Translations under genes and position numbers: made by a program | In this document: in pieces, positions 1 through 64,000 of the stretch | Position numbering within the stretch: position 1 is the first letter of the stretch | How the letters are laid out: each line of letters begins with the position of its first letter | The notes under the pieces: generated by a model | What the model was told of the DNA's origin: nothing | Databases searched by the model: none | What the model saw: the letters and a program-made list of their open reading frames with translations, nothing else | Source: Blautia coccoides | GTDB lineage: Bacteria > Bacillota > Clostridia > Lachnospirales > Lachnospiraceae | Direction: 5' to 3' | Length of the DNA stretch: 64,000 bases | Assembly (NCBI RefSeq): GCF_034355335.1 | Contig: NZ_CP136422.1 | Span: forward strand, 3,940,501 to 4,004,500

Positions 1-711
1 GTCATATACGGCAAAATGGCTTCCGCTTATACGAAGATGATATTGTCCCGGTTCCAGATCCACAAAAGAGGCCTCTGCTTTTTTTGACACACTCTCCCCT
101 TCCAACATGGAAAAAGAGGCTTCCAACTGCTGCCCTTCTCTTGTGAGGACTGCCTGCAACCCACTGTTCAGCGTCTCCGGGGCGCTGTAGGGAAGGCTGT
201 AGATCAGACTCAGATGGAGCCGGCCTTTCTGTACTATGCTCCCATCCGCCGGCAGTGTTCCGTCTTCCTTCTGTGCTTCTGGACTTTTTAGTGACTCTTG
301 GCTATTGCTCTGTCCCGCCTTCGCACCGGTCTGTTCTCCCGGTGTTTCTTCCTGCTTGGCCTCTCCTGCTTGTTCTCCTGTTGTACCTTCCTGCGTAGAG
401 GCTTCTGGCTGTCCACCCGAAGCCTCTTCCCGCTTAGGCACCTCCTGCTGTTCTCCTGCAGGCTCTTCCCGCTTGGGCACCTCCTGCTGTTCTCCTGTAG
501 CCTCTTCCTGCTTGGACACCTCCTGCTGTTCTCCTGTTATCCCTTCCTGTTTGGAAGATTCCTGCTGACCGCTGTCTGCCTCTTTGCTCTGAACCTGTCC
601 GCCGGCTTTATAAGATTCTGTATTTTGCTCCTGTACAGCGGCAAATGCGGTAGTTCCCGGTGTCTGCAAGATCATACCGGATATGAGCAGCCAAGCGCAT
701 AACTTTTTCAT
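1..711 (-). CDS. Secreted repeat-containing surface protein, 5' part (3' end outside window)
   Basis: The reading frame is open from an ATG at 711 to the window edge (237 codons seen). It begins with a typical signal peptide (MKKLCAWLL... ending near TAFAA). About 100 residues follow that are rich in Glu, Gln, Lys and Gly, with a 13-residue repeat of the type EQQEVPKREExxG. After that comes a more globular part containing LEPGQYHLRISG, which resembles the start of a beta-sandwich domain. An AAGGAGAA-like ribosome binding site sits just upstream. I do not recognise the family. The charged repeat looks like a wall- or stalk-spanning segment. The gene lies directly behind a c-di-GMP-I riboswitch and terminator, which fits a surface adhesin or similar sessile-lifestyle protein (inference). 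Confidence 0.75.
   Translation of the reverse strand, partial: MKKLCAWLLISGMILQTPGTTAFAAVQEQNTESYKAGGQVQSKEADSGQQESSKQEGITGEQQEVSKQEEATGEQQEVPKREEPAGEQQEVPKREEASGGQPEASTQEGTTGEQAGEAKQEETPGEQTGAKAGQSNSQESLKSPEAQKEDGTLPADGSIVQKGRLHLSLIYSLPYSAPETLNSGLQAVLTREGQQLEASFSMLEGESVSKKAEASFVDLEPGQYHLRISGSHFAVYD
330..556 (-). repeat. 39-bp in-frame tandem repeat (13 aa)
   Basis: The motif cacctcctgctgttctcctg recurs at about 439, 478 and 517, exactly 39 bp apart, with more degenerate copies towards 330. It encodes the EQQEV(S/P)K(Q/R)EExxG repeat of the secreted protein. The period is a multiple of three, so copy-number change would keep the frame. Confidence 0.8.
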
Positions 712-745
712 TTTCAATTTCTATTCTCCTTCCCCTTACAGGGCC

Positions 746-779
746 AAAAAAAACGGTATCCAGGGATACCGTTTTTTCA
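746..779 (-). terminator. Rho-independent terminator of the c-di-GMP riboswitch
   Basis: A perfect ACGGTATCC/GGATACCGT stem is flanked by an A-run on one side and a T-run on the other. On the minus strand it ends in TTTTTTTT, between the riboswitch aptamer and the ribosome binding site of the gene starting at 711. This is the position expected for a transcription-attenuation expression platform. Confidence 0.85.
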
Positions 780-814
780 CAAAGACAACAGACAGACAGG
801 GTATACCTGTCCAT

Positions 815-895
815 CACTGTCTGCAGCCCGGCTATCCCTCCCTTGGGACCCGTGGCTTTGCGTCACTGCCTTACGACAGTTTTGCCCCTTTATTT
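815..895 (-). promoter_or_regulatory. Cyclic-di-GMP-I (GEMM) riboswitch aptamer
   Basis: Read on the minus strand, the RNA shows the class I hallmarks in order. First is GGGGCAAAA. Next is a hairpin closed by a GUAA (GNRA) tetraloop (ACUGUC GUAA GGCAGU). Then comes the conserved GACGCAAAGCC, the tetraloop-receptor side. A G/C-rich second helix follows, and last is AUAGCCGGGCUGC. A terminator and then a secreted protein gene follow. The aptamer match is direct. Whether ligand turns the gene on or off cannot be read safely. Confidence 0.92.
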
Positions 896-950
896 TTTTA
901 TAATGTCTGTCATTAGACACTGTCTCATTCATCAGACATATTCTAATATA

Positions 951-979
951 AGAATACCTATTTTGACTATTTTAGTCAA
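951..979 (-). promoter_or_regulatory. Promoter for the riboswitch-controlled gene
   Basis: The minus strand has TTGACT, a 17-nt spacer and TATTCT, placing the transcription start about 50 nt before the aptamer core. The -35 lies within the small palindrome TTGACTAAAATAGTCAA, which may also serve as a weak 3' hairpin for the gene ending at 985. Confidence 0.6.
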
Positions 980-984
980 GCTTT

Positions 985-2115
985 TTATTTCATTTTTTTG
1001 ATATTTTTACAGATAACTTCCAGGAGGCTGTCCCTGTTTTTTTCTGTAACCTCAAAAACTTTTACGTCGGGTCTCTCTGCAACGGCCTGTGTAAACGCAC
1101 CTGTATTTTTCTGCAGGACACCGATGACAAGGCTCTGGGTATCCAGGCAGGAGAACAGTGCCTCCTGGAAACCCGGGGCATCTGCCTCCGCTTTTCCCAG
1201 CTCATCTATCACAACTGTTTTTTCAGGCATGTCCTTCACCTTTTTCATCACCGCAGTGCCCAGAGTCTCAAAGGTTTCCGGTATGGATATCTTCTTTCCT
1301 CTGCCGGTCCGTATGAGGATCGGGCTGTCATTTTCAAACTCCCCCATGGGTACCAGGCTGTGCAGGTAAAATCCTTTTTGAACACCACCGATCTCATAAG
1401 GCAGGGTTTGGTAACCCACAGGCTCTGTTCCCAATTCTTCCACAATACGGTTCAAAAGTGTACTCTTGCCGATCCCCTTTTCCCCGGTCAGGAAAATATG
1501 TTTCCGCTCAGCGCCTGAGGGATGGGCCGTGAGCTTTTTCTTACCGGCCAGCTTTTTTTCTGCCTTATGACATCCACATTGACAAAAAGCCGCCGCCTTT
1601 TGGAGCATGGGACGTTTTTTCAGCGGAAATTCCGCATCCGGCAGTGATTCCAATAAATCTGCCAGCTCACAGATCTCATGCACAGAGTGATAGACCCTGA
1701 AGCCTTCCCAGGTTTTCTTTTCCCCGGCCAATCTGCCTGCTATGGCTATGGTCTCCTCTGTCAGCCGCTCCTGCACCTCTGCGTCTTTATGTGCACAGAT
1801 GATCCTGGGCACGCAGAGTTCATATTCCCCTTCCAGTATGAGAAAATCCACAGGCAGTTTTTCATAGAAATCCCCGCTCTTGTCCGCCGGAAGCAGAATG
1901 TCTGTCTCCTTTTTTCCCTTTATGCAGACAAGATCAGCACCGGCCTCCCTGTGTCTCCATGTATTGCTGTCAGAAGTGTCCAGGGAAAATTCTGGACAGA
2001 ACACACTTTTTACTGTTCCTGTCCGGTATCCCCGTTTTTTTAATTCTTTAATAAGTCCGGTGACCGTTGTAGTCTTGCCGGATTTTCTCACACCTACGAT
2101 CGTACAGATTTTCAA
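985..2115 (-). CDS. mobB: MobB-like GTPase fused to a THEP1-type NTPase
   Basis: The N-terminal ~165 residues match MobB, the GTP-binding partner in molybdopterin-guanine-dinucleotide synthesis. The P-loop is VGVRKSGKTT at residues 8-17, followed by a TGTVK segment. A Cys-rich linker (CQCGCHK, ~178-184) leads to a second P-loop, GEKGIGKST (~211-219). The Walker B-like stretch VVIDELGK and a C-terminal ~170-residue domain are typical of the nucleoside-triphosphatase THEP1 family. At 376 aa the protein is about twice the length of MobB alone. It is the last gene of the minus-strand Mo-cofactor/formate dehydrogenase run and lies 3 bp after its upstream neighbour. The role of the second NTPase is unknown; delivery or maturation of the cofactor is inference. 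Confidence 0.85.
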   Translation of the reverse strand: MKICTIVGVRKSGKTTTVTGLIKELKKRGYRTGTVKSVFCPEFSLDTSDSNTWRHREAGADLVCIKGKKETDILLPADKSGDFYEKLPVDFLILEGEYELCVPRIICAHKDAEVQERLTEETIAIAGRLAGEKKTWEGFRVYHSVHEICELADLLESLPDAEFPLKKRPMLQKAAAFCQCGCHKAEKKLAGKKKLTAHPSGAERKHIFLTGEKGIGKSTLLNRIVEELGTEPVGYQTLPYEIGGVQKGFYLHSLVPMGEFENDSPILIRTGRGKKISIPETFETLGTAVMKKVKDMPEKTVVIDELGKAEADAPGFQEALFSCLDTQSLVIGVLQKNTGAFTQAVAERPDVKVFEVTEKNRDSLLEVICKNIKKMK

Positions 2116-2118
2116 CTG

Positions 2119-2430
2119 TCACCCTCCTTGATCACTCTGTATTTCTGTTATATATTTACACCAGCGCCTTCGGTGTGTATCCTTTGGAATGACAAGGCGG
2201 TATGCTCCCCCGTCCAGCACCAGATATACATCCCCTGCAAGGATCTCCTCGCCGGACACGGCCACATCCCTGCCATCCCCGCTTATAAATTCCACAAGGC
2301 TGTCCGCAGACACGCTGCCCAGCACCTCACTCACCGAAAAGGCCTGATAGGAATATTCTGCTCCATCTGCATGCTTCCCTTCCAGTTTCACAGGGATCAT
2401 GCCTTCAAACAAACCTTCTTCTACCTTCAT
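2119..2430 (-). CDS. Small protein resembling part of the oxidoreductase molybdopterin-binding domain
   Basis: This 103-residue protein starts 4 bp inside the end of the mobA-like gene (ATG overlaps the stop) and ends just before mobB, so it is translationally coupled in a Mo-cofactor operon. Its second half has the order VAVSGEEILAGDVYLVL, then YRLVIP, then RWCKYITEI. This recalls the end of sulfite-oxidase-type Mo-pterin domains (..LRLVVPG..W.KWLTEIE..). The large N-terminal part of that domain, including the Mo-ligand cysteine, is absent. It could bind or chaperone the cofactor, or be a specificity adaptor. Function is inferred from context only. Confidence 0.6.
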   Translation of the reverse strand: MKVEEGLFEGMIPVKLEGKHADGAEYSYQAFSVSEVLGSVSADSLVEFISGDGRDVAVSGEEILAGDVYLVLDGGAYRLVIPKDTHRRRWCKYITEIQSDQGG

Positions 2431-3749
2431 ATATGCTCCCCCCAGACTGCCAGCATATCCTCCATATCATAAGGATTTGCGGCATCGCAACACGGATTCT
2501 CCCCATGATCACCGCCGTCCTCTGTCTCATGTATTCCATGATCACTGATCAGCAGGATCTCTCCTGAAAAAATCCCGGAAAGCTCTTCTATATATGCATC
2601 TGTCTCTCTTAATTTTTCCATACATGCCAGGCCTACCGGTCCCTCTGCATGAGCCGCATCGTCAATCTCATGAAAATGCGCAAAAATAAATTCTTTTCCC
2701 TCCAAAACCGCTCTGCATGCATCCCGGCAGATCCAATGATCGCAGCCTTTTCCCTTTGCCGCAGCATGAAGCCTGGGCGAAAGTTCCGTCTTTAAAATCC
2801 TGGTATCGCCCTCCAAAAAAGCAGTGTTTTCCGCGCTCCTGCCGGCAAACAGAGTGGGGACCAGCACTTCCCTGTCTTTTCTGGAATATACACCGTGTAC
2901 ACCGGGCAGTTCCCCTGTTATCATGGTAGCCATAGCCGGATTTGTCACTGGAGGCTCCACTGTTCTCACAGGGATCACAGAAAAATTCCGGCTTATAAAG
3001 GGTATGAAACCATTGTCCGCGGCATTTTTATACATGCGGTATCCCAGCCCGTCCAGATAACAGACAAGTACCCTTCCATGCCTTAACTTCTCCCTGACAC
3101 AGGGGGCAAATTCCTGGAGCTTTCTGCCGTATTGAAAACAGAGCTGTTCATATTCTTCGGGTGTGTTCACATTTGCGATAACTGCCTCTCCAAATCCCAA
3201 CTCTTCAATATCCAGATATCGCGTATTCGCCCGCTGAAACAGAAGTCTGGGTCTGTGCTCCTTATTTCTGCGCATCTTATCCACAATGGGAAGCACTTTT
3301 TTTCCGTACACACTGCACAGAGGCTGAGGCCTCCCCTCTTTTCTGAGAACCAGACAGTCTTCCTCGCCGGTAACATGGGACACCAGTTCCTTCAGGAATT
3401 CTCGGCTTATCATAGGCATGTCAGTGGCAAGCATCACGGCGTACTGCGCATCCATCTGTTTTAATATCTGATAGATACCTTCCAGCGGTCCGTATCCCTT
3501 TTCCTCATCCTCCACAAATGTACAATGCAGATCCCGGTATTCTTTCCTGTCGTTCTCTGAGACATAAATTTCAATAAAATCCCGGTACTTTTCCCTGTCA
3601 TCCACTGAGACATAAATTTCAGGGAAATCCCGGCAGACATCCAAAAGCGTGTGCAGAAATGTATTTCCGTTCCATGTCAGGGAGGCTTTATCGCTCCCCA
3701 TTCTGCTGCTCTTTCCTCCCGCCAGGATTCCTGCTGCTATTTTTGTCAT
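2427..3749 (-). CDS. MobA-like nucleotidyltransferase fused to an alkaline-phosphatase-superfamily phosphodiesterase domain
   Basis: Residues 1-~205 are a MobA/NTP_transf_3 domain. It has the signature AGILAGGKSSRMGSDK at the N-terminus, GPLEGIYQIL, and ATDMPMIS for the metal-binding Asp. MobA attaches GMP to molybdopterin. Residues ~226-440 look like a type I phosphodiesterase/nucleotide pyrophosphatase. They contain LDGLG (metal Asp), PPVTNPAMATM with a candidate nucleophile Thr near 269, HEIDDAAHAEG, ISDHG and DHGENP. A 48-bp tandem duplication gives two copies of EIYVS..DR..YRD at residues 44-58 and 60-74. The pairing of a transferase that makes a pyrophosphate with a hydrolase that could cleave one is unusual. 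Substrate is not known. Confidence 0.8.
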   Translation of the reverse strand: MTKIAAGILAGGKSSRMGSDKASLTWNGNTFLHTLLDVCRDFPEIYVSVDDREKYRDFIEIYVSENDRKEYRDLHCTFVEDEEKGYGPLEGIYQILKQMDAQYAVMLATDMPMISREFLKELVSHVTGEEDCLVLRKEGRPQPLCSVYGKKVLPIVDKMRRNKEHRPRLLFQRANTRYLDIEELGFGEAVIANVNTPEEYEQLCFQYGRKLQEFAPCVREKLRHGRVLVCYLDGLGYRMYKNAADNGFIPFISRNFSVIPVRTVEPPVTNPAMATMITGELPGVHGVYSRKDREVLVPTLFAGRSAENTAFLEGDTRILKTELSPRLHAAAKGKGCDHWICRDACRAVLEGKEFIFAHFHEIDDAAHAEGPVGLACMEKLRETDAYIEELSGIFSGEILLISDHGIHETEDGGDHGENPCCDAANPYDMEDMLAVWGEHI

Positions 3750-3784
3750 ACCCTAAACCTCACTCAGATCTAATTCCTGCAAAT

Positions 3785-5020
3785 TTAATTCTCACCCAGA
3801 TACAAAGCTTCGATGATACTTCCGGGCAAAAGTGCACCGGAACCTTTTGGGATCATTCCGATCAGATTACAGCCGCCCCATGGGCTGACCATGCCGTTCG
3901 CCTGATTCTTCCTGGTATTTAAGCAGACTCTGCCCTGGTCGAATTCCAGAATTCCGGGAACGATCCTTCCTCCCGGGCTTTTCTTTGGAAACCCATCCGG
4001 CAGACACACGGGTATGCAGGGCACTTTGTATTCCCTTTTGCCGCACATCTTGCGGAATGCAGGAAGCCCAAGCAAAAACAAAGCCGCTGCCGCCGCGCTG
4101 GGATTGCCGGAAAGTCCTAATAAAAGCCTGCCGTCCTTTACCGCTGCCAGAGTTGCCATTCCCGGCTTCATCCTTACCTGCCAGAACAATACCTCTGCCC
4201 CGATCCCTTCCATAGAAGAAAGCGCCAGGTCATAATCTCCCACAGATGCGCCTCCTGTGGTTATCACACAGTCAGCCTCTGCCAGACAGTCCTTCAGCGC
4301 CTCTTTGATGGACTCTTCATCATCCTTTACAATTCCGTAGATATCTGCATCTACACCCCACTGCCGCAGAAAACCCTGCAGCATGTAAGCACTACTGTTC
4401 CTTATTTTTCCCGGTTTCAGCTCCTCAGATACCTGCAGAAGCTCGTCCCCTGTACTGATGATCCTGACTCTGGGTTTTTTGAAGACTTCCACCTCTCCAT
4501 ACCCAAGGCCCGCAAGAAGTCCCACGGATGCCGGGCTTAAATATTCGCCTTCTTCCATGACGATCTCGCCTTTTTTTACATCTTCTCCTGCTTTTACGAT
4601 GTTGCTCCCCGAAGCAATGGGAGAAAAGAAACACACTTCCTTTTCAGTAAAGGAAGTGTCTTCATATTTTTCCACAGCATCGGCTCCCTGAGGGATAGGC
4701 GCTCCGGTCAGTATTTTTACCGCCTCCATAGGCCCTATCACTTTTTCGGGGGCATGCCCCGCCGGTACCTCTTCGATTATTCTCAGAGTCACCGGCGAAT
4801 CATGTCCTGCACCTGCAACATCCGCAGAGCGGATGGCATAGCCGTCATAGGGTGAGCGGTCAAAGGGCGGAATGTTCTCTTTCGCCCGTACCCGGCAGGC
4901 TAAAATCCTGCCGTAAGCCTCATTGATCTCCACCTTTTCCGTCCCCATCCTCTCTGCGTGAGAGAGAAGCAGGTCTATGCCTTCCTTCATTTCAATTCTC
5001 TTTGGATAGTTCTGTGCCAT
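3785..5020 (-). CDS. moeA: Molybdopterin molybdenumtransferase MoeA
   Basis: This 411-aa protein has the normal MoeA length and order. The N-terminal domain contains PPFDRSPYDGYAIR, followed by the VPAG and ILTGAPIPQGADAV region. The MoCF-fold domain has ISTGDEL and TTGGASVGDYD, and the C-terminal barrel domain has LSGNPSAAA. MoeA inserts molybdate (or tungstate) into adenylylated molybdopterin. It follows fdhF by 36 bp on the same strand, which ties cofactor completion to the formate dehydrogenase just upstream. Confidence 0.95.
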   Translation of the reverse strand: MAQNYPKRIEMKEGIDLLLSHAERMGTEKVEINEAYGRILACRVRAKENIPPFDRSPYDGYAIRSADVAGAGHDSPVTLRIIEEVPAGHAPEKVIGPMEAVKILTGAPIPQGADAVEKYEDTSFTEKEVCFFSPIASGSNIVKAGEDVKKGEIVMEEGEYLSPASVGLLAGLGYGEVEVFKKPRVRIISTGDELLQVSEELKPGKIRNSSAYMLQGFLRQWGVDADIYGIVKDDEESIKEALKDCLAEADCVITTGGASVGDYDLALSSMEGIGAEVLFWQVRMKPGMATLAAVKDGRLLLGLSGNPSAAAAALFLLGLPAFRKMCGKREYKVPCIPVCLPDGFPKKSPGGRIVPGILEFDQGRVCLNTRKNQANGMVSPWGGCNLIGMIPKGSGALLPGSIIEALYLGEN

Positions 5021-5056
5021 ATCTGTTGTCTCCGTTATGCTTGTAAGTATAGTTAC

Positions 5057-7753
5057 TTATGCTTTTTCAATCTTGATCGCACATACCTTGTATTCCGGTA
5101 TTCTTGCATATTTATCCAGTGCTGCGTTGGTCAGCCAGTTTGCGTTTCCATCCGGGAAGTGGAATGGCATCCAGGATTCACCCTGGGAAACCTTGCGTCC
5201 CACTCTTGCGGTGGATTCGATCTGACCACGTCTGGAGGATACTTTTACCCTGTCGCCATTTTTGATCCCCAGTGCGTCTGCATCCTTATAGTTCATCTCA
5301 ATATAGGAGGTACCCTGGATCTCCATGAGTCCCGGTGTTCTTCCGGTCATGGCCCTTGTGGTATAGTGATACAGCATACGGCCTGTCATCATAATGATCG
5401 GATATTCCTCATCCGGAAGCTCTGCAGACGGTACATACTCTGCCGGGTAGAACATACCCAGGCCTCTTGAGAATTTGCCCACATGCAGGATGGGGGTTCC
5501 CGGATGGTCTTTGGTAGGACATGGCCACTGAAGTGTCTCACCTGCATCCAGCCTTGCATGGCTGATTCCGCCGTAGCTTGGCGTCACAGATGCGATCTCA
5601 TCCATGATCTCAGCAGAGTTCAGATGCGGCTGCGGATAACCCATACGGTTCATCAGGTCAATGATGATATCTGTATCCAGTCTCATATCGCCGTCCAGCT
5701 TCACTGCTGGGCGTACTCTCTGCACGCGGCGCTCTGTATTGGTAAAGGTACCTTCTTTTTCCGCATAGCTGACACCGGGAAGGATAACGTCCGCATACTG
5801 TGCCGTTTCTGTCATGAACAGCTCCTGGATGACAAAGAAATCAAGATTTTCCAGCGCTTTAATAATATGGTGGGTATCCGGGTCTGTAACAATAGGATCC
5901 TCACCATAAATGTAAAGACCTTTTACCTTGCCTTCAATGGCTGCAGGGAACACTTCTGTGGAGTGCAGACCATTGTTTGGATTCAGCTTCACGCCCCAGG
6001 CTTTTTCAAATTTTTCACGTACTTCAGGATTTTCCACCTTCTGATATCCCGGGTAATCCTTCGGTCCGGCTCCCATATCGCAGGCGCCCTGTACGTTGTT
6101 CTGTCCGCGGATCGGGTTGACGCCGCAGCCCTCGCGGCCCAGCTTACCTACCAGCAGAGCCATATTGGACATAGACATAACGCCCTCTGTACCGGTGGAA
6201 TGCTCGGTTACACCCAGACAGTAGATGATCGGAGCCTTATCTGCTTTTGCATACATGATGGCAGCCCTTCTCAGGTCATCCGGGTCTATATGGCAGATTT
6301 CCCCGACTTTTTCCGGGGTGTAATCTTTTACGATCTCCTTGATCTTTTCATAGCCTTCCGTTCTCTCTTCAATGAACTTCATATCCTGAAGGCCTTCTTC
6401 GATGATCACGTGCATAATGCCATTGGCAAAGGCAACATTGGTGCCCGGTCTTAATTTCAGATGGATATCTGCTTTCTTGGACAGATCAATGTCACGGGGA
6501 TCAACCACGATCAGTTTGCAGCCCCGCTTTACAGCCTGACGGATCTGCATACCAATAACAGGATGTGCCTCCTCCGGGTTGGAACCTACCATCATGATCA
6601 GGTCCGGCTTCTGAGTGATATCCGCAACCGGATTAGTCATTGCTCCTGAGCCGAGGGTCATAGCGAGACCCGCGACAGATGCGGAATGACATACACGCGC
6701 GCAGTTATCTGTATTGTTGGTTCCAAAGCAGGTCCTCACCATCTTCTGAACCATGTAAATGTCCTCATTCGGGGAACGGGAACACGCAAAACCTGCCAGG
6801 GATTCAGAACCGTACTGTTTCTTGATCTCCATGAATTTGGAGGCCACCAGATCCAGTGCCTCATCCCAGCTTGCACGCTCGAATTCTCCGGTCTCTTTGT
6901 TCTTGATGAGCGGATATTTCACTCTGTCCGCTGAATGGACAAAGTCAAAGGAACCGCTGCGTCCCTTGACACAGAGAAGGTTTTTATTGGACGGTCCGTT
7001 GGCCGGCTCCACGTCCACGATCTTGTTGTCTTTTACCACCAGATAGAACTGGCATCCGGTACCGCAGTGTGGGCAGGTGGTCAGGACTTTTTTGTCAATC
7101 TGCCACGGGCGGAAGGATTTTCTTCTCTTGGAGGAAAGTGCTCCGGTAGGACATGCCTCCACACAGTTTCCACAGGACTCACAGGTACTCTTTCTGATCG
7201 GCACACCGAACGGTGTTCCCACAGAGGACTCAAAACCTCTCTCCATGGTGTCAATAGCACCGCGGCCCACCACTTGATTACAGGTATTCACGCATCTGTG
7301 GCAGAGAATACACAGATTAGGGTCATAAGTAAAGAACGGGTTGGAGTCATCCACCGGAAACTCTGTCATCTCGCCCTCGTAAGTGGTTCTTTCCACGCCG
7401 TATTCCACACAGTAATCCTGAAGCTTACATCTGCCGTTCTGGGCACAGGAGAAACAGTCCGTCTTGTGGTTGGACAACAGCAGATTCAAAATGGTTTTTC
7501 TGGACTCCACTACTTTCTCACTCATGGTCTCGATCACATCGCCTTCGCTGACATGACAGGAACATGCGCTATCCATTTTCTTTCTTCCTCTATTCTCGAT
7601 CTCCACCATACACATACGGCAGGAACCGTCAGGAAGCAGGTCTTTGATATAACATAATGTAGGGATCTTCACACCGGCTTTCTCTGCAGCCTGTAAGATG
7701 GTAGTACCCTTCTCAACTTCTACAGGAATTCCGTCTATCGTAACATGAATCAT
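5057..7753 (-). CDS. fdhF: Formate dehydrogenase catalytic subunit with NuoG-like N-terminus (Cys type)
   Basis: The chosen start is MIHVTIDG at 7753, behind an AGGAGGAGAG site; an upstream in-frame extension has no support. Of 898 residues, the first ~220 are NuoG/HydA-like. They carry a [2Fe-2S] domain (Cys 34, 45, 48, 64), a His-Cys3 [4Fe-4S] segment (HKTDCFSC...C, ~96-109) and a two-[4Fe-4S] ferredoxin domain (~148-205). The molybdopterin oxidoreductase part begins with TTCPHCGTGC. The Mo/W ligand position is Cys355 in NCARVCHSAS, where E. coli FdhH has selenocysteine. Preceded by NuoE- and NuoF-like genes with an 11-bp gap, it should oxidise formate or reduce CO2, exchanging electrons with NAD(P) and possibly ferredoxin (inference). 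Confidence 0.92.
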   Translation of the reverse strand: MIHVTIDGIPVEVEKGTTILQAAEKAGVKIPTLCYIKDLLPDGSCRMCMVEIENRGRKKMDSACSCHVSEGDVIETMSEKVVESRKTILNLLLSNHKTDCFSCAQNGRCKLQDYCVEYGVERTTYEGEMTEFPVDDSNPFFTYDPNLCILCHRCVNTCNQVVGRGAIDTMERGFESSVGTPFGVPIRKSTCESCGNCVEACPTGALSSKRRKSFRPWQIDKKVLTTCPHCGTGCQFYLVVKDNKIVDVEPANGPSNKNLLCVKGRSGSFDFVHSADRVKYPLIKNKETGEFERASWDEALDLVASKFMEIKKQYGSESLAGFACSRSPNEDIYMVQKMVRTCFGTNNTDNCARVCHSASVAGLAMTLGSGAMTNPVADITQKPDLIMMVGSNPEEAHPVIGMQIRQAVKRGCKLIVVDPRDIDLSKKADIHLKLRPGTNVAFANGIMHVIIEEGLQDMKFIEERTEGYEKIKEIVKDYTPEKVGEICHIDPDDLRRAAIMYAKADKAPIIYCLGVTEHSTGTEGVMSMSNMALLVGKLGREGCGVNPIRGQNNVQGACDMGAGPKDYPGYQKVENPEVREKFEKAWGVKLNPNNGLHSTEVFPAAIEGKVKGLYIYGEDPIVTDPDTHHIIKALENLDFFVIQELFMTETAQYADVILPGVSYAEKEGTFTNTERRVQRVRPAVKLDGDMRLDTDIIIDLMNRMGYPQPHLNSAEIMDEIASVTPSYGGISHARLDAGETLQWPCPTKDHPGTPILHVGKFSRGLGMFYPAEYVPSAELPDEEYPIIMMTGRMLYHYTTRAMTGRTPGLMEIQGTSYIEMNYKDADALGIKNGDRVKVSSRRGQIESTARVGRKVSQGESWMPFHFPDGNANWLTNAALDKYARIPEYKVCAIKIEKA

Positions 7754-7764
7754 TCTCTCTCCTC

Positions 7765-9645
7765 CTATCTTACCTCGATCGCATCGAAACTGCAGTTCTC
7801 TATACATGCTCCGCACTTGATACATTTTGCGGTATCGATGGTATGCGGCTCTTTCTTCTCGCCGGTGATGGCACCAACCGGGCAATTTCTCGCACACTTG
7901 GTACATCCCTTACATTTTTCCGGATTGATATAATAATTCCGAAGCGCTGTACAGGTATGGGAAGCACATTTCTTATCCACAATATGCTCCATATACTCAT
8001 CCCGGAACATACGGATGGTACTCAGTACAGGAAGCGGTGCGCTCTTGCCGAGGCCGCACAGAGACAGGTCTTTTACGCTCTTGGCGATCTCTTCCAATTT
8101 GTCAAGATCCTCCACTTCCCCTTTGCCTGCTACGATCTTCTCAAGGATTTCCAGCATTCTCTTGGTGCCGATACGGCAGGGAACGCATTTTCCGCAGGAC
8201 TCTCTCTGGGTAAAGCTCATGAAAAATCTTGCCACTTCCACCATACAGGTGTCTGTATTCATAACAACAAGTCCGCCGGAACCCACAATGGCACCGAACT
8301 TTTTAACGGAGTCGAAATCAAGAGGCTCATCCAGATGCTGTGTAGTCAGACATCCACCGGATGGTCCGCCGATCTGTACAGCCTTGAATTCAGAGCCTTC
8401 CTGCAGGCCGCCGCCGATTTCATAGATGATCTCCCGCAGAGTTGTCCCCATGGGCACTTCGATCAGACCTGTATTCTCAATGGAACCTGTCAGGGAGAAG
8501 GTCTTGGTACCCGGACTTCCCTCTGTTCCGATGGTGCGGAACCACTCATGGCCCTTCAGGATGATCTTCGGGACATTGGCATAGGTCTCCACATTATTCA
8601 GAACGGTTGGTTTTGCCCACAGACCATGGTCAACGGTTCTCGGCGGTTTGGTACGCGGGAATCCCCTGTTGCCCTCAATAGAAGCTGTCAGCGCGGAACC
8701 CTCACCGCAGACAAAGGCACCGGCACCACGGTTGATATGCATATGGAAAGCAAAATCCGTTCCCAGAATATTGTCTCCAAGAAGATTTCTCTCCTCCATG
8801 ACTGCAATGGCGTGTTTCAGTCTCGCCACAGAGTTGGGGTATTCGGCACGCACGTAGATATATCCCTCAGAGGAACCAACTGCGTATCCTGCGATCATCA
8901 TACCTTCAATGAGTTTGAAAGGATCGCCTTCCATAACGGAGCCGTCCATGAATGCTCCCGGATCTCCCTCATCACCGTTGCAGACTACATAGCGCTCTTT
9001 TTCTTCCTGGGCAGCCACCTGTTTCCATTTCCTTCCGGTCGGGAATCCGCCGCCGCCTCTGCCGCGCAGGCCGGACTGGTCCACTTCCTCCACGACATCC
9101 TCAGGTTTCATATCAAACAGCACTTTTTCCAGCGCTTTAAATCCGCCGGCACCAATATATTCATCAATAGACTCTGCGTCAAATCTTCCACAGTTTTCCA
9201 GAACCACACGTGTCTGTTTTGCAATAAAAGGAATTTCATCCGGCTGTACATAGGTCTGCTCCGCTTTCTTATAAAGCAGTCTGTCCACAAGGGCGTCACC
9301 CATGACTGTATTATCAAAGATTTCCTGGCAGTCCTCCGGCTGAACCTTTATGTACTGCACCACTTTTTCACCTTTCTGGATACGCACCAGAGGACCGAAT
9401 TCACAGAAGCCCTGGCAGCCTGTCCTCTTGACACCCACATGCTCTTTCTCATCATGAGGGGCAAATTCAATGGTGACATCCGGGGTATTCCCAACAATCT
9501 CCATCATTTTCTGATAGATCTTCTCGGAACCCGTTGCAATACATCCTGTACCGGAACAGACAAGAATCCTGCATCCATATGACTGCAGTTCCTGTTCTGC
9601 TGCTTCCCTGCACTTGTCAAGTTCTGCTTTGTTTGAAATCATCAT
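7765..9645 (-). CDS. NuoF/HydB-like NADH-binding flavoprotein subunit of the formate dehydrogenase complex
   Basis: The 626 residues contain an N-terminal thioredoxin-like [2Fe-2S] domain, an FMN/NADH domain (GRGGGGFPTGRKWK, then GAGAFVCGEGSAL), and the ESCGKCVPCRIGT [4Fe-4S] binding motif. The C-terminal two-[4Fe-4S] ferredoxin domain has CKGCTKCARNC and CIKCGACIENC. This is the layout of HydB from electron-bifurcating hydrogenases. The CGEGSAL motif replaces the CGEETAL seen in complex I NuoF. It overlaps the NuoE-like gene by 4 bp. It is closely similar along its length to the HydB at 58490-60364, so the two arose by duplication of one module. Confidence 0.93.
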   Translation of the reverse strand: MMISNKAELDKCREAAEQELQSYGCRILVCSGTGCIATGSEKIYQKMMEIVGNTPDVTIEFAPHDEKEHVGVKRTGCQGFCEFGPLVRIQKGEKVVQYIKVQPEDCQEIFDNTVMGDALVDRLLYKKAEQTYVQPDEIPFIAKQTRVVLENCGRFDAESIDEYIGAGGFKALEKVLFDMKPEDVVEEVDQSGLRGRGGGGFPTGRKWKQVAAQEEKERYVVCNGDEGDPGAFMDGSVMEGDPFKLIEGMMIAGYAVGSSEGYIYVRAEYPNSVARLKHAIAVMEERNLLGDNILGTDFAFHMHINRGAGAFVCGEGSALTASIEGNRGFPRTKPPRTVDHGLWAKPTVLNNVETYANVPKIILKGHEWFRTIGTEGSPGTKTFSLTGSIENTGLIEVPMGTTLREIIYEIGGGLQEGSEFKAVQIGGPSGGCLTTQHLDEPLDFDSVKKFGAIVGSGGLVVMNTDTCMVEVARFFMSFTQRESCGKCVPCRIGTKRMLEILEKIVAGKGEVEDLDKLEEIAKSVKDLSLCGLGKSAPLPVLSTIRMFRDEYMEHIVDKKCASHTCTALRNYYINPEKCKGCTKCARNCPVGAITGEKKEPHTIDTAKCIKCGACIENCSFDAIEVR

Positions 9646-10121
9646 GCGCCTTCACCTCTCAATTCCTGCACTAACGCAACTACTTTTTCCGGTGACATCT
9701 TGGGATGCACTTCCTCATTGACCATAAGTGTGGGAGCCAGCCCGCACGCACCCAGACAGGATACTGTTTCCACAGTAAAGATCATATCCTCTGTAGTGTG
9801 TTTCTTTTTGCTCAGTCCCAGTTCTTTGTAGAGTGCCTCCAGGATCGGCATGGATTTTCTAACATGACATGCCGTACCGTCGCATACTTTAATGACATAT
9901 TTTCCCTTTGGCTCAAAAGAGAAATTCTCATAAAAAGTTGCAACACTGTAAGCCTTTGCCTCTGTCACCCCGATCTGCTGTGCAGTGTAAGTGAGCAGTT
10001 CTCCCGGCAGATAGCGGTATTCACCCTGAATGTCCTGCATGATCGGAATCAGGGATGACGGTTTCTTTCCGTACCGCCCAATGATCTCATCTGCCTTTTC
10101 GTAGTAAGATTGGTCTAACAT
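9642..10121 (-). CDS. NuoE/HydC-like [2Fe-2S] thioredoxin-fold subunit
   Basis: This 159-residue protein has the NuoE helical N-terminus (LIPIMQDIQ, YLPGELL) and the four cluster cysteines in CDGTACHVRKS and SCLGACGLAP. A GGAGG site sits at the usual distance. It passes electrons between the NuoF-like flavoprotein and the other subunits. Roughly four in five residues match the hydC product at 58014-58493. It is the first structural subunit gene of the formate dehydrogenase set and follows the SpoIIE-type phosphatase gene after 113 bp. Confidence 0.93.
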   Translation of the reverse strand: MLDQSYYEKADEIIGRYGKKPSSLIPIMQDIQGEYRYLPGELLTYTAQQIGVTEAKAYSVATFYENFSFEPKGKYVIKVCDGTACHVRKSMPILEALYKELGLSKKKHTTEDMIFTVETVSCLGACGLAPTLMVNEEVHPKMSPEKVVALVQELRGEGA

Positions 10122-10234
10122 ATATTACCCTCCTATATATAATATATTACCTCTGACGCCCTGCAGGCCTGTCTGCACATTTTGTTCAGATGCAGATTTC
10201 CCATGATGGTACGGCCTTACAAAGTATCAAATGA

Positions 10235-11407
10235 CTACCATATTTTCATCTTCACTTTTTTCCCCGCCTTCTCCAGACAATCCTTTAAATGGTAGGTCAG
10301 ACGCAGTTTTTCCCCTGCGTCTATGTGAAGTTCTGTGTTTGCCGGGTTCCTGGCGTTCCCGAAAAAAATGCGGATGTCTGTGGAATTTTCAAAAAGCTCC
10401 ACCAGAAGCCTTGCGGCCGCATCCTTTTTCCGGCCGAAACCGAGCACTGCCAGCCCGTCTTTTAAATAACGGTTGGCATATATATTCAAACGCCGGATGG
10501 TCAGAAGTCCCTCTGTGACCAGATCCACGCCTTTTAAGGCGGACATGGCCGGAACATCATCACATCTGGTGTCTTCAAGCGAAACTAGATTTTCCCCCAG
10601 ATGATCCGCCACAAATCCTGCTGTGGTCCCTCCGCACACAATGTGCTTTCCGGGTGACTCAAAAAACAGTCTTAAAAACGCCTCATCTTTTTCCATTTGA
10701 CTGGGCGGCCCTATCATCAGATTCGTAACTGCCCTCTCACATAATTTAATCACCAGAACCGTGATATCATCATCTGTCTCATCTAAATTCAGGTCTACAC
10801 AAGCACTGGCGATATGGGCTGCCAGCTCCTGAGCTGACATTTCTTTTTTATATTTTTGTTCGCAGAAACGGACTACATCCTCCCGCCCCCATCCTCCGTC
10901 TGTCGTCTTTCCCATTCCGGCATTGGTCACGCCGTCTGACATGAGGATGAGCACATCGTCTCTCTGAAGAGTAAGCTCTGCCTCCCGGATCTCTTTTTCC
11001 CCGATATAGTGTGAGGTTTCCGAATATCCCACAGACTTTCCATCCCTTAAAAGAATGGCACCGGGATTGTCATACTGAGCCAGATAAGCCTGTCTGCCGC
11101 TGATCTTCAGGGCAGTAAAGGTTGAGTACGCCATGTTCCGCACATGACACACCGGAAGTGTTTTGGCAATGGCCTCCACCGCATCATCCAGCGCCAGTTT
11201 CTTTATCATCATGGTACAGAGCATTTTTGCCGTGAGTGTTGCCAGTATATTGGCCTTCACCCCGCTGCCCAGGCCGTCTGAAAGGACCAGGACCGTATCC
11301 GACCCCTTTTCTTCGGTAATGTAAAAATCTCCACAAAGGGATTCTTTCTTTTTATTCAGGCTCACATGTCCAAAATCCGCAAAAAGGTTGTCAAAATGTA
11401 TCTTCAT
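10235..11407 (-). CDS. SpoIIE-family PP2C-type phosphatase linked to the sensory hydrogenase
   Basis: The start is taken as ATG 11407, which overlaps the stop of the hydrogenase-like sensor (ATGA) and lies 7 nt after GGAGG. The first ~220 residues carry the SpoIIE/PP2C metal-binding elements CGDFY, LSDGLGSG and MSDGVTNAG. The remaining ~170 residues do not match anything I know; they contain the hydrophobic-core stretch KHIVCGGTTAGFVADHLG. SpoIIE-type phosphatases dephosphorylate serine/threonine on anti-anti-sigma-like partners, and none is encoded nearby. The overlap with the H-cluster/PAS protein suggests the two form a signal unit responding to hydrogen or redox state (inference). Such pairs are known with group C [FeFe]-hydrogenases. 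Confidence 0.85.
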   Translation of the reverse strand: MKIHFDNLFADFGHVSLNKKKESLCGDFYITEEKGSDTVLVLSDGLGSGVKANILATLTAKMLCTMMIKKLALDDAVEAIAKTLPVCHVRNMAYSTFTALKISGRQAYLAQYDNPGAILLRDGKSVGYSETSHYIGEKEIREAELTLQRDDVLILMSDGVTNAGMGKTTDGGWGREDVVRFCEQKYKKEMSAQELAAHIASACVDLNLDETDDDITVLVIKLCERAVTNLMIGPPSQMEKDEAFLRLFFESPGKHIVCGGTTAGFVADHLGENLVSLEDTRCDDVPAMSALKGVDLVTEGLLTIRRLNIYANRYLKDGLAVLGFGRKKDAAARLLVELFENSTDIRIFFGNARNPANTELHIDAGEKLRLTYHLKDCLEKAGKKVKMKIW

Positions 11408-13131
11408 AACCATTCCTCCGGATGATCAGTCCCGGACTTTTCCTGTTCTGTGAGGATCGTCTCCTTTAGCTTCTCCACAGCCACCTTGGTGTCGGCTGCT
11501 GTCTCCCCTAAAAGCTCCGCGATCTGATGGACAATGCGGAGCTGTTCATCCGCCAGCTTATCCGCCATCTGGGCCGCCATGATCCTGGTGCGGTGCACCT
11601 CCTGCTGCTGTGCCACCTCTTTTGTGACATTTTTCATGATGCAGATGATCAGCCCGTTACTCCTATCATACGTAAGGACCCGTTCCAGATAGACCTTGTA
11701 TTCCTCCACAAAAATCTTATCCTGGGTAAATCCTTTTCCGAATGCCAGCATATTCACAAAGGCGTAATCATCCATAAGCTTTGACACCGGCTGCCCTATA
11801 ATAGCCTTTTTCCTTCGGATATCGAATAAATCCATGGCCGCTTTGTTAAGCTGCACCACTTCCAGATCTGTATTGACCGTCACCAGCATTCCCGGCATGG
11901 AATTGATGATCTTGTTGGCATAACTGGCCTCACGCTCCCTCATATAGGGAATGCACATGGAGATTTCTGCCTTGTTTTGAAAAATAGCTACGGCCTTCTC
12001 CCTGCAGGTGTTGTATCCGCAGGCACCGCAGTTTAATTCCTTTTGGTGGGTAGCCTTTCCCATCTTTTTTAAGATCACCTGAAGTTCTTCCTCTGTGGGA
12101 TTGGGATGGATGACTTCTTTTTCAATAAACTCCCGCTCCAGGTTCATACCCACGGGCAGATTAAAATCGGCTTCATCGTCCGGACGAAACGGGTCTTTCA
12201 TGGAAGCTTTCATCACATCCATGGAAGCTTTCATTCTGCGGCTCTTGTCTTTCTGGAAGGATGGGCCTCCGATACAGCCTCCTTCACAGATATTAAGCTC
12301 CAGGAAACACTTATGTATCTTCCCCTCCCGCAGTTCCTCCAGGACCTGCATACAGTTTTCCACACCATCTATGCTAAGATAGGTATAATCTTCATTTTTT
12401 CTGATAATTCTTGTAATGCCGCCGCTCATGGCGCGCATCCTGGAAAGCCTTGGATCTGATACCTCCTGCTTTGGTTCTACCTGGATTTTGTTTTCCTCCA
12501 GCCAGGCGTCCAGCTCTTCAAAGGATATGACATAGGCAGAATAATTGTTTTTCTCAGAAATCTCCGCAACCGGAGATATACACGGGCTTATGTATACGGG
12601 AATGCAGTCTCTGTTCTTCTCTTTCAGATACTTTGCGTGTGTCTGCATGGGTGATAATACCGGAAGTAAATATTTGGCAAGCTCCGGATATTTGCTCCGC
12701 ACAAGACGCACAACCGCGGGACATACGGAAGTGATCATCACATCCATCTGCCCTTCCCCAAGTATCCGCTCATATTCCCTTCTCACCAGATAAGTGCCCT
12801 CCGCCGCTTCTCTGGCATCTGTAAATCCCAATTTCAGAAATGCTTCGTGAAGTGCCGGAAAACTGCCTGGTCCGTATTTTGCCGCATAGGTGGGATTTAC
12901 ACTTGCCACAAGCTGACATCCCTCGGCGATCATCCTTTTCAGGCTGGGCACATCATTCTTCTCTGCCTTTGCATGCTGGGGACAAATGATCGTACACTTC
13001 TCACACAGAATGCAGTCATCCTGCATGATCTGCGCCTGATGGTCCTTGATCCGGATCGCCTTCACAGGACAATGGCGGACACATTTATAACAATTTTTAC
13101 AGTCTACCGGTTTAAATTTGAGAATCCACAT
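11404..13131 (-). CDS. Sensory-type (group C) [FeFe]-hydrogenase with PAS domain
   Basis: The start at 13131 (MWILKF) has AAAAGGAAA 4-5 nt upstream. The 575 residues hold a two-[4Fe-4S] ferredoxin domain (~8-52) and an H-cluster domain (~60-300). The H-cluster motifs are TSVCP (C137), SPC (C184) and ICEGGC (C282, C286). A further four-Cys iron-sulfur segment (CGACGYNTC...C, ~368-392), a PAS domain (~405-500) and a helical C-terminus complete it. All four H-cluster cysteines are kept. The proton-transfer Cys before C137 is Val, and the Lys of the PCxxK motif is Pro, so catalysis should be slow or absent. It heads the minus-strand operon behind a good promoter and probably senses H2 or redox state and signals to the adjoining phosphatase (inference). 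Confidence 0.88.
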   Translation of the reverse strand: MWILKFKPVDCKNCYKCVRHCPVKAIRIKDHQAQIMQDDCILCEKCTIICPQHAKAEKNDVPSLKRMIAEGCQLVASVNPTYAAKYGPGSFPALHEAFLKLGFTDAREAAEGTYLVRREYERILGEGQMDVMITSVCPAVVRLVRSKYPELAKYLLPVLSPMQTHAKYLKEKNRDCIPVYISPCISPVAEISEKNNYSAYVISFEELDAWLEENKIQVEPKQEVSDPRLSRMRAMSGGITRIIRKNEDYTYLSIDGVENCMQVLEELREGKIHKCFLELNICEGGCIGGPSFQKDKSRRMKASMDVMKASMKDPFRPDDEADFNLPVGMNLEREFIEKEVIHPNPTEEELQVILKKMGKATHQKELNCGACGYNTCREKAVAIFQNKAEISMCIPYMREREASYANKIINSMPGMLVTVNTDLEVVQLNKAAMDLFDIRRKKAIIGQPVSKLMDDYAFVNMLAFGKGFTQDKIFVEEYKVYLERVLTYDRSNGLIICIMKNVTKEVAQQQEVHRTRIMAAQMADKLADEQLRIVHQIAELLGETAADTKVAVEKLKETILTEQEKSGTDHPEEWL

Positions 13132-13200
13132 AGTTTCCTTTTCCGTCATTCCGCACAGCATCGTGCAGATTCGTCAATATTACTTAGAATTATCTATTTC

Positions 13201-13229
13201 ATTATACATGAATCATTGGATTTATACAA
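13201..13229 (-). promoter_or_regulatory. Promoter of the sensor-hydrogenase/formate dehydrogenase operon
   Basis: On the minus strand TTGTAT, a 17-nt spacer and a consensus TATAAT are seen about 70 nt before the sensor start codon. No clear terminator lies between genes down to 985, so one long transcript is plausible. Confidence 0.65.
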
Positions 13230-13338
13230 TATTCATTCCTCAATTTTTCTTTTTATTTGTAATTTTCCTACAATAACTGCTCCACACCCCTGCACACTGT
13301 ATCTTTGTAACTGCTCTGATTCTACATAATATACATAG

Positions 13339-13385
13339 AAAAAACGCCCTTTCTGCCGCGTTTCAATGCTTTGCAGAAAGGACGT
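13339..13385 (-). terminator. Terminator after the VTT-domain gene
   Basis: The minus strand has a stem of the CGTCCTTTCTGC / GCAGAAAGGGCG type directly after the stop at 13394, followed by TTTTTT. It separates the glycolipid-type operon from the hydrogenase operon. Confidence 0.8.
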
Positions 13386-13393
13386 CAGCCCTG

Positions 13394-13987
13394 TCAAAAG
13401 ACTGCTTTTAATACTTCCATGATACCGGTCAGTCCCAGACTGTATAAGAGAATGGAGCCGGGCTTTCCCAAAAGGATGATCGCTGTAAATTTCTTCAGTG
13501 TCATCCTGGTCAGGCCTGCAATATAGCAGAGCAGGTCATCCGGTGCCACCGGGAGAAAAATTGCTACTGCAAAGGCCTTGTCAAACCCGTTTCCCTTACT
13601 CAGCCATCCAATGTATTTGTCATAATTTTTCTCCCCTATCATATTCCGCACAAATGGTCTGCCATACCGTTTGGAGAGCATGAAAGCCAGTATAGAACCA
13701 ATGCTGATACCAACATAATTATACACAAATCCCCACACAGGCCCGAAGATCAGCACTCCGCCCAGACACCCTATGGCACCCGGAAGTATAGGAATCACCA
13801 CCTGCACGATCTGGATCAAAACAAACAGGACCGGCGCCCACACACCACAGTTATTGAGGAAGAGTTCCAGGGCCTCTTTAGATACAAAAATCCCGCTTTG
13901 TATCCCATAAAAAATGAAAATCCCCATTCCTATCAAACCTGCAATGGTGCATATATTCATGAGAACTGCTGTTCTTTTTGTCTCCAT
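13394..13987 (-). CDS. TVP38/TMEM64 (VTT-domain) membrane protein
   Basis: This 197-residue protein has several hydrophobic helices. It shows the VTT/SNARE-associated pattern with a Gly/Pro-rich re-entrant segment (LPGAIGCLGGVLIFGPVWGF), then SIGSILAFMLSKRYG and PVAPDDLLCYIAGL. The family is linked to DedA-type proteins, some of which act as lipid flippases. The gene overlaps the upstream glycosyltransferase by about 30 bp and is the last of a three-gene minus-strand operon. Lipid handling fits its two glycosyltransferase partners (inference). Confidence 0.85.
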   Translation of the reverse strand: METKRTAVLMNICTIAGLIGMGIFIFYGIQSGIFVSKEALELFLNNCGVWAPVLFVLIQIVQVVIPILPGAIGCLGGVLIFGPVWGFVYNYVGISIGSILAFMLSKRYGRPFVRNMIGEKNYDKYIGWLSKGNGFDKAFAVAIFLPVAPDDLLCYIAGLTRMTLKKFTAIILLGKPGSILLYSLGLTGIMEVLKAVF

Positions 13988-15048
13988 ACTCTTCCTCCTT
14001 TCCAGTGCGCAGGAGCTGAATGCTTTACCTCCGCTGCCGTTTTTTCATAAAATTCTTTCCACATCTGCCCCACATGCTCCCTGCTGTAAAATTCATGACC
14101 TGCAAAGGATGCATGAGCGCTTCTCTGATAAAAATCAGGATCTTCCCTGAGCTGCTTCAGGGTGCTGACAAAAGCATCCATACCGTCTCCCCTGAGTGCA
14201 TAGTCAAAGAGGATCGGGTCATATATAGGAAGGTTCCGCACCAGAACCGGAACTGCACAGTTCATGGATTCCAATATCGTCATAGGGAATAATTCCTCGT
14301 AGGACGGAAGGAACATCACATCCGCCATATTGTAAATCTCATTCATCTTCTCCCTGTCCACGATTCCCAGGAAACGCACATTGGAGGGAAGATGCTTCAT
14401 CATTTTCTTAATCTCCTCATAGCCGTCTGAAATCCTTCCGAAAGAAAATCCTCCTGCCCAGATAAACATACAATCCGGCATCTTTTTTGCTGCCTCTATA
14501 AAATCAACCACACCTTTTCGTTTCTGGAGCTGGCCTACACAAAGTACCGTAAAAGCGTCTTTGCTGATGCGGTATTCCCTGCGGATACGTGCTCTCTCCT
14601 CACGGGGAAGGGGATAAAATTCCTCCTCAGACACTACATTCGGTATATAGGTCACCCGCTCTTTTGGAATTCCGTAATGAGCCAGGCGTTCAATAAAATA
14701 GGGATTGACCGTCACCAATTTGTCCATCCTCTTATAGAAGGAGAGCATATAGCGGTAGAAGATTTTTTTCATAAACCGTGGAAGATGAATGCTGTTTTCC
14801 ACTGTCTCCGGAAGAAAATGCACATAACCTACTGTTTTTCCCTGCCGTTTTCTGCGGCCTATACCCAGATAAAATTCCGGATTGATGGAATGATAGTGCG
14901 TGATCTCACAGGATCCCTTCGCGTTGTTCAGCACTTCAAACTGCCCTTTCAAAACCTGCCCTGCCAGAGCCACCTGCTCATCATGTGCGGAAAGAACACC
15001 TTGTCCCTTTACCATATCTGCCTTTGACATCATATTAATTTTCATCAT
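13957..15048 (-). CDS. GT4-family glycosyltransferase
   Basis: The 363 residues show the GT-B fold. The C-terminal nucleotide-sugar domain has TVLCVGQLQKRKG and the E-x7-E motif in PSYEELFPMTILESM. The N-terminal part contains ITHYHSINPEFYLGIGRR and GYVHFLPETV. It ends in a basic tail. The start lies one base after the stop of the second GT4 gene, so the two are co-expressed. A role in making a glycolipid, or a membrane anchor for a cell-wall glycopolymer, is likely from the pairing but not proven by sequence. Confidence 0.85.
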   Translation of the reverse strand: MMKINMMSKADMVKGQGVLSAHDEQVALAGQVLKGQFEVLNNAKGSCEITHYHSINPEFYLGIGRRKRQGKTVGYVHFLPETVENSIHLPRFMKKIFYRYMLSFYKRMDKLVTVNPYFIERLAHYGIPKERVTYIPNVVSEEEFYPLPREERARIRREYRISKDAFTVLCVGQLQKRKGVVDFIEAAKKMPDCMFIWAGGFSFGRISDGYEEIKKMMKHLPSNVRFLGIVDREKMNEIYNMADVMFLPSYEELFPMTILESMNCAVPVLVRNLPIYDPILFDYALRGDGMDAFVSTLKQLREDPDFYQRSAHASFAGHEFYSREHVGQMWKEFYEKTAAEVKHSAPAHWKGGRVWRQKEQQFS

Positions 15049-15049
15049 A

Positions 15050-16309
15050 TTAAGAAGCCCTCCTCATCATACGTTTCATCATGGTACGTCCCCAGGCAGT
15101 GCGTTCTGCGCTTCCATATACGGGAATCTGCTCTTTTTCCCGGCAGGCCGCTCTGTAGGCACGCTCCACCATAGTACAGAAATTCCAGGTTGAAAATTCC
15201 TCAGCCATTTCTCTTGCCATTACCCCCATCTCCTGTCTTCTTGTGTCATTCTCCAGAAGATAGGAAAGATGCATGTGAAAATACTCATACGTCTCATACT
15301 GGAAACCATTGCAGCCATCCGTTATGACACCTTCCAGGCATTCGTCCTTTCTGCAAAGCGCAGGAACACCGCTTGCAAGAGCCTCAATATAGGTAATGCC
15401 CTGTGTCTCGCTGTTGGACGCGCATACAAAAACATCGCCTAACTGATAGTAAGCCCACACTTCATCCGGAGCGATCATTCCTGTAAAACGGACATGATCT
15501 TCAATCCCCAGACTTATTGACAAATTTTGCAAATCTTCTCTGTTTGGTCCGTCCCCTGCGATCAAAAGAGTCATGTTTTCTGCTCCTTCCTCCAGAAGTC
15601 TGGCGAAGTATTCCAGAATTTCCTCCAGATTCTTCTCCTTAGCCAGTCTTCCCACACTGACAAGAACCCTGTTCTGCTCTGGAATGCCTAAAGCTTCTTT
15701 TCTCAGGTTCTTTTCTTCCTGCGTCAGCGTTCTTTTGAACTTACTCAGGTCAATGCCGCTTGGGATCACATCCACCTTAGGCTTTACCTCATAGGTGGAA
15801 AGGATGTCCTTCACTTTTCCTGTAGGCGCGATCACACGGTCTGTTTTGTTTAGAACCGTTCTGGAAAATTCGGCCACTGCTTTTTTCCCTGCTTTCCGGC
15901 CTGCCGTATATCTGCCCAACATCCCCGGAAGATAATGCATATAATCCTCATAAATGGTGTGATATGTGTGAAGAAGCGGGCATCCGCATTTTTTGCTGAT
16001 CTTAACTGCATACTGAAATGTCATAAATTCACACTGGGAATGGACCACATCCGGCTCCCAGTCGATCAGCTCCCCAACATAGGGATTCCTGTAGGGAAGA
16101 ACTGCTCTTGCATTGGGATAAATGTATCCCAGATCCATAGATTTCACATAGTATACTTCATTATATTTATAAGAAGCTCCGGTCTCGGAAAGTGTCAGAA
16201 CTCTCACCTCATGCCCGCGCGCTTCTAATTCTCTTTTCAGATTGAGAACAGAGGTGACTACTCCGTTGACAATAGGTTCGTACCAGTCCGTAGTAATTAA
16301 TATCTTCAT
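15050..16309 (-). CDS. GT4-family glycosyltransferase, diacylglycerol-glucosyltransferase-like
   Basis: The start is ATG 16309 behind GGGGGAC; a TTG one codon earlier is less likely. The 419 residues begin with MKILITTDWYEPIVNGVVTS and continue with VHSQCEF and HTYHTIYEDYMHYLPG. This pattern is seen in 1,2-diacylglycerol 3-glucosyltransferases and related lipid glycosyltransferases. The donor domain has VSVGRLAKEKN, GDGPNR and the E-x7-E motif SETQGITYIEAL. With the following GT4 and VTT genes it forms a probable glycolipid operon. Confidence 0.87.
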   Translation of the reverse strand: MKILITTDWYEPIVNGVVTSVLNLKRELEARGHEVRVLTLSETGASYKYNEVYYVKSMDLGYIYPNARAVLPYRNPYVGELIDWEPDVVHSQCEFMTFQYAVKISKKCGCPLLHTYHTIYEDYMHYLPGMLGRYTAGRKAGKKAVAEFSRTVLNKTDRVIAPTGKVKDILSTYEVKPKVDVIPSGIDLSKFKRTLTQEEKNLRKEALGIPEQNRVLVSVGRLAKEKNLEEILEYFARLLEEGAENMTLLIAGDGPNREDLQNLSISLGIEDHVRFTGMIAPDEVWAYYQLGDVFVCASNSETQGITYIEALASGVPALCRKDECLEGVITDGCNGFQYETYEYFHMHLSYLLENDTRRQEMGVMAREMAEEFSTWNFCTMVERAYRAACREKEQIPVYGSAERTAWGRTMMKRMMRRAS

Positions 16310-16420
16310 CAAAAGTCCCCCTTTGTTTTCTCTTTGCCTTAGGTTGATCTTATCTTAACTGTTAGACTTAAAGAAATGGTCGGCGGATTTTTAAAAATTT
16401 TCTAAAGAAAGTTGTAAGAA

Positions 16421-17365
16421 TTGATTGTGTTCCTGCATAAAGCATCTTTCATGGAATCATTAAAAAAAGTTGACTGGCAGGCCATGGCCGGTTACGTCAA
16501 AGACTCTGACTGGAAAGGTGAGGATGAGGACCTGATGGGCGAAGAATCCATGCAGGATTTCTTTACCAATACTCTTGAGAAAATGACCTACACAGTGGGG
16601 GAAAGTAAAATCGACGGTGACAATGCAACCGTACCTGTTGATATTAAATACTATGACGGGACAGATTTAATATCACAGATCATGGGGGAATATTTTTCAA
16701 AAGCTATGGGGATCGCATTAAGCGGACAAGAAATGTCTGACGAAGAAGCAACCAAAATGTTAGGTGATATGTTTTCTGAAAAGACCCAGGATTTGGAAGA
16801 TACATATGATGAAATTTCAATAGATTTAAAATGTGTGAAGGAAGATGATAAATGGGTTATATCTGATCTGGATGATAATTTTCTCAACGTAGTAACTTCA
16901 AATTTTAACAAAGTAAGCGAAGATATGGCAAATTCTTTTTCCGATGAAAATGGTCAGCCGGCAGAGGAATCCAATGTCCAGTTTTCTCCTGACGACGGAA
17001 CCATTGATTTTACCTGTGATGATTTTTCAATAAAATATACGAATCATGAACTGTCCTATGACTATGAGGGAAATCAATGCTTACTGGTCTATTTTGACTT
17101 TACAAATAATTCATCAGATAATACAAGTGCTTTAGTCACAACCGGTATCACAGCTTACCAAAATGGGGTAGAATGTAATTCCGCATATTATGACTCAAGC
17201 GAGAACGAATCCGTATCAAATTATGATAAAAATATTCAGCCCGGAACTACTCTGAACATCGCCCTGGCATTTGAAATCAGCGATTTATCAGATGTTACAC
17301 TTGATGTATCAGAAGCATTTTCTTTTAGCGGCCAAAAGGACACTATGATTTTAACGCTTCAGTAA
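16421..17365 (+). CDS. Lipoprotein-like protein (DUF5105/DUF4352 type) lacking its signal peptide
   Basis: An in-frame TAA sits directly before the TTG at 16421, so the frame cannot extend further. The product begins almost at once with FMESLKKVDWQAMAGYVKD, the usual start of the mature region in clostridial lipoproteins, but no lipoprotein signal precedes it. The first ~150 residues form a DUF5105-like domain. Residues ~190-314 form a DUF4352-like immunoglobulin-type domain (LVYFDFTNNSSDNTS). The ribosome binding site is weak. This looks like a gene that lost its 5' end; a functional cytosolic product is possible but unlikely. Confidence 0.6.
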   Translation: MIVFLHKASFMESLKKVDWQAMAGYVKDSDWKGEDEDLMGEESMQDFFTNTLEKMTYTVGESKIDGDNATVPVDIKYYDGTDLISQIMGEYFSKAMGIALSGQEMSDEEATKMLGDMFSEKTQDLEDTYDEISIDLKCVKEDDKWVISDLDDNFLNVVTSNFNKVSEDMANSFSDENGQPAEESNVQFSPDDGTIDFTCDDFSIKYTNHELSYDYEGNQCLLVYFDFTNNSSDNTSALVTTGITAYQNGVECNSAYYDSSENESVSNYDKNIQPGTTLNIALAFEISDLSDVTLDVSEAFSFSGQKDTMILTLQ

Positions 17366-17457
17366 TTACTAATCTATGAAATAATAATACCGGCTCCTGG
17401 CAGCAGCCCGAAGCCGGTCAACATGTCAGCATCTTACTTTTGACTGATATGCTGCTT

Positions 17458-17510
17458 CCTAAGCAGACAGGGAAAATAACCAATATCTGCTTAGGGGGTA
17501 TTTTTATTTC
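17458..17510 (+). terminator. Hairpin with T-rich tail downstream of the lipoprotein-like gene
   Basis: A CCTAAGCAGA / TCTGCTTAGG stem is followed by GGGTATTTTTATTT. It lies 90 bp past the stop of the gene ending at 17365. Another T-less stem (ACCGGCT/AGCCGGT) lies at about 17390-17418. Confidence 0.5.
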
Positions 17511-17515
17511 TGAAC

Positions 17516-17540
17516 AAAAAAAGTCCCGCTATACAGCGGG
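17516..17540 (-). terminator. Terminator of tRNA-Ala
   Basis: A CCCGCT GTAT AGCGGG stem on the minus strand is followed by ACTTTTTTT, 15 nt after the tRNA 3' end. Confidence 0.85.
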
Positions 17541-17554
17541 TTACAGATCAGATA

Positions 17555-17627
17555 TGGAGCATACGGGATTCGAACCCGTGACCTCCACAATGCCATTGTG
17601 GCGCGCTCCCAGCTGCGCTAATGCCCC
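17555..17627 (-). tRNA. tRNA-Ala (GGC)
   Basis: The cloverleaf is complete. The 7-bp acceptor stem GGGGCAT/ATGCTCC has one G-U pair. The D arm stem is GCGC/GCGC. The anticodon stem CCACA/TGTGG holds the loop ATGGCAT with anticodon GGC, and the T arm contains GGTTCGAACC. The discriminator is A, as expected for alanine. CCA is not encoded. Confidence 0.95.
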
Positions 17628-17647
17628 TTAAGATTTACAACGATGTT

Positions 17648-17653
17648 ATTATA
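17648..17653 (-). promoter_or_regulatory. Extended -10 of the tRNA-Ala promoter
   Basis: The minus strand reads TGCTATAAT (TGnTATAAT) about 20 nt before the tRNA 5' end. No convincing -35 is seen, which is common with an extended -10. Confidence 0.45.
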
Positions 17654-17714
17654 GCATATAGTTATTAAAAATGGAAGTAGAAAAATAAAAAAAATGTCAT
17701 CAGACATCGCCGAA

Positions 17715-17763
17715 ATGTTACTGTTCATAGTATGCTAAAAGTGTAGTTTTTGTACAGTAACAC
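17715..17763. repeat. Short intergenic inverted repeat
   Basis: TGTTACTGT and ACAGTAACA face each other about 30 bp apart in the gap between tRNA-Ala and the TraX-like gene. The motif GTTACTGTTCA resembles the ends of the palindromic element at 53809-53967. Nothing else is seen in 17654-17883 apart from an AAAGGAGA ribosome binding site. Confidence 0.4.
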
Positions 17764-17883
17764 TGAAATACATTACCCATAAAGATTCAGAGCTGTGTAT
17801 CTATAAATTGTGAAACATATCTTGCCAAAATACCCGATTCAGTTATATGATAGATAGGAAATACTACATAAAGGAGACACTAT

Positions 17884-18642
17884 ATGCCCCAAAAATCATT
17901 CCGACCATCCCGCTGGCAGCTTCTGCCCCCTATTTTTTCAGGGTCCACGCTGAAGATCATTGCCATAATCACCATGCTGATCGACCATATTGGTGCCGTC
18001 ATCCTGGAATACGGATATATACAGGCCTACCAGTTGAATCTGCCTCAGGCCCTATCCTATGAGAACACGCTTCTCATATGGAAAGTTGACTGGGTACTCA
18101 GAAAAACAGGCCGCATCGCCTTTCCCATCTTCTGTTTTCTGCTTGTTGAAGGGTTTATCCACACCTCAAACAGAAAGAAGTACGCACTGCGGCTGGCCCT
18201 GTTTGCCCTTCTCTCGGAAATCCCCTTTGATTTATGCTTTAACGGCAGTGCCCTTGAATTTTCTTATCAAAATGTAATGGTCACCCTGCTGATCGGTTTC
18301 CTTACACTCATGGCCATGGATGAAGCACGCAAAAGGATGCCCGCACTGGCACTTGTGGCTGCCGGAGCCGGTCTTCTGCTTGGATACCTTTTAAAAACAG
18401 ATTACAGTTATAAGGGTGTCATTCTCATTATCGTACTGTACCTGTTCCAGAGTTATCCCCTGGAAAGGACCATTGCCGGCTGTCTCTCTCTGCTGTGGGA
18501 GGCTCCCGCCTGCCTGGCTTTTATCCCCATCAATATGTATAACGGACAGAGAGGCCGAAAGATCAAATACTTTTTCTATCTCTTTTACCCGGTACATTTG
18601 ATGCTGCTCTTCCTCATACGCTATGCCCTATTGAAATACTGA
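17884..18642 (+). CDS. TraX-family membrane protein
   Basis: The 252 residues hold many hydrophobic helices. TraX hallmarks are KIIAIITMLIDHIGAV near the N-terminus, RIAFPIFCFLLVEGF, and SEIPFDL. The C-terminal half has FFYLFYPVHL. TraX was named for acetylating F-pilin, but the family is widespread in Firmicutes, often without conjugation genes, and the real substrate is usually unknown. No conjugation genes are nearby. A good AAAGGAGA site supports the start. Confidence 0.85.
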   Translation: MPQKSFRPSRWQLLPPIFSGSTLKIIAIITMLIDHIGAVILEYGYIQAYQLNLPQALSYENTLLIWKVDWVLRKTGRIAFPIFCFLLVEGFIHTSNRKKYALRLALFALLSEIPFDLCFNGSALEFSYQNVMVTLLIGFLTLMAMDEARKRMPALALVAAGAGLLLGYLLKTDYSYKGVILIIVLYLFQSYPLERTIAGCLSLLWEAPACLAFIPINMYNGQRGRKIKYFFYLFYPVHLMLLFLIRYALLKY

Positions 18643-18739
18643 TATCCTTTTCTTTCCACAGTCCCTAAAAGGCCCTTCGGGCTGTGGAGAGGGCATTCAT
18701 ACACGACTTAAATAACAGAAATTAAGAATTGGAGTACAT

Positions 18740-19351
18740 ATGACAGGAAAAACACATCTATCTGTGGGCACTGCGGCTGCCGTCTGCGTGACCCAGCCTC
18801 AAACCCTCAGCAGTTTATTATTATGTCTGGGCACAGCCGCCATCGGCTCTGTGATCAGCGATATTGACGTAACCACCTCAGAATCCAGGGAACAGTTAAA
18901 TAAAATCTCCATACTCACCGTACTGGTCATAGCGGCTCTGCTCTTTGCAGAGTGGAAATGGAATGTGGGAATCCGGTACCGTTTTCAAAAAGAGAGTAAT
19001 CTATACAGACTTGCCGTAAGTTTTATAATATTCCTTGGTGTGTGTACCTTTGGTAAGAACCAGCCTCACAGATCCTTCATGCATTCTCTGCCTGCGCTGG
19101 TGATCCTAAACGGTATTGTATATGGAATCTTCCCTGATCTCACCCCTTATTTTTTTACTGCCATGCTCTCCCACATGATGATCGATATGCTCAACTATAA
19201 GAATGTGCGTATTTTATACCCCCTCAAATTCGGCATCAGCCTGGACTTGTGCCATGCCAGCGGATTGGTGAGCAGAGCTTTGTTTTACGCAGGTCTGGCG
19301 GTTCTCTCTGTCATGGTGCTGCTTCTTTTATATTCCATGTATTTTGTTTAA
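18740..19351 (+). CDS. YdjM-family metal-dependent membrane hydrolase
   Basis: This 203-residue integral membrane protein starts with MTGKTHLSVG, typical of the YdjM family (DUF457-like, putative metal-dependent hydrolase). It also has GSVISDIDV, PHRSFMHSLPAL and LSHMMIDMLN, with the conserved His and Asp residues of the family. It is transcribed in the same direction as the TraX-like gene, 97 bp downstream. The gap holds a GC hairpin without a T tract. The role in the cell is unknown. Confidence 0.8.
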   Translation: MTGKTHLSVGTAAAVCVTQPQTLSSLLLCLGTAAIGSVISDIDVTTSESREQLNKISILTVLVIAALLFAEWKWNVGIRYRFQKESNLYRLAVSFIIFLGVCTFGKNQPHRSFMHSLPALVILNGIVYGIFPDLTPYFFTAMLSHMMIDMLNYKNVRILYPLKFGISLDLCHASGLVSRALFYAGLAVLSVMVLLLLYSMYFV

Positions 19352-19373
19352 GAAACAGCATTTGCCTGTGTTC

Positions 19374-19414
19374 AAGAAGAGCTGACCATTTTTCTCAAAT
19401 GAACAGCTCTTCTT
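19374..19414 (+). terminator. Hairpin after the YdjM-like gene
   Basis: AAGAAGAGCTG and CAGCTCTTCTT form a perfect 11-bp stem 22 bp past the stop at 19351, followed by ATTTAT. Confidence 0.6.
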
Positions 19415-19522
19415 ATTTATGAAATATATCACCTTATAACTTTTTATAAGCTTTATCGAGGTACTGCAAACCCCTTATAAATTTTGTAAGCATGGGCCAC
19501 AAAAAAATATCAAATGATAATA

Positions 19523-19972
19523 TTATAGCCATTGTATAAAAGCCGTTTTATCTTCGCTGTTATACCCTGCTCTTCTATAAAAATTTAGTGTACTTTCTTT
19601 TTTTGAACTGGTCATAAGCATTATTTTATAACAATTATTTTCTGCTGCAATACGCTTCGCATAGTCTAGGCATTGGGTTGCCAATCCCCTATTCCTATTT
19701 TTCTCGTCTGTTATTACATTTTCTATAAAAGCGTAGGGCTGTTGGTTATGTGTAAGATTGGGAATGATAACGCATACGCACGATGAAACAATTTCATTAT
19801 CTTCCTCTGCCACTATAATATGATGATTTTTATCTTCCGTAACCTGTTTCCATAATTGCTTTAACTCACAACTATCTTCTGAAAACGAATTATTATGTAA
19901 CTGCGTATAAAGCTTTAACAATGCTTTTAAATCATCTATGCCTGCCTCTCTTATCACTTTTATTACCTCCAT
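19523..19972 (-). CDS. GNAT-family N-acetyltransferase, AT-rich
   Basis: The 149 residues show a GNAT fold with the acetyl-CoA loop in RNRGLATQCLDYA and the C-terminal NFYRRAGY motif. The substrate is not evident. The gene and its flanks (about 19430-20225) are clearly more AT-rich than neighbouring genes, which suggests later arrival. The 250 bp between 19973 and 20225 hold no gene I can support. Confidence 0.8.
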   Translation of the reverse strand: MEVIKVIREAGIDDLKALLKLYTQLHNNSFSEDSCELKQLWKQVTEDKNHHIIVAEEDNEIVSSCVCVIIPNLTHNQQPYAFIENVITDEKNRNRGLATQCLDYAKRIAAENNCYKIMLMTSSKKESTLNFYRRAGYNSEDKTAFIQWL

Positions 19973-20225
19973 CAGCTTATGACTCTGCCTAAAGAAATTC
20001 GTTCTTATTCAATAATTTCATACCTATTATGTTGTTGCTATTCACTGCTCTGCAAAAAACGCAGTTCTGTGAACAGCAACACACTTGGCGATGCACAGTT
20101 ACAGAGCATTCTGCTCTATATCGCGCTAGCTGCCTCGGGATTTCTTTCTAATAGTAAGCTTTATGGAAAGGGTACTATTTATATACCCCCATGGAGTATG
20201 AGTGTCAAAAAAATTCTCTTATAAT

Positions 20226-20900
20226 CTATCCTTCTATTTTTTCAACCACTTCATTCTTATTCTTATAAATACTGTCTGCCGGAACCACCCCCCTCACTGA
20301 GGACAGGGGATAAATGTTGCTGTGGCTTCCAATCACAGTTCCCGGATTCAGCACAGAGCCGCATCCCACTTCCACTTCATCACCCAGCATGGCGCCGAAT
20401 TTTTTCAGACCTGTCTCGATCTTCTTTGCAGCACCCTTCACAACCACCAGCTTTTTATCGGATTTTACATTGGATGTGATGGAACCTGCTCCCATATGAG
20501 ACTTAAATCCAAGAATGGAATCACCCACATAATTGTAGTGCGGAACCTGCACTTTGTTAAACAGGATCACATTTTTCAGCTCAGTGGAATTTCCCACAAC
20601 AGCCCCTTCTCCAACCAGTGCATTGCCGCGGATAAAGGCACAGTGGCGGACTTCCGCGTCTTTGCCGATAATAGCGGGGCCGTTGATGAATGCTGTGGGG
20701 GCAACCTTTGCGGACTTGGCGATCCACACATTCTTCCCTCTTTTCTCGTACTCTTCCTCACAAAGCGTATTGCCCAATTTCAGAATAAATTCACTGATGA
20801 GAGGAAGCACCTCCCAGGGATAAGTCTTGCTTTCCAGAAGTTCTTTCGCCATTGTCTGATTCAAATCGCTGTATAATTCACTGATCTTAAGCTGTTCCAT
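20226..20900 (-). CDS. Left-handed beta-helix (hexapeptide repeat) acyl/nucleotidyltransferase-like protein
   Basis: The 224 residues start with a helical ~70-residue region. A hexapeptide-repeat beta-helix follows (AKSAKVAPTAFINGPAIIGKDAEV..., NALVGEGAVVGNSTELKN, GSVLNPGTVIGSHSNIYP). The pattern with HYNYVGDSILG and the AGSITSNVK segment resembles the C-terminal part of GlmU-like UDP-GlcNAc pyrophosphorylases. No N-terminal nucleotidyltransferase domain is present, so it is more likely a sugar-related acyltransferase or scaffold than a complete GlmU. It starts 5 bp after topB. Confidence 0.75.
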   Translation of the reverse strand: MEQLKISELYSDLNQTMAKELLESKTYPWEVLPLISEFILKLGNTLCEEEYEKRGKNVWIAKSAKVAPTAFINGPAIIGKDAEVRHCAFIRGNALVGEGAVVGNSTELKNVILFNKVQVPHYNYVGDSILGFKSHMGAGSITSNVKSDKKLVVVKGAAKKIETGLKKFGAMLGDEVEVGCGSVLNPGTVIGSHSNIYPLSSVRGVVPADSIYKNKNEVVEKIEG

Positions 20901-20905
20901 TTACT

Positions 20906-22927
20906 TTACCTCTTTCCGCCGGATTTTCCGGCTTTTTTATAGTATACGGCCGCTGCGTCAAAAAATTGTTTCAGGGCCAGTTGATTCCTGAGTCCTAATA
21001 CGCCCTGGGTTCTGCTTCTTACAAAGTTCTCCAGCTTTTCCATGTATTCGTCCGGGGTTATTTCCCCCTCAGCCACATAAGTCAGGCCTTTTTCCCAGCT
21101 TGCGGTAAGCTCCGGGTTCAGTAAAGAGCGTATGGAGGCATTGACCACGTCAAATATCATCTCTCCAAGCAGAGTGGGTGTGACAACCTGCGTTTTCTTA
21201 TTCAGCGCCAGATATTTGATGGTCATGAGCTTTTTCAGGATTTCTGCCCTGGTGGCACTGGTGCCGATGCCGCTTCCCTTTATCTGTGCCCTCAGTTCCT
21301 CATCCTCTATAAGCTGTCCCGCATTCTCCATGGCCAGGATCATGGAACCTGAGGTATAACGCTTGGGCGGGGATGTCTCCCCCTCTTTTATCTGGAAATC
21401 TGTGATATCCAGCTCACTGCCTTTTTTGATGGTCTGGAGTATCTCAAGAAAACTGGTATCCTCTGTCTGTTCCCCTTCCTCCTGGGCACTCTCTTCCTTC
21501 TTTTTTGCAAAAGAATTCTGTACCACCTTCAGATATCCCTCTGAAACCAGGATCTTAAAGGAAGAAAACAGTCTCTCCTTCTCAATGACAGATACAATAC
21601 TCACCTTCTGATACACAGCAGGCGGATAAAAGATGCTTAAAAATCTGCGCACCACTGTCTCATAGACCTTTGCCGCAGAAGGATGCAGACTGCCCAAAGC
21701 TCCCATTCCCTGTCCTGTGGGAATAATGGCATAATGGTCTGTGATCTGCTTGTCATTCACATATCTTGTCTTTGCCAGATTCTTATAACTGCCTTCTGCC
21801 AGGATTTCTTCGGCAAAACCCTTCCCATGCACATACCCCCGCAGGCCTCCGATATTTTTATGTATTTCTTTTGCCACTGCTGTGGACAACACACGGGCAT
21901 CCGTTCTGGGATAGGTGACCAATTTTTTCTCATACAGTTCCTGTACGATCTTCAGAGTCTCATCCGGACTGATCTTGAACATACGGGAACATTCGTTCTG
22001 AAGCTCTGCCAGGTTAAAGAGAAGAGGCGGGTTTTTATTCTCCTTTTTCTTCTCTATCTTCTCCACCACAGCCTTGTATGGGGGATGAGCGGACAGGATG
22101 GCTTTCAGCTCCTCCGCGTGTTTTTTCTCTTTAAATCCATTTTCCTTATAGAGATAAGGAGACTGAAAATACCGGCTGCCCTCCACGGCACGCCACTCCT
22201 CGTCAAAGGGGTGTCCGCCTGCCAAGAAACTGCCCAGCACACGGTAAAACGGAGTCTTTACAAATTCCCGGATTTCCCGTTCTCTGCGCACCACCATGCC
22301 CAGAACACAGGTCATGACACGGCCTACGGATATGGCCTGGTACTTGCTGCCCAGATAATTGGATATGGCATTTCCGTATTTTAACGAGAGAAGCCGGGAA
22401 AAATTAATGCCCATCAGATAGTCTTCCTTGGCCCGCAGATAAGCGGACGCGGACAGGTTATCATAGGCCGTGATATCTTTTGCCTCCCGGATTCCCCGGA
22501 GTATCTCTTCCTCTGTCTGGGAATCGATCCACACCCTCTTCTGTTCCTTGTCTTTTACCTCTGCCATCATGGCAACCAGGCGGTAGATATACTCTCCCTC
22601 CCGTCCGGAGTCGGTACAGACATAAATGGTGGATACATCCTCCCGGTTTAAAAGTCCGCTCACGATCTGAAACTGTTTGGATACGGACGGTATGACTTCG
22701 TATTTAAATTCTTCAGGCAGAAAAGGCAGGGTCTCCAGACTCCACTTTTTATATTTCACGTCGTATTTTTCCGGGTAGCTCATGGTGACCAGATGGCCTA
22801 CACACCAGGTGACAATGGTATTCTCTGATTCCAGATATCCGTCATGACGGGAGGCCTGGACCTTGAGAGCTTTGGCAAACTCCTGTGCCACACTGGGCTT
22901 TTCTGCGATAAATAAAGATTTACTCAT
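20906..22927 (-). CDS. topB: DNA topoisomerase III
   Basis: The start at 22927 (MSKSLFIAEKPSVA) has a GAGGAGC site; a longer upstream start lacks one. The 673 residues contain the Toprim domain at the N-terminus with CTDSGREGEYI and the type IA body. The active-site tyrosine is in KLVTYPRTDARVLS, and SGIGTSATRAEIL follows. There is no C-terminal zinc-finger region. It relaxes and decatenates single-stranded crossings. Plasmid-borne TopB is common, but here the neighbours are housekeeping genes. Confidence 0.95.
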   Translation of the reverse strand: MSKSLFIAEKPSVAQEFAKALKVQASRHDGYLESENTIVTWCVGHLVTMSYPEKYDVKYKKWSLETLPFLPEEFKYEVIPSVSKQFQIVSGLLNREDVSTIYVCTDSGREGEYIYRLVAMMAEVKDKEQKRVWIDSQTEEEILRGIREAKDITAYDNLSASAYLRAKEDYLMGINFSRLLSLKYGNAISNYLGSKYQAISVGRVMTCVLGMVVRREREIREFVKTPFYRVLGSFLAGGHPFDEEWRAVEGSRYFQSPYLYKENGFKEKKHAEELKAILSAHPPYKAVVEKIEKKKENKNPPLLFNLAELQNECSRMFKISPDETLKIVQELYEKKLVTYPRTDARVLSTAVAKEIHKNIGGLRGYVHGKGFAEEILAEGSYKNLAKTRYVNDKQITDHYAIIPTGQGMGALGSLHPSAAKVYETVVRRFLSIFYPPAVYQKVSIVSVIEKERLFSSFKILVSEGYLKVVQNSFAKKKEESAQEEGEQTEDTSFLEILQTIKKGSELDITDFQIKEGETSPPKRYTSGSMILAMENAGQLIEDEELRAQIKGSGIGTSATRAEILKKLMTIKYLALNKKTQVVTPTLLGEMIFDVVNASIRSLLNPELTASWEKGLTYVAEGEITPDEYMEKLENFVRSRTQGVLGLRNQLALKQFFDAAAVYYKKAGKSGGKR

Positions 22928-22985
22928 AAAAGCTCCTCTTCCATGCAATCAGACCGGAGGGAGCTCCCCGGTCTGACTTTAAGTT

Positions 22986-24071
22986 TTATTTTTTTGTGAT
23001 AAAGCCTTTGGCTTTCAGTGTCTCTGCACAAAGGACAGCACCGCCGGCAGCGCCGCGCACGGTGTTGTGAGAAAGGCCGATGAACTTGTAGTCATATACA
23101 CTGTCCTCTCTCAGACGCCCCACTGTCACACCCATTCCGTTCTCATAATCAACATCCAGGGTAACCTGGGGACGGTTGTCTTCTTCCATATAACGGATAA
23201 ACTGCTTCGGAGCGCTTGGCAGGTCTAATTCCTGGGGAGCACCCTTGAAATTCACCATTTTTTCGATCAACTGCTCTTTTGTCGGATTCTTTCTGAATTT
23301 TACAAATACGGCTGCTGTATGTCCGTTCAGTACCGGAACACGCACACACTGTGTAGTGATGACAGGCTCTGCCGCCTTCTCGATCACGCCGTCTTTGATC
23401 TCGCCCCAGAGGCGAAGAGGTTCCTGCTCGCTTTTCTCTTCCTCACCGCCGATGAAGGGGATCACATTTCCTTCCATTTCCGGCCAGTCTTTGAAGGTCT
23501 TGCCTGCTCCGGAGATTGCCTGGTAAGTGGTTGCCACTACTTCGTATGGCTCAAATTCTCTCCATGCTGTGAGTACCGGCGCATAACTCTGAATGGAACA
23601 GTTGGGTTTTACGGCAATGAAGCCTCTTGTGGTTCCCAGACGTTTTTTCTGGAATTCAATGACATCAAAGTGCTCCGGGTTGATCTCCGGCACTACCATA
23701 GGAACATCCGGTGTCCAGCGGTGTGCGCTGTTGTTGGACACAACCGGTGTCTCTGTCTTTGCGTAAGCTTCCTCAATGGCTTTGATCTCCTCTTTGCTCA
23801 TATCAACAGCAGAGAATACAAAATCAACTGTGGATGCCACTTTCTCCACCTCGGATACATTCATGACTTCCAGCTTTTTCACAGCTTCCGGCATGGGAGT
23901 ATCCATTTTCCAGCGTCCGCCTACGGCTTCCTCATATGTTTTGCCTGCGCTTCTCGCACTGGCTGCCACAGTTACCACCTCGAACCATGGATGATTTTCA
24001 AGCAGAGAGATAAATCTCTGTCCCACCATTCCTGTTGCACCTAATATACCAACTCTTAATTTCTCACTCAT
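22986..24071 (-). CDS. asd: Aspartate-semialdehyde dehydrogenase (archaeal/fungal-type)
   Basis: The start at 24071 (MSEKLRVGILGATGMVGQRF) has GAGGAGAAT upstream. The 361 residues show the NADP-binding motif GATGMVGQ, the active-site Cys in VKPNCSIQSY, and ISGAGKTFKDWPEM followed by the acid-rich insert of the longer class. C-terminal RVPVLNGHTAAVFV and SHNTVRGAAGG complete it. The enzyme makes aspartate semialdehyde for lysine, threonine, methionine and diaminopimelate. It follows argH on the same strand after about 110 bp. Confidence 0.95.
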   Translation of the reverse strand: MSEKLRVGILGATGMVGQRFISLLENHPWFEVVTVAASARSAGKTYEEAVGGRWKMDTPMPEAVKKLEVMNVSEVEKVASTVDFVFSAVDMSKEEIKAIEEAYAKTETPVVSNNSAHRWTPDVPMVVPEINPEHFDVIEFQKKRLGTTRGFIAVKPNCSIQSYAPVLTAWREFEPYEVVATTYQAISGAGKTFKDWPEMEGNVIPFIGGEEEKSEQEPLRLWGEIKDGVIEKAAEPVITTQCVRVPVLNGHTAAVFVKFRKNPTKEQLIEKMVNFKGAPQELDLPSAPKQFIRYMEEDNRPQVTLDVDYENGMGVTVGRLREDSVYDYKFIGLSHNTVRGAAGGAVLCAETLKAKGFITKK

Positions 24072-24183
24072 ACGGCAATTCTCCTCGTCTATGTATTCTG
24101 TGCGGAAGGTTTGTTCTCCCTGTGCGCACATTTGTTTTTCCTAAACAATACTATAACAAATCCAGGAAAAAAGCAAGCATTTT

Positions 24184-25563
24184 TTAGTTTTCTTCCAGAT
24201 ATTTTTTGTGCAGTGCCAGAACCTGCTTCATGGCAGCCTCACCCGGAGCACCAATGGTATTTCTCTTTTCCACACAGTTTTTCATACTGATAGCCTCATA
24301 GATATCCTCTTTGAATACCGGGCTGATCTCCTGATACTCTTCCAGGCTCATCTCATCCAGGGAGATATTTTTCTCAATGCAGGCAAGCACCAGACGTCCC
24401 ACAATGCCGTGCGCATCCCTGAAGGGCACACCATTGTTCACCAGGTAGTCTGCCGCGTCTGTTGCATTGGTAAAACCATTCTTGGCGCTCTTTTCCATAT
24501 TATCTTTACAGAAGGACATGGTGGCGATCATGCCGTTAAACAGGGCAATACAGCCTTTTACCGTATCAATAGCATCAAAGGTGAATTCCTTGTCTTCCTG
24601 CATATCTTTATTATACGCCAGAGGAATGCCTTTCATGGTAGTCAGGATAGACATCAGCGCGCCATAGACACGGCCTGTCTTTCCACGTACCAATTCGGCA
24701 ATATCCGGATTTTTCTTCTGGGGCATGATACTGCTGCCCGTGCTGTAGCCGTCGTCGATCTCCACAAAACGGTATTCATTGGAATTCCAGAGGATGATCT
24801 CTTCACAGAAACGGCTCAGGTGCATCATAATGGTGGACAGGCCTGACAAAAGCTCGATCAGGTAATCCCTGTCAGCTACGGAATCCATACTGTTTAAGGT
24901 GGGTCCGTCAAATCCCAGTGCCTCTGCCGTAAACTCCCTGTCAAGAGGATACGTGGTTCCCGCCAGGGCACCGCTTCCGAGAGGACATAGGTTCAGTCGT
25001 TTTTTCGCATCTGCCATACGACTCCTGTCGCGTTTGAACATCTCGAAATACGCGCCGAAATGGTGTGCCAGTGTCACAGGCTGCGCTTTCTGCAGATGGG
25101 TAAATCCCGGCATGTAGGTATGTACATTCTCATCCATGACCTTATAGACAGACTCCAGTAATTCTTTTAAAAGGATGTCGATCTCTCCGATCTCGTCCCT
25201 CACATACATCTTCATATCAAGAGCCACCTGGTCGTTGCGGCTCCTGCCTGTGTGCAGCTTTTTGCCCACATCCCCGCAGCGGTCGATCAGGTTCGCCTCC
25301 ACAAAGCTGTGGATGTCTTCATACTCCGGGGAAAAGGCAAGCTTCCCGCTTTCAATATCCCCCAGGATCCCTTTCAGGCCTTCCAGGATCGCCTCTCTCT
25401 CTTCCTCTGTGATAATGCCCTGCTTTGCCAGCATTGCAGCATGGGCCATACTTCCTGTAATATCCTGTTTGTAGAGCTTATTGTCAAAACTCAATGACGC
25501 GTTAAAATTATATACCAGTTGGTCCGTCTCCTTGGTGAAACGTCCTCCCCATAACTGAGCCAT
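24184..25563 (-). CDS. argH: Argininosuccinate lyase
   Basis: The 459 residues are normal for ArgH. Conserved elements are LWGGRFTKETD at the N-terminus, HTGRSRNDQVA, THLQKAQPVT and the superfamily signature GSSIMPQKKNPD. It splits argininosuccinate to arginine and fumarate. argG is not in the window. Between its start and the upstream queH end is a ~110-bp AT-rich gap that could hold a promoter. Confidence 0.96.
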   Translation of the reverse strand: MAQLWGGRFTKETDQLVYNFNASLSFDNKLYKQDITGSMAHAAMLAKQGIITEEEREAILEGLKGILGDIESGKLAFSPEYEDIHSFVEANLIDRCGDVGKKLHTGRSRNDQVALDMKMYVRDEIGEIDILLKELLESVYKVMDENVHTYMPGFTHLQKAQPVTLAHHFGAYFEMFKRDRSRMADAKKRLNLCPLGSGALAGTTYPLDREFTAEALGFDGPTLNSMDSVADRDYLIELLSGLSTIMMHLSRFCEEIILWNSNEYRFVEIDDGYSTGSSIMPQKKNPDIAELVRGKTGRVYGALMSILTTMKGIPLAYNKDMQEDKEFTFDAIDTVKGCIALFNGMIATMSFCKDNMEKSAKNGFTNATDAADYLVNNGVPFRDAHGIVGRLVLACIEKNISLDEMSLEEYQEISPVFKEDIYEAISMKNCVEKRNTIGAPGEAAMKQVLALHKKYLEEN

Positions 25564-25674
25564 CTTCTGTACCTCACTTTTTTATAATTGATTTTCTTTA
25601 AATATACGGCTTATGGGTAACAGTTTATCATTATCTGCAGACCCATGCAAGAAAATTTTCCCTGTCCCCCACGT

Positions 25675-26316
25675 CTATGACTTTTGCGCCTCTCTCCTGT
25701 CACGTTCTCTTTTTGAGAACACACAGCCGCAGAAATCCTGACGGTAAAGGCCATATTCCCCTGAAAGCTCTGTGGAGCGCTTATATCCGTTCTTTTTCTT
25801 AAAATCCGAGGGCAGGTGCCGGACATGGTACTTCTTAGCCAGGCTTTCTCCGATCTCATTGATCTTTGCCGCGTTTTTTAAAGGACTGATGGACAGGGTT
25901 GTGGTGAAATAATCGTATCCGCCTTCTGCCGCCAGCCTTGCCGCCTCCTCCATGCGCATCTGATAGCAGGCAAAACAGCGCTCATGGCCCTCCGGAATAT
26001 CCTCCATGCCTCTTGCCATCTCATAAAATTTCTCGGGACAATACTCACCCTTTAACAGTTTTGGCTTATGTACAAAAGGCATGGATCCTATAAGCCGCTC
26101 CAGCTCTTCCTCCCGTTTCTCATATTCCTCTTTCGGAGATATATTGGGATTGTAGAAAAAATCCGTTATCTCAAAATACTGTGACAGATATTCCAGCACA
26201 TAGCTGCTGCAGGGTGCGCAGCAGCTATGCAGGAACAAAGTGGGTACTTTCCCCTCTTCTTTTATCTGTTCCAGGATTTTTTCCAGTTCTCTTTGGTAAT
26301 TTCTTTTCTGTTCCAT
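25675..26316 (-). CDS. queH: Epoxyqueuosine reductase QueH
   Basis: The 213 residues show the QueH pattern of metal and cluster ligands: HSCCAPCSSY near the N-terminus, ERCFACYQMRM in the middle and DFCGCVFSKRE near the C-terminus. QueH performs the last step of queuosine tRNA modification in organisms lacking QueG. It starts 2 bp after the preceding dehydrogenase gene on the same strand. Confidence 0.95.
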   Translation of the reverse strand: MEQKRNYQRELEKILEQIKEEGKVPTLFLHSCCAPCSSYVLEYLSQYFEITDFFYNPNISPKEEYEKREEELERLIGSMPFVHKPKLLKGEYCPEKFYEMARGMEDIPEGHERCFACYQMRMEEAARLAAEGGYDYFTTTLSISPLKNAAKINEIGESLAKKYHVRHLPSDFKKKNGYKRSTELSGEYGLYRQDFCGCVFSKRERDRREAQKS

Positions 26317-26317
26317 T

Positions 26318-27316
26318 TTATGATTCCCTTTTCAGAACTTCATTGCTGTTTGTCTCACCCTTTTCAAAGGCCACAGCATTGTCCAGAGTGGTCTGGGAAA
26401 TAGCGGCAAGAGCCTCCTGGGTAAAGAATCCCTGATGGGAGGTGATCATCACATTGGGGAAGGACAGAAGCCTTGCCGTTGTGGAGTGTTCCAGGATTTC
26501 ATCGGAACGGTCCTCAAACACGTTCTTTGTCTCCTCCTCGTATACATCCAGGCCTACGCCGAAGAACTTGCGGGCACGGATCCCTTCGATAAGATCCTCT
26601 GTCTTTACAAGACCTCCTCTGGATGTGTTCACCAGGACCACACCGTCTTTCATTTTGGCAATCGTCTCCCGGTTTATCAAATGGTAGGTGCTGTCCATCA
26701 GAGGGCAGTGCAGGGAGATCAGGTCACTTCTCTCAAGCAGTTCATCCAGAGAGACATATTCTGCAAAATCCAGATCGGGATTCTGGTACACATCATAGGC
26801 AATGACCTTCATACCAAAACCACGGCAGATCTTTGCCATGGCAGCGCCGATCTTTCCGGTTCCCACAATACCTGCCGTCTTCTGGTAAAAGTTAAATCCC
26901 ATCAGCCCGCTGAGGCTGAAATCATTCTCCCGCACTTTTACATAAGCTTTATGGATCCTGCGGTTTGCCGTAAGCGCCAGGGCCATGGCATGCTCTGCCA
27001 CTGCCTCCGGAGAATACCCCGGCACGCGCATAACCCGGATGCCATACTCTGCCGCTTTTTCCAGATCCACATTGTTGAAGCCAGCGCAGCGCATGAGTAC
27101 CAGCTTCACCCCTGCCTCATGGAGAGCCGTCATAGTCTCAGCCCCCACATCGGAGCTTACAAAAGCACACACAGCGTCAAAGCCTTTTGCCAAAGGCGCT
27201 GTTTTCGGTGCCAGATCTGTTTTCAGATAATCAATCTCTATTCCCGGATAATGTTCCAGTTGTTTATCAAAGGATGCCCTGTCGTAGCTTTTGGTGTCAA
27301 AAAATAAAATTCTCAT
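26318..27316 (-). CDS. D-lactate-type 2-hydroxyacid dehydrogenase
   Basis: The start at 27316 (MRILFFDTKSYD) lies behind AGGAGGCAAAACT. The 332 residues match the LdhA-like D-isomer 2-hydroxyacid dehydrogenase group. They carry GIVGTGKIGAAMAKI for NAD binding, the catalytic Arg in NTSRGGLV, and the HQGFFTQEAL segment with the catalytic His. D-lactate formation from pyruvate is the likely reaction, although related enzymes use hydroxyisocaproate-type substrates. Confidence 0.88.
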   Translation of the reverse strand: MRILFFDTKSYDRASFDKQLEHYPGIEIDYLKTDLAPKTAPLAKGFDAVCAFVSSDVGAETMTALHEAGVKLVLMRCAGFNNVDLEKAAEYGIRVMRVPGYSPEAVAEHAMALALTANRRIHKAYVKVRENDFSLSGLMGFNFYQKTAGIVGTGKIGAAMAKICRGFGMKVIAYDVYQNPDLDFAEYVSLDELLERSDLISLHCPLMDSTYHLINRETIAKMKDGVVLVNTSRGGLVKTEDLIEGIRARKFFGVGLDVYEEETKNVFEDRSDEILEHSTTARLLSFPNVMITSHQGFFTQEALAAISQTTLDNAVAFEKGETNSNEVLKRES

Positions 27317-27530
27317 AGTTTTGCCTCCTGTTCTTGTCAAACAAAGTTTCCGTTACCGGATAGGTTTCCCAATCCGTACTTATTTTATCAATAATCAAAG
27401 AAAAACACAAGTGCCTCCATTTCCCATATGTCAACCCCCGGCACTTCATCATATGATACTGTATACCGACCCCAAAAACAGACAGTCTCACACCTGCCTG
27501 CCGATGGAAAAAAGAAAGGAATGACAACTT

Positions 27531-28301
27531 ATGGATACACCTCTTTTAGAAGTAAAAGATGTCAGTTATGCCTATCACACAAAATCCGGTGAAACACCCG
27601 CTTTGTCCCATATATCTTTTTCTGTGAAAAAAGGAGAATTTCTGGCCATCGTAGGTCCCTCGGGATGCGGAAAATCCACGCTGCTGGATATGCTCTGCGG
27701 CCTGCTTACCCCGGAGGAGGGGGAAATCCTTTTAAACGGGAAACCCCTCAGCGAATCGGTGACCAACATCGGATACATGCTGCAGAAGGACCATCTCTTT
27801 GAATGGCGCACCATATACAGCAATGTACTGTTAGGATTGGAGATCCAAAAAAAGGTTTCTCCCAACACCAAAGAAAAAGTCAATCATCTGCTGGCTGATT
27901 ACGGCCTGGATAAATTCAAAGAATCACGCCCCTCACAGCTTTCCGGCGGCATGCGGCAGCGCGCCGCACTTATCCGCACACTGGCTCTTGAACCTGATCT
28001 GCTGCTGCTGGATGAACCGTTTTCCGCTTTGGATTATCAGACACGCCTCTCCGTAGGCGATGATATCGGAAAGATCATAAAGCGGGAGGAAAAAACCGCG
28101 CTTCTTGTGACCCATGATATATCGGAGGCTATAAGCATGGCTGACCGCGTTATCGTGCTTGGCAAGCGTCCAGCCTCTATTACAAAGATCATCTCCATTG
28201 TGCTCACCATTGACAACCGCACGCCTTTTACTTCCCGCAGCGCTCCGGAATTCAAAAATTATTTTAATGAAATATGGAAGGAGCTAAACCACAATGGCTG
28301 A
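27531..28301 (+). CDS. ABC transporter ATP-binding protein (nitrate/sulfonate/thiamine-precursor type)
   Basis: The 256 residues have Walker A GPSGCGKST, the Q-loop in YMLQKDHLFEW, the signature LSGGMRQR, Walker B LLLLDEPFSALD and the switch His in LVTHDISEA. This subgroup (SsuB/TauB/ThiZ-like) serves substrate-binding-protein-dependent importers of sulfonates, nitrate, pyrimidine precursors and similar compounds. It overlaps the following permease gene by 8 bp. No substrate-binding protein is encoded next to it. Confidence 0.9.
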   Translation: MDTPLLEVKDVSYAYHTKSGETPALSHISFSVKKGEFLAIVGPSGCGKSTLLDMLCGLLTPEEGEILLNGKPLSESVTNIGYMLQKDHLFEWRTIYSNVLLGLEIQKKVSPNTKEKVNHLLADYGLDKFKESRPSQLSGGMRQRAALIRTLALEPDLLLLDEPFSALDYQTRLSVGDDIGKIIKREEKTALLVTHDISEAISMADRVIVLGKRPASITKIISIVLTIDNRTPFTSRSAPEFKNYFNEIWKELNHNG

Positions 28302-29100
28302 AATGACTTCTATGTCCAGAGGACAGAGGAACTATCTGCGGAAATTAAGGCGTGATTCCCAGATCGTGCGGATCATCCGCATCCTCATATTTCTGGCTTT
28401 TCTGGCGCTTTGGGAGGGCAGCGCAAGGCTGGGTCTTATTGATTCCTTTATCTTTTCAAGCCCTTCCCAGGTGGTTATGGCCATGTATCACATGATATTG
28501 GACGGAACCCTTGCCGTACACACAGGTGTCACGCTCTGGGAAACCATTGCCAGCTTCGCCCTGGTGACAGTATTCGGCATTGCCATCGCAGTGCTTTTGT
28601 GGTGTTTCCCGAAGCTCTCATCCATTTTGGAACCGTATCTGGTAGTCCTGAACAGCCTGCCAAAATCAGCCCTGGCACCGCTTTTGATCGTGTGGCTGGG
28701 CAGCAATATTAAGACCATCATCGTTGCCGGTCTGTCTGTAGCTATTTTCGGGGCGATCCTGAACCTGTACACAGGCTTCTGCGGCACAGACCCGGATAAA
28801 TTAAAACTGATTTCCACACTGAGGGGCACGAAAAAAGATGCCCTTTTTAAAGTGGTCCTCCCCTCCTCTGTACCGCTCATCCTAAGCATTATGAAGGTCA
28901 ACATCGGTCTCTGTCTGATCGGCGTTGTCATCGGAGAGATGATCGGGAGCAAACGGGGTCTGGGGTATCTGATCATCTATTCCAGCCAGGTATTCAAGCT
29001 GGATACCATGATCATGAGCATTGTTATTCTATGTATCATTGCAGCCGTTTTATACAGTCTGATCAATGTGGCAGAGAAAAAATACAGAAAACATTTCTGA
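28294..29100 (+). CDS. ABC transporter permease (SsuC/TauC-like)
   Basis: This 268-residue membrane protein has about six helices. The ABC-coupling motif lies in the region SKRGLGYLIIYSSQ preceded by LRGTKKDALFKVVLPSSVP. It pairs with the ATPase gene that overlaps it. The usual periplasmic-type binding protein is absent here, so it must be encoded elsewhere, or the two serve as a shared module. Substrate unknown. Confidence 0.9.
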   Translation: MAEMTSMSRGQRNYLRKLRRDSQIVRIIRILIFLAFLALWEGSARLGLIDSFIFSSPSQVVMAMYHMILDGTLAVHTGVTLWETIASFALVTVFGIAIAVLLWCFPKLSSILEPYLVVLNSLPKSALAPLLIVWLGSNIKTIIVAGLSVAIFGAILNLYTGFCGTDPDKLKLISTLRGTKKDALFKVVLPSSVPLILSIMKVNIGLCLIGVVIGEMIGSKRGLGYLIIYSSQVFKLDTMIMSIVILCIIAAVLYSLINVAEKKYRKHF

Positions 29101-29106
29101 CAAAGC

Positions 29107-29161
29107 AAAAAAATCCAGGCGAATGCGGCACAACTGTTGGCCGCTGCCTGGATTTTCTTTT
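29107..29161. terminator. Bidirectional terminator
   Basis: The stem AAAATCCAGGC / GCCTGGATTTT lies between the convergent permease (plus) and ribbon-helix-helix (minus) genes. It has a T-run on both strands. Confidence 0.85.
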
Positions 29162-29357
29162 ATTCTGTTTCAGATTCCAAAGGGGAACCCTTCCTGCTCT
29201 TTTTCCGGTGCTTTACACATTCTGTCAGCAGATATTCAATCTGACCGTTGACGGAGCGGAAATCATCTTCCGCCCACTGTGCCAGGTCATTGTAAAGAGA
29301 CGCGGAGAGCCGAAGAGGGACCTGCTTTTTTTGTTTTTCCTTCGATTTATTCTCCAT
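29160..29357 (-). CDS. Arc-like ribbon-helix-helix protein
   Basis: This 65-residue basic protein reads KKQVPLRLSASLYNDLAQWAEDDFRSVNGQIEYLLTECVKHRKK. The beta strand is KKQVPLRLS, and two helices follow, as in Arc/MetJ-type DNA-binding proteins. It starts 18 bp after the SPFH gene, a pairing often seen in Firmicutes. It could act on the tandem GATATC sites beneath the SPFH promoter (inference). Confidence 0.7.
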   Translation of the reverse strand: MENKSKEKQKKQVPLRLSASLYNDLAQWAEDDFRSVNGQIEYLLTECVKHRKKSRKGSPLESETE

Positions 29358-29374
29358 GAAGGCTTCACTCCACT

Positions 29375-30399
29375 CTAATACAGGGAACCGCTGTTGACAA
29401 TGGGCTGGGCATCCTTATTACCGCAGAGGACAACCAGCAGGTTGCTGACCATGGCCGCTTTGCGCTCCTCATCCAGCGTTACGATATCTTTGTCGTTTAA
29501 TTTCTGGAGGGCCATCTCCACCATGCTCACAGCACCTTCCACAATCTTCTGACGGGCATCTATGATTGCTGCCGCCTGCTGTCTCTGCAGCATAGCTGAC
29601 GCGATCTCCGGCGCGTATGCCAGATGGGTGATGCGCATTTCCAGGATCTTGATCCCTGCCTCCACCACCTTCTCCTGCAGTTCCTCCTGCATGATGCTGG
29701 CGACCTCCTGGCTGCTTCCCCGAAGGGAGCGCTCATCACCGCCCTCACTTGTGTCATAGGGATATCTTCTGGCTGCGTTTCTCGTAATGCATCACACTGG
29801 ATTGACAGATAATCCTTATAATTCTCCACGTTGAATACAGCTTTTGTGGCATTTTCCACCTTCCATATGACAACCGTTCCGATCTCGATGGGATTTCCCA
29901 GTTCATCGTTTACCTTCTGTTTTTTATTGTCCAGCGTCATGGTCTTCAGTGAAACTTTTTTATTCGCTTTTGTCTCCGTGTTCTTCTGTTCTGCCTCGAT
30001 CCCCATGCCTTTCAGCACAGTAGAGCTTCCGCTGCCGACTGCTCTCACTGTGGGATTGATCCCTGTCACAAAAGGATTTACCCAGTAAAATCCGTTCTCA
30101 TTGAGGGTTCCGTAATACTTTCCGAACAAAGCCAGAACAAGTGCTTCGTTGGGGTTGATCACCTTCAGACCTGCCAGTGCCACACAAGCTGCACACAGGA
30201 TCAGGATGGCGGCCGTCACACAGATACCGGCCAGGGCACTGCTGTTCCGAGAGATAACTGCCCCTGAAAATATCATCAGCACAATACTGCCCACAATGGC
30301 CGCGATCAGCAGAAACAGCATTGCCATACCTGACTTGGGATGCAGGATCCTCTCCTCCACGTTCTTATTCATTGGGCTGGTTCCATCTTTTTCTTCCAT
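29375..30399 (-). pseudogene. SPFH/Band 7 membrane protein gene with a frameshift
   Basis: The N-terminal part (30399 down to about 29776) has a signal-anchor and two hydrophobic segments, then NPNEALVLALFGKYYGTL and the SPFH domain. The frame is then lost. The continuation [19 protein letters not shown]...MQEELQEKV...[17 protein letters not shown] is in a second frame down to 29375. Joining them needs one extra base near 29775, where CGAGAAACGCAGCC may once have read ACGGCAGCC. So there is a 1-nt deletion or a sequencing error. SPFH proteins form membrane microdomain scaffolds. An AGGAGGAAAAATC site precedes the start. Confidence 0.8.
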
Positions 30400-30444
30400 G
30401 ATTTTTCCTCCTCTTTGAAAGGCTGCCTCCGGCAGTATTTTTTT

Positions 30445-30461
30445 GATATCTTTTTGATATC
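30445..30461. promoter_or_regulatory. Tandem GATATC sites just downstream of the SPFH -10 box
   Basis: GATATC occurs twice exactly 11 bp apart, about one helical turn, immediately after the predicted -10 of the SPFH/RHH operon. Half-sites repeated on one face of the helix suit ribbon-helix-helix dimers. Confidence 0.4.
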
Positions 30462-30464
30462 ATT

Positions 30465-30493
30465 ATAATACACCTTAATCTTATATATGTCAA
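30465..30493 (-). promoter_or_regulatory. Promoter of the SPFH/RHH operon
   Basis: TTGACA, a 17-nt spacer and TATTAT on the minus strand, about 65 nt before the SPFH start codon. Confidence 0.65.
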
Positions 30494-30496
30494 TAG

Positions 30497-30536
30497 AAAA
30501 GACCATCCGTACCCGTCTTCCGGTTCCGAATGGCCT
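30497..30536 (-). terminator. Terminator after the P-loop protein gene
   Basis: On the minus strand an imperfect GGCCATTCGG.../...ACGGATGGTC hairpin is followed by TTTTC, about 10 bp past the stop at 30549. Confidence 0.6.
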
Positions 30537-30548
30537 TTCAGTTATTCT

Positions 30549-31487
30549 CTATACTTCAGCCTGTATATCAATGGTATTCAGCTTATCACTGTCCTCCTCT
30601 TCCTTATGTCCCACAGTACCTGCCACAATGTAGTAGCCAAACTTGGAATCATAGAAAAACTCTTTCACCAAAGAAAATCCCGCGATCTTTCCCGTACTGC
30701 TCACATGCATCAACGGTCCGGTACAGGAGATAATATCATCTCCGATCTTCACGTGCTCCTCATCATAATATGTAATAGGCAGATCCTGGGCGATCAGCTC
30801 TTTCATCTTCTTCTCGATCTCCACCAGATCAAAATTCACCGGCTTCTCAGAATAATCCAGCATAAATCCATGGCGTATATCTGCCCGGACATAGCTTGGA
30901 CGCTCAATATCCCTGACCACATACCCGAATAGATCCTCTGCACTGTGTGCCATCTTTCTGTAGATCAGAGATTTAAACACAATATCAGCAATATTCTGGG
31001 GCAGCGGGCCGAACAGAGACGGCCTTGTCACAATGACCTCCTCGCCAATCCCTATCATCAGATCCGCATTCCTTTTCAGAACAGGGTACAGGATCTCAAA
31101 ATGCTCCACGATCACCCTCTTGTGCTGGGAAGTCACCCTGATCACAGCCTCAGCGATGGTCTCCAGATCCACATACTTCCTTGCCGCCCTGGCGTCTACG
31201 TGGAAAGTACGCGGGGTATAGAATCCCACATCCTCCGCGTTCAGCAGGGGCATATTGGTGATGTCATATTCATCATCTGCGTCCACCACCTGGATTCCCG
31301 GAAACATACCTTTGATCATCATACTTTTTCCGGAATCCTTGGCTCCTATGATACCGATGATACGGTCAAAGGGGTTCAGATACATCTGGGAAATTTTCCT
31401 TCCCAGCTCCATCATCCTTCGGTTTCCTCTTGGTGCAAAGAAAAAATTATACAGATTACACTCATGGCGTACATTGTTGTAAATCAT
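30549..31487 (-). CDS. P-loop protein, possible 'alanyl-tRNA synthetase second additional domain' family
   Basis: This 312-residue protein has a P-loop, GIIGAKDSGKSMM (~45-57), which fits nucleotide binding. The C-terminal third (PSYVRADIRHGFMLDYSE..., YYDEEHVKIGDDIISCTGPLMHV) recalls tRNA-synthetase editing/SAD-type domains. I believe databases name similar clostridial proteins after that domain, but this is from memory. The best start may be the internal MMELGRKIS (~25 residues in), since the N-terminal stretch is unusual; no ribosome binding site settles it. Biological role unknown. Confidence 0.5.
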   Translation of the reverse strand: MIYNNVRHECNLYNFFFAPRGNRRMMELGRKISQMYLNPFDRIIGIIGAKDSGKSMMIKGMFPGIQVVDADDEYDITNMPLLNAEDVGFYTPRTFHVDARAARKYVDLETIAEAVIRVTSQHKRVIVEHFEILYPVLKRNADLMIGIGEEVIVTRPSLFGPLPQNIADIVFKSLIYRKMAHSAEDLFGYVVRDIERPSYVRADIRHGFMLDYSEKPVNFDLVEIEKKMKELIAQDLPITYYDEEHVKIGDDIISCTGPLMHVSSTGKIAGFSLVKEFFYDSKFGYYIVAGTVGHKEEEDSDKLNTIDIQAEV

Positions 31488-31560
31488 AAAAACCTCTCCC
31501 TATAAATATGTTTTTTGTTCCCCAATGGCAATGTGCCGTTTCTATTTCAACTATAGCACA

Positions 31561-31604
31561 AAACCGGGCAGTTGTATACGGTTTTGTCCCGCATACCTGC
31601 CCGG
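31561..31604 (-). terminator. Terminator of the sufCB operon
   Basis: On the minus strand CCGGGCAGGTATGCGG / CCGTATACAACTGCCCGG is followed by TTTTGT, just after the stop at 31629. Confidence 0.75.
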
Positions 31605-31628
31605 CTGACGTTGTGTCGTATTACTGTT

Positions 31629-32546
31629 TTACTTCAGGAAACCATTGATGATCTGGGCCTCCGCCTCTTCCTCTGTAAGCCCCAGTGTCATAAGCTTTAT
31701 GATCTGCTCTCCTGCGATCTTGCCGATGGCAGCCTCGTGGATGAGCGCTGCGTCGGAACTGTTTGCAGTGATCTCCGGGATAGAGCTGATCTTGGCATTG
31801 CCCACAATGATGGCATCACATTCCGTATGTCCGCTGCACGCCGCGTTTCCGTTGAGCACGGACTGGAAAAGCTGATGGGAATCATCCTTTGCCACGGAGC
31901 GGGACACAATGTTGGCACCTGAATCTTCTCCGTCCATATCCACGATAAAACGGCTCTCCGCGTCCTGGGTCCCGTGGGTCATAAGACGTTCCATAACTTT
32001 CAGACTGGCGCCATCCATTAATTTTGCCCTGGTCATACGCTTTGTGGAGTCCACGCCTTTGATCTGCACAGTATCCATCTCCATGACACTGTTCTCCCCG
32101 ACTTCAATGATGGTCTCAGGATTCATAATGCGCTGTCCCTTTCCATCTCCGCTGCCGTAATGCTTTTCCACGTATTTCACTCTGGAATTTTTGCCGATGA
32201 AAAAGCTGTGGATCCCGTCATGACGGCTGGAGGCGTCTCCGCCGTTGTGAATGCCGCAGCCCGCGATGATGGTCACATCGCAGTCATCCCCCACATAAAA
32301 ATCATTATAGACCACCTCTTCAAGCCCGGCCTGGCTCATAATGACCGGAATGTGGACACTCTCTTTTTTGGTGCCGTCCTTGATGCGGATAATGATCCCG
32401 TCGCCCTCTTCTCTTGTGGTGATCTCTATATGCTCTGTGCTGTTCCTGCCCTCGCTCTTTCCGTTTGCCCGGATGTTGTACGCACCCACCGGGATTTCAT
32501 GCAGCCCGGCAACTGCCTCTAATAACTGTTTCTGAATCGTGTCCAT
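31629..32546 (-). CDS. sufB: SufB/SufD-family Fe-S scaffold subunit
   Basis: The 305 residues form the SufBD beta-helix core only, shorter than classic SufB (~465 aa). Visible elements are FYVGDDCDVTIIAGCGIHN, HYGSGDGKGQRIMNPET and the C-terminal DAALIHEAAIGKI with a conserved Glu and His. It overlaps the sufC stop by one base. A single SufB-like protein with SufC and no SufS, SufU or SufD is the arrangement called minimal SUF (SmsCB) in anaerobes. Assembly of Fe-S clusters fits the many Fe-S enzymes in this window. Confidence 0.85.
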   Translation of the reverse strand: MDTIQKQLLEAVAGLHEIPVGAYNIRANGKSEGRNSTEHIEITTREEGDGIIIRIKDGTKKESVHIPVIMSQAGLEEVVYNDFYVGDDCDVTIIAGCGIHNGGDASSRHDGIHSFFIGKNSRVKYVEKHYGSGDGKGQRIMNPETIIEVGENSVMEMDTVQIKGVDSTKRMTRAKLMDGASLKVMERLMTHGTQDAESRFIVDMDGEDSGANIVSRSVAKDDSHQLFQSVLNGNAACSGHTECDAIIVGNAKISSIPEITANSSDAALIHEAAIGKIAGEQIIKLMTLGLTEEEAEAQIINGFLK

Positions 32547-33286
32547 TATTTTACTCCCCCGTCCTTCCAGATTTTACAGCCGGAATAGTCATCTACGCCT
32601 TCCAGCAATGCGGGAAGCACTTCCTCTTTGCTTCCCCGGCTCACCAGTTTTCCGTCTGCGATCACTAGAATTTCATCCGCAATATTCAGGATACGCTCCT
32701 GATGTGAGATGATCAGAATAGAGCCGTGGATCTCCCTGTGCATATTTTCAAACACATGAATCAGATTCTGGAAGCTCCACAGATCGATCCCCGCTTCAGG
32801 TTCATCAAATACGGACATCCTGGTGCCTCTTGCCATGACGGTAGCGATTTCAATCCTCTTCATTTCTCCGCCGGAAAGACTTGCATTGACCTCTCTGTTA
32901 ATATAGTCCTTTGCGCACAGCCCTACCTCAGAGAGGTACTGACAGGCTCCGGTGACTGTAATATTTTCCCCGGATGCCAGCCGGATCAAATCAAGCACGG
33001 TGACGCCTTTAAAACGTACCGGCTGCTGAAAGGCATAGCTGATGCCCCTCTTTGCCCTCTCCGTGATGTTCAGGTCCGTGATGTCCTCACCGTCCAGATA
33101 AAGTCTTCCCTCTGTGGGCTTCTCAATACCCGCGATGATTTTTGCCAGCGTTGATTTTCCTCCGCCGTTTGGCCCTGTGATGGCTATAAATCTGTTGTCC
33201 TCCAGAGTAAAGCTTACATGCTCCAGAATCCCTTTCTCCTTTGTCTCCTCTTCTACTTTGAAGGAGACATCCCTAAGCTCCAGCAT
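32546..33286 (-). CDS. sufC: SufC Fe-S assembly ATPase
   Basis: The 246 residues have Walker A GPNGGGKST, the signature LSGGEMKRIE and Walker B-like MSVFDEPEAGIDLW, where SufC shows the same Asp-Glu-Pro-Glu-Ala-Gly pattern. The H-loop is in LIISHQERIL. The GGAGG site lies 8 nt before the start. It powers the partner SufB-like protein encoded directly downstream. Confidence 0.92.
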   Translation of the reverse strand: MLELRDVSFKVEEETKEKGILEHVSFTLEDNRFIAITGPNGGGKSTLAKIIAGIEKPTEGRLYLDGEDITDLNITERAKRGISYAFQQPVRFKGVTVLDLIRLASGENITVTGACQYLSEVGLCAKDYINREVNASLSGGEMKRIEIATVMARGTRMSVFDEPEAGIDLWSFQNLIHVFENMHREIHGSILIISHQERILNIADEILVIADGKLVSRGSKEEVLPALLEGVDDYSGCKIWKDGGVK

Positions 33287-33346
33287 TTTTCAATCCCTCC
33301 GATGTCATCTTCATCTTTTTATGTTTATAAATCCCGATTCCTATGT

Positions 33347-33352
33347 TATAAT
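33347..33352 (+). promoter_or_regulatory. Extended -10 element before the Sel1-repeat/trpB pair
   Basis: TGTTATAAT (TGnTATAAT) lies about 105 nt before the start of the Sel1-repeat gene. No clear -35 is visible. Confidence 0.4.
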
Positions 33353-33458
33353 ATCAGCAATGGGCCGGATCATACAGGCTCCAACCGTGGATTTAATTCC
33401 TACAAAAACAGTACACTATATTACAAAATTTGTCAAAAGAAAAATGGAGATATTTTCA

Positions 33459-34100
33459 ATGGACGCAAAAAATATGGATTTTACTCTGGAAGAACTGAAA
33501 ATCCTGGCAGAAAACGGTCAGAAGGATCTGGAGTATGCCGTGGGCTATTACTATGAAAACGGAATACACACCCTGACAGATTTCGGACAGGCAGCCCAGT
33601 GGTATGAAAAAGCAGCGAAAAAAGACCATGTGGATGCCCTGCTGCACCTAGGATTTCTCTATGCCCAAGGAAAAGGCGTGGACAAAGACGAAAAAAAAGC
33701 GTTTACCTATATCAGACGCGCCGCTGAAACCGGCAATAAAAATGCCCAGTACAACCTGGCCAGGTGTTATGAGGAAGGGATCGGTACAAAACAAGATCAC
33801 TCAAAAGCCTTTGGCTGGTATAAAAAAGCAGGGCAGCAGGGGGATTACCGAGCCATGTGCTGCATGGGCGGTTACTTTTTAAGCGGCCAGGCAGTCCCTC
33901 CCAACACGGAGCGGGCATTCCAGCTCTTTGAAAAGGCAGCCAACGCCAATATACCTGCCGCACAGTATAACCTCTCAATCCTCTACCGCTACGGAGAAGG
34001 TGTTGAAAAGGATGAAGATAAGGCAGACCTCTGGCTGACAAAAGCCGCTCAGAACGGCTTCAAGCTGGCAAAAGACGCCCTGCACGGCGAACAGGAATAA
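33459..34100 (+). CDS. Sel1-like (TPR) repeat protein
   Basis: The start at 33459 (MDAKNMDFTLEELK) has GGAG 9 nt upstream; ATG 33444 is an alternative. The 213 residues contain about five Sel1 repeats of ~36 residues (GQAAQWYEKAAKKDHVDALLHLG, KKAFTYIRRAAETGNKNAQYNLA, KAFGWYKKAGQQGDYRAM and so on). It is probably a cytoplasmic protein-interaction scaffold. It lies 30 bp before trpB on the same strand without a terminator. Confidence 0.85.
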   Translation: MDAKNMDFTLEELKILAENGQKDLEYAVGYYYENGIHTLTDFGQAAQWYEKAAKKDHVDALLHLGFLYAQGKGVDKDEKKAFTYIRRAAETGNKNAQYNLARCYEEGIGTKQDHSKAFGWYKKAGQQGDYRAMCCMGGYFLSGQAVPPNTERAFQLFEKAANANIPAAQYNLSILYRYGEGVEKDEDKADLWLTKAAQNGFKLAKDALHGEQE

Positions 34101-34130
34101 AATATTGAATTCACATAAAGGAGAAAAAGA

Positions 34131-35354
34131 ATGGAAGTAGATTACAGAACATACCTGAGACATTACCCTGACAGAAACGGACGCTTTGGTCCTTACGGCG
34201 GTGCTTACCTGACAGAGGAGCTGGTTCCCGCCTTTGAGGAGATCGCAGACGCATACCAGACCATCTGCCACTCCTCCCAGTTCATCAGTGAGCTGCGCCG
34301 CATCCGCAAGGAGTTCCAGGGAAGACCCACACCGGTCTATCACTGCGAGCGCCTTTCAAGAACTATCGGCAACTGTCAGATTTATCTGAAACGAGAAGAT
34401 TTGAACCACACAGGCGCCCATAAGCTGAATCATTGCATGGGCGAGGGGCTGTTGGCCAAATTCATCGGCAAAAAGCGTCTGATCGCGGAGACCGGAGCCG
34501 GTCAGCACGGCGTGGCTATCGCTACAGCGGCAGCGTTCTTTGGATTAGAGTGTGAAGTGCACATGGGTGAAGTGGATATTGCCAAGCAGGCTCCAAACGT
34601 GACACGTATGAAGATCCTGGGCGCCAAGGTGGTGCCTGTCACACACGGCAACAAGACACTGAAAGAGGCGGTTGACTCTGCCTTTGAGTCTTATGCTAAG
34701 AATTACAAGGATTCTATTTACTGTATCGGTTCCGCAGTTGGCCCCCATCCCTTCCCCCTCATGGTCAGGGACTTCCAGTACATAGTGGGCGAGGAAGCCA
34801 AAGACCAGTTTAAGGAAATGACAGGCCTGCTGCCCGACGTGGTATGCGCAAGCGTAGGCGGCGGAAGCAATTCCATCGGCATGTTCGTGCCTTTCGTGGA
34901 TGAGCCTGTGGACATTGTAGGCGTGGAGCCTCTGGGAAGAGGCACCAAGATGGGCGACCACGCAGCCTCTATGCAGTATGGCGAAAAGGGCGTTATGCAC
35001 GGTTTCGAGAGTATCATGTTAAAGGACGACAAGGGCGAACCGGCTCCTGTATATTCCATAGCAAGCGGACTTGATTATCCTTCTGTTGGACCGGAGCACG
35101 CATTCCTCCGTGACCTGGGCAGAGTGCAGTACGATACCGTCAGCGATGAGGAGGCCATGGACGCATTCTTCAAACTGTCCCGCACAGAGGGCATAATCCC
35201 GGCCATTGAGAGCGCCCATGCGGTTGCCTATGCTATGCGTAAGGCAAAAGAAATGAAGCAGGGCTCTATTCTTGTGAATTTAAGCGGACGCGGTGACAAA
35301 GATATCGACTATGTGGTAGAACATTACGGCTACGGAGATCAATTCTTCAAATAA
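34131..35354 (+). CDS. trpB: Tryptophan synthase beta chain, standing alone
   Basis: The 407 residues have the TrpB order: [17 protein letters not shown], the PLP lysine in [23 protein letters not shown] and the phosphate loop VGGGSNSIG. The usual HKINN motif reads HKLNH here. No trpA, trpC or trpE is nearby, and the partner gene encodes a Sel1 protein, so it is not part of a standard trp operon. It may salvage indole with serine, or serve an accessory role. A GGAG site lies upstream. Confidence 0.92.
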
Positions 35355-35366
35355 CAGACAGACTTT

Positions 35367-35397
35367 AAAAAGAGTCCGGCGCGAACCGGACTCTTTT
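35367..35397. terminator. Bidirectional terminator after trpB
   Basis: AAAAGAGTCCGG CGCGAA CCGGACTCTTTT is a perfect stem with A and T runs, between the convergent trpB and lipoprotein genes. Confidence 0.92.
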
Positions 35398-35420
35398 CAT
35401 ATTCTTCACTGCTGTTGTTC

Positions 35421-35843
35421 TTATTTCACGTAAAATCCAATGCATTTCATACCCGTATCAAAAGTGATGGTATACTGGGCTTTTCCATCCTTATATTTTG
35501 CCAGAAGAACCACCACTGCATAAGGTGTCTCCGTATCCTTATCCTGGCCTCCCGCCACGCTTATCTTCTCAAAGGATTCAAACTCTCCCAGCTTGTCAAA
35601 AACATAATCCAGATTTTCCTGGAGCTGTTCATAAGCGATCGCCTGCCGCATGACAGGAGCAAAGGTGTTCTCATATATATCCTCCAATTCTCCGGCATTT
35701 ACCTGATCTACCATATTTTCGGCAGCCTTTTTCACTTCGTCCTCATCAAATTTGTCAGAAAGCTTATTTCCGCATCCCGCTGTCAGTACCCCGATCAGGC
35801 AGATCACGCAGAACAGAAGACCTCTCTTTCGGATTTTCTTCAT
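35421..35843 (-). CDS. DUF3887-like small lipoprotein of the two-component operon
   Basis: The start at 35843 (MKKIRKRG) has GAGGAGG 8 nt upstream. The 140 residues begin with a lipoprotein signal ending in LTAGCG (lipidated Cys ~22). A DUF3887-like domain follows (VKKAAENMVDQVNAGELEDIYENT..., YTITFDTGMKCIGFYVK). It follows the histidine kinase stop by 16 bp, so it is expressed with the sensor pair and may act in its signal or response (inference). Confidence 0.7.
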   Translation of the reverse strand: MKKIRKRGLLFCVICLIGVLTAGCGNKLSDKFDEDEVKKAAENMVDQVNAGELEDIYENTFAPVMRQAIAYEQLQENLDYVFDKLGEFESFEKISVAGGQDKDTETPYAVVVLLAKYKDGKAQYTITFDTGMKCIGFYVK

Positions 35844-35859
35844 GGTCATCCCCTCCTCT

Positions 35860-37167
35860 TTACGTTTCTTTTTGTTCATCCGGTATCATGATGCTTACCT
35901 GAAACTCTGTATCCGTCTGGGAAATTTTCATGGTCCCATCATACTTACCCAAGGCACTTTTTACATTCTGCAGCCCCAGCTGCTGATGCTTCTGTCCTGC
36001 TCTCTCCTTCTTTTTCCCCTTTGAGTTCACCATTTTGATCACAAGAAAGGAGTGTATGTTTTGTATCTGCAGGGAAAGGCGTTTCTCCTCCCCCTCCCCT
36101 ATGGCCTCCACCGCATTGTCCAGAAGATTTGCAAAGATCGTGGTGATATCAATCTCACGTATCCTGTCAAGGCAGCCGTCACAGATATCCAATTCCAGCC
36201 TTGTATCCTGCATGGACGCCTGTCCCAGCTTCTCATTTAATATGATATTCAGCATCCTGTTGTTCGTATACCAGGTATGTCCTGTCTGGTTCAGCAGATG
36301 GAAAACATCCTCGGCGTAGGCCTTTGCCCTGTCTGTCTCTCCGCTCTCGTAGAGACGTGCCACGGCCTGCATGTGATTCCTGGCGTCATGTATGACTTTT
36401 CTGGAATTCTGGTAACTCTCCTCTAGGGTTTTATAATGCTGATAGAGCAGCTCTGACTCCTGCTTGTAAAGCTTTTCCTCCCTGAGTGCCCGGCTGCCCT
36501 TCCCGGTCTCTTTGAAAAGGTACAAAAGCAGCAGATTTATGGCAAAGATCAAAAGGATGTTAAGTATCACCAGACCGTACCCGTACCTGAGAACAAAAAA
36601 ATCCGCGCTCATCCAGATAATAGACAGCATGAAGACAACAGAAAAAATGGGAAGCAGCATAAAGAAAAAATACTGGCGCTTATAGAGAAAGAATCGGTTT
36701 TCCTTCTCCTCATCTTTTTTTATAATCATGAGAATAAAAAAGGTCCAGAAAAATTCCGCAAACCATTTTATCAGGAGAAGGACGATCCGCATGTTGTCTA
36801 TCTTCTCCAGTCCTATCCGCAGGAGATTCCATGTAGTCATATTCATATAAGTCCACTGCACAGCATAGATACTTGTGATCTGACAGAGGAAAAATCCGAA
36901 ACAATATACCACACAGTAAAAATATGCCGCCCCGGTGGGCTTAAACAGCACTGTCTCCAAAAACAGCACTGCCAGTACGATTGAAATCGTGATGATCCAG
37001 TTACTCCGTGAAAACTGGGTCAGCAGACAAAATGCTGAAAAAGCCCCATAAGCTGCCGGATAGATCCATACCTTATTCAGACGCCGTTCCCCGATCCTGT
37101 TCATGAACCAGTAAAACAGAAATCCCAGTACAAATAAATCCGCCGCTGTCACAATATATTGAAACAC
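35860..37167 (-). CDS. Agr-type GHKL sensor histidine kinase
   Basis: The start is GTG 37167, 18 bp after the regulator stop. The 435 residues have about six N-terminal membrane helices (1-220). A linker with the phospho-acceptor His in KVIHDARNHMQAV follows, and then a GHKL ATPase domain with the N-box FANLLDNAVEA. The pattern matches AgrC/ComD-like kinases that often sense peptides. No agrB or agrD gene is seen beside it. It works with the LytTR regulator encoded just upstream. Confidence 0.85.
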   Translation of the reverse strand: MFQYIVTAADLFVLGFLFYWFMNRIGERRLNKVWIYPAAYGAFSAFCLLTQFSRSNWIITISIVLAVLFLETVLFKPTGAAYFYCVVYCFGFFLCQITSIYAVQWTYMNMTTWNLLRIGLEKIDNMRIVLLLIKWFAEFFWTFFILMIIKKDEEKENRFFLYKRQYFFFMLLPIFSVVFMLSIIWMSADFFVLRYGYGLVILNILLIFAINLLLLYLFKETGKGSRALREEKLYKQESELLYQHYKTLEESYQNSRKVIHDARNHMQAVARLYESGETDRAKAYAEDVFHLLNQTGHTWYTNNRMLNIILNEKLGQASMQDTRLELDICDGCLDRIREIDITTIFANLLDNAVEAIGEGEEKRLSLQIQNIHSFLVIKMVNSKGKKKERAGQKHQQLGLQNVKSALGKYDGTMKISQTDTEFQVSIMIPDEQKET

Positions 37168-37185
37168 CCTGCTGCCACCTTCTTC

Positions 37186-37890
37186 CTACCCCATCTTATC
37201 CGCCAGATAAAGACTCAGCTTCTCTTTGAACTGCACTGCCTGTTTCTGCGACAAAGGGATCCACTCTCCGTTCATCATGAGGATTTCATACCCCTTGATA
37301 TTTTTTACGTGATACAGATTCACCACAAAGCTTTTATGGGGCACGGAAAATCCATACTCCTCCATCCTGCCGGCAATATCCGATATCCTCCCCCGCATCT
37401 CATAGGTGGTATCTTTTGCCTTCATATAGATCCGCCGGTTCTGATATTCAAAATAATAGATCATATCCACAGGAAGCCTCACAAGCCCTTCTACGGCAGT
37501 GAACTCCACCTGCTTTACCTCCGGCGCCTCTTCCTCCTGCCAGAGCAAGGCATCCTCGATCTGCTTCCAGATCTTCTCCTGCTTTACAGGCTTCAGAAGA
37601 TATCCAAATGCATGGACAGAAAAAGCCTTTCCTGCATATTCCTTGTAAGAGGTGACATATACGATCTTCACTTTCCTGTCATGAATGCGAATCCTCCTGG
37701 CAGTCTCGATCCCGTCTATGCCCTTCATATCAATGTCCAGGAAGATCAGATCATAGATATTCCCGGTCCTGAGCAGGTCCTCCCCGCTGCTGTATCCATC
37801 CGCGTTTAGTTTCTGCTTTGGGTAACTCTCTATCAGCTCTCTTAAAAAAGATACTGCAGTCTCGTCGTCGTCACACACTGCTATACGCAT
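37186..37890 (-). CDS. LytTR-family response regulator (AgrA-like)
   Basis: The 234 residues have a receiver domain with acidic pocket residues in CDDDE, the phospho-acceptor Asp in FLDIDMKGIDG (~53) and the conserved Lys in LLKPVKQEK. A LytTR DNA-binding domain occupies ~130-234 (DMIYYFEYQNRRIYM, FVVNLYHVKNI). An AGGAGGAG site lies upstream. It is the first gene of the three-gene operon with the kinase and lipoprotein. Confidence 0.88.
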   Translation of the reverse strand: MRIAVCDDDETAVSFLRELIESYPKQKLNADGYSSGEDLLRTGNIYDLIFLDIDMKGIDGIETARRIRIHDRKVKIVYVTSYKEYAGKAFSVHAFGYLLKPVKQEKIWKQIEDALLWQEEEAPEVKQVEFTAVEGLVRLPVDMIYYFEYQNRRIYMKAKDTTYEMRGRISDIAGRMEEYGFSVPHKSFVVNLYHVKNIKGYEILMMNGEWIPLSQKQAVQFKEKLSLYLADKMG

Positions 37891-37993
37891 CTTTCTCCTC
37901 CTGTCGTCTTTATCCGCTTTGTCTTATTATATCCCGGCTCTCTCTCCTGCTCAATATCTCCTGCATAAAGTATGGAAAAAGGCACACAAGTAG

Positions 37994-39514
37994 TTACAAG
38001 TCCGTCTCAATTTCCTCCAGCTCTTTTAAGATACTCATCTGCTCCTCTTCAAAGAGCAGCTTTTTATTATATTTATAATAACTGTCACATCCATTTTCAC
38101 TGATAAACTGGATACTGTACGGATTCGTATTCAACTCAGTGACAAATATGATCATCTCCTGGCTGTCGCCAAAAGCGCTTTCCAGAAAATCAAAGGCATT
38201 CTGCAAAGCTCTGCCGGTCTCTAAGATCACGCGCTCCCGCTCCTCGGATTCCTGTCTGAAATGCTTCGCGGCCCCGGCAAAGATCTCCTCTGGTGACAAG
38301 CCGTCCTTTTCACAGATTTCTGACTCCAAAAGCCGTGCCTTTAAAAACTCCATGATCTTAACAGCCGCATGGCGCGCCGGCGCGGTGAACTGGCCTGCAT
38401 TTTCCTTTCTCTCATATTCCGCCTGCTCCCATCTCAGGATATCCCCAAGGGAACCGGATGGGGCTTTTCCCTCTCCCATCTCCCGCTTCCAGACTTTTAG
38501 TTTGTCATAAAGGGCTGTAACATAAAGATCCATCTCATAATATGCATAGAATCCGGTCCCAAGGCGGCCCACAAGAAGACCCACCACACTGAATTTCTCA
38601 TCGAAAGATGCCAGTTTCAGCTTATCCACCGCAAAGTTTTCAAAGTGGCCTGCCAGTACCTGATCGATCTGATAATCAGTCTTGTATTTCTCAAACAGCT
38701 CCAGATAATTGGCAAAATCCCTGGCAGCTTTGCCGTGCTGGATGTACTGCCCCACGACTTCCCTGTCCGCCCTTTTTCCCAGCTTTTCATAGGCATAGAG
38801 GAACTGGGACAGATCCTCCCATCCTCTGGCAGTGGCGAACATACGACCGTCCGCACTGGTCTCCATGCGGTAAAAATTATCTTTGTGGATATCCAGATAA
38901 GAGATCACAGCCGGATGTATGCCGGCACCATAGGCATACTCTTTCCATACGCCAAAGTCTTCCTCCACATCGATCCTGCGTATCCTGTCAAGGGTCACCA
39001 CGTCAAATTCCCGGACGGATTTATTGTACTCCGGAGGATTCCCCGCCGCCACAATGATCCACCCCTTTGGCACAGACTGGTTTCCGAAGGTCTTGCACTG
39101 CAGAAACTGCAGCATGGTTGGAGCAAGCGTCTCGGACACGCAGTTAATCTCATCAATGAAGAGGATTCCCTCCGGAATCTTTGTCTCCTCCATTTTGTCG
39201 TACACAGAGGCAATGATCTCACTCATGGTGTATTCCGTCACAGAGTGGGATTCCCCGCCGTACTCCTTCTCCCTGATAAAGGGAAGTCCCACAGCGCTCT
39301 GCCTGGTGTGGTGGGTGATGGTATAGGATACCAGGTTGATCTCACATTCCCTGGCGATCTGTTCCATAATCTGTGTCTTGCCGATTCCCGGAGGTCCCAT
39401 AAGCAGAATGGGGCGCTGCCGGATGGAGGGAATACAGTATTCCCCATATTCATCTTTGATCAGATATGCCTCTATAGCGTCCTTGATCTCCTGTTTTGCT
39501 CGTTTAATGTTCAT
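37994..39514 (-). CDS. MoxR-type AAA ATPase
   Basis: The 506 residues have Walker A GPPGIGKTQ (~39-47), Walker B LFIDEINCVSE, and sensor regions AAGNPPEYNKS and LDRIRRI. The C-terminal ~230 residues are helical. MoxR ATPases usually act as chaperones or metal-insertion motors with a VWA-domain partner, and that partner is encoded next door with an 11-bp overlap. The target is not evident from this locus. Confidence 0.85.
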   Translation of the reverse strand: MNIKRAKQEIKDAIEAYLIKDEYGEYCIPSIRQRPILLMGPPGIGKTQIMEQIARECEINLVSYTITHHTRQSAVGLPFIREKEYGGESHSVTEYTMSEIIASVYDKMEETKIPEGILFIDEINCVSETLAPTMLQFLQCKTFGNQSVPKGWIIVAAGNPPEYNKSVREFDVVTLDRIRRIDVEEDFGVWKEYAYGAGIHPAVISYLDIHKDNFYRMETSADGRMFATARGWEDLSQFLYAYEKLGKRADREVVGQYIQHGKAARDFANYLELFEKYKTDYQIDQVLAGHFENFAVDKLKLASFDEKFSVVGLLVGRLGTGFYAYYEMDLYVTALYDKLKVWKREMGEGKAPSGSLGDILRWEQAEYERKENAGQFTAPARHAAVKIMEFLKARLLESEICEKDGLSPEEIFAGAAKHFRQESEERERVILETGRALQNAFDFLESAFGDSQEMIIFVTELNTNPYSIQFISENGCDSYYKYNKKLLFEEEQMSILKELEEIETDL

Positions 39515-40871
39515 CAGTAATTCCCTCTTTATATGCTTCCATTTCCTCCTGGTCCAGATATATTTTTATAGCCCAGGCGGGTACATCAACCTCTTCATAT
39601 TCTTTCTGCATCAGCACAAACGCCGTCTCATACCGGGGCATTTTCCGGGGAAATATCCCTTTGCCGTCAGTAAAATACAAAAGTCCTCTCAGGTTTGTAA
39701 ATTCTCTTTTTGCCATCAGTTCCTCCACATAGGTAAAAACCGGCCTGAAATCCGTACCTCCCTGCCCCAGCAGTTCCAGATGTTCCATATATGCCTCCAG
39801 TTCCTCCTGGGAAGTGATCCTGTCGTCCTTTCTCACCATCTCATCACACTGGATGATGTGGATCTTGATCTTCCGAAAGAAACTCTCCGTCTCCCGAAGG
39901 ATGGAATACGTCTCTTTCAAAAAAGCCTTCACCAGCTCACCGGAACAGGACATGGAGGTGTCAATGGCTATGACAAATTCCTCCACCTTTTTCACCTCCC
40001 GGCTCTCCTGTGGTTCGATCAACGGCATATTGCCGTACAGGGAAAGTCCATAGCTGTAAAACCCATAGTCAAAAGAATCCGGGTCTATCTTCTGCTCCTC
40101 TTTCAGCACCGCAAATTTCTGCAGAAACCTGCGGTAATCATAGGAATCCCTGTTCTCCACCTTGATCTGCTCCAGTATTCCCTCCGAAGCTCCAGTGGCC
40201 GAATCCTGTCCAAAGCTCTGCAGTTCTGTCTCCATCTTATTGCGGATGTCATCCCAATTCTCCTTTGGTCTCTGGTTGGGTGTTTTTCTTTTTCCCCCGC
40301 TCCAGAACCGGTGGTCATCCACATAGAATTCCTGGCTCAATCTGCGAAGCTGTTCCTGGCTGGGCCTCACCTCCAAAAGTGCCGTAAAAACCCCCTCTGC
40401 ATTCAGAACACGGCGCTTTTTCCCAAGCTCCGCGTAAGTCTCTCTTCTGAAAGCAGACGCCGGACGGCGCACACAGTGCAGAGGAATGCTGTCGATCATG
40501 GCTTCGCTGGCAATATCGCAGGAGACATCCCACAAAAGATCTGCCAGGTTTTCCTCAACCAGCCTGGATGCTCTCTTTTTTCTGAGACGCGTATCCTTCC
40601 ACGGATGGGCAAAAATGCAGTGGAACACCATATGAAGATATGCCCGGTTCACCCATACACGACCCTCCCGGTACAGGCCGCCCAGATAGGCAGGGTTATA
40701 ATAAAACCCCACACCGTCTGTTCCCAGGGCCTCCATCTCCGGGTTCTGCACATATGAAAACGCAGAAAGTGCCACATCCAAAAAGCGCATGTGCAGATAT
40801 AGCTCACTTCTGGAAGCGGCCAGTATTCTGACACACACTTCATTGATTCGTTTTTCCATTTCCTGTGCCAT
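39504..40871 (-). CDS. VWA-domain protein paired with MoxR ATPase
   Basis: The 455 residues have an N-terminal region of the DUF2201 metallopeptidase-like type (NRAYLHMVFHCIFAHPW, a zinc-like H-x3-H helix). A C-terminal VWA-like domain starts at EFVIAIDTSMSCSG (MIDAS DxSxS) and continues with GGTDFRPVFTYVEEL. It overlaps the MoxR gene. Such pairs remodel or activate other complexes. The zinc-helix plus VWA layout has been seen in other MoxR-linked families. Confidence 0.85.
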   Translation of the reverse strand: MAQEMEKRINEVCVRILAASRSELYLHMRFLDVALSAFSYVQNPEMEALGTDGVGFYYNPAYLGGLYREGRVWVNRAYLHMVFHCIFAHPWKDTRLRKKRASRLVEENLADLLWDVSCDIASEAMIDSIPLHCVRRPASAFRRETYAELGKKRRVLNAEGVFTALLEVRPSQEQLRRLSQEFYVDDHRFWSGGKRKTPNQRPKENWDDIRNKMETELQSFGQDSATGASEGILEQIKVENRDSYDYRRFLQKFAVLKEEQKIDPDSFDYGFYSYGLSLYGNMPLIEPQESREVKKVEEFVIAIDTSMSCSGELVKAFLKETYSILRETESFFRKIKIHIIQCDEMVRKDDRITSQEELEAYMEHLELLGQGGTDFRPVFTYVEELMAKREFTNLRGLLYFTDGKGIFPRKMPRYETAFVLMQKEYEEVDVPAWAIKIYLDQEEMEAYKEGITDEH

Positions 40872-40886
40872 CTTTTTACTCCATTT

Positions 40887-41744
40887 TTAAAATTCAAAGG
40901 ACTTTACAGCCCTGCCAAACCGTTTCCTCTTCATCTCCATCAATACACTCACCGCCTCTGTCTGTCCTCTTTTTGACGCTTGGCTTAAGAGCAGTTCCAT
41001 CTCCTCAGCGCTCTGCACCATCTGTTCTGCCAGATAACACAGAGCACTGTGCCAGTCCTTACGCCCAAGAAAATAGTCCCCTGTCTCTGCCAAGTGTTCT
41101 TCCACATATGCGGCATACTCTTTTTTTGCAGCTTCCCCCAATTCCCAGGGATGCATAAGGCGCCCCATGGCCATGGGAATCAGGATCTCCGGCTTCTCAT
41201 ACACCTTTGCCACTTCAAATAAATTGTCATAGCGGTGATAATCTACACGTTTTTCTGTAAAACACTGGCGGTAACGATAGCCTGAACCGTGAAAATGTGT
41301 CTCCAGTATCCTGGCCGGCGTGTTCTCCACACCTTCCTCATAATACTCCGGAAATACCAGTTTCGCGCAGTGTTCAGTCTCCCTAAACGTGATCGTCACA
41401 AACACTTCGTGAAAGGTTTCAGCCACCACATCCGCCAGACAGCTCTTGGCCCCTTCACCCATCCGCACATACAGTTTCCTGAGCGCGGAGCATCCTGTGA
41501 AGGAACCGCCGCCGATGCGCTTCAGGGAATCCGTGAAGGACAGGGTTCTTAAATTTCCACAGCCGTAAAAGGTATAGTTTCCGATCTCCTCCACACCATC
41601 GGCGATCTCCATCTCTTCGGCATGAAGCAGGGTTTCCTGTTCCTCTTTTGTCCTCCCCTCTTTCCACGGGGAATAATAGTAAGCAGGCAAAAAGGATGCT
41701 CCCGCATCCCTTTTGCCCTCATTCACAACATATTTATCCTTCAT
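40887..41744 (-). CDS. BspA-type leucine-rich repeat protein of the MoxR/VWA cluster
   Basis: The start at 41744 (MKDKYVVNEG) sits 1 bp after the stop of the HD gene, so it is translationally coupled. The 285 residues contain a short BspA-like LRR block (GVEEIGNYTFYGCGNLRTLSF, SLKRIGGGSFTGCSALRKL, ~50-100). A helical C-terminal part of ~150 residues follows, without known motifs. No signal peptide is present, so it is intracellular and may recognise the MoxR/VWA target (inference). Confidence 0.7.
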   Translation of the reverse strand: MKDKYVVNEGKRDAGASFLPAYYYSPWKEGRTKEEQETLLHAEEMEIADGVEEIGNYTFYGCGNLRTLSFTDSLKRIGGGSFTGCSALRKLYVRMGEGAKSCLADVVAETFHEVFVTITFRETEHCAKLVFPEYYEEGVENTPARILETHFHGSGYRYRQCFTEKRVDYHRYDNLFEVAKVYEKPEILIPMAMGRLMHPWELGEAAKKEYAAYVEEHLAETGDYFLGRKDWHSALCYLAEQMVQSAEEMELLLSQASKRGQTEAVSVLMEMKRKRFGRAVKSFEF

Positions 41745-41745
41745 A

Positions 41746-42339
41746 TCACTGTACTGCCAGCGCTTCGCACTCCCGGGCCACAGAAGCCTCACAGGAACGC
41801 ATGGCCTGGATCGTCTTGTCAAATAATTCAGTCAGCTCCCATCCCAGCATCTCGGCACCGTCCTTTATCACATCCCTGGAACAGCCGGCTGCGAATCTCT
41901 TATCCTTGAATTTTTTCTTTACACTGGACACTTCCATATCCATAACGCTCTTGGAAGGACGCATTTTTGCTGCCGCCCAGATAAGTCCTGTAAGCTCATC
42001 GGAGGCAAACAGGATCTTCTCCATAAGATGTTCCGGCTTCACGTCAGAACAAAGTCCGTATCCATGGCTCACAACCGCGTGTACAAGCTCCTCCTTGGCA
42101 TCAATCTCCGCCAGAAGCTCCGGTGCTTTTTTGCAGTGCTCCTCGGGATACTGTTCAAAATCTACATCGTGAAGCAGGCCCACCAATGCCCAGAACTCCG
42201 CCTCATGGCCATACCCCACCTCTTCGGCATACCAACGCATAACGCCTTCCACAGTCAGCGCATGCAGGATATGGAATTCCTCTTTGTTGTATTTTTTCAG
42301 AAGCTTTAACGCTTCTTCTCTTGTCACTTTTGTCTGCAT
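41746..42339 (-). CDS. HD-domain phosphohydrolase
   Basis: The 197 residues carry an HD metal site (HILHALTVEG, then VGLLHDVDFE, then HAVVSHGYG). The first catalytic His is near 25 and the HD pair near 54-55. The substrate is unknown; the family includes nucleotide hydrolases. A GGGAGGAGGT site lies upstream. It is the first gene of the four-gene minus-strand group with LRR, VWA and MoxR. Confidence 0.85.
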   Translation of the reverse strand: MQTKVTREEALKLLKKYNKEEFHILHALTVEGVMRWYAEEVGYGHEAEFWALVGLLHDVDFEQYPEEHCKKAPELLAEIDAKEELVHAVVSHGYGLCSDVKPEHLMEKILFASDELTGLIWAAAKMRPSKSVMDMEVSSVKKKFKDKRFAAGCSRDVIKDGAEMLGWELTELFDKTIQAMRSCEASVARECEALAVQ

Positions 42340-42359
42340 TGTATGTACCTCCTCCCTTC

Positions 42360-43400
42360 TTAGTCACATGCCGCTTTGAATTCTGTCCAGTTTTTCTCAT
42401 ACGCCTCATTGGCCTCTGCGCTCACATTCTGTACGATCTCACCCTTTGTCACAGAATCAGGCACTACCAGGTTCGGATTTACCAGGTCGTCAGCAGCCTT
42501 TGTGGTACAGTAATAGCCAAGAGCATCAAAACATTTTGCCGCTGTCTCCGGCTCTAAAATGTAGTCCAGGAATTTATACGCGTTCAGCTCATCCGGCGCG
42601 TTTTTGGGAATAAACAGATTCATGATGCCGAATCCCAGCCCCTCTTCAGGATAGACCACCTTCAGGTCCGGATTTTCCGCAAGGGCTGCTGTCACCTGGG
42701 ATGTATAGAGATAAGCAACACTTGCCTCGCCGTTCAGCAGTGCATTCTGTGTATCACTGTCCTGGATCATACGGATGTTTGGTGCCAGTTCTTTTAATTT
42801 CTCACCGGCCTGCTCAATGACAGATACATCTTCCTCATTCATGGATTTCCCCATGGTCTGAAGTACAAATCCGTTGACGGCACGGTAACTGCCGATCATA
42901 GCGATCTTGTCCTCAAGCTTTGGATTCCACAGATCCTCGTAGCCCTTGATCTCAAAATCAACCTGCTCCGGATCATATACGATCAGGGGGATACCAGCTC
43001 CGTGGGGAACTGTATATTCATTGTCCGGATCATAAAACTGGCTCTGATACAGTGGATTGATGTTGTTAAAATTGCCGATCTGTGTTTTGTCCAGTTTTTT
43101 TGCAAGGCCGTTCTTTACGATCTGTTCAATGATATAGTCATCGCCCACAACAATATCATAGTCTTTTCCGTCTGTCTGCTGGATCTTTTCCAGCATGGTT
43201 TCATTCGTGTCAAAGTTGGAGCTGATGATCTTGATCCCTGTCTCTTTCTCAAAACCATCCAGGACTTCCTGGGGGAACAGACCCTCCCAGGTGTAGAGTA
43301 CCAGTTCTTTGTTGTCGTCTTCCTCTTTTTCGCCGCATCCGGCAAGCATGGAAGCCGCCATCGCAAAACACAGTGTAAGAGCTGCTAATCTTCTCTTCAT
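42360..43400 (-). CDS. potD: Spermidine/putrescine-binding lipoprotein PotD
   Basis: The 346 residues have a lipoprotein signal ending in SMLAGCG (Cys ~22). A type 2 periplasmic-binding fold follows with LVLYTWEGLFPQEVLDGFE and NALLNGEASVAYLYTSQ, typical of PotD. It is the last gene of potABCD on the minus strand and delivers polyamine to the PotBC channel. Confidence 0.93.
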   Translation of the reverse strand: MKRRLAALTLCFAMAASMLAGCGEKEEDDNKELVLYTWEGLFPQEVLDGFEKETGIKIISSNFDTNETMLEKIQQTDGKDYDIVVGDDYIIEQIVKNGLAKKLDKTQIGNFNNINPLYQSQFYDPDNEYTVPHGAGIPLIVYDPEQVDFEIKGYEDLWNPKLEDKIAMIGSYRAVNGFVLQTMGKSMNEEDVSVIEQAGEKLKELAPNIRMIQDSDTQNALLNGEASVAYLYTSQVTAALAENPDLKVVYPEEGLGFGIMNLFIPKNAPDELNAYKFLDYILEPETAAKCFDALGYYCTTKAADDLVNPNLVVPDSVTKGEIVQNVSAEANEAYEKNWTEFKAACD

Positions 43401-43409
43401 ATTTTTACC

Positions 43410-44210
43410 TCATCTTTCTGAAAGTTCTCCCCGCCTGTGTTCCTGCCTCTTCTGTACCAAAGAAGAGATGCCAAGAACCAGAACGATAGCCACTAGGATT
43501 ATGGTACAAAGCGCATTGATCTCCGGGGTAACCCCTGTCTTTAACTGGGTATAGACCTTTACCGGAAGTGTATTGAGCCTTGGACCGTTTACAAAAATAC
43601 TGATGACCACATCATCAAAAGACATGGCAAAGGCAAGCAGGCTTCCCGACAGAACCGCAGGCATGATCAACGGGAGTGTGATATCAAAGAACGTCCGTAT
43701 CTGAGATGCTCCCAGATCCCGGGCCGCCTCCTCTAACGACCTGTCAATTCCCACAAGCCTTGCCTTCACCATCATAAATATATAGGGAATACAAAAGGTA
43801 GTATGCGCAATTACCAAGGTTGTCATACCAAAAGGCAGGTTTAATAAGGAGAAAAAGGCAAGAAATACCATACCGAGAATGATCTCCGGTATCATGATAG
43901 GGACTGTGGAAAGATATTCCATCATGCCTTTCGTCTTATAATCCGCCCGTGCCATACCAACGGCACCTAAAGTTCCGATGACCGCAGAGATGGCGCAGCT
44001 TATGACACCCAGAAGTATGCTGTTGAACAGCGCCTCCTTTATATCTCTGTCGTGCCAGAGTGTTTCATACCATTTCAAAGAAAATCCTGTAAAGCTGGCT
44101 GTCAGCTTGGACTCATTAAAAGAAAATATCACCACCATCACAATGGGGAGATACATAATGAGCAGCAGAACAGCCAGATAAATGCCTGACAGCTTATGTT
44201 TTTTTCTCAA
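43410..44210 (-). CDS. potC: Spermidine/putrescine ABC permease PotC
   Basis: The chosen start is TTG 44210, which overlaps the potB stop and has GGAGGGAT upstream. This gives 266 residues; an ATG further upstream lies within potB. Six helices and the coupling motif EAARDLGASQIRTFFDITLPL are visible. It forms the membrane channel with PotB. Confidence 0.9.
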   Translation of the reverse strand: MRKKHKLSGIYLAVLLLIMYLPIVMVVIFSFNESKLTASFTGFSLKWYETLWHDRDIKEALFNSILLGVISCAISAVIGTLGAVGMARADYKTKGMMEYLSTVPIMIPEIILGMVFLAFFSLLNLPFGMTTLVIAHTTFCIPYIFMMVKARLVGIDRSLEEAARDLGASQIRTFFDITLPLIMPAVLSGSLLAFAMSFDDVVISIFVNGPRLNTLPVKVYTQLKTGVTPEINALCTIILVAIVLVLGISSLVQKRQEHRRGELSER

Positions 44211-45064
44211 AAGAATCCCTCCAAATCTTTCACGTGGGTGATTTTCCTGTACAGATAAATCATAATGGAAGTAAGAGCCATGAGCACCACTGCGAGGGCT
44301 GCTGCAAATGGCCAATTGCTTCCTCTTGTGAGCTGATCCTGGATCACGCTTCCCACCAGAACAATTTTATTACCGCCCAGAATGTCCGCGATAAAGAACA
44401 GGCCCATAGACGGCACAAAGGAAAGGATCACACCGGTCAGAAGTCCCGGCAGCGTCAGCTTCAGGGTTACCGTCAAAAATGCCATTGGGCGGCTGGCACC
44501 CAGATCCCTTGCGGCCTCCACTAATGACCAGTCCATCTTTTCCACGCTGGAATACACGGAGAGCACCATAAACGGCAGCAGTGCATACACCATACCGATG
44601 ACAACTGCCGGATAGGAATAGAGAATTTTCAGAGGCTCCTGAATAATGCCCAGCTTCATTAAAAGAGTGTTGAACACACCTTTTGCCTGGAGCAGAATGA
44701 TCCACCCATACATGCGGATCAGAGAGCTGGTCCAGAAGGGCACCATGACCAGCAGCATGATCCTCTTTTTCCATTTATCTGACTGCTTTGCCATAAAATA
44801 TCCGAAGGGATATCCCAGCAGCGTAATACAGATGGTACTGGTAAAGGCCAATTGGAAGGATTGGCTAAAGCTTTTTAGATAGACAGGGTCTGCTATCTTC
44901 TTATAATTTTCCAGGGTAAATTTCCACACGGTACCCCACCCGTCGCTGTTTGTGGCAAAACTCAGCGCTATCATATAGACCAGTGGTCCGGCCACAAAGA
45001 CAAGGGTAAAGATATAGAGGGGTGCAACCGTCAGAAACAGTCCCGATTTTTTCTTTTTCTCCAT
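44207..45064 (-). CDS. potB: Spermidine/putrescine ABC permease PotB
   Basis: The start at 45064 (MEKKKKSGLF) is 1 bp after the potA stop. The 285 residues have six helices and the coupling motif EAARDLGASRPMAFLTVTLKL. It is the partner of PotC, with a 4-bp overlap between the two genes. Confidence 0.92.
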   Translation of the reverse strand: MEKKKKSGLFLTVAPLYIFTLVFVAGPLVYMIALSFATNSDGWGTVWKFTLENYKKIADPVYLKSFSQSFQLAFTSTICITLLGYPFGYFMAKQSDKWKKRIMLLVMVPFWTSSLIRMYGWIILLQAKGVFNTLLMKLGIIQEPLKILYSYPAVVIGMVYALLPFMVLSVYSSVEKMDWSLVEAARDLGASRPMAFLTVTLKLTLPGLLTGVILSFVPSMGLFFIADILGGNKIVLVGSVIQDQLTRGSNWPFAAALAVVLMALTSIMIYLYRKITHVKDLEGFF

Positions 45065-45065
45065 C

Positions 45066-46205
45066 TCACGCCCCCTGTGTGCCTTCATCCATATCCACAA
45101 AGACGGCGTGCTCCGGCTCCCATCCCACACAGACCTTCTGATCCACAGTCAGATCTGTGTCTATGCCATAATGGCTGGCAACCACTTCTCTGCCGTCCTC
45201 CAGTCTGAAAGCCATGTGGAGCTGTCCCGCGTTAAAGGATTTATCTGTTATCACTGCCGGAAGCCCTTTTTTGCACTCACGGCAAACTTTGATATTCTCC
45301 CTTCTCACAGCTACCACTGCTCTGCTGCCTTTTTTCAGTCCATCCACAGTTCCGGCTGAAATGAGACAGTCGTTCACACGGATATCTGTCAGTTCCTCAC
45401 CTATATTCTCCACAATACCGGAGATAATATTGGCATTGCCCACAAAATCAGCTACATAGCTGGTTTTTGGACGGTTGTAGATCTCATCCGGGGTACCGAT
45501 CTGTTCAAACTGTCCGTCACGCATGACCACAATGCGGTCAGACATGTTGATGGCCTCCTCCTGGTCATGGGTTATGTACAGGAAGGTAATGCCCAGCTTC
45601 TTCTGGAGCCGCTTCAGCTCTGTCTGCATGGCCCTGCGCAGCTTCAGGTCAAGTGCGCCTAAAGGCTCGTCCAGCAGCAGTAACTTTGGACTGTTGATCA
45701 GGGAGCGTGCAATAGCAACTCTCTGCTTCTGTCCCCCTGACAGCTCTGAGGGCATACGCTTTTCATAGCCTGAGAGCTGAACAAGATCCAGCATTTTCTT
45801 TACATTTTTCTTAATTTCATTTTTAGGAACCTTACGTATCCTCAGACCATAGCCAATGTTTGCCTCCACATTCATATGGGGAAACAGGGCATAGTTCTGA
45901 AACACTGTGTTCACATCTCTCTGATGAGGTTCCAGCGCAGTCACATCCCGGCCCTCCAAGATCACCTGACCTTTATCAGGCATTTCCAATCCGGCGATAA
46001 TGCGCAGCGTTGTGGTCTTTCCGCAGCCGGAGGCACCTAAGAATGTGATGAACTCTCCTCTTTCTATGGAAAGATCAATGTCTCTGAGCACGTCTGTTGT
46101 GCCGAAGCTCTTGCTGATCCCCTTTAATTCCAGTAACTTATCTTTCCCCGCCTCTGCCGAAACAGAATCTGAGGGATTTCCCTGAGGGTGTCGTATCTCA
46201 CTCAT
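45066..46205 (-). CDS. potA: Spermidine/putrescine ABC transporter ATPase PotA
   Basis: The 379 residues have Walker A GASGCGKTT, the signature LSGGQKQRVA, Walker B LLLLDEPLGALD and a C-terminal TOBE domain (~285-375). It drives polyamine import through PotBC. It is the first gene of the potABCD operon, with a promoter 75-100 bp upstream. Confidence 0.95.
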   Translation of the reverse strand: MSEIRHPQGNPSDSVSAEAGKDKLLELKGISKSFGTTDVLRDIDLSIERGEFITFLGASGCGKTTTLRIIAGLEMPDKGQVILEGRDVTALEPHQRDVNTVFQNYALFPHMNVEANIGYGLRIRKVPKNEIKKNVKKMLDLVQLSGYEKRMPSELSGGQKQRVAIARSLINSPKLLLLDEPLGALDLKLRRAMQTELKRLQKKLGITFLYITHDQEEAINMSDRIVVMRDGQFEQIGTPDEIYNRPKTSYVADFVGNANIISGIVENIGEELTDIRVNDCLISAGTVDGLKKGSRAVVAVRRENIKVCRECKKGLPAVITDKSFNAGQLHMAFRLEDGREVVASHYGIDTDLTVDQKVCVGWEPEHAVFVDMDEGTQGA

Positions 46206-46279
46206 GTCGTATCCTTCTTTATCTTATCGCAGCTGTTCAGTCCCCTCACAGCCGCCTCTTATTAAACTATCTCTGGTAT

Positions 46280-46308
46280 ATAATGGCACAAATGTTCGGC
46301 GTTGTCAA
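46280..46308 (-). promoter_or_regulatory. Promoter of potABCD
   Basis: TTGACA, a 17-nt spacer and CATTAT on the minus strand, ending about 75 nt before potA. Confidence 0.5.
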
Positions 46309-46376
46309 TTCCCGACAAATAATTTAGAGGGAATTCATCCATTTTATTCTCAAATAATCCATTCCGGTATTCTTGA

Positions 46377-46412
46377 CCAGAGTGTATCTGAAAATCCCTT
46401 CCGACACACTCT
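46377..46412. repeat. Palindromic intergenic repeat, copy A
   Basis: CCAGAGTGTATCTGAAAATCC... closes with ACACACTCT to form a hairpin of about 10 bp around a TGAAAAT-CCTTCCG core. A near-identical unit lies at 46733-46769 on the far side of tRNA-Thr. Confidence 0.6.
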
Positions 46413-46513
46413 AAATATGCCTGCTGGCACTACCTGTTCATACGGTCAGCGCAGTAAATGCGCAGACCTAACTGAACTGTTACAAAACATAAGACAGAAT
46501 TTGTAAAAAACAG

Positions 46514-46541
46514 TTGAATTTTTCTCAAAATCGTGTATAAT
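46514..46541 (+). promoter_or_regulatory. Promoter of tRNA-Thr
   Basis: TTGAAT, a 16-nt spacer and a consensus TATAAT, ending 20 nt before the tRNA 5' end. Confidence 0.75.
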
Positions 46542-46561
46542 ATCATTTGTGTGTAACACAA

Positions 46562-46634
46562 GCTGGAATAGCTCAGTCGGTAGAGCACTTCACTCGTAAT
46601 GAAGGGGTCGTGAGTTCGAGTCTCATTTCCAGCT
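46562..46634 (+). tRNA. tRNA-Thr (CGT)
   Basis: The cloverleaf is complete. The acceptor stem is GCTGGAA/TTCCAGC, with D arm GCTC/GAGC. The anticodon stem CTTCA/TGAAG holds the loop CTCGTAA with anticodon CGT, and the T arm has AGTTCGAGTC. The discriminator is T, and CCA is not encoded. Confidence 0.95.
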
Positions 46635-46641
46635 TTTACAT

Positions 46642-46682
46642 AAAAAGCGTAAAGCCTTTTACGGGGCTTTACGCTTTTTTAC
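46642..46682 (+). terminator. Terminator of tRNA-Thr
   Basis: AAAAAGCGTAAAGCC ... GGGGCTTTACGCTTTTTT forms a long stem 8 nt after the tRNA. Confidence 0.9.
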
Positions 46683-46732
46683 GCTTTACTGGTTCCAGCA
46701 GTATGATTCCGTCCGTATCATACTGTACAGCT

Positions 46733-46769
46733 CAGAGTGTGCCTGAAAATTCCTTCCGGCACACTCTGG
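46733..46769. repeat. Palindromic intergenic repeat, copy B
   Basis: CAGAGTGTGCC ... GGCACACTCTG forms an 11-bp stem around the same TGAAAATTCCTTCC core as copy A. It has no T tract, so it is not a standard terminator. Confidence 0.6.
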
Positions 46770-46795
46770 TCATTATCTGGTCTTTGCTGTCTGCA

Positions 46796-47203
46796 TCAGC
46801 TATTTTTCACAAATTCCGTTCCACACTTTGGACAGCGCACGCTTACCTTGCCTTTTCCCTTGGGAATACGGATCTTCTGCTTGCAGCTTGGACAGGAATA
46901 AATGTGATAGTCCTTTCTCTGCTGCTGAATATATTTTTTCTGGCCAAAGAAATGGCGTACCTTGTTTTCCACAGCCAGGTACTTCTGGTTCTCTGCATAG
47001 CGCTTTGTGAGCTTCCTTGAAAACATTCTGATATATATGAAAACGATCAGAAGAACCTCCCAGGAAGTCAGCAGTATGGAAACATATCCATTTCTGATAA
47101 ACAGATTGATGACAGCACAGACAAGAAGCACAATGAGCATAAACTGGTTCAGTCTGTCTGTGCCGTAACGCCCTGCCATAAACTTTGCAAATTTTTCTTT
47201 CAT
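46796..47203 (-). CDS. Membrane protein with C-terminal zinc ribbon
   Basis: The start is taken at ATG 47203 (MKEKFAKFMAG); a TTG three codons earlier is possible. The 135 residues have two hydrophobic helices (~22-62). A basic linker and a zinc ribbon of two CxxC pairs follow (YSCPSCKQKIRIPKG and VRCPKCGTEF). It overlaps or abuts the flavodoxin-like gene upstream. Function unknown. Confidence 0.75.
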   Translation of the reverse strand: MKEKFAKFMAGRYGTDRLNQFMLIVLLVCAVINLFIRNGYVSILLTSWEVLLIVFIYIRMFSRKLTKRYAENQKYLAVENKVRHFFGQKKYIQQQRKDYHIYSCPSCKQKIRIPKGKGKVSVRCPKCGTEFVKNS

Positions 47204-47208
47204 GATCG

Positions 47209-47733
47209 TCAAATCCCATCCTTCTCTAATGTTTCATATATTCTGCCTACAAACTCACGGGCATGCTCCAGGTCATCCATGTCGGGATGCAGCATAGCCA
47301 TGTCAAAATTCCGTATCATAGCGTCAACCTGCCTGCCGTTGTCACCGTTTCGCATACGGTTATACTTTTCCCTGACCTGGATAGGCATCTTGCCCTGGCA
47401 CATAAAAGCACCCAGATATTCGTTGTCATCCTCTATGAAAACCCGGATATTCTCTTCTATCTTTTTAAAATATTCCTGGCTCTCACCCATTCCGCAGGTG
47501 CCGAACAATGCAATCTTCTTCCCCTGGAGGGCCCCCAGGTAATCCAGCACTTCTACACTGGCACTCCCTCTGTCCGTCCAGAATCCGATAAAATAAATGT
47601 CCGCCATATCATAGTCTGTCTGCCCGTCCAGCCGGGCAATGTCCTTATCCGAGCCCGGTATTGCTGCAAATATGGCCTTTGCCAGCTTTTCCGTATTGCC
47701 CGTTCTGCTTTTATACAATACCTGCGTCTTCAT
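47209..47733 (-). CDS. Flavodoxin-family protein (BilS-like size)
   Basis: The 174 residues have the FMN phosphate-binding loop YKSRTGNTEKLA at the N-terminus. GFWTDRGSASVEVLDYL and LFGTCGMGESQEYF follow, as in the flavodoxin_5/BilS-like group. It lies between a zinc-ribbon membrane protein and an old-yellow-enzyme reductase on the same strand, about 80 bp after the latter. It probably supplies electrons to that reductase. Confidence 0.8.
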   Translation of the reverse strand: MKTQVLYKSRTGNTEKLAKAIFAAIPGSDKDIARLDGQTDYDMADIYFIGFWTDRGSASVEVLDYLGALQGKKIALFGTCGMGESQEYFKKIEENIRVFIEDDNEYLGAFMCQGKMPIQVREKYNRMRNGDNGRQVDAMIRNFDMAMLHPDMDDLEHAREFVGRIYETLEKDGI

Positions 47734-47815
47734 GTGGTATCATCCTCTCTCATTTTTACGATATAATAATAATAGCACGATGGCAGACAAATAGATATTT
47801 CCTGACTCTTAAAAA

Positions 47816-48904
47816 TTATAAATTGTCTATAAATTCCTTTTTCCCCCGCAGATTCTTCTTTAGAACTTTTCTGCCCGCACAGGTATCCGGATCTTCGCAC
47901 CACAGACAGCGCTTACAGTGCAGACATTTTCCGGTATCCCTGCCCTCCATGGCATCTTTTGCCCAATTATAGTTCACAATGATCCCCCTGGCAATGTCGA
48001 TCATATCCACATTGGTGCGCTCCAGAATCTCCTGTGCCATATTAGGACTTGTGATCCCGTTTACCGCAAAAACAGGCACCGATACGCTGCGTTTGATCTC
48101 CTCCGCTGCATAGATACATTTCTCATAGGGAAAGTCCACAGGCGCTTTCGGATCATCCTCCCCGGAAAATCCATAGGACACATCAATAAAATCTATGCCC
48201 TCTTTTTCCAGTATCACCGCATGTCTGATCCCATCCTCCAGTCTTGGTTCAAATCCTCCCAGACGGATTCCCACCACGAAATCCTCAGGCACCTTTTCCT
48301 TTATGGCCCGCAGGATTTCCACTGCAAACAATTCCCTATGTTCCCCGTACGCATCCTGTCTGCGGTTTACCCAGCGGTTAAAGAATTCGCACATGAGGTA
48401 TTGATGACATCCATGAAGCTCTACACCGTCATATCCTGCTTTCCAGGCTCGGACCGCGGCATCTGTAAATTCCTGTTGGATCCTATGTATTTCTTCCTCT
48501 GTCAGCTCTTTGCCTGTTTTTTTCACTCCATTTTTAGAAAAACTGTAATCACTGGGACAGGCAAGCTCTCCGTCCAGTCCCGAGACACCGGCATGATGGA
48601 TCTGGATAAAAATGGGACATCCTTCTTTGTGTACCGCATCCACAATTTCAGACAGCCCCTGGATCTGCCCATCCTCCCAGATACCAAGCTGGTTTTCCAC
48701 AAGCTTACCGTTCTTATCTACACAGGTAGCTTCCTGTATGATAAGTCCTGCCTGTCCTTTTGCCACCTTTCTGTAATGTTCCACATTCTCCTGTGTCACG
48801 TAGCCGTCCTCTGTCCCCCACGCATAACATACCACAGGGGGAAAACAAACTCTGTTTTTGATCTTCACATTCTTAATTTGTAATGGTTCAAATAATTTTT
48901 TCAT
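47816..48904 (-). CDS. Old yellow enzyme-family flavin/Fe-S oxidoreductase
   Basis: The 362 residues form an FMN-binding TIM barrel: LFEPLQIKNVKIKNR at the N-terminus, QIHHAGV, and VELHGCHQYL at residues 161-170. A C-terminal cysteine cluster CLHCKRCLWC....C (~326-341) could hold a [4Fe-4S] centre. It lacks the FAD/NAD domain of dienoyl-CoA reductases. It neighbours a flavodoxin, an arrangement reported for bilirubin reductase (BilR-BilS). As I recall, BilR has HGDR where this protein has HGCH, so a different alkene substrate is more likely. Confidence 0.8.
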   Translation of the reverse strand: MKKLFEPLQIKNVKIKNRVCFPPVVCYAWGTEDGYVTQENVEHYRKVAKGQAGLIIQEATCVDKNGKLVENQLGIWEDGQIQGLSEIVDAVHKEGCPIFIQIHHAGVSGLDGELACPSDYSFSKNGVKKTGKELTEEEIHRIQQEFTDAAVRAWKAGYDGVELHGCHQYLMCEFFNRWVNRRQDAYGEHRELFAVEILRAIKEKVPEDFVVGIRLGGFEPRLEDGIRHAVILEKEGIDFIDVSYGFSGEDDPKAPVDFPYEKCIYAAEEIKRSVSVPVFAVNGITSPNMAQEILERTNVDMIDIARGIIVNYNWAKDAMEGRDTGKCLHCKRCLWCEDPDTCAGRKVLKKNLRGKKEFIDNL

Positions 48905-48928
48905 AGTCAGCCACTCCCGTCCAATCTG

Positions 48929-48962
48929 AAAATGCAGCTGCCGGAATCCTTCCGGCGCTGCA
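48929..48962 (-). terminator. Terminator after the GerMN lipoprotein gene
   Basis: On the minus strand TGCAGC-GCCGGAA / TTCCGGC-AGCTGCA is followed by TTTTC, 7 bp past the stop at 48970. Confidence 0.8.
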
Positions 48963-48969
48963 CCTGTAG

Positions 48970-49671
48970 TTACTGATAATCCATATGTGTCATGTATCCT
49001 TCGTATATCTCATGGCCTGTCTCCAGTGTGCTGCCGTCCACTGTGATCTGGATAGCTTCTGCCTGATAGGTATCCAAAAATGAGTTGACAACAGCCCCTA
49101 TGGTAAGGATTTCTCCCGCCGTACCCATGGAGCGGACACTGTCCTTAAAATTAGAGGACAAATCCAGTTTCAGGACATACTGTCCCTCCTCCTCTGTCTC
49201 CTCAAAATTCTGAACTGTTATACTGTCTGTCAGAACCCCTGCACCCACAAGCTGACCGATCAGAGCATCGGCTGTTACCTGGGCAATTTCCACTTGTTTG
49301 ATATCCCATCCCTCAGCATTGTCGTCGGGAACATAGATAAACGCCTGACCCGACTGTACCGGTGCGCTCTCCTCCTGGGAGTTCTCTGTGCCGGCATTGC
49401 CGGTTTCTGCGTTTTTCTCTGTGTCCTTCTCTGCAGTCTCATCTTTCGACTCTGCATTATCCTTTTTATCTGCCTGAGTATCTTCTTTTTCTGTCTCTTT
49501 CTCTGCTTTCTGATCTGAGGTGTCCTTCTTATCCTGTTCAGTATCCTTCTGACTCTCTTTCGACTCTGTCTGGGTTTTCGCATCTGTATCCTGGGCATTG
49601 CTGCATCCTGCAGTGCCAAATATCATTGCGGCGCTAAGCAGGACAGCAAGACATAAATTTCTGTGTTTCAT
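48970..49671 (-). CDS. GerMN-domain lipoprotein with Lys/Glu-rich linker
   Basis: The 233 residues have a lipoprotein signal ending in GTAGCS (Cys ~23). A low-complexity stretch of Lys, Glu, Asp and Thr occupies ~28-105. A GerMN domain follows (QVTADALIGQLVGAGVL, VLKLDLSSNFKDSVRSMGT, IGAVVNSFLDTYQAEAIQITVDG). GerMN domains occur in spore-germination GerM and other surface lipoproteins. It overlaps the MscS gene by 4 bp. The charged linker probably spans the wall. Confidence 0.85.
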   Translation of the reverse strand: MKHRNLCLAVLLSAAMIFGTAGCSNAQDTDAKTQTESKESQKDTEQDKKDTSDQKAEKETEKEDTQADKKDNAESKDETAEKDTEKNAETGNAGTENSQEESAPVQSGQAFIYVPDDNAEGWDIKQVEIAQVTADALIGQLVGAGVLTDSITVQNFEETEEEGQYVLKLDLSSNFKDSVRSMGTAGEILTIGAVVNSFLDTYQAEAIQITVDGSTLETGHEIYEGYMTHMDYQ

Positions 49672-50555
49672 AGGTTGCGCTCCTCTCTGCCGAAAGCCTC
49701 CGGCAATCCGGACTTGATATGCACATCAAGCTGCGGATATGGAATATCAATGTTTTCCTCGTCAAATGTCAGTTTGATTTCCTCATTCAGTCTCCATTTA
49801 GCAGGCCAGTAATCCTCTGTCTTCACCCATGCCCTTAATCCCAGGATCACGCCGTCATCCGCCAATTCGTCCACGAACACCAGCATCTCCTGCTCGGACA
49901 TGATTGCAGGATCCTCGTGGAGCAGAGTTTCCAGAATTCCTTTTGCTTTTTTCAGATCCGACTGGTAGCCGATCATGACCTTGATCTCCAGCTTCCGCTT
50001 ATCCTGGGATGTCACATTGACAATACTGGAATTGGTGATATTTCCGTTGGGTATGGTGATCCGTCTGTTGTCCACAGTGGAGAGGGTGGTGTAAAACAGA
50101 TCGATCTTCACCACTGTGCCCTCCTGTTTGTTGGTGTTTTCTATAATGTAGTCTCCCACTGTGAAAGGTCTCAGGAGCATGATGATCACTCCGCCTGCCA
50201 GATTTGACAGACCGCCCTGCAGTGCCAGGCCGATTGCCACACCACCGGATGCCAGCAATGCCGCAATGGAGGATTCCTTGATTCCAAAACGGACTGCAAT
50301 ACTTACGATCAGCAGAAAGTAAAGGGCTGTTTTTACAAAGGAAGTCAAAAACTGGATCACACCGGTATCCGCGCCTGCTCTGTTCATGGCCGCCCGGATC
50401 AGGGCGCATATCTTGATGATCACTTTACTGGCTATAAAATAGATAACGATTGCCAGTATTACTTTCCACGCAAAGGCTTCCACGGCGGGAATCTGGGCAC
50501 TGATACGGTTCCAGATTTTTTCTATATTAATACTTTTTGCCAAAAATCCTGTCAT
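49668..50555 (-). CDS. MscS-family mechanosensitive channel
   Basis: The 295 residues have three N-terminal helices, the last carrying the Gly/Ala-packed pore pattern ALLASGGVAIGLALQGGLSN. The MscS beta domain follows (RPFTVGDYIIENTNKQEGTVVKIDLFYTTLSTVDNRRITIPNG), and then the cytoplasmic C-terminal region. It relieves osmotic downshock. It starts 11 bp after the glgB stop. Confidence 0.92.
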   Translation of the reverse strand: MTGFLAKSINIEKIWNRISAQIPAVEAFAWKVILAIVIYFIASKVIIKICALIRAAMNRAGADTGVIQFLTSFVKTALYFLLIVSIAVRFGIKESSIAALLASGGVAIGLALQGGLSNLAGGVIIMLLRPFTVGDYIIENTNKQEGTVVKIDLFYTTLSTVDNRRITIPNGNITNSSIVNVTSQDKRKLEIKVMIGYQSDLKKAKGILETLLHEDPAIMSEQEMLVFVDELADDGVILGLRAWVKTEDYWPAKWRLNEEIKLTFDEENIDIPYPQLDVHIKSGLPEAFGREERNL

Positions 50556-50566
50556 TTAGTTCATCC

Positions 50567-53500
50567 TTATTTCTTCTTTGTCGTCTTTCTCGTTGTTCTC
50601 TTACCCGGAGCTGTCCTGCCGGTTTCCGGCTTTGCATTTTCTGTCTCATCTGCTTTCGCCACCTGGTCAGCAACAGGTGTCTGCTCTGATTTTGTCTCTG
50701 ATTTTGTCTCTGTTTTCACCGTTTCCTGTTTCACTGCTAATTTTTCGGTTTCCGGCTTTGCCTCTATTTTCTCGGCTTCCGGTTTAGACGCTATTTTTTT
50801 CGCCTCCGGCTTTGCCTCTATCTTCTCAGCTTCCGGTTTGGATGCTATCTTCTTAGCTTCCGGCTTTGCCTCTATTTTCTCGGCTTCCGGTTTAGACGCT
50901 ATTTTTTTCGCCTCCGGCTTTGCCTCTATTTTCTCAGCTTCCGGTTTTGATGCTATCTTCTTAGCCTCCGGCTTTGCCTCTATTTTCTCAGCTTCCGGTT
51001 TCGCTGGTATTTTTTTCGCCTCCGGCTTTGCCTCTATTTTCTCGGCCTCCGGTTTAGACGCTATTTTTTTCGCCTCCGGCTTTGCCTCTATTTTCTCAGC
51101 TTCCGGTTTTGCTGCTATTTTTTTAGCCTCCGGTTTGGATGCTATCTTCTTAGCCTCTGGCTTTGCCTCTGTCTTCTCCGCTTCCGTTTTGGATGTTGTC
51201 TTTTTACTTTTCGCTTTGGCTACTGTCTTTTTTGCCTTTGTTCCTGCGGTTGTCTTCTCTGTTTCCGCTTTGGCTGTTTCTTTCCCGGCCTCCGCCTTGA
51301 CAGCCTCCGCCGCTGCGGATAGGTTCAGCGCCTGCCGCTCCAGTTCTTTTTTGCGCTCATCCTCGATCTTCTTTTCCAGCTCTGCCCGGACTTTTGAAAC
51401 CGCAGGGTTTGTCTTACTCTCAGCAGTGTTTCCTGTCCCGGACGCCCTGCTCTTTCCTTTTGCGGCATTCTTAACACCTGTAGTTTCCTTCACGGCCTTT
51501 TTTGTCCCTGCCTTTGCAGTTGTCTTTTTCTCCTCTTTTGTGAAAGAGAAGATCTGAACTGACAGAGGTGCCACATCAATGACTATGGAGTTCTTTCTCT
51601 CATCATGCTCTGCCCGTTTGGAGGATTTTACCCTGGCATTTCTTACACCGGTTCCGCCGAACTCTGCTGCATCACTATTGAAGATTTCTTTGTATTTGCC
51701 CGGATACGGCACTCCCATCTGATATTTTTCATATGCAAGAGGTGAGAAGTTACATACGATCACCAAAAGCTCCTCTCTCTTTTTTGTCTTCCTGATAAAC
51801 GTCAGCATGTTTTTCTCAGATTCCATGTGGTTGATCCACTCGAACCCATCCGGGTCATAATCTAGTTCAAACAATGCCGGTTGTTCTTTATAGAAATTCC
51901 AGAGAGCTTTCACATAATTTTTAAACTGCTGGTGTTCCGGCTGTTCCAGAAGCTCCCAGTCAAGGCTTCTCTCCTCAGACCACTCTCTCTCCTGGGCAAA
52001 TTCCTGTCCCATAAACAGCAGCTTCTTTCCTGGATGCACAGCCATAAACCCATATGCGGCGCGGAGGTTTGCAAATTTCTGTTCCTTATCCCCCGGCATT
52101 TTGGTGAGAAGAGAACCTTTTAAATGGACCACCTCATCGTGGGACAAGCTTAAGAGAAATTTTTCACTATATGCATATACCATGCTGAATGTCAGCTCAT
52201 CATGAGCGCCGCCTCTGAACAGCGGGTCTTTTTTCATATAGTCAATAAAGTCATTCATCCAGCCCATATTCCATTTCATGTCAAAGCCCAGGCCATCATC
52301 CTCTATACTGCCCGTGATCTTAGGCCATGCCGTAGACTCCTCCGCGATCAAAAGCGCGTCGGGATGCCTTTTCTTAAAGATGGAATTCAGGTGTTTCAGA
52401 AATTCGATCGCTTCCAGGTTCTCATTGGAACCATAGATATTTGGAACCCACTCCCTGTCATTCTTTCCGTAGTCCAGATACAGCATGGACGCCACCGCAT
52501 CCATACGGATACCGTCTGCATGGAACTTCTCTATCCAGAAAAGCGCGTTGGAAATAAGGAAGTTTCTCACCTGCGGCCTTCCGTAATTATAGATCAGCGT
52601 TCCCCAATGCGGATGCATCCCCTGCCTGGGGTCCAAATGCTCGTACAGACATGTGCCGTCAAAATTGGGCAGTCCCTGTGTATCTTTTGGGAAATGTGCC
52701 GGCACCCAGTCCAGGATCACGCCGATTCCCTGCTGATGCAGATAATCCATGAAATACATAAAGTCCTCACAGGTGCCATATCTGCTGGTAGGCGCATAAT
52801 ATCCGGTCACCTGATACCCCCATGAGGCATCATAAGGATGTTCCATAACCGGCATAAGCTCTACATGTGTATAACCCATATCTTTTAAATATTCTGCAAG
52901 CTTCGGGGCAATGTCACGATAATTACAGAACAGTTTTCCCTCTTCCTCCGGTTTTATCCAGGAACCCAGATGCATCTCGTAGACCAGCATAGGTTTCTTT
53001 TCATCATTGATACGCTTTCTGTCTTTCATCCACTGGTCATCCTGCCACCGGTAGTGATTCAGATCCGCCACTATAGAAGCTGTTTTCGGACGCAGCTCCA
53101 CCTGATTTCCATAAGGATCTGCTTTTAGATATACAAGAGAACCCTTTGCCTTGATCTCGTATTTATACAGAGCGCCCGGTTTGATCCCCGGTATGAATAT
53201 CTCAAAGATCCCTGATACGGCCAGACGGTTCATCTGATGAACCCTTCCATCCCAGTGGTTAAAATCACCAACCACAGAGACTCTGAGCGCATTTGGTGCC
53301 CAAACGGCAAAATATACACCGGATACACCATTGATCGTCATGGTATGGGCACCCAGTTTTTCGTAAATCTCATAGCAGATGCCTGCGCAGAACTGCTGTT
53401 CCTCGTCAAGGCTGATCTTGGGTTCAAAGGAATAAGGATCATAGAACTGCTTTTTCTTACCTTCCTCATCCTCTGTTTCCACTTTATACTTCGGAATTTT

Positions 53501-53737
53501 ATTTCCAGGTATCAAGACAGCGAAAAATCCTGCCTCATCTTCCATCACCATATCATAAGTCTGTTTTTCTTTCGTGAGCAGGATCCTTGCCTGCACAGCA
53601 CCGGGCAAAAAGCACTGGATCAAAATACCGTCCTCTGTCACACGCGGTCCCAGAATACGGCGCGGTTCGCTTTCCTCGGAATATACAATCGTCTCTATTT
53701 CCGGCCAATCCATCAATTCATATAATTTGTCAGACAT
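50567..53737 (-). CDS. glgB: 1,4-alpha-glucan branching enzyme with a ~325-residue repetitive tail
   Basis: Residues 1-~730 are a complete GlgB. The N-terminal CBM48 region contains VVGDFNHWDG. The GH13 catalytic motifs are DWVPAHFP, GIRMDAVASML, AEES and SHDEVVHLKGSL. The C-terminal beta domain ends near FSFTKEEKK. Residues ~731-1056 form a Lys/Ala/Glu/Pro-rich tail with six near-perfect 18-residue units (IEAKPEAKKIASKPEAEK type) and a basic end TTRKTTKKK. Branching enzymes are normally 620-750 residues, so the tail is exceptional and resembles histone H1-like sequences. An AAGGAGGGTG site precedes the start. No other glycogen gene is in the window. Confidence 0.95.
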   Translation of the reverse strand: MSDKLYELMDWPEIETIVYSEESEPRRILGPRVTEDGILIQCFLPGAVQARILLTKEKQTYDMVMEDEAGFFAVLIPGNKIPKYKVETEDEEGKKKQFYDPYSFEPKISLDEEQQFCAGICYEIYEKLGAHTMTINGVSGVYFAVWAPNALRVSVVGDFNHWDGRVHQMNRLAVSGIFEIFIPGIKPGALYKYEIKAKGSLVYLKADPYGNQVELRPKTASIVADLNHYRWQDDQWMKDRKRINDEKKPMLVYEMHLGSWIKPEEEGKLFCNYRDIAPKLAEYLKDMGYTHVELMPVMEHPYDASWGYQVTGYYAPTSRYGTCEDFMYFMDYLHQQGIGVILDWVPAHFPKDTQGLPNFDGTCLYEHLDPRQGMHPHWGTLIYNYGRPQVRNFLISNALFWIEKFHADGIRMDAVASMLYLDYGKNDREWVPNIYGSNENLEAIEFLKHLNSIFKKRHPDALLIAEESTAWPKITGSIEDDGLGFDMKWNMGWMNDFIDYMKKDPLFRGGAHDELTFSMVYAYSEKFLLSLSHDEVVHLKGSLLTKMPGDKEQKFANLRAAYGFMAVHPGKKLLFMGQEFAQEREWSEERSLDWELLEQPEHQQFKNYVKALWNFYKEQPALFELDYDPDGFEWINHMESEKNMLTFIRKTKKREELLVIVCNFSPLAYEKYQMGVPYPGKYKEIFNSDAAEFGGTGVRNARVKSSKRAEHDERKNSIVIDVAPLSVQIFSFTKEEKKTTAKAGTKKAVKETTGVKNAAKGKSRASGTGNTAESKTNPAVSKVRAELEKKIEDERKKELERQALNLSAAAEAVKAEAGKETAKAETEKTTAGTKAKKTVAKAKSKKTTSKTEAEKTEAKPEAKKIASKPEAKKIAAKPEAEKIEAKPEAKKIASKPEAEKIEAKPEAKKIPAKPEAEKIEAKPEAKKIASKPEAEKIEAKPEAKKIASKPEAEKIEAKPEAKKIASKPEAEKIEAKPEAKKIASKPEAEKIEAKPETEKLAVKQETVKTETKSETKSEQTPVADQVAKADETENAKPETGRTAPGKRTTRKTTKKK
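50745..51180 (-). repeat. 54-bp tandem repeat inside the glgB tail
   Basis: The unit gcctctattttctcggcttc recurs every 54 bp (at about 50759, 50813, 50867, 50921, 50975, 51029 and 51083). It encodes 18 residues with two KPEA half-units. Copies differ mainly at third positions and at the IAS/IPA/IAA step, so the array is older than a very recent expansion. Confidence 0.9.
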
Positions 53738-53808
53738 AAAACACCCTCCTTTTGTTACATTTTATCATTAAAGCGTTAAAAAGTAAACCTTGGATGAAAA
53801 CAGGCAGG

Positions 53809-53967
53809 CCCCCGGGTAACAGTTCAGCCTTCCACTATCCCGCCAGGGATTGCCTGGCAGATGCAGGGCAATCCCGAGTCAGCCACGGGTCAGACTGTGG
53901 TTTGTGCAGACTGTGTGCATGCTTTTGTTGCTATGAAGCCGAAAGGCTGAATAGTAACGTCCCCGGG
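53809..53967. repeat. Palindromic intergenic element
   Basis: The ends CCCCCGGGTAACAGTTCAGCCTT and AAGGCTGAATAGTAACGTCCCCGGG are imperfect inverted copies. Between them are nested hairpins (GCCAGG/CCTGGC and GGGATTGCC/GGCAATCCC). It could be a small non-coding structured RNA or a MITE-like element; there is no ORF. It occupies most of the gap between glgB and the guaB terminator. Confidence 0.55.
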
Positions 53968-53992
53968 AAGGAACAAAATGGGACAGGCATAT

Positions 53993-54058
53993 AAAAGAAC
54001 AGATTCCGCAAAAGCGGGCTTTCCGACTCAAACTGCCCCTTTTACAGAATCTGTTCTG
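53993..54058 (-). terminator. Terminator of guaB
   Basis: On the minus strand AGAACAGATTCTGTAAAAG pairs with CTTTTGCGGAATCTGTTCT across a 28-nt loop, followed by TTTAT. Confidence 0.75.
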
Positions 54059-54077
54059 ACTCTATGGTATCTATATT

Positions 54078-55571
54078 TTATCTCTGGTCCCGCAGCATGA
54101 CATCATGCGCGCCGCCCTCTACAATACTGGTAGAGGAAACCAATGTTATTTTTGCTTTTTCCTGCAGCTCCGGAATGGTGAGCGCTCCGCAGTTGCACAT
54201 GGTAGAACGGACTTTACTCAGGGTCAAGCTGACATTATCCTTCAGGCTTCCCGCATAAGGTACCAGGGAATCCACGCCTTCCTCAAAAGAAAGCTTCTTC
54301 TCGCCGCCCATGTCATACCGCTGCCAGTTTCTGGCTCTGGCACTGCCTTCTCCCCAGTATTCCTTCATGTAGCTTCCGTTGATATTAACCTTTTTTGTAG
54401 GGCTTTCATCAAATCTGGCAAAATATCTTCCCAGCATGATAAAATCAGCTCCCATTGCCAGTGCCAGGGTGATATGGTAGTCATGCACAATGCCGCCATC
54501 TGAACAGATAGGAATATAAATCCCTGTCTCTTTAAAATATTCATCCCTGGCCTTTGCAACTTCTATTACCGCGGTTGCCTGTCCTCTGCCGATCCCTTTC
54601 TGTTCACGGGTGATACAGATGGCGCCGCCGCCGATCCCCACCTTTACAAAGTCAGCACCAGCATCAGCCAGAAAACGGAACCCTTCCGCATCCACCACAT
54701 TCCCGGCTCCTACTTTTACATCATTTCCATAGTTTTTCCTGATATAATCAATGGTGATCTTTTGCCATTCGGAAAAGCCCTCGGAACTGTCTATACAGAG
54801 AACATCAGCACCTGCCTGCACCAGCGCAGGAACACGTGTCTCATAATCCCTGGTATTGATCCCCGCACCTACCATATAGCGTTTGTTACTGTCTATCAGC
54901 TCATTTTCATTCTTCTTATGTGTGTCATAATCTTTCCTGAAAACCAGATACACCAGTTCCTGTTTTTTATTCACCAGAGGCAGGCAGTTGATCTTATGTT
55001 CCCAGATAATATCATTGGCCTCTTTCAGAGTCGTCTCCTCCTCTGCATATACAAGGTCATCCAGCTTGGTCATAAATTCCTTTACCTTTAAGTCAAGGTT
55101 CATACGGCTCACTCGGTAATCTTTGTTGGTAACGATCCCCAGAAGTCTGCCGCCCGGTCCGCCGTCCTCTGTAACCGCTATGGTTGAATGCCCAGTCTGC
55201 TCTGTCAGTCTCAAAACATCCTGAAGTGTCATCTCCGGTGAAACATTGGAATCACTCACTACGAATCCGGCCCGGTAGTTCTTTACCTTTTTTACCATCT
55301 CCGCCTGCTTTTCCACCGGCTGGGAGCCATAGATAAAGGAAAGGCCGCCTTCCTGCGCAAGGGCCACCGCCAGATTATCATCCGATACAGACTGCATGAT
55401 GGCAGACACCATTGGAACGTTGATGGACAGTGCCGGCTCTTCCCCTTTTCTGTATTTGACCAGAGGGGTTTTCAGGTTCACCTGGGACGGTATACAATGG
55501 GTGGACGAATAACCCGGAATCAATAGGTATTCACTAAATGTTCTGGACGGCTCCTCATAATAAAATGCCAT
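54078..55571 (-). CDS. guaB: IMP dehydrogenase of the Tritrichomonas-like clade
   Basis: The 497 residues have two CBS domains inserted in a TIM barrel (~95-220). The catalytic loop [20 protein letters not shown] supplies the active-site Cys and the Thr. [10 protein letters not shown] and [15 protein letters not shown] follow, then the flap and a C-terminal STMCNCGAL region. This reads much closer to the IMPDH of the protozoan Tritrichomonas foetus, long regarded as bacterial in origin, than to E. coli GuaB. It converts IMP to XMP for guanine nucleotides. It begins 1 bp after the MarR gene stop, so the two are co-transcribed. Confidence 0.93.
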
Positions 55572-55572
55572 G

Positions 55573-56049
55573 TCAATTCTCCTTTTCTGACTGCTGATTT
55601 TCCAGCTTCTTTTCGTATCTCGCTACATTTTCAAGTAAGTCCGTAAGTCCTGCTTTCATATGCTCCACCAGCTGTTCATCCATTCCGTCAAACAGTTCCT
55701 CCAAATACGCGGATTCCTGCTTTTCCCTGGCAGTATAATATGTTTTCCCCTTTTCAGTCAGTGCGATCCGTATATTTCTTCCGTCTCTCTTCAGATCCAC
55801 AAAGCCCTTCCTTTTCAGCAGATCTGCCATCTTCCTAGCATTCTGCCTGGATGTACCAAGAAGCTGCGCCATCTCCCCCAGATTTAAACGGTAGTCTTCA
55901 AAAAGGGTGAGGTTGGCCATCATAAAGCACTGCATGGTTGTCACTTCGCTGTCCCGCCTGTCCCCCACACACTGCATCCTGTTGGCCAGGGAGAATATGG
56001 TTCCGTATACATAGGGCTTGGCCGGAATTCTGTCAATCGGAAAAAGCAT
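55573..56049 (-). CDS. MarR-family transcriptional regulator
   Basis: The 158 residues contain a winged helix-turn-helix ([47 protein letters not shown]) in helical flanks. It is the first gene of a two-gene operon with guaB, which suggests that it controls its own promoter and IMPDH (inference). A GAGAGGAGTGG site lies just before the start. Confidence 0.88.
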
Positions 56050-56088
56050 GGGTCCACTCCTCTCTAAAAAGGTAACTGGTTATGTTTG

Positions 56089-56118
56089 ATACTAGCACAG
56101 GCAGTTCTTCTTTGTCAA
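56089..56118 (-). promoter_or_regulatory. Promoter of the MarR-guaB operon
   Basis: TTGACA, an 18-nt spacer and TAGTAT on the minus strand. A near-palindrome GGTAACTGGTTATG lies just downstream (56071-56084) and could be the MarR operator. Confidence 0.6.
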
Positions 56119-56161
56119 TGAAAACAGACACACTCTTTTCTCCGTCCGGTGTCCTCTCCCT

Positions 56162-56686
56162 CTATCTCTTCTGGATCCATCCAAGCAGCGGTTCCAGATA
56201 TGTTCTGTCCGCAGCGTCAAAAGAGCTTCCAAGATGGGATGCCATCTCCTTTTCCTGCTCTGTTTTGTCTTTTTTCTTTTCCATCATTTTCGCAAAAACC
56301 TTCATCATCATCCGGCTTTTCCAATCCATATTTTCATAATTAATACCGCTTCGCAGATAAAAACAGGAAATTTTCCCTAATTCTTCCTCTGTGAAATTCT
56401 GTGCTATGGCCTTTTCCACTTCCGGGGCCTCGGGAGGTGTTGCGCCTGTGGCAAAAACTGCCGTCCGCTTTCCCTCCAGTATTGGCAGTCTGCTTTTCAA
56501 CCATTCCACGCCATGAATCTTTCCCGCATAGAAACCGCCTCCATACAAAATCACATCATAGTTCCCAATTTCAAGCTTCTCCGCCTCTTTCGCCTCCACA
56601 CAGGTACAGGGGACCACTTCTTGGATCCACTGGGCGTATCTCTTTGTAAATCCGGTCTTTGAACTGTATACCACCAAAATATTCAT
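56162..56686 (-). CDS. Flavodoxin-domain protein (HemG/protoporphyrinogen-oxidase-like size)
   Basis: The 174 residues have the FMN loop VVYSSKTGFTKRYAQWI, ILYGGGFYAGKIHGVEWLKS and FATGATPPEAPEVEKAIAQNF. It overlaps its TetR-type regulator by 4 bp. A single-electron or two-electron carrier role under TetR control is the simplest reading. The physiological partner is not encoded here. Confidence 0.8.
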   Translation of the reverse strand: MNILVVYSSKTGFTKRYAQWIQEVVPCTCVEAKEAEKLEIGNYDVILYGGGFYAGKIHGVEWLKSRLPILEGKRTAVFATGATPPEAPEVEKAIAQNFTEEELGKISCFYLRSGINYENMDWKSRMMMKVFAKMMEKKKDKTEQEKEMASHLGSSFDAADRTYLEPLLGWIQKR

Positions 56687-57315
56687 CTGCTCTCCTCTTT
56701 CTTTCCATATACTTCCACAAATTGTCTCAAATGTTCCACAAATTTAGGTTTTGCCTCCTCAAGCCCTGTACAGGTGTGTAGCAGCAAAAAAACAGGACCG
56801 TAGAATTCCAGGGCAAGTTTATCTGGATCTCTTTTTTCCAGCACGCCTGCCTCCATAAGAGACAAAAACAGGCTGCTCTGAAATTCCAGCATATAATTCC
56901 TATATAATTGTATATAAATTTCTTTTGCCCTGGGGTATTCATACTGGCTTAAGATCAAAAGTCTCCGATACCTTACGTTTTCCTCATTTTCAAAGAAAAA
57001 GGAAAAGACCGACAATACTTTCTCTGACAGCCTGTCAAAATCCCACTCAATAAAAACGTCTTTTTTCTCCTCTGGCGCAAAGGGCAGCTCCTTCTCCCGG
57101 AAATATGCCTTTGCGTTCTCCCACTGAATATCCACAATACTGTCAAAGATATCCTGCTTATTTTTAAAATGGTTGTAAAGGGAACTCTCTTTTATCCCTA
57201 CAGCTTTGGCTATATCCCGCACGGAAACCGCGTGAAATCCCCGTTCCGAAAAAAGGATAAGAGCTTCCTTCAATATCTTTTCTCTTGTTTTCATAGCTTT
57301 CTCCTGTTTTGGCAA
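56683..57315 (-). CDS. TetR-family transcriptional repressor
   Basis: The 210 residues have the N-terminal TetR helix-turn-helix (KILKEALILFSERGFHAVSVRDIAKAVGIKESSLYNHFKNKQDIF) and a helical ligand domain. Two operator-like palindromes sit in its promoter, so it very likely represses itself and the flavodoxin gene. Confidence 0.92.
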   Translation of the reverse strand: MPKQEKAMKTREKILKEALILFSERGFHAVSVRDIAKAVGIKESSLYNHFKNKQDIFDSIVDIQWENAKAYFREKELPFAPEEKKDVFIEWDFDRLSEKVLSVFSFFFENEENVRYRRLLILSQYEYPRAKEIYIQLYRNYMLEFQSSLFLSLMEAGVLEKRDPDKLALEFYGPVFLLLHTCTGLEEAKPKFVEHLRQFVEVYGKKEESR

Positions 57316-57319
57316 TTTT

Positions 57320-57335
57320 ACTAACAGTTGTTAGT
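57320..57335. promoter_or_regulatory. TetR operator, downstream copy
   Basis: ACTAACAGTTGTTAGT is a near-perfect palindrome just downstream of the -10 box of the TetR promoter, so binding would block transcription start. Confidence 0.75.
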
Positions 57336-57339
57336 CCTC

Positions 57340-57369
57340 ATTATACTAACAACTGTTAGTTTAAGTCAA
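57340..57369 (-). promoter_or_regulatory. Promoter of the TetR-flavodoxin operon
   Basis: TTGACT, an 18-nt spacer and TATAAT on the minus strand. One operator fills the spacer and one follows the -10. Confidence 0.8.
57345..57360. promoter_or_regulatory. TetR operator, spacer copy
   Basis: ACTAACAACTGTTAGT lies within the -35/-10 spacer. It is the reverse complement of the downstream copy and is 25 bp from it centre to centre. Confidence 0.75.
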
Positions 57370-57440
57370 GCGTAAAATAAATAAATCCACCTGCATTAAA
57401 GTGTGCAGATTATCGAAATGAATTTTCAAACATACTCTAT

Positions 57441-57750
57441 TACTACAGCGAACGCCATATGATAAGCTATATGCAATGAAAGCCGCCCCGTTAATCACTC
57501 ACCTTCCGTTCGCGAAAACCAGGAAAAAGCAGCGGTCTTTGGGGAGACTGGCATTTGGTTCTGCTCGAGACTCCAGAACCTCCGAACTAACGATTAACTA
57601 CGACTAAGGCGCTCACTTACGTTCTCGCCTAAGTCTGCGTAAATCGTGGATTTCGTAGAACCTTCCGCTTAGCCTCGCAGAACCAAATGCCAGTCTCCCC
57701 AAAGACCACTGCTTTTTCCGTCCCCTTTCCGCACCTGTTCGCTGTAGTTA
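57441..57750. repeat. Large imperfect palindrome with 41-bp arms
   Basis: The segments 57524-57564 and 57677-57717 are inverted copies with a single mismatch in 41 bp. Outside them TACTACAGCGAAC (57441) faces GTTCGCTGTAGTTA (57737). Inside, CGATTAACTACGACTAAGGCG faces an imperfect inverse around 57626-57646, closing on a short loop. The whole ~310 bp could fold as one hairpin. No convincing gene lies in 57361-57860; a short plus-strand ORF through the right arm has no ribosome binding site. Confidence 0.75.
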
Positions 57751-57860
57751 CTAGGATTTTCGTGGGCAGGCGCAGAAAAACACATCACAGAACAACGATT
57801 GTGAACTGCGGCAAACCATTAACTAATTTGTATATTTTTGTGTTTTTTTCAAAAATTTTA

Positions 57861-57889
57861 TTGTGTATTTCCTCTTATCATTATATAAT
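57861..57889 (+). promoter_or_regulatory. Promoter of hydCBA
   Basis: TTGTGT, a 17-nt spacer and TATAAT, about 125 nt before the hydC start codon. The leader that follows carries ATGTGCA/TGCACAT and AACAGAAAG/CTTTCTGTT hairpins. Confidence 0.65.
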
Positions 57890-57948
57890 TAGAGGACAGG
57901 TATATGTGCAATAATACCCAAATGCACATGCGGAAGTGTACTGTAAAC

Positions 57949-57981
57949 AACAGAAAGCACCTATTGTGAACTTTCTGTTGT
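57949..57981 (+). promoter_or_regulatory. Leader hairpin upstream of hydC
   Basis: CAACAGAAAG and CTTTCTGTTG form a 10-bp stem around a 13-nt loop, about 30 nt before the AAAGGAGG site of hydC. It does not match a known riboswitch. It could protect the transcript or bind a regulator. Confidence 0.4.
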
Positions 57982-58013
57982 CATGAATGATCAAATCTAA
58001 AGGAGGTATCTGA

Positions 58014-58493
58014 ATGCTTGACAAGAGCTACTACCAGAAGACGGACGAAATCATCAGCCATTACGGCCGCAGGCCAAGTGCACTGATTCCCATCATGCAG
58101 GACATTCAGGCAGAATATCGTTATCTGCCGGGCGAACTACTGACCTACGTGGCAAAAGAAATAGGGGTAAAAGAGGCCAAAGCCTACAGTGTTGCCACAT
58201 TTTATGAAAACTTTTCCTTTGAACCAAAAGGAAAGTACATTATCAAAGTCTGTGACGGAACTGCCTGCCATGTCCGCAAATCCATGCCCATTCTGGAAGC
58301 CCTTCAAAAAGAGCTGGGCCTGAGCAAGAAAAAACACACCACAGATGATATGCTTTTCACTGTGGAAACCGTTTCCTGCCTGGGTGCCTGCGGGCTGGCT
58401 CCTACACTCACCGTGAACAATGAAGTACACCCGACCATGACGCCGGAAAAAGCATTGGAATTACTCACAGAATTGAGAGGTGATAGCGTATGA
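58014..58493 (+). CDS. hydC: HydC/NuoE-like [2Fe-2S] subunit of the bifurcating hydrogenase
   Basis: The 159 residues show the NuoE fold with cluster cysteines in CDGTACHVRKS and SCLGACGLAP. It is colinear and about four-fifths identical with the formate-dehydrogenase-linked copy at 9642-10121. AAAGGAGG lies upstream. It overlaps hydB by 4 bp and relays electrons within the HydABC complex. Confidence 0.94.
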   Translation: MLDKSYYQKTDEIISHYGRRPSALIPIMQDIQAEYRYLPGELLTYVAKEIGVKEAKAYSVATFYENFSFEPKGKYIIKVCDGTACHVRKSMPILEALQKELGLSKKKHTTDDMLFTVETVSCLGACGLAPTLTVNNEVHPTMTPEKALELLTELRGDSV

Positions 58494-60364
58494 TTATCGA
58501 AAACAGAGAGTCTCTGAAAAAAGAGCAGGAGGCCGCCCGGAAACAGATTGATTCTTTTGAATGCCGTATCCTGATCTGCGCCGGAACCGGCTGTGTTGCT
58601 ACCGGCTCACAGAAAATTTACGAAAGAATGCAGGAACTCTGTAAGGACATGCCCGGTGTTTCCGTAGAATTTGAAGGCCATGTTCCTCACATCGGAGTTG
58701 TGAAGACCGGCTGCCAGGGTATCTGTGAACTTGGACCCCTGATGCGGATCGAACCCCTGCATTATCAATATGTAAAGGTACAGATGGACGACTGTGAGGA
58801 AATCTTTAAACGCACCGTCCTGAACAAAGAACCTGTGGAACGCCTGTTCTACAAAAAGGGCGAGGAATCCTTCCCCACACCGGATGATATCCCATTCATT
58901 GCCAAGCAGACCAGGATCACTTTGGAAAACTGCGGACGCTTTGACGCGGAATCTCTGGATGAATACATAGCTTCCGGCGGTTACAGCGCTCTGTCAAAGG
59001 CCCTTTTTGATATGTCTCCAAAAGACGTCATTGACGAGGTAGACAAATCCGGTCTGCGCGGAAGAGGCGGCGGCGGATTCCCCACCGGCAAAAAATGGAA
59101 ACAGGTGGCCGCCCACACAGACGTAAAAGAACACTATGTTGTCTGTAACGGCGACGAGGGTGACCCGGGCGCATTCATGGATGGAAGCGTTATGGAAGGG
59201 GATCCCTACCGTCTCATCGAAGGAATGACCATTGCCGCCTATGCAGTCAATGCACAGGACGGTTATATTTATGTGCGTGCGGAGTATCCGCTCTCTGTGG
59301 AACGGCTCACACACGCCATAGCACAGGCCGAGGAAAAAGGCCTGCTGGGAGACAATATCCTGGGAACTGATTTCTCGTTCCATATGCATATCAACCGCGG
59401 CGCCGGAGCCTTTGTCTGCGGCGAGGGCTCTGCTCTGACTGCCTCCATTGAAGGCGACAGAGGCATGCCCCGTGTAAAACCGCCCAGAACTGTTGACCAG
59501 GGACTTTGGGCCAAACCTACGGTTCTGAACAATGTAGAAACCTTTGCCAATGTTCCCGGTATTGTCATGAAAGGCGCTGACTGGTTCCGCACCATCGGAA
59601 CAGAGGGCAGCCCCGGAACGAAGACCTTCTCCATCACCGGTTCTATTGAGAACACCGGTCTGATCGAAGTTCCCATGGGAACCTCACTGCGTGAGATGAT
59701 CTATGATATCGGCGGCGGCATCAAAGGCGGCGGAGAATTCAAAGCCGTACAGATCGGCGGTCCTTCCGGCGGATGTCTCACGGCTGAACACCTGGATGTA
59801 GGCCTGGATTTTGACAGTGTTAAAAAATACGATGCCATCATGGGTTCCGGCGGACTGGTTGTCATGGACGAGAATACCTGTATGGTGGAGGTTGCCCGTT
59901 TCTTCATGAGCTTTACCCAGAGGGAATCCTGCGGAAAATGTGTTCCCTGCCGTGAGGGAACCAAACGTATGCTGGAGATCCTGGAACGCATCGTAGACGA
60001 TAAAGGAAAGATCGAGGATCTTGACACCCTGGAAGAGCTGGCTGCCATGGTTAAGAATATGGCTCTGTGCGGTCTGGGCAAGAGCGCCCCCCTTCCTGTT
60101 ATCAGCACTTTAAAAACCTTCCGCAATGAGTACGAGGAGCACATTCTAGAACACAAGTGTGCCGCCAAATGCTGTACTGCTATGCGCCGTTTCCTTATTA
60201 ATCCTGAGTTCTGCAAAGGCTGCGGCAAATGTGCAAAGAACTGTCCAGTTGGAGCGATCACCGGCGTGCGCAAGCAAGCTTATCATATTGACAACGAACT
60301 GTGTATCAAGTGCGGTGCCTGCAAAGACAACTGCGCCTTTGATGCCATTTACGTGGAAGCATAG
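58490..60364 (+). CDS. hydB: HydB/NuoF-like NAD(H)-binding flavoprotein subunit of the bifurcating hydrogenase
   Basis: The 624 residues contain a [2Fe-2S] thioredoxin domain, the FMN/NADH domain (GRGGGGFPTGKKWK, GAGAFVCGEGSAL), the ESCGKCVPCREGT [4Fe-4S] motif and a C-terminal two-[4Fe-4S] domain (CKGCGKCAKNC, CIKCGACKDNC). HydB is the flavin-bearing subunit where NADH and ferredoxin electrons meet in HydABC. It has the same CGEGSAL variant as the paralogue at 7765-9645. The gap to hydA is 12 bp. Confidence 0.95.
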   Translation: MIIENRESLKKEQEAARKQIDSFECRILICAGTGCVATGSQKIYERMQELCKDMPGVSVEFEGHVPHIGVVKTGCQGICELGPLMRIEPLHYQYVKVQMDDCEEIFKRTVLNKEPVERLFYKKGEESFPTPDDIPFIAKQTRITLENCGRFDAESLDEYIASGGYSALSKALFDMSPKDVIDEVDKSGLRGRGGGGFPTGKKWKQVAAHTDVKEHYVVCNGDEGDPGAFMDGSVMEGDPYRLIEGMTIAAYAVNAQDGYIYVRAEYPLSVERLTHAIAQAEEKGLLGDNILGTDFSFHMHINRGAGAFVCGEGSALTASIEGDRGMPRVKPPRTVDQGLWAKPTVLNNVETFANVPGIVMKGADWFRTIGTEGSPGTKTFSITGSIENTGLIEVPMGTSLREMIYDIGGGIKGGGEFKAVQIGGPSGGCLTAEHLDVGLDFDSVKKYDAIMGSGGLVVMDENTCMVEVARFFMSFTQRESCGKCVPCREGTKRMLEILERIVDDKGKIEDLDTLEELAAMVKNMALCGLGKSAPLPVISTLKTFRNEYEEHILEHKCAAKCCTAMRRFLINPEFCKGCGKCAKNCPVGAITGVRKQAYHIDNELCIKCGACKDNCAFDAIYVEA

Positions 60365-60376
60365 GAGGGTTTTAAT

Positions 60377-62065
60377 ATGGGATTTATGACGATTGACGGT
60401 AGAAAAGTTGAATTTACCGATGAAAAGAATGTGCTTTCCGTCATCCGGAAAGCCGGAATCAATCTTCCGACACTCTGCTATCACTCTGAGGTTTCCACCT
60501 TCGGCGCCTGCCGGCTCTGTACTGTGGAGGATGACAGGGGACGTACTTTTGCCTCCTGCTCAGAGGTTCCCAGAGATGGAATGGTCATCTATACCAATTC
60601 CGGAAGAATTAAAAAATACAGAAAACTGATCGTGGAGCTTCTTCTCTCCGCCCACTGCCGTGACTGTACCACCTGTGTAAAGAGCGGCGAATGTGTACTG
60701 CAGGACTTAGCCCACAGAATGAATATCACGGATGTGCGTTTCCAGAATACAAGGGAAATCCGTCCCTTAGATACCAGCTCTCCCTCTATTGTCAGGGACC
60801 CTAACAAATGTATTCTCTGCGGCGACTGTGTACGTGCCTGTTCAGAGATCCAAGGGCTGGGCGTACTGGGCTTCGCCTTCCGCGGAACAGATGCCATGGC
60901 TATGCCTGCCTTCAATAAAACTTTGGCCGAGACAGACTGCGTAAGCTGCGGCCAGTGCCGTATCTACTGTCCCACAGGTGCCATCAGCATCAAGACTCAT
61001 ATGGATGAAGTATGGGATGCCATTGCCGACCCGGGTACCAGAGTCGTGGCCCAGGTAGCGCCGGCTGTACGTGTGGCAGTTGGGGATGCCTTTGGCCTGG
61101 ACAAAGGAAACAGTGTCATGGGCAAACTGGTGGCTGTTCTGCACCGCATGGGATTTGATGAGGTTTACGATACAGCGTTCAGCGCTGACTTGACGATCAT
61201 GGAGGAATCCAAGGAATTTCTGGAGCGCCTGGGTGACAGTTCAAAACTGCCCCTGTTCACCTCCTGCTGCCCTGCATGGGTAAAATTCCTCTGTGACCAG
61301 TATCCGGAATATAAGGATAATCTCTCCACCTGCCGTTCACCTCAGGAAATGTTCTCTGCAGTCATCAAAGAATACTACAGAGGATATGAGAAAAACCAGG
61401 GCAAAAAGACGGTTGTTGTGTCCATCATGCCGTGTACAGCAAAGAAGATGGAGGCCATCCGTCCCAACAGCTTTACCCATGGAGAGCAGAACACGGATAT
61501 TGTCATCACGACTACAGAATTGATCCGTATGATCAAGAACTCCGGTATTGAATTCCCGACTCTGATCCCGGAAGCCTGTGATATGCCTTTCGGTTTCGGA
61601 TCCGGCGCCGGCGTTATCTTCGGCGTAACCGGTGGTGTGACAGAAGCTATGCTCCGCCGTTTTGCGGACAAACACGACAAAGCAACTATGGATACCGTAG
61701 CCGAGACAGGTGCCCGCGGTGAGGAGGGAATCAAGGAATTCTCCGTCACCTACAAAGGCATCCCGCTGAATGTCTGTGTAGCCAGCGGACTGGCAAATGC
61801 CCAGACTGTCATGGAGAGGATCAAGAGCGGCGAAGCTCACTATCACATTGTTGAGATCATGGCATGCCGCCGTGGATGTATCATGGGAGGCGGCCAGCCG
61901 CCGAGAGCCGGTGATCGCACGAAAGCCGCCAGAAAAGACGGACTCTACAAAGCAGACAATGTTACCAGTATCCGAAAGGCCGACGAGAACCCCCTTGTCA
62001 TGTCACTGTATGATACCTTATTAAAAGGAAAAGAACACGAACTTCTGCACAATGACAGCTATTAA
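60377..62065 (+). CDS. hydA: Catalytic [FeFe]-hydrogenase HydA (group A, HydABC type)
   Basis: The 562 residues have an N-terminal [2Fe-2S] domain, the His-Cys3 [4Fe-4S] segment (HCRDCTTC...C), a two-[4Fe-4S] ferredoxin domain and the complete H-cluster domain. L1 is TSCCPAW, L2 is MPCTAKKME and L3 is MACRRGCIMGGGQP. All catalytic residues that the 13131 sensor lacks are present here. Together with HydB and HydC it should couple H2 to NAD and ferredoxin by flavin-based electron bifurcation. An AGGAGGG site lies upstream. Confidence 0.96.
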   Translation: MGFMTIDGRKVEFTDEKNVLSVIRKAGINLPTLCYHSEVSTFGACRLCTVEDDRGRTFASCSEVPRDGMVIYTNSGRIKKYRKLIVELLLSAHCRDCTTCVKSGECVLQDLAHRMNITDVRFQNTREIRPLDTSSPSIVRDPNKCILCGDCVRACSEIQGLGVLGFAFRGTDAMAMPAFNKTLAETDCVSCGQCRIYCPTGAISIKTHMDEVWDAIADPGTRVVAQVAPAVRVAVGDAFGLDKGNSVMGKLVAVLHRMGFDEVYDTAFSADLTIMEESKEFLERLGDSSKLPLFTSCCPAWVKFLCDQYPEYKDNLSTCRSPQEMFSAVIKEYYRGYEKNQGKKTVVVSIMPCTAKKMEAIRPNSFTHGEQNTDIVITTTELIRMIKNSGIEFPTLIPEACDMPFGFGSGAGVIFGVTGGVTEAMLRRFADKHDKATMDTVAETGARGEEGIKEFSVTYKGIPLNVCVASGLANAQTVMERIKSGEAHYHIVEIMACRRGCIMGGGQPPRAGDRTKAARKDGLYKADNVTSIRKADENPLVMSLYDTLLKGKEHELLHNDSY

Positions 62066-62169
62066 TTACTGCTATGGATCACTGCTCACAGAACTGAGCT
62101 TTCACAGAACTGAACTTGGCTTATTTGCGGAGCTGTAGATCATAGTCAATACTGCTGTATAAAAACTTA

Positions 62170-62202
62170 CTGCTGTAAGGCATGAAAATGCTTTACAGCA
62201 GC
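62170..62202 (+). repeat. Hairpin after hydA
   Basis: CTGCTGTAAGGCAT ... ATGCTTTACAGCAG forms a 14-bp stem around GAAA, about 105 nt past the hydA stop, just before the terminator. It lacks a T tract. Confidence 0.5.
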
Positions 62203-62207
62203 CAATG

Positions 62208-62256
62208 GAAAAGGACATTCCGATAACCGTTTTCGGCTGCCGGAATGTCCTTTTTC
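62208..62256 (+). terminator. Terminator of hydCBA
   Basis: AAAAGGACATTCCG ... CCGGAATGTCCTTTTTCTG forms a 12-bp stem followed by a T-run. Confidence 0.85.
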
Positions 62257-62351
62257 TGTTCTGTCTAAAAATCATGGTTTTTCTACCACAATGAGCGGCA
62301 CTATCATTTCCTGTTCTGTCATACCCTTCTCCTCCGCTCTCCGAAGTAACA

Positions 62352-62831
62352 TTAAGGCTGCAAATCCATCACAAATTCTATCTCGTGCATCAGAGGGATT
62401 CCATTTGCCCCGATCAGAGGAATCTCCGGTTTCAGCTTTCTTGAATAGTTCAGCGCGTTGTGATACAGATGGGACATATCAAATCCACAGCGCTGATAGA
62501 AGCGGATTGCCTGGATGTTATCATTTGTTGTGATAACCGTCAGCCTTCTGCATTTTCTCTTGACTGCTGTCTCCTTTGCCTTCCCGATCAGTGTTCTCCC
62601 GATCCCACGTCCCTCCTGACGGCTGTCCAGGGATATGATCTCACAGATTCCGTCTCTGATCAGATACGTCAGAAGTCCTACAATATTTCCTTTTTCCCGG
62701 ACAACAATACCCTCTGTCCGGGTCATATCCACAATTTTTCCGCGAATGACCATCTCTGTTGTGGGCCATTGGCTCTCTATAAATTCATTGACGCATTCCC
62801 GGTTTGTCTCATCGATCGAAACGAATTCCAT
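62352..62831 (-). CDS. GNAT-family N-acetyltransferase
   Basis: The start at 62831 (MEFVSIDETN) has GGGAGG 7 nt upstream. The 159 residues have the acetyl-CoA loop RQEGRGIGRTLIGKA and the FYQRCGF motif. Substrate not evident. It lies between the convergent hydCBA operon and hydF on the same strand as hydF, 28 bp after its stop. Confidence 0.85.
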   Translation of the reverse strand: MEFVSIDETNRECVNEFIESQWPTTEMVIRGKIVDMTRTEGIVVREKGNIVGLLTYLIRDGICEIISLDSRQEGRGIGRTLIGKAKETAVKRKCRRLTVITTNDNIQAIRFYQRCGFDMSHLYHNALNYSRKLKPEIPLIGANGIPLMHEIEFVMDLQP

Positions 62832-62858
62832 TCGGCTGCCCTCCCGCATATATACTGA

Positions 62859-64000
62859 TCACCGGAATATTTCCAGGCTCCGCTGCAAAATACCGTTCAT
62901 ATGCGCAATAGCTATGCCGTAGTTTGTCATGGGCACTCCCTGGGAGCCGGCCTGATTTCTGCGCCACTGCATTTCACGCTCATTCAGCATGCAGCCGCCG
63001 CAGTGTATTACCAGCCGGTACGGAGTCAGATCTTCCGGAAATCCGGTTCCCGATGTAAATACATACTCCGGCTTTTTTCCCGTATGTTTTTCAATCCAGC
63101 CCGGCATCTTCACAGTGCCGATATCGTTACACTGCCGATGATGCGTACAGCCTTCACTGATCAATACTTTCTCCCCGTCCTTCAGGCTGTCAAGTGCATA
63201 AGCGCCCTCCAGCGCCCCGGACAAGATTCCCTTATACCGGGCAAAGAGAATGGAAAAAGAGGTAAGAGGTATCTCAGCCGGGACCGCTTTGTCCACCTTC
63301 CCGAACACCTGACTGTCCGTAATGACAAGCCGCGGCTTTTCCCCAAGGCGTCCAAGCACCTCCCCTACTCTGTCATCCTGTACTGCCAGGGGAACCGCCC
63401 CTGTGTCTAACAGTTCTCTGATCACCTGCTGCTGGGGCAGTATAAGCCTTCCCTTTGGAGCCGCTTTGTCAATGGGTATCACCAGGAGTACAAAGTCTCC
63501 CGGTGATACCAGATCTTTTACCAGGGGACGCTCCTGTCCTTCTTTTGCAAGGCTCCCCAGTTTCTCTTTCAGCTCAAAGATATGAATGCCTTTCCGGGCA
63601 CTTACATAGATTTCATGGTCTGTCTTTGGTTTTCTTTCCTCTGCCAGCAGATCTACTTTGTTGAAGACCACAAGATACGGCAGCTCTCTCTTTTCAAAAA
63701 GCTCTATGAGCTGCTGTTCCATAGGAACCAACTCTTTCCCTGCCTCCACAACCAGGACTGCAACATCTGTTTTGTGAAGTACCTGCTCCGCCTTTTTTAC
63801 CCGAAGCGCCCCAAGGCCTTCCTGGTCGTCATCCATCCCCGGCGTGTCAATGAGCAGAACAGGGCCTATGGGAAGAAGCTCCATAGCTTTTTGGACCGGA
63901 TCGGTAGTGGTGCCCTTCACATATGATACCACTGCCATATCTTGTCCTGTGACCGCATTTAACAGACTGGACTTTCCGGTGTTGCGGCGTCCGAAAAAGC
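62859..64000 (-). CDS. hydF: [FeFe]-hydrogenase maturation GTPase HydF, N-terminus outside window
   Basis: The frame stays open to the window end. The visible part starts in the G1 loop (FGRRNTGKSSLLN) and continues with TTTDPV (G2), DTPGMDD (G3) and VVFNKVDLL (G4). The C-terminal cluster ligands are CTHHRQCND, and HCGGC about 50 residues later. HydF is the scaffold that delivers the 2Fe subcluster to HydA. Its nearness to hydA supports a functional hydrogenase maturation system. hydE and hydG are not in the window. Confidence 0.95.
   Translation of the reverse strand, partial: FFGRRNTGKSSLLNAVTGQDMAVVSYVKGTTTDPVQKAMELLPIGPVLLIDTPGMDDDQEGLGALRVKKAEQVLHKTDVAVLVVEAGKELVPMEQQLIELFEKRELPYLVVFNKVDLLAEERKPKTDHEIYVSARKGIHIFELKEKLGSLAKEGQERPLVKDLVSPGDFVLLVIPIDKAAPKGRLILPQQQVIRELLDTGAVPLAVQDDRVGEVLGRLGEKPRLVITDSQVFGKVDKAVPAEIPLTSFSILFARYKGILSGALEGAYALDSLKDGEKVLISEGCTHHRQCNDIGTVKMPGWIEKHTGKKPEYVFTSGTGFPEDLTPYRLVIHCGGCMLNEREMQWRRNQAGSQGVPMTNYGIAIAHMNGILQRSLEIFR

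Follow-up and report, generated by a model that had tools for sequence, protein, structure and literature searches.

The Blautia coccoides DNA analysed here, a stretch of 64,000 nucleotides referred to below as the window (contig NZ_CP136422.1, positions 3,940,501 to 4,004,500), encodes an [FeFe]-hydrogenase-like sensor and a SpoIIE-type PP2C phosphatase 5′ of genes for formate dehydrogenase (FDH) and the molybdenum cofactor (Mo-cofactor). Judging from the sequences, we lean towards the reading that the pair is a module of the HfsB/HfsC kind, similar to HydDB group C3, set in an FDH operon, and that its sensor is a former H2 sensor which would now sense redox state or another ligand for the phosphatase. 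The pair itself belongs to an already known kind of module, within which the FDH-linked branch appears to be new.

Organization of the Operon

All genes of the cluster lie on the minus strand. The sensor gene (13131-11404; 575 aa), recognized from the open reading frame (ORF) listing and by profile search, is preceded by AGGAAA just 5′ of its start, the same start is used in close homologues, and an in-frame ATG at 13161 is an alternative. Its stop overlaps the start of the phosphatase gene at 11407 in the form of ATGA; counted from there, the phosphatase (10235..11407) has 390 aa with intact Asp motifs, while the ORF listing places its start at an upstream ATG, 11413. After a gap of 113 bases follow, each recognized by profile match, the genes for a NuoE-like [2Fe-2S] subunit of FDH (10121-9642), a NuoF-like NADH/FMN subunit (9645-7765) and FdhA (approximately 7753-5057, a longer ORF from 7906 also being possible; TIGR01591, 854.5 bits), which has a NuoG-like N-terminus and a Cys at the selenocysteine position. 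Next are MoeA (3785..5020), MobA fused to a type I phosphodiesterase-like domain (2427..3749), a listed 103-aa ORF (2119-2430) for which no match was found in Pfam or NCBIfam, and MobB fused to an NTPase_1 domain (985..2115). Thus, the arrangement given in the preliminary description, sensor and phosphatase overlapping by ATGA and lying 5′ of the FDH and Mo-cofactor genes, is borne out by the ORFs and the domain matches.

A single promoter and transcript reaching from the sensor through the Mo-cofactor genes is plausible. A promoter-like TTGTAT-17-TATAAT, read by eye, lies upstream of the sensor (13201..13229, minus strand); it is absent from the computed promoter list, and its -35 element matches 3 of 6 bases. 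In the 113-base gap before the NuoE-like gene, a sequence scan gave no terminator-like site on the minus strand and one weak promoter-like site on that strand.

Several other features of the window were noted. A c-di-GMP-I-GGC riboswitch (818-895, minus strand; Rfam RF03167, 64.3 bits) comes after the end of mobB and precedes a 1809-aa minus-strand ORF that leaves the window (L101, 5289-10718). Genes for a HydABC-like trimeric hydrogenase are found at 58014-62065 on the plus strand; of the encoded subunits, the NuoE-like one shares 82% and the NuoF-like one 72% identity with its counterpart in the FDH operon. These genes are adjoined on the opposite strand by a HydF gene (62859-64000, minus strand) that runs off the window end. 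Furthermore, the product of the ORF at 50567-53737 (minus strand) resembles, by eye, a glycogen-branching enzyme and carries a long tail of KPEAKKI-type repeats.

Domains and Active-Site Residues of the Sensor

The sensor consists, in order, of two [4Fe-4S] ferredoxin motifs (CxxCxxCxxxC, starting at C11 and C40), an H-domain (Fe_hyd_lg_C, 140.6 bits), a four-Cys FeS motif (PF04060; Cx2Cx4Cx16C, C368-C393), a weak PAS match (21.0 bits, below the Pfam cut-off of 22.6) and a C-terminal region; PF00989 or PF13188 is present in some close homologues. Two N-terminal [4Fe-4S] motifs together with the same four-cysteine motif have been described in two subclasses, apparently M2e and M2f (PMC8163306). 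The four cysteines that hold the H-cluster (C137, C184, C282 and C286) are invariant in all of the nearest homologues listed, the 120 best among 7994 matches.

The surroundings of the [2Fe] site are different. When the PC motif is aligned to HydA1 of 8a6t and the sensors are then aligned mutually, the slot of CpI Lys358 (PCxxK motif) is occupied in the window sensor by Pro187 (codon 12571..12573, minus strand) and that of CpI Cys299 by Val136 (codon 12724..12726, minus strand), and the CpI A230 slot, at which the branch mostly has His, carries Asn. K358 of CpI holds the distal cyanide ligand of the H-cluster; a literature search covering few subscription papers returned no paper stating this role. 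For sensory types, the residues that hydrogen-bond the [2Fe] unit are described as conserved (PMC10055695); the window sensor, with Pro187, and its branch depart from this at the K358 slot.

The residues were counted in 135 non-redundant sensors, namely those of 144 related loci and the window, less 7 loci without a full sensor and with 3 near-copies (97%) merged. A sensor was called FDH/Mo-cofactor-linked when FdhA (>400 bits) or MoeA/MobA (>100 bits) occurred in the fetched stretch, some stretches being short; L018 was counted by its Mo-cofactor genes (its FdhA is cut at the edge and was found upstream in that genome) and L102 by FdhA. Of the 135 sensors, 121 have retained Lys in the K358 slot and 14 lack it. 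None of the 121 Lys-bearing sensors has FDH or Mo-cofactor genes in its fetched stretch, and all six FDH/Mo-cofactor-linked sensors lack the Lys; of the other Lys-less sensors, seven have a catalytic hydrogenase nearby and one has neither. The Lys is likewise missing from all of the best 120 of 7994 homologues.

These 120 and the six linked sensors make up 126 branch sequences; the 120 are those nearest to the window sensor and not a random sample, so that their counts speak for uniformity inside the branch, and gene context was readable for the six loci. Cys occupies the C299 slot in 110 of the 121 Lys-bearing sensors and in no branch sequence (residues in the 126: N 101, A 9, S 5, T 4, V 2, I 2, R 2, Q 1). 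Residue 44, by the second ferredoxin cluster, is Glu (CxxCExC) in 126/126 branch sequences versus Gly (CxxCGxC) in 121/121 Lys-bearing ones, and the A230 slot is His in 116/126 versus Ala in 118/121. Other [FeFe]-hydrogenases are present in all six branch genomes, so that H2 matters to these cells, and these enzymes keep the K358-slot Lys: all three in the genome of the window and 11 of 11 read from the five others.

These counts bear on the possibility that the protein carries a complete H-cluster and truly senses H2, as has been suggested for group C3, and that it makes FDH expression follow H2. The invariant H-cluster cysteines speak for it, as do accessory cluster motifs and a PAS domain that match those described for sensory types, a genome that carries HydF and HydG besides its three other [FeFe]-hydrogenases, and work on HydDB and Ruminococcus albus in which members of the family are proposed to sense H2 (PMC5037454, PMC6776011). 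The missing Lys argues against it, being absent throughout the linked sensors and the best 120 of 7994 homologues, whereas 121 other sensors and the further hydrogenases of these genomes retain it, and the C299-slot Cys has gone as well. On balance we find this explanation rather unlikely, and the case for H2 sensing by the branch weakened. The "complete H2-sensing circuit" of the preliminary description is hence unsupported, the branch lacking both the Lys and the Cys near the H-cluster, which most hydrogenase-linked sensors and the further hydrogenases read from these genomes retain.

Phylogeny and Genomic Setting of the Branch

A tree of 84 rows (all 14 Lys-less sensors, 43 of the 121 Lys-bearing ones, 23 of the 120 homologues and four outgroups; a quick method, with long branches flagged) places the FDH-linked sensors in one clade of 29 rows, the six FDH loci and 23 homologues, with an SH-aLRT of 100. 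Five Lys-less, hydrogenase-linked sensors form a separate clade (SH-aLRT 99), so that loss of the Lys occurred repeatedly. The members of this second clade, L122, L131, L135, L137 and L138, are phosphatase-linked and have Glu, Asp or Arg at the K358 slot. As eight Lys-less sensors lie outside the FDH branch, seven of these near a hydrogenase, loss of the Lys alone does not imply a duty in FDH control.

In the six branch loci, the pair is part of the FDH/Mo-cofactor cluster and shares its strand, with varying gene order, and SelA, SelB, FdhD or MoaA are among its neighbours in some relatives. The pairing of sensor and phosphatase and a tie to formate metabolism, as had been suggested for the window, are well supported: all six loci with readable context sit among FDH, Mo-cofactor or Sec genes. 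Searched with the FdhA of the window (E ≤ 1e-150), 6 of 20 genomes gave matches, which are its own and the five others of the sensor branch. No match was found in four genus mates, which gave no branch sensor at the strict cut-off, or in ten family members having the pair outside the branch (nine with the Lys, and G222 without it). Because the FdhA matches coincide with the branch genomes, this type of FDH and this type of sensor seem to travel together. Few of the sampled genomes carry the branch: matches were found in 2 of 397 genomes of the family (E ≤ 1e-200) and in 3 of 392 of the order (E ≤ 1e-185), one of the latter (G620) being Lys-bearing.

At the catalytic position where FdhA of the window has Cys, two relatives show an in-frame TGA. 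In two genomes, paired formate dehydrogenases with Cys and with in-frame TGA at this same position were seen, as neighbours in G716 (L198/L201) and on separate contigs in G136 (L196/L200).

Alternatively, the module could be a passenger that was transferred along with the FDH cassette and has its effect on genes for hydrogenase or alcohol dehydrogenase at other sites. Related loci do place the module with hydrogenases, and with AdhE and Rex (named by eye), and the HydABC-like genes are present in the same window; the six FDH-branch loci, on the other hand, retain it inside the FDH/Mo-cofactor cluster in spite of reshuffled gene order, and we regard a passenger as improbable.

Relation to Known Sensor-Phosphatase Modules

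The sensor and phosphatase genes are adjacent in 136 of the 144 related loci (a few of which are the same contig fetched twice), and this adjacency exceeds chance. The eight others comprise three at a contig edge, one piece without the phosphatase and four scored as not adjacent; among these four, the ORF start of the phosphatase overlaps the sensor in L046, L130 and L156 have a gap, and L146 has no full-length sensor ORF. In one family sample, the phosphatase was found in 64 (E ≤ 1e-40) and the sensor in 63 (E ≤ 1e-60) of 299 genomes. A catalytic hydrogenase occurs within the fetched stretch of 96 of the 135 non-redundant sensors; other frequent neighbours of the pair are a small thioredoxin-like ferredoxin, AdhE and Rex (the last two named by eye).

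Several systems described in the literature resemble this pair. HydDB group C3, a putative "phosphatase-linked" group whose role is given as undetermined and which may sense H2, combines genes for an [FeFe]-hydrogenase-like sensor and a Ser/Thr phosphatase (PMC5037454); the branch of the window differs by its link to FDH and by the absent K358-slot Lys, and its likeness to C3 is one of layout. In Thermoanaerobacterium, the PAS-containing [FeFe]-hydrogenase sensor HfsB is followed by a serine-phosphatase homologue, HfsC, and deletion of hfsB alters the fermentation products (PMC5707799, PMC11837493). Likewise, the window has an H-domain and PAS in one protein and a phosphatase encoded alongside, whereas the HfsB/HfsC operon ends in the hydrogenase HfsD and that of the window, after FDH, in Mo-cofactor genes. 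HydS of R. albus is also a PAS sensor with a Ser/Thr phosphatase, co-transcribed with metabolic genes that it possibly regulates; these are for a ferredoxin hydrogenase and an alcohol dehydrogenase, in contrast to the FDH of the window (PMC6776011). PMC5707799 reports that the partner of R. albus HydS was originally proposed to be a Ser/Thr protein kinase. The idea of an H2 sensor acting with a phosphatase has thus already been published for the family (PMC5037454, PMC6776011, PMC11837493).

Two further proteins are comparable at the active site. HydS of Thermotoga maritima (group C) shares the H-domain and PAS and has altered C299, M353 and M497 slots, and it takes up the [2Fe] unit on artificial maturation (PMC10055695). 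Eukaryotic Nar1 keeps the [4Fe-4S] site of the H-cluster, and the [2Fe]H cofactor is absent from it; it is an Fe-S assembly protein and has no phosphatase partner, and the likeness is by analogy only (PMC12621388).

The Phosphatase and Its Possible Targets

The phosphatase matches PF07228 with 76.6 bits. D29, D46, D160, D215 and D216, which we take to be metal ligands, are conserved in all 81 aligned sequences. In a fold comparison, its first 227 residues have the PPM fold, with SpoIIE and 3pu9 as the nearest solved structures. The conserved C-terminal domain (10235..10735, minus strand; about 166 aa) shares G235, P237 and TEG at 300-302 among all 81 sequences and has a mean pLDDT of 89.7 in the predicted structure; neither a Pfam match nor a secure match in a fold search was obtained for it. 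The predicted fold is weakly like a domain of a formylmethanofuran dehydrogenase subunit.

Neither a kinase nor a STAS protein nor any further candidate target of the phosphatase is annotated in the operon, and a circuit is therefore not complete there. In the own genome, there is one PF01740 STAS match, beside the strongest PF13581 match in what is by eye a SpoIIAA-SpoIIAB-SigF operon, and the PF01740 search gave no STAS protein beside the sensor-phosphatase pair; a dedicated STAS protein is thus probably not the target. An action of the phosphatase on SpoIIAA, or on the sporulation cascade in another way, which would link formate metabolism to sporulation, might be read from this lone STAS protein and from SpoIIE being among the nearest solved relatives. 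We consider it very improbable: the genome has a separate, stronger match to SpoIIE, and among the matches listed for the best 80 of 583 relatives the module also stands beside hydrogenases in many genomes, those of Treponema included. Treponema is not known to sporulate.

Two kinase-like genes were noticed. In the genome of the window, a PP2C-like phosphatase gene and, directly after it, an ORF resembling eukaryotic-type Ser/Thr kinases were seen by eye (L099/L007, C1 near 4465957), a possible source of phosphorylated targets. A 250-aa APH/RIO kinase-like protein is encoded 5′ of the pair, often after AdhE (L072, 3521-4270, and similar cases), in some of the loci that do not belong to the FDH branch, and is a candidate for the kinase opposing the phosphatase.

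A Model for the Branch

Since the side chains around the [2Fe] site are lost and the holders of the [4Fe-4S] part are kept, a sensor of redox state or of an alternative ligand is moderately favoured over an H2 sensor. In our model, the sensor-phosphatase module would have been recruited into the FDH/Mo-cofactor operon, and we infer that the branch sensor has abandoned hydrogenase chemistry. Its accessory clusters and the [4Fe-4S] part of the H-cluster are probably still bound, perhaps with another occupant in the [2Fe] cavity, and the protein would signal either the redox state of the cell (ferredoxin/NADH, or electrons delivered by FDH) or some ligand different from H2 to its PAS and C-terminal region. 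This region would pass the state on and switch the partner phosphatase, and the phosphatase may then dephosphorylate a regulator that is phosphorylated on Ser/Thr and whose gene lies outside the operon, tuning FDH or fermentation genes; this last step is the weakest.

More specifically, the branch may have given up the organometallic [2Fe] site like Nar1, with the emptied or refilled pocket reporting formate/CO2 metabolism or redox to a PP2C phosphatase that controls the NuoEF-linked FDH and its cofactor supply, a version that we put forward tentatively. Some points count against a former H2 sensor: the Lys is also lost in the eight sensors outside the branch, mostly beside hydrogenases, all six genomes have other [FeFe]-hydrogenases, the window sensor has Asn in place of the A230-slot His that is typical of the branch, and a group C enzyme with other altered pocket residues still accepts [2Fe] (PMC10055695). 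The group C [FeFe]-hydrogenases in general have been taken as H2 sensors on little direct physiological evidence (PMC8924675). With the [4Fe-4S] ligands kept, the Lys and Cys around [2Fe] dropped and a setting in FDH instead of hydrogenase operons, the branch is a clean comparison for what such sensors sense, and it offers a handle on the formate/H2 balance in these anaerobes.
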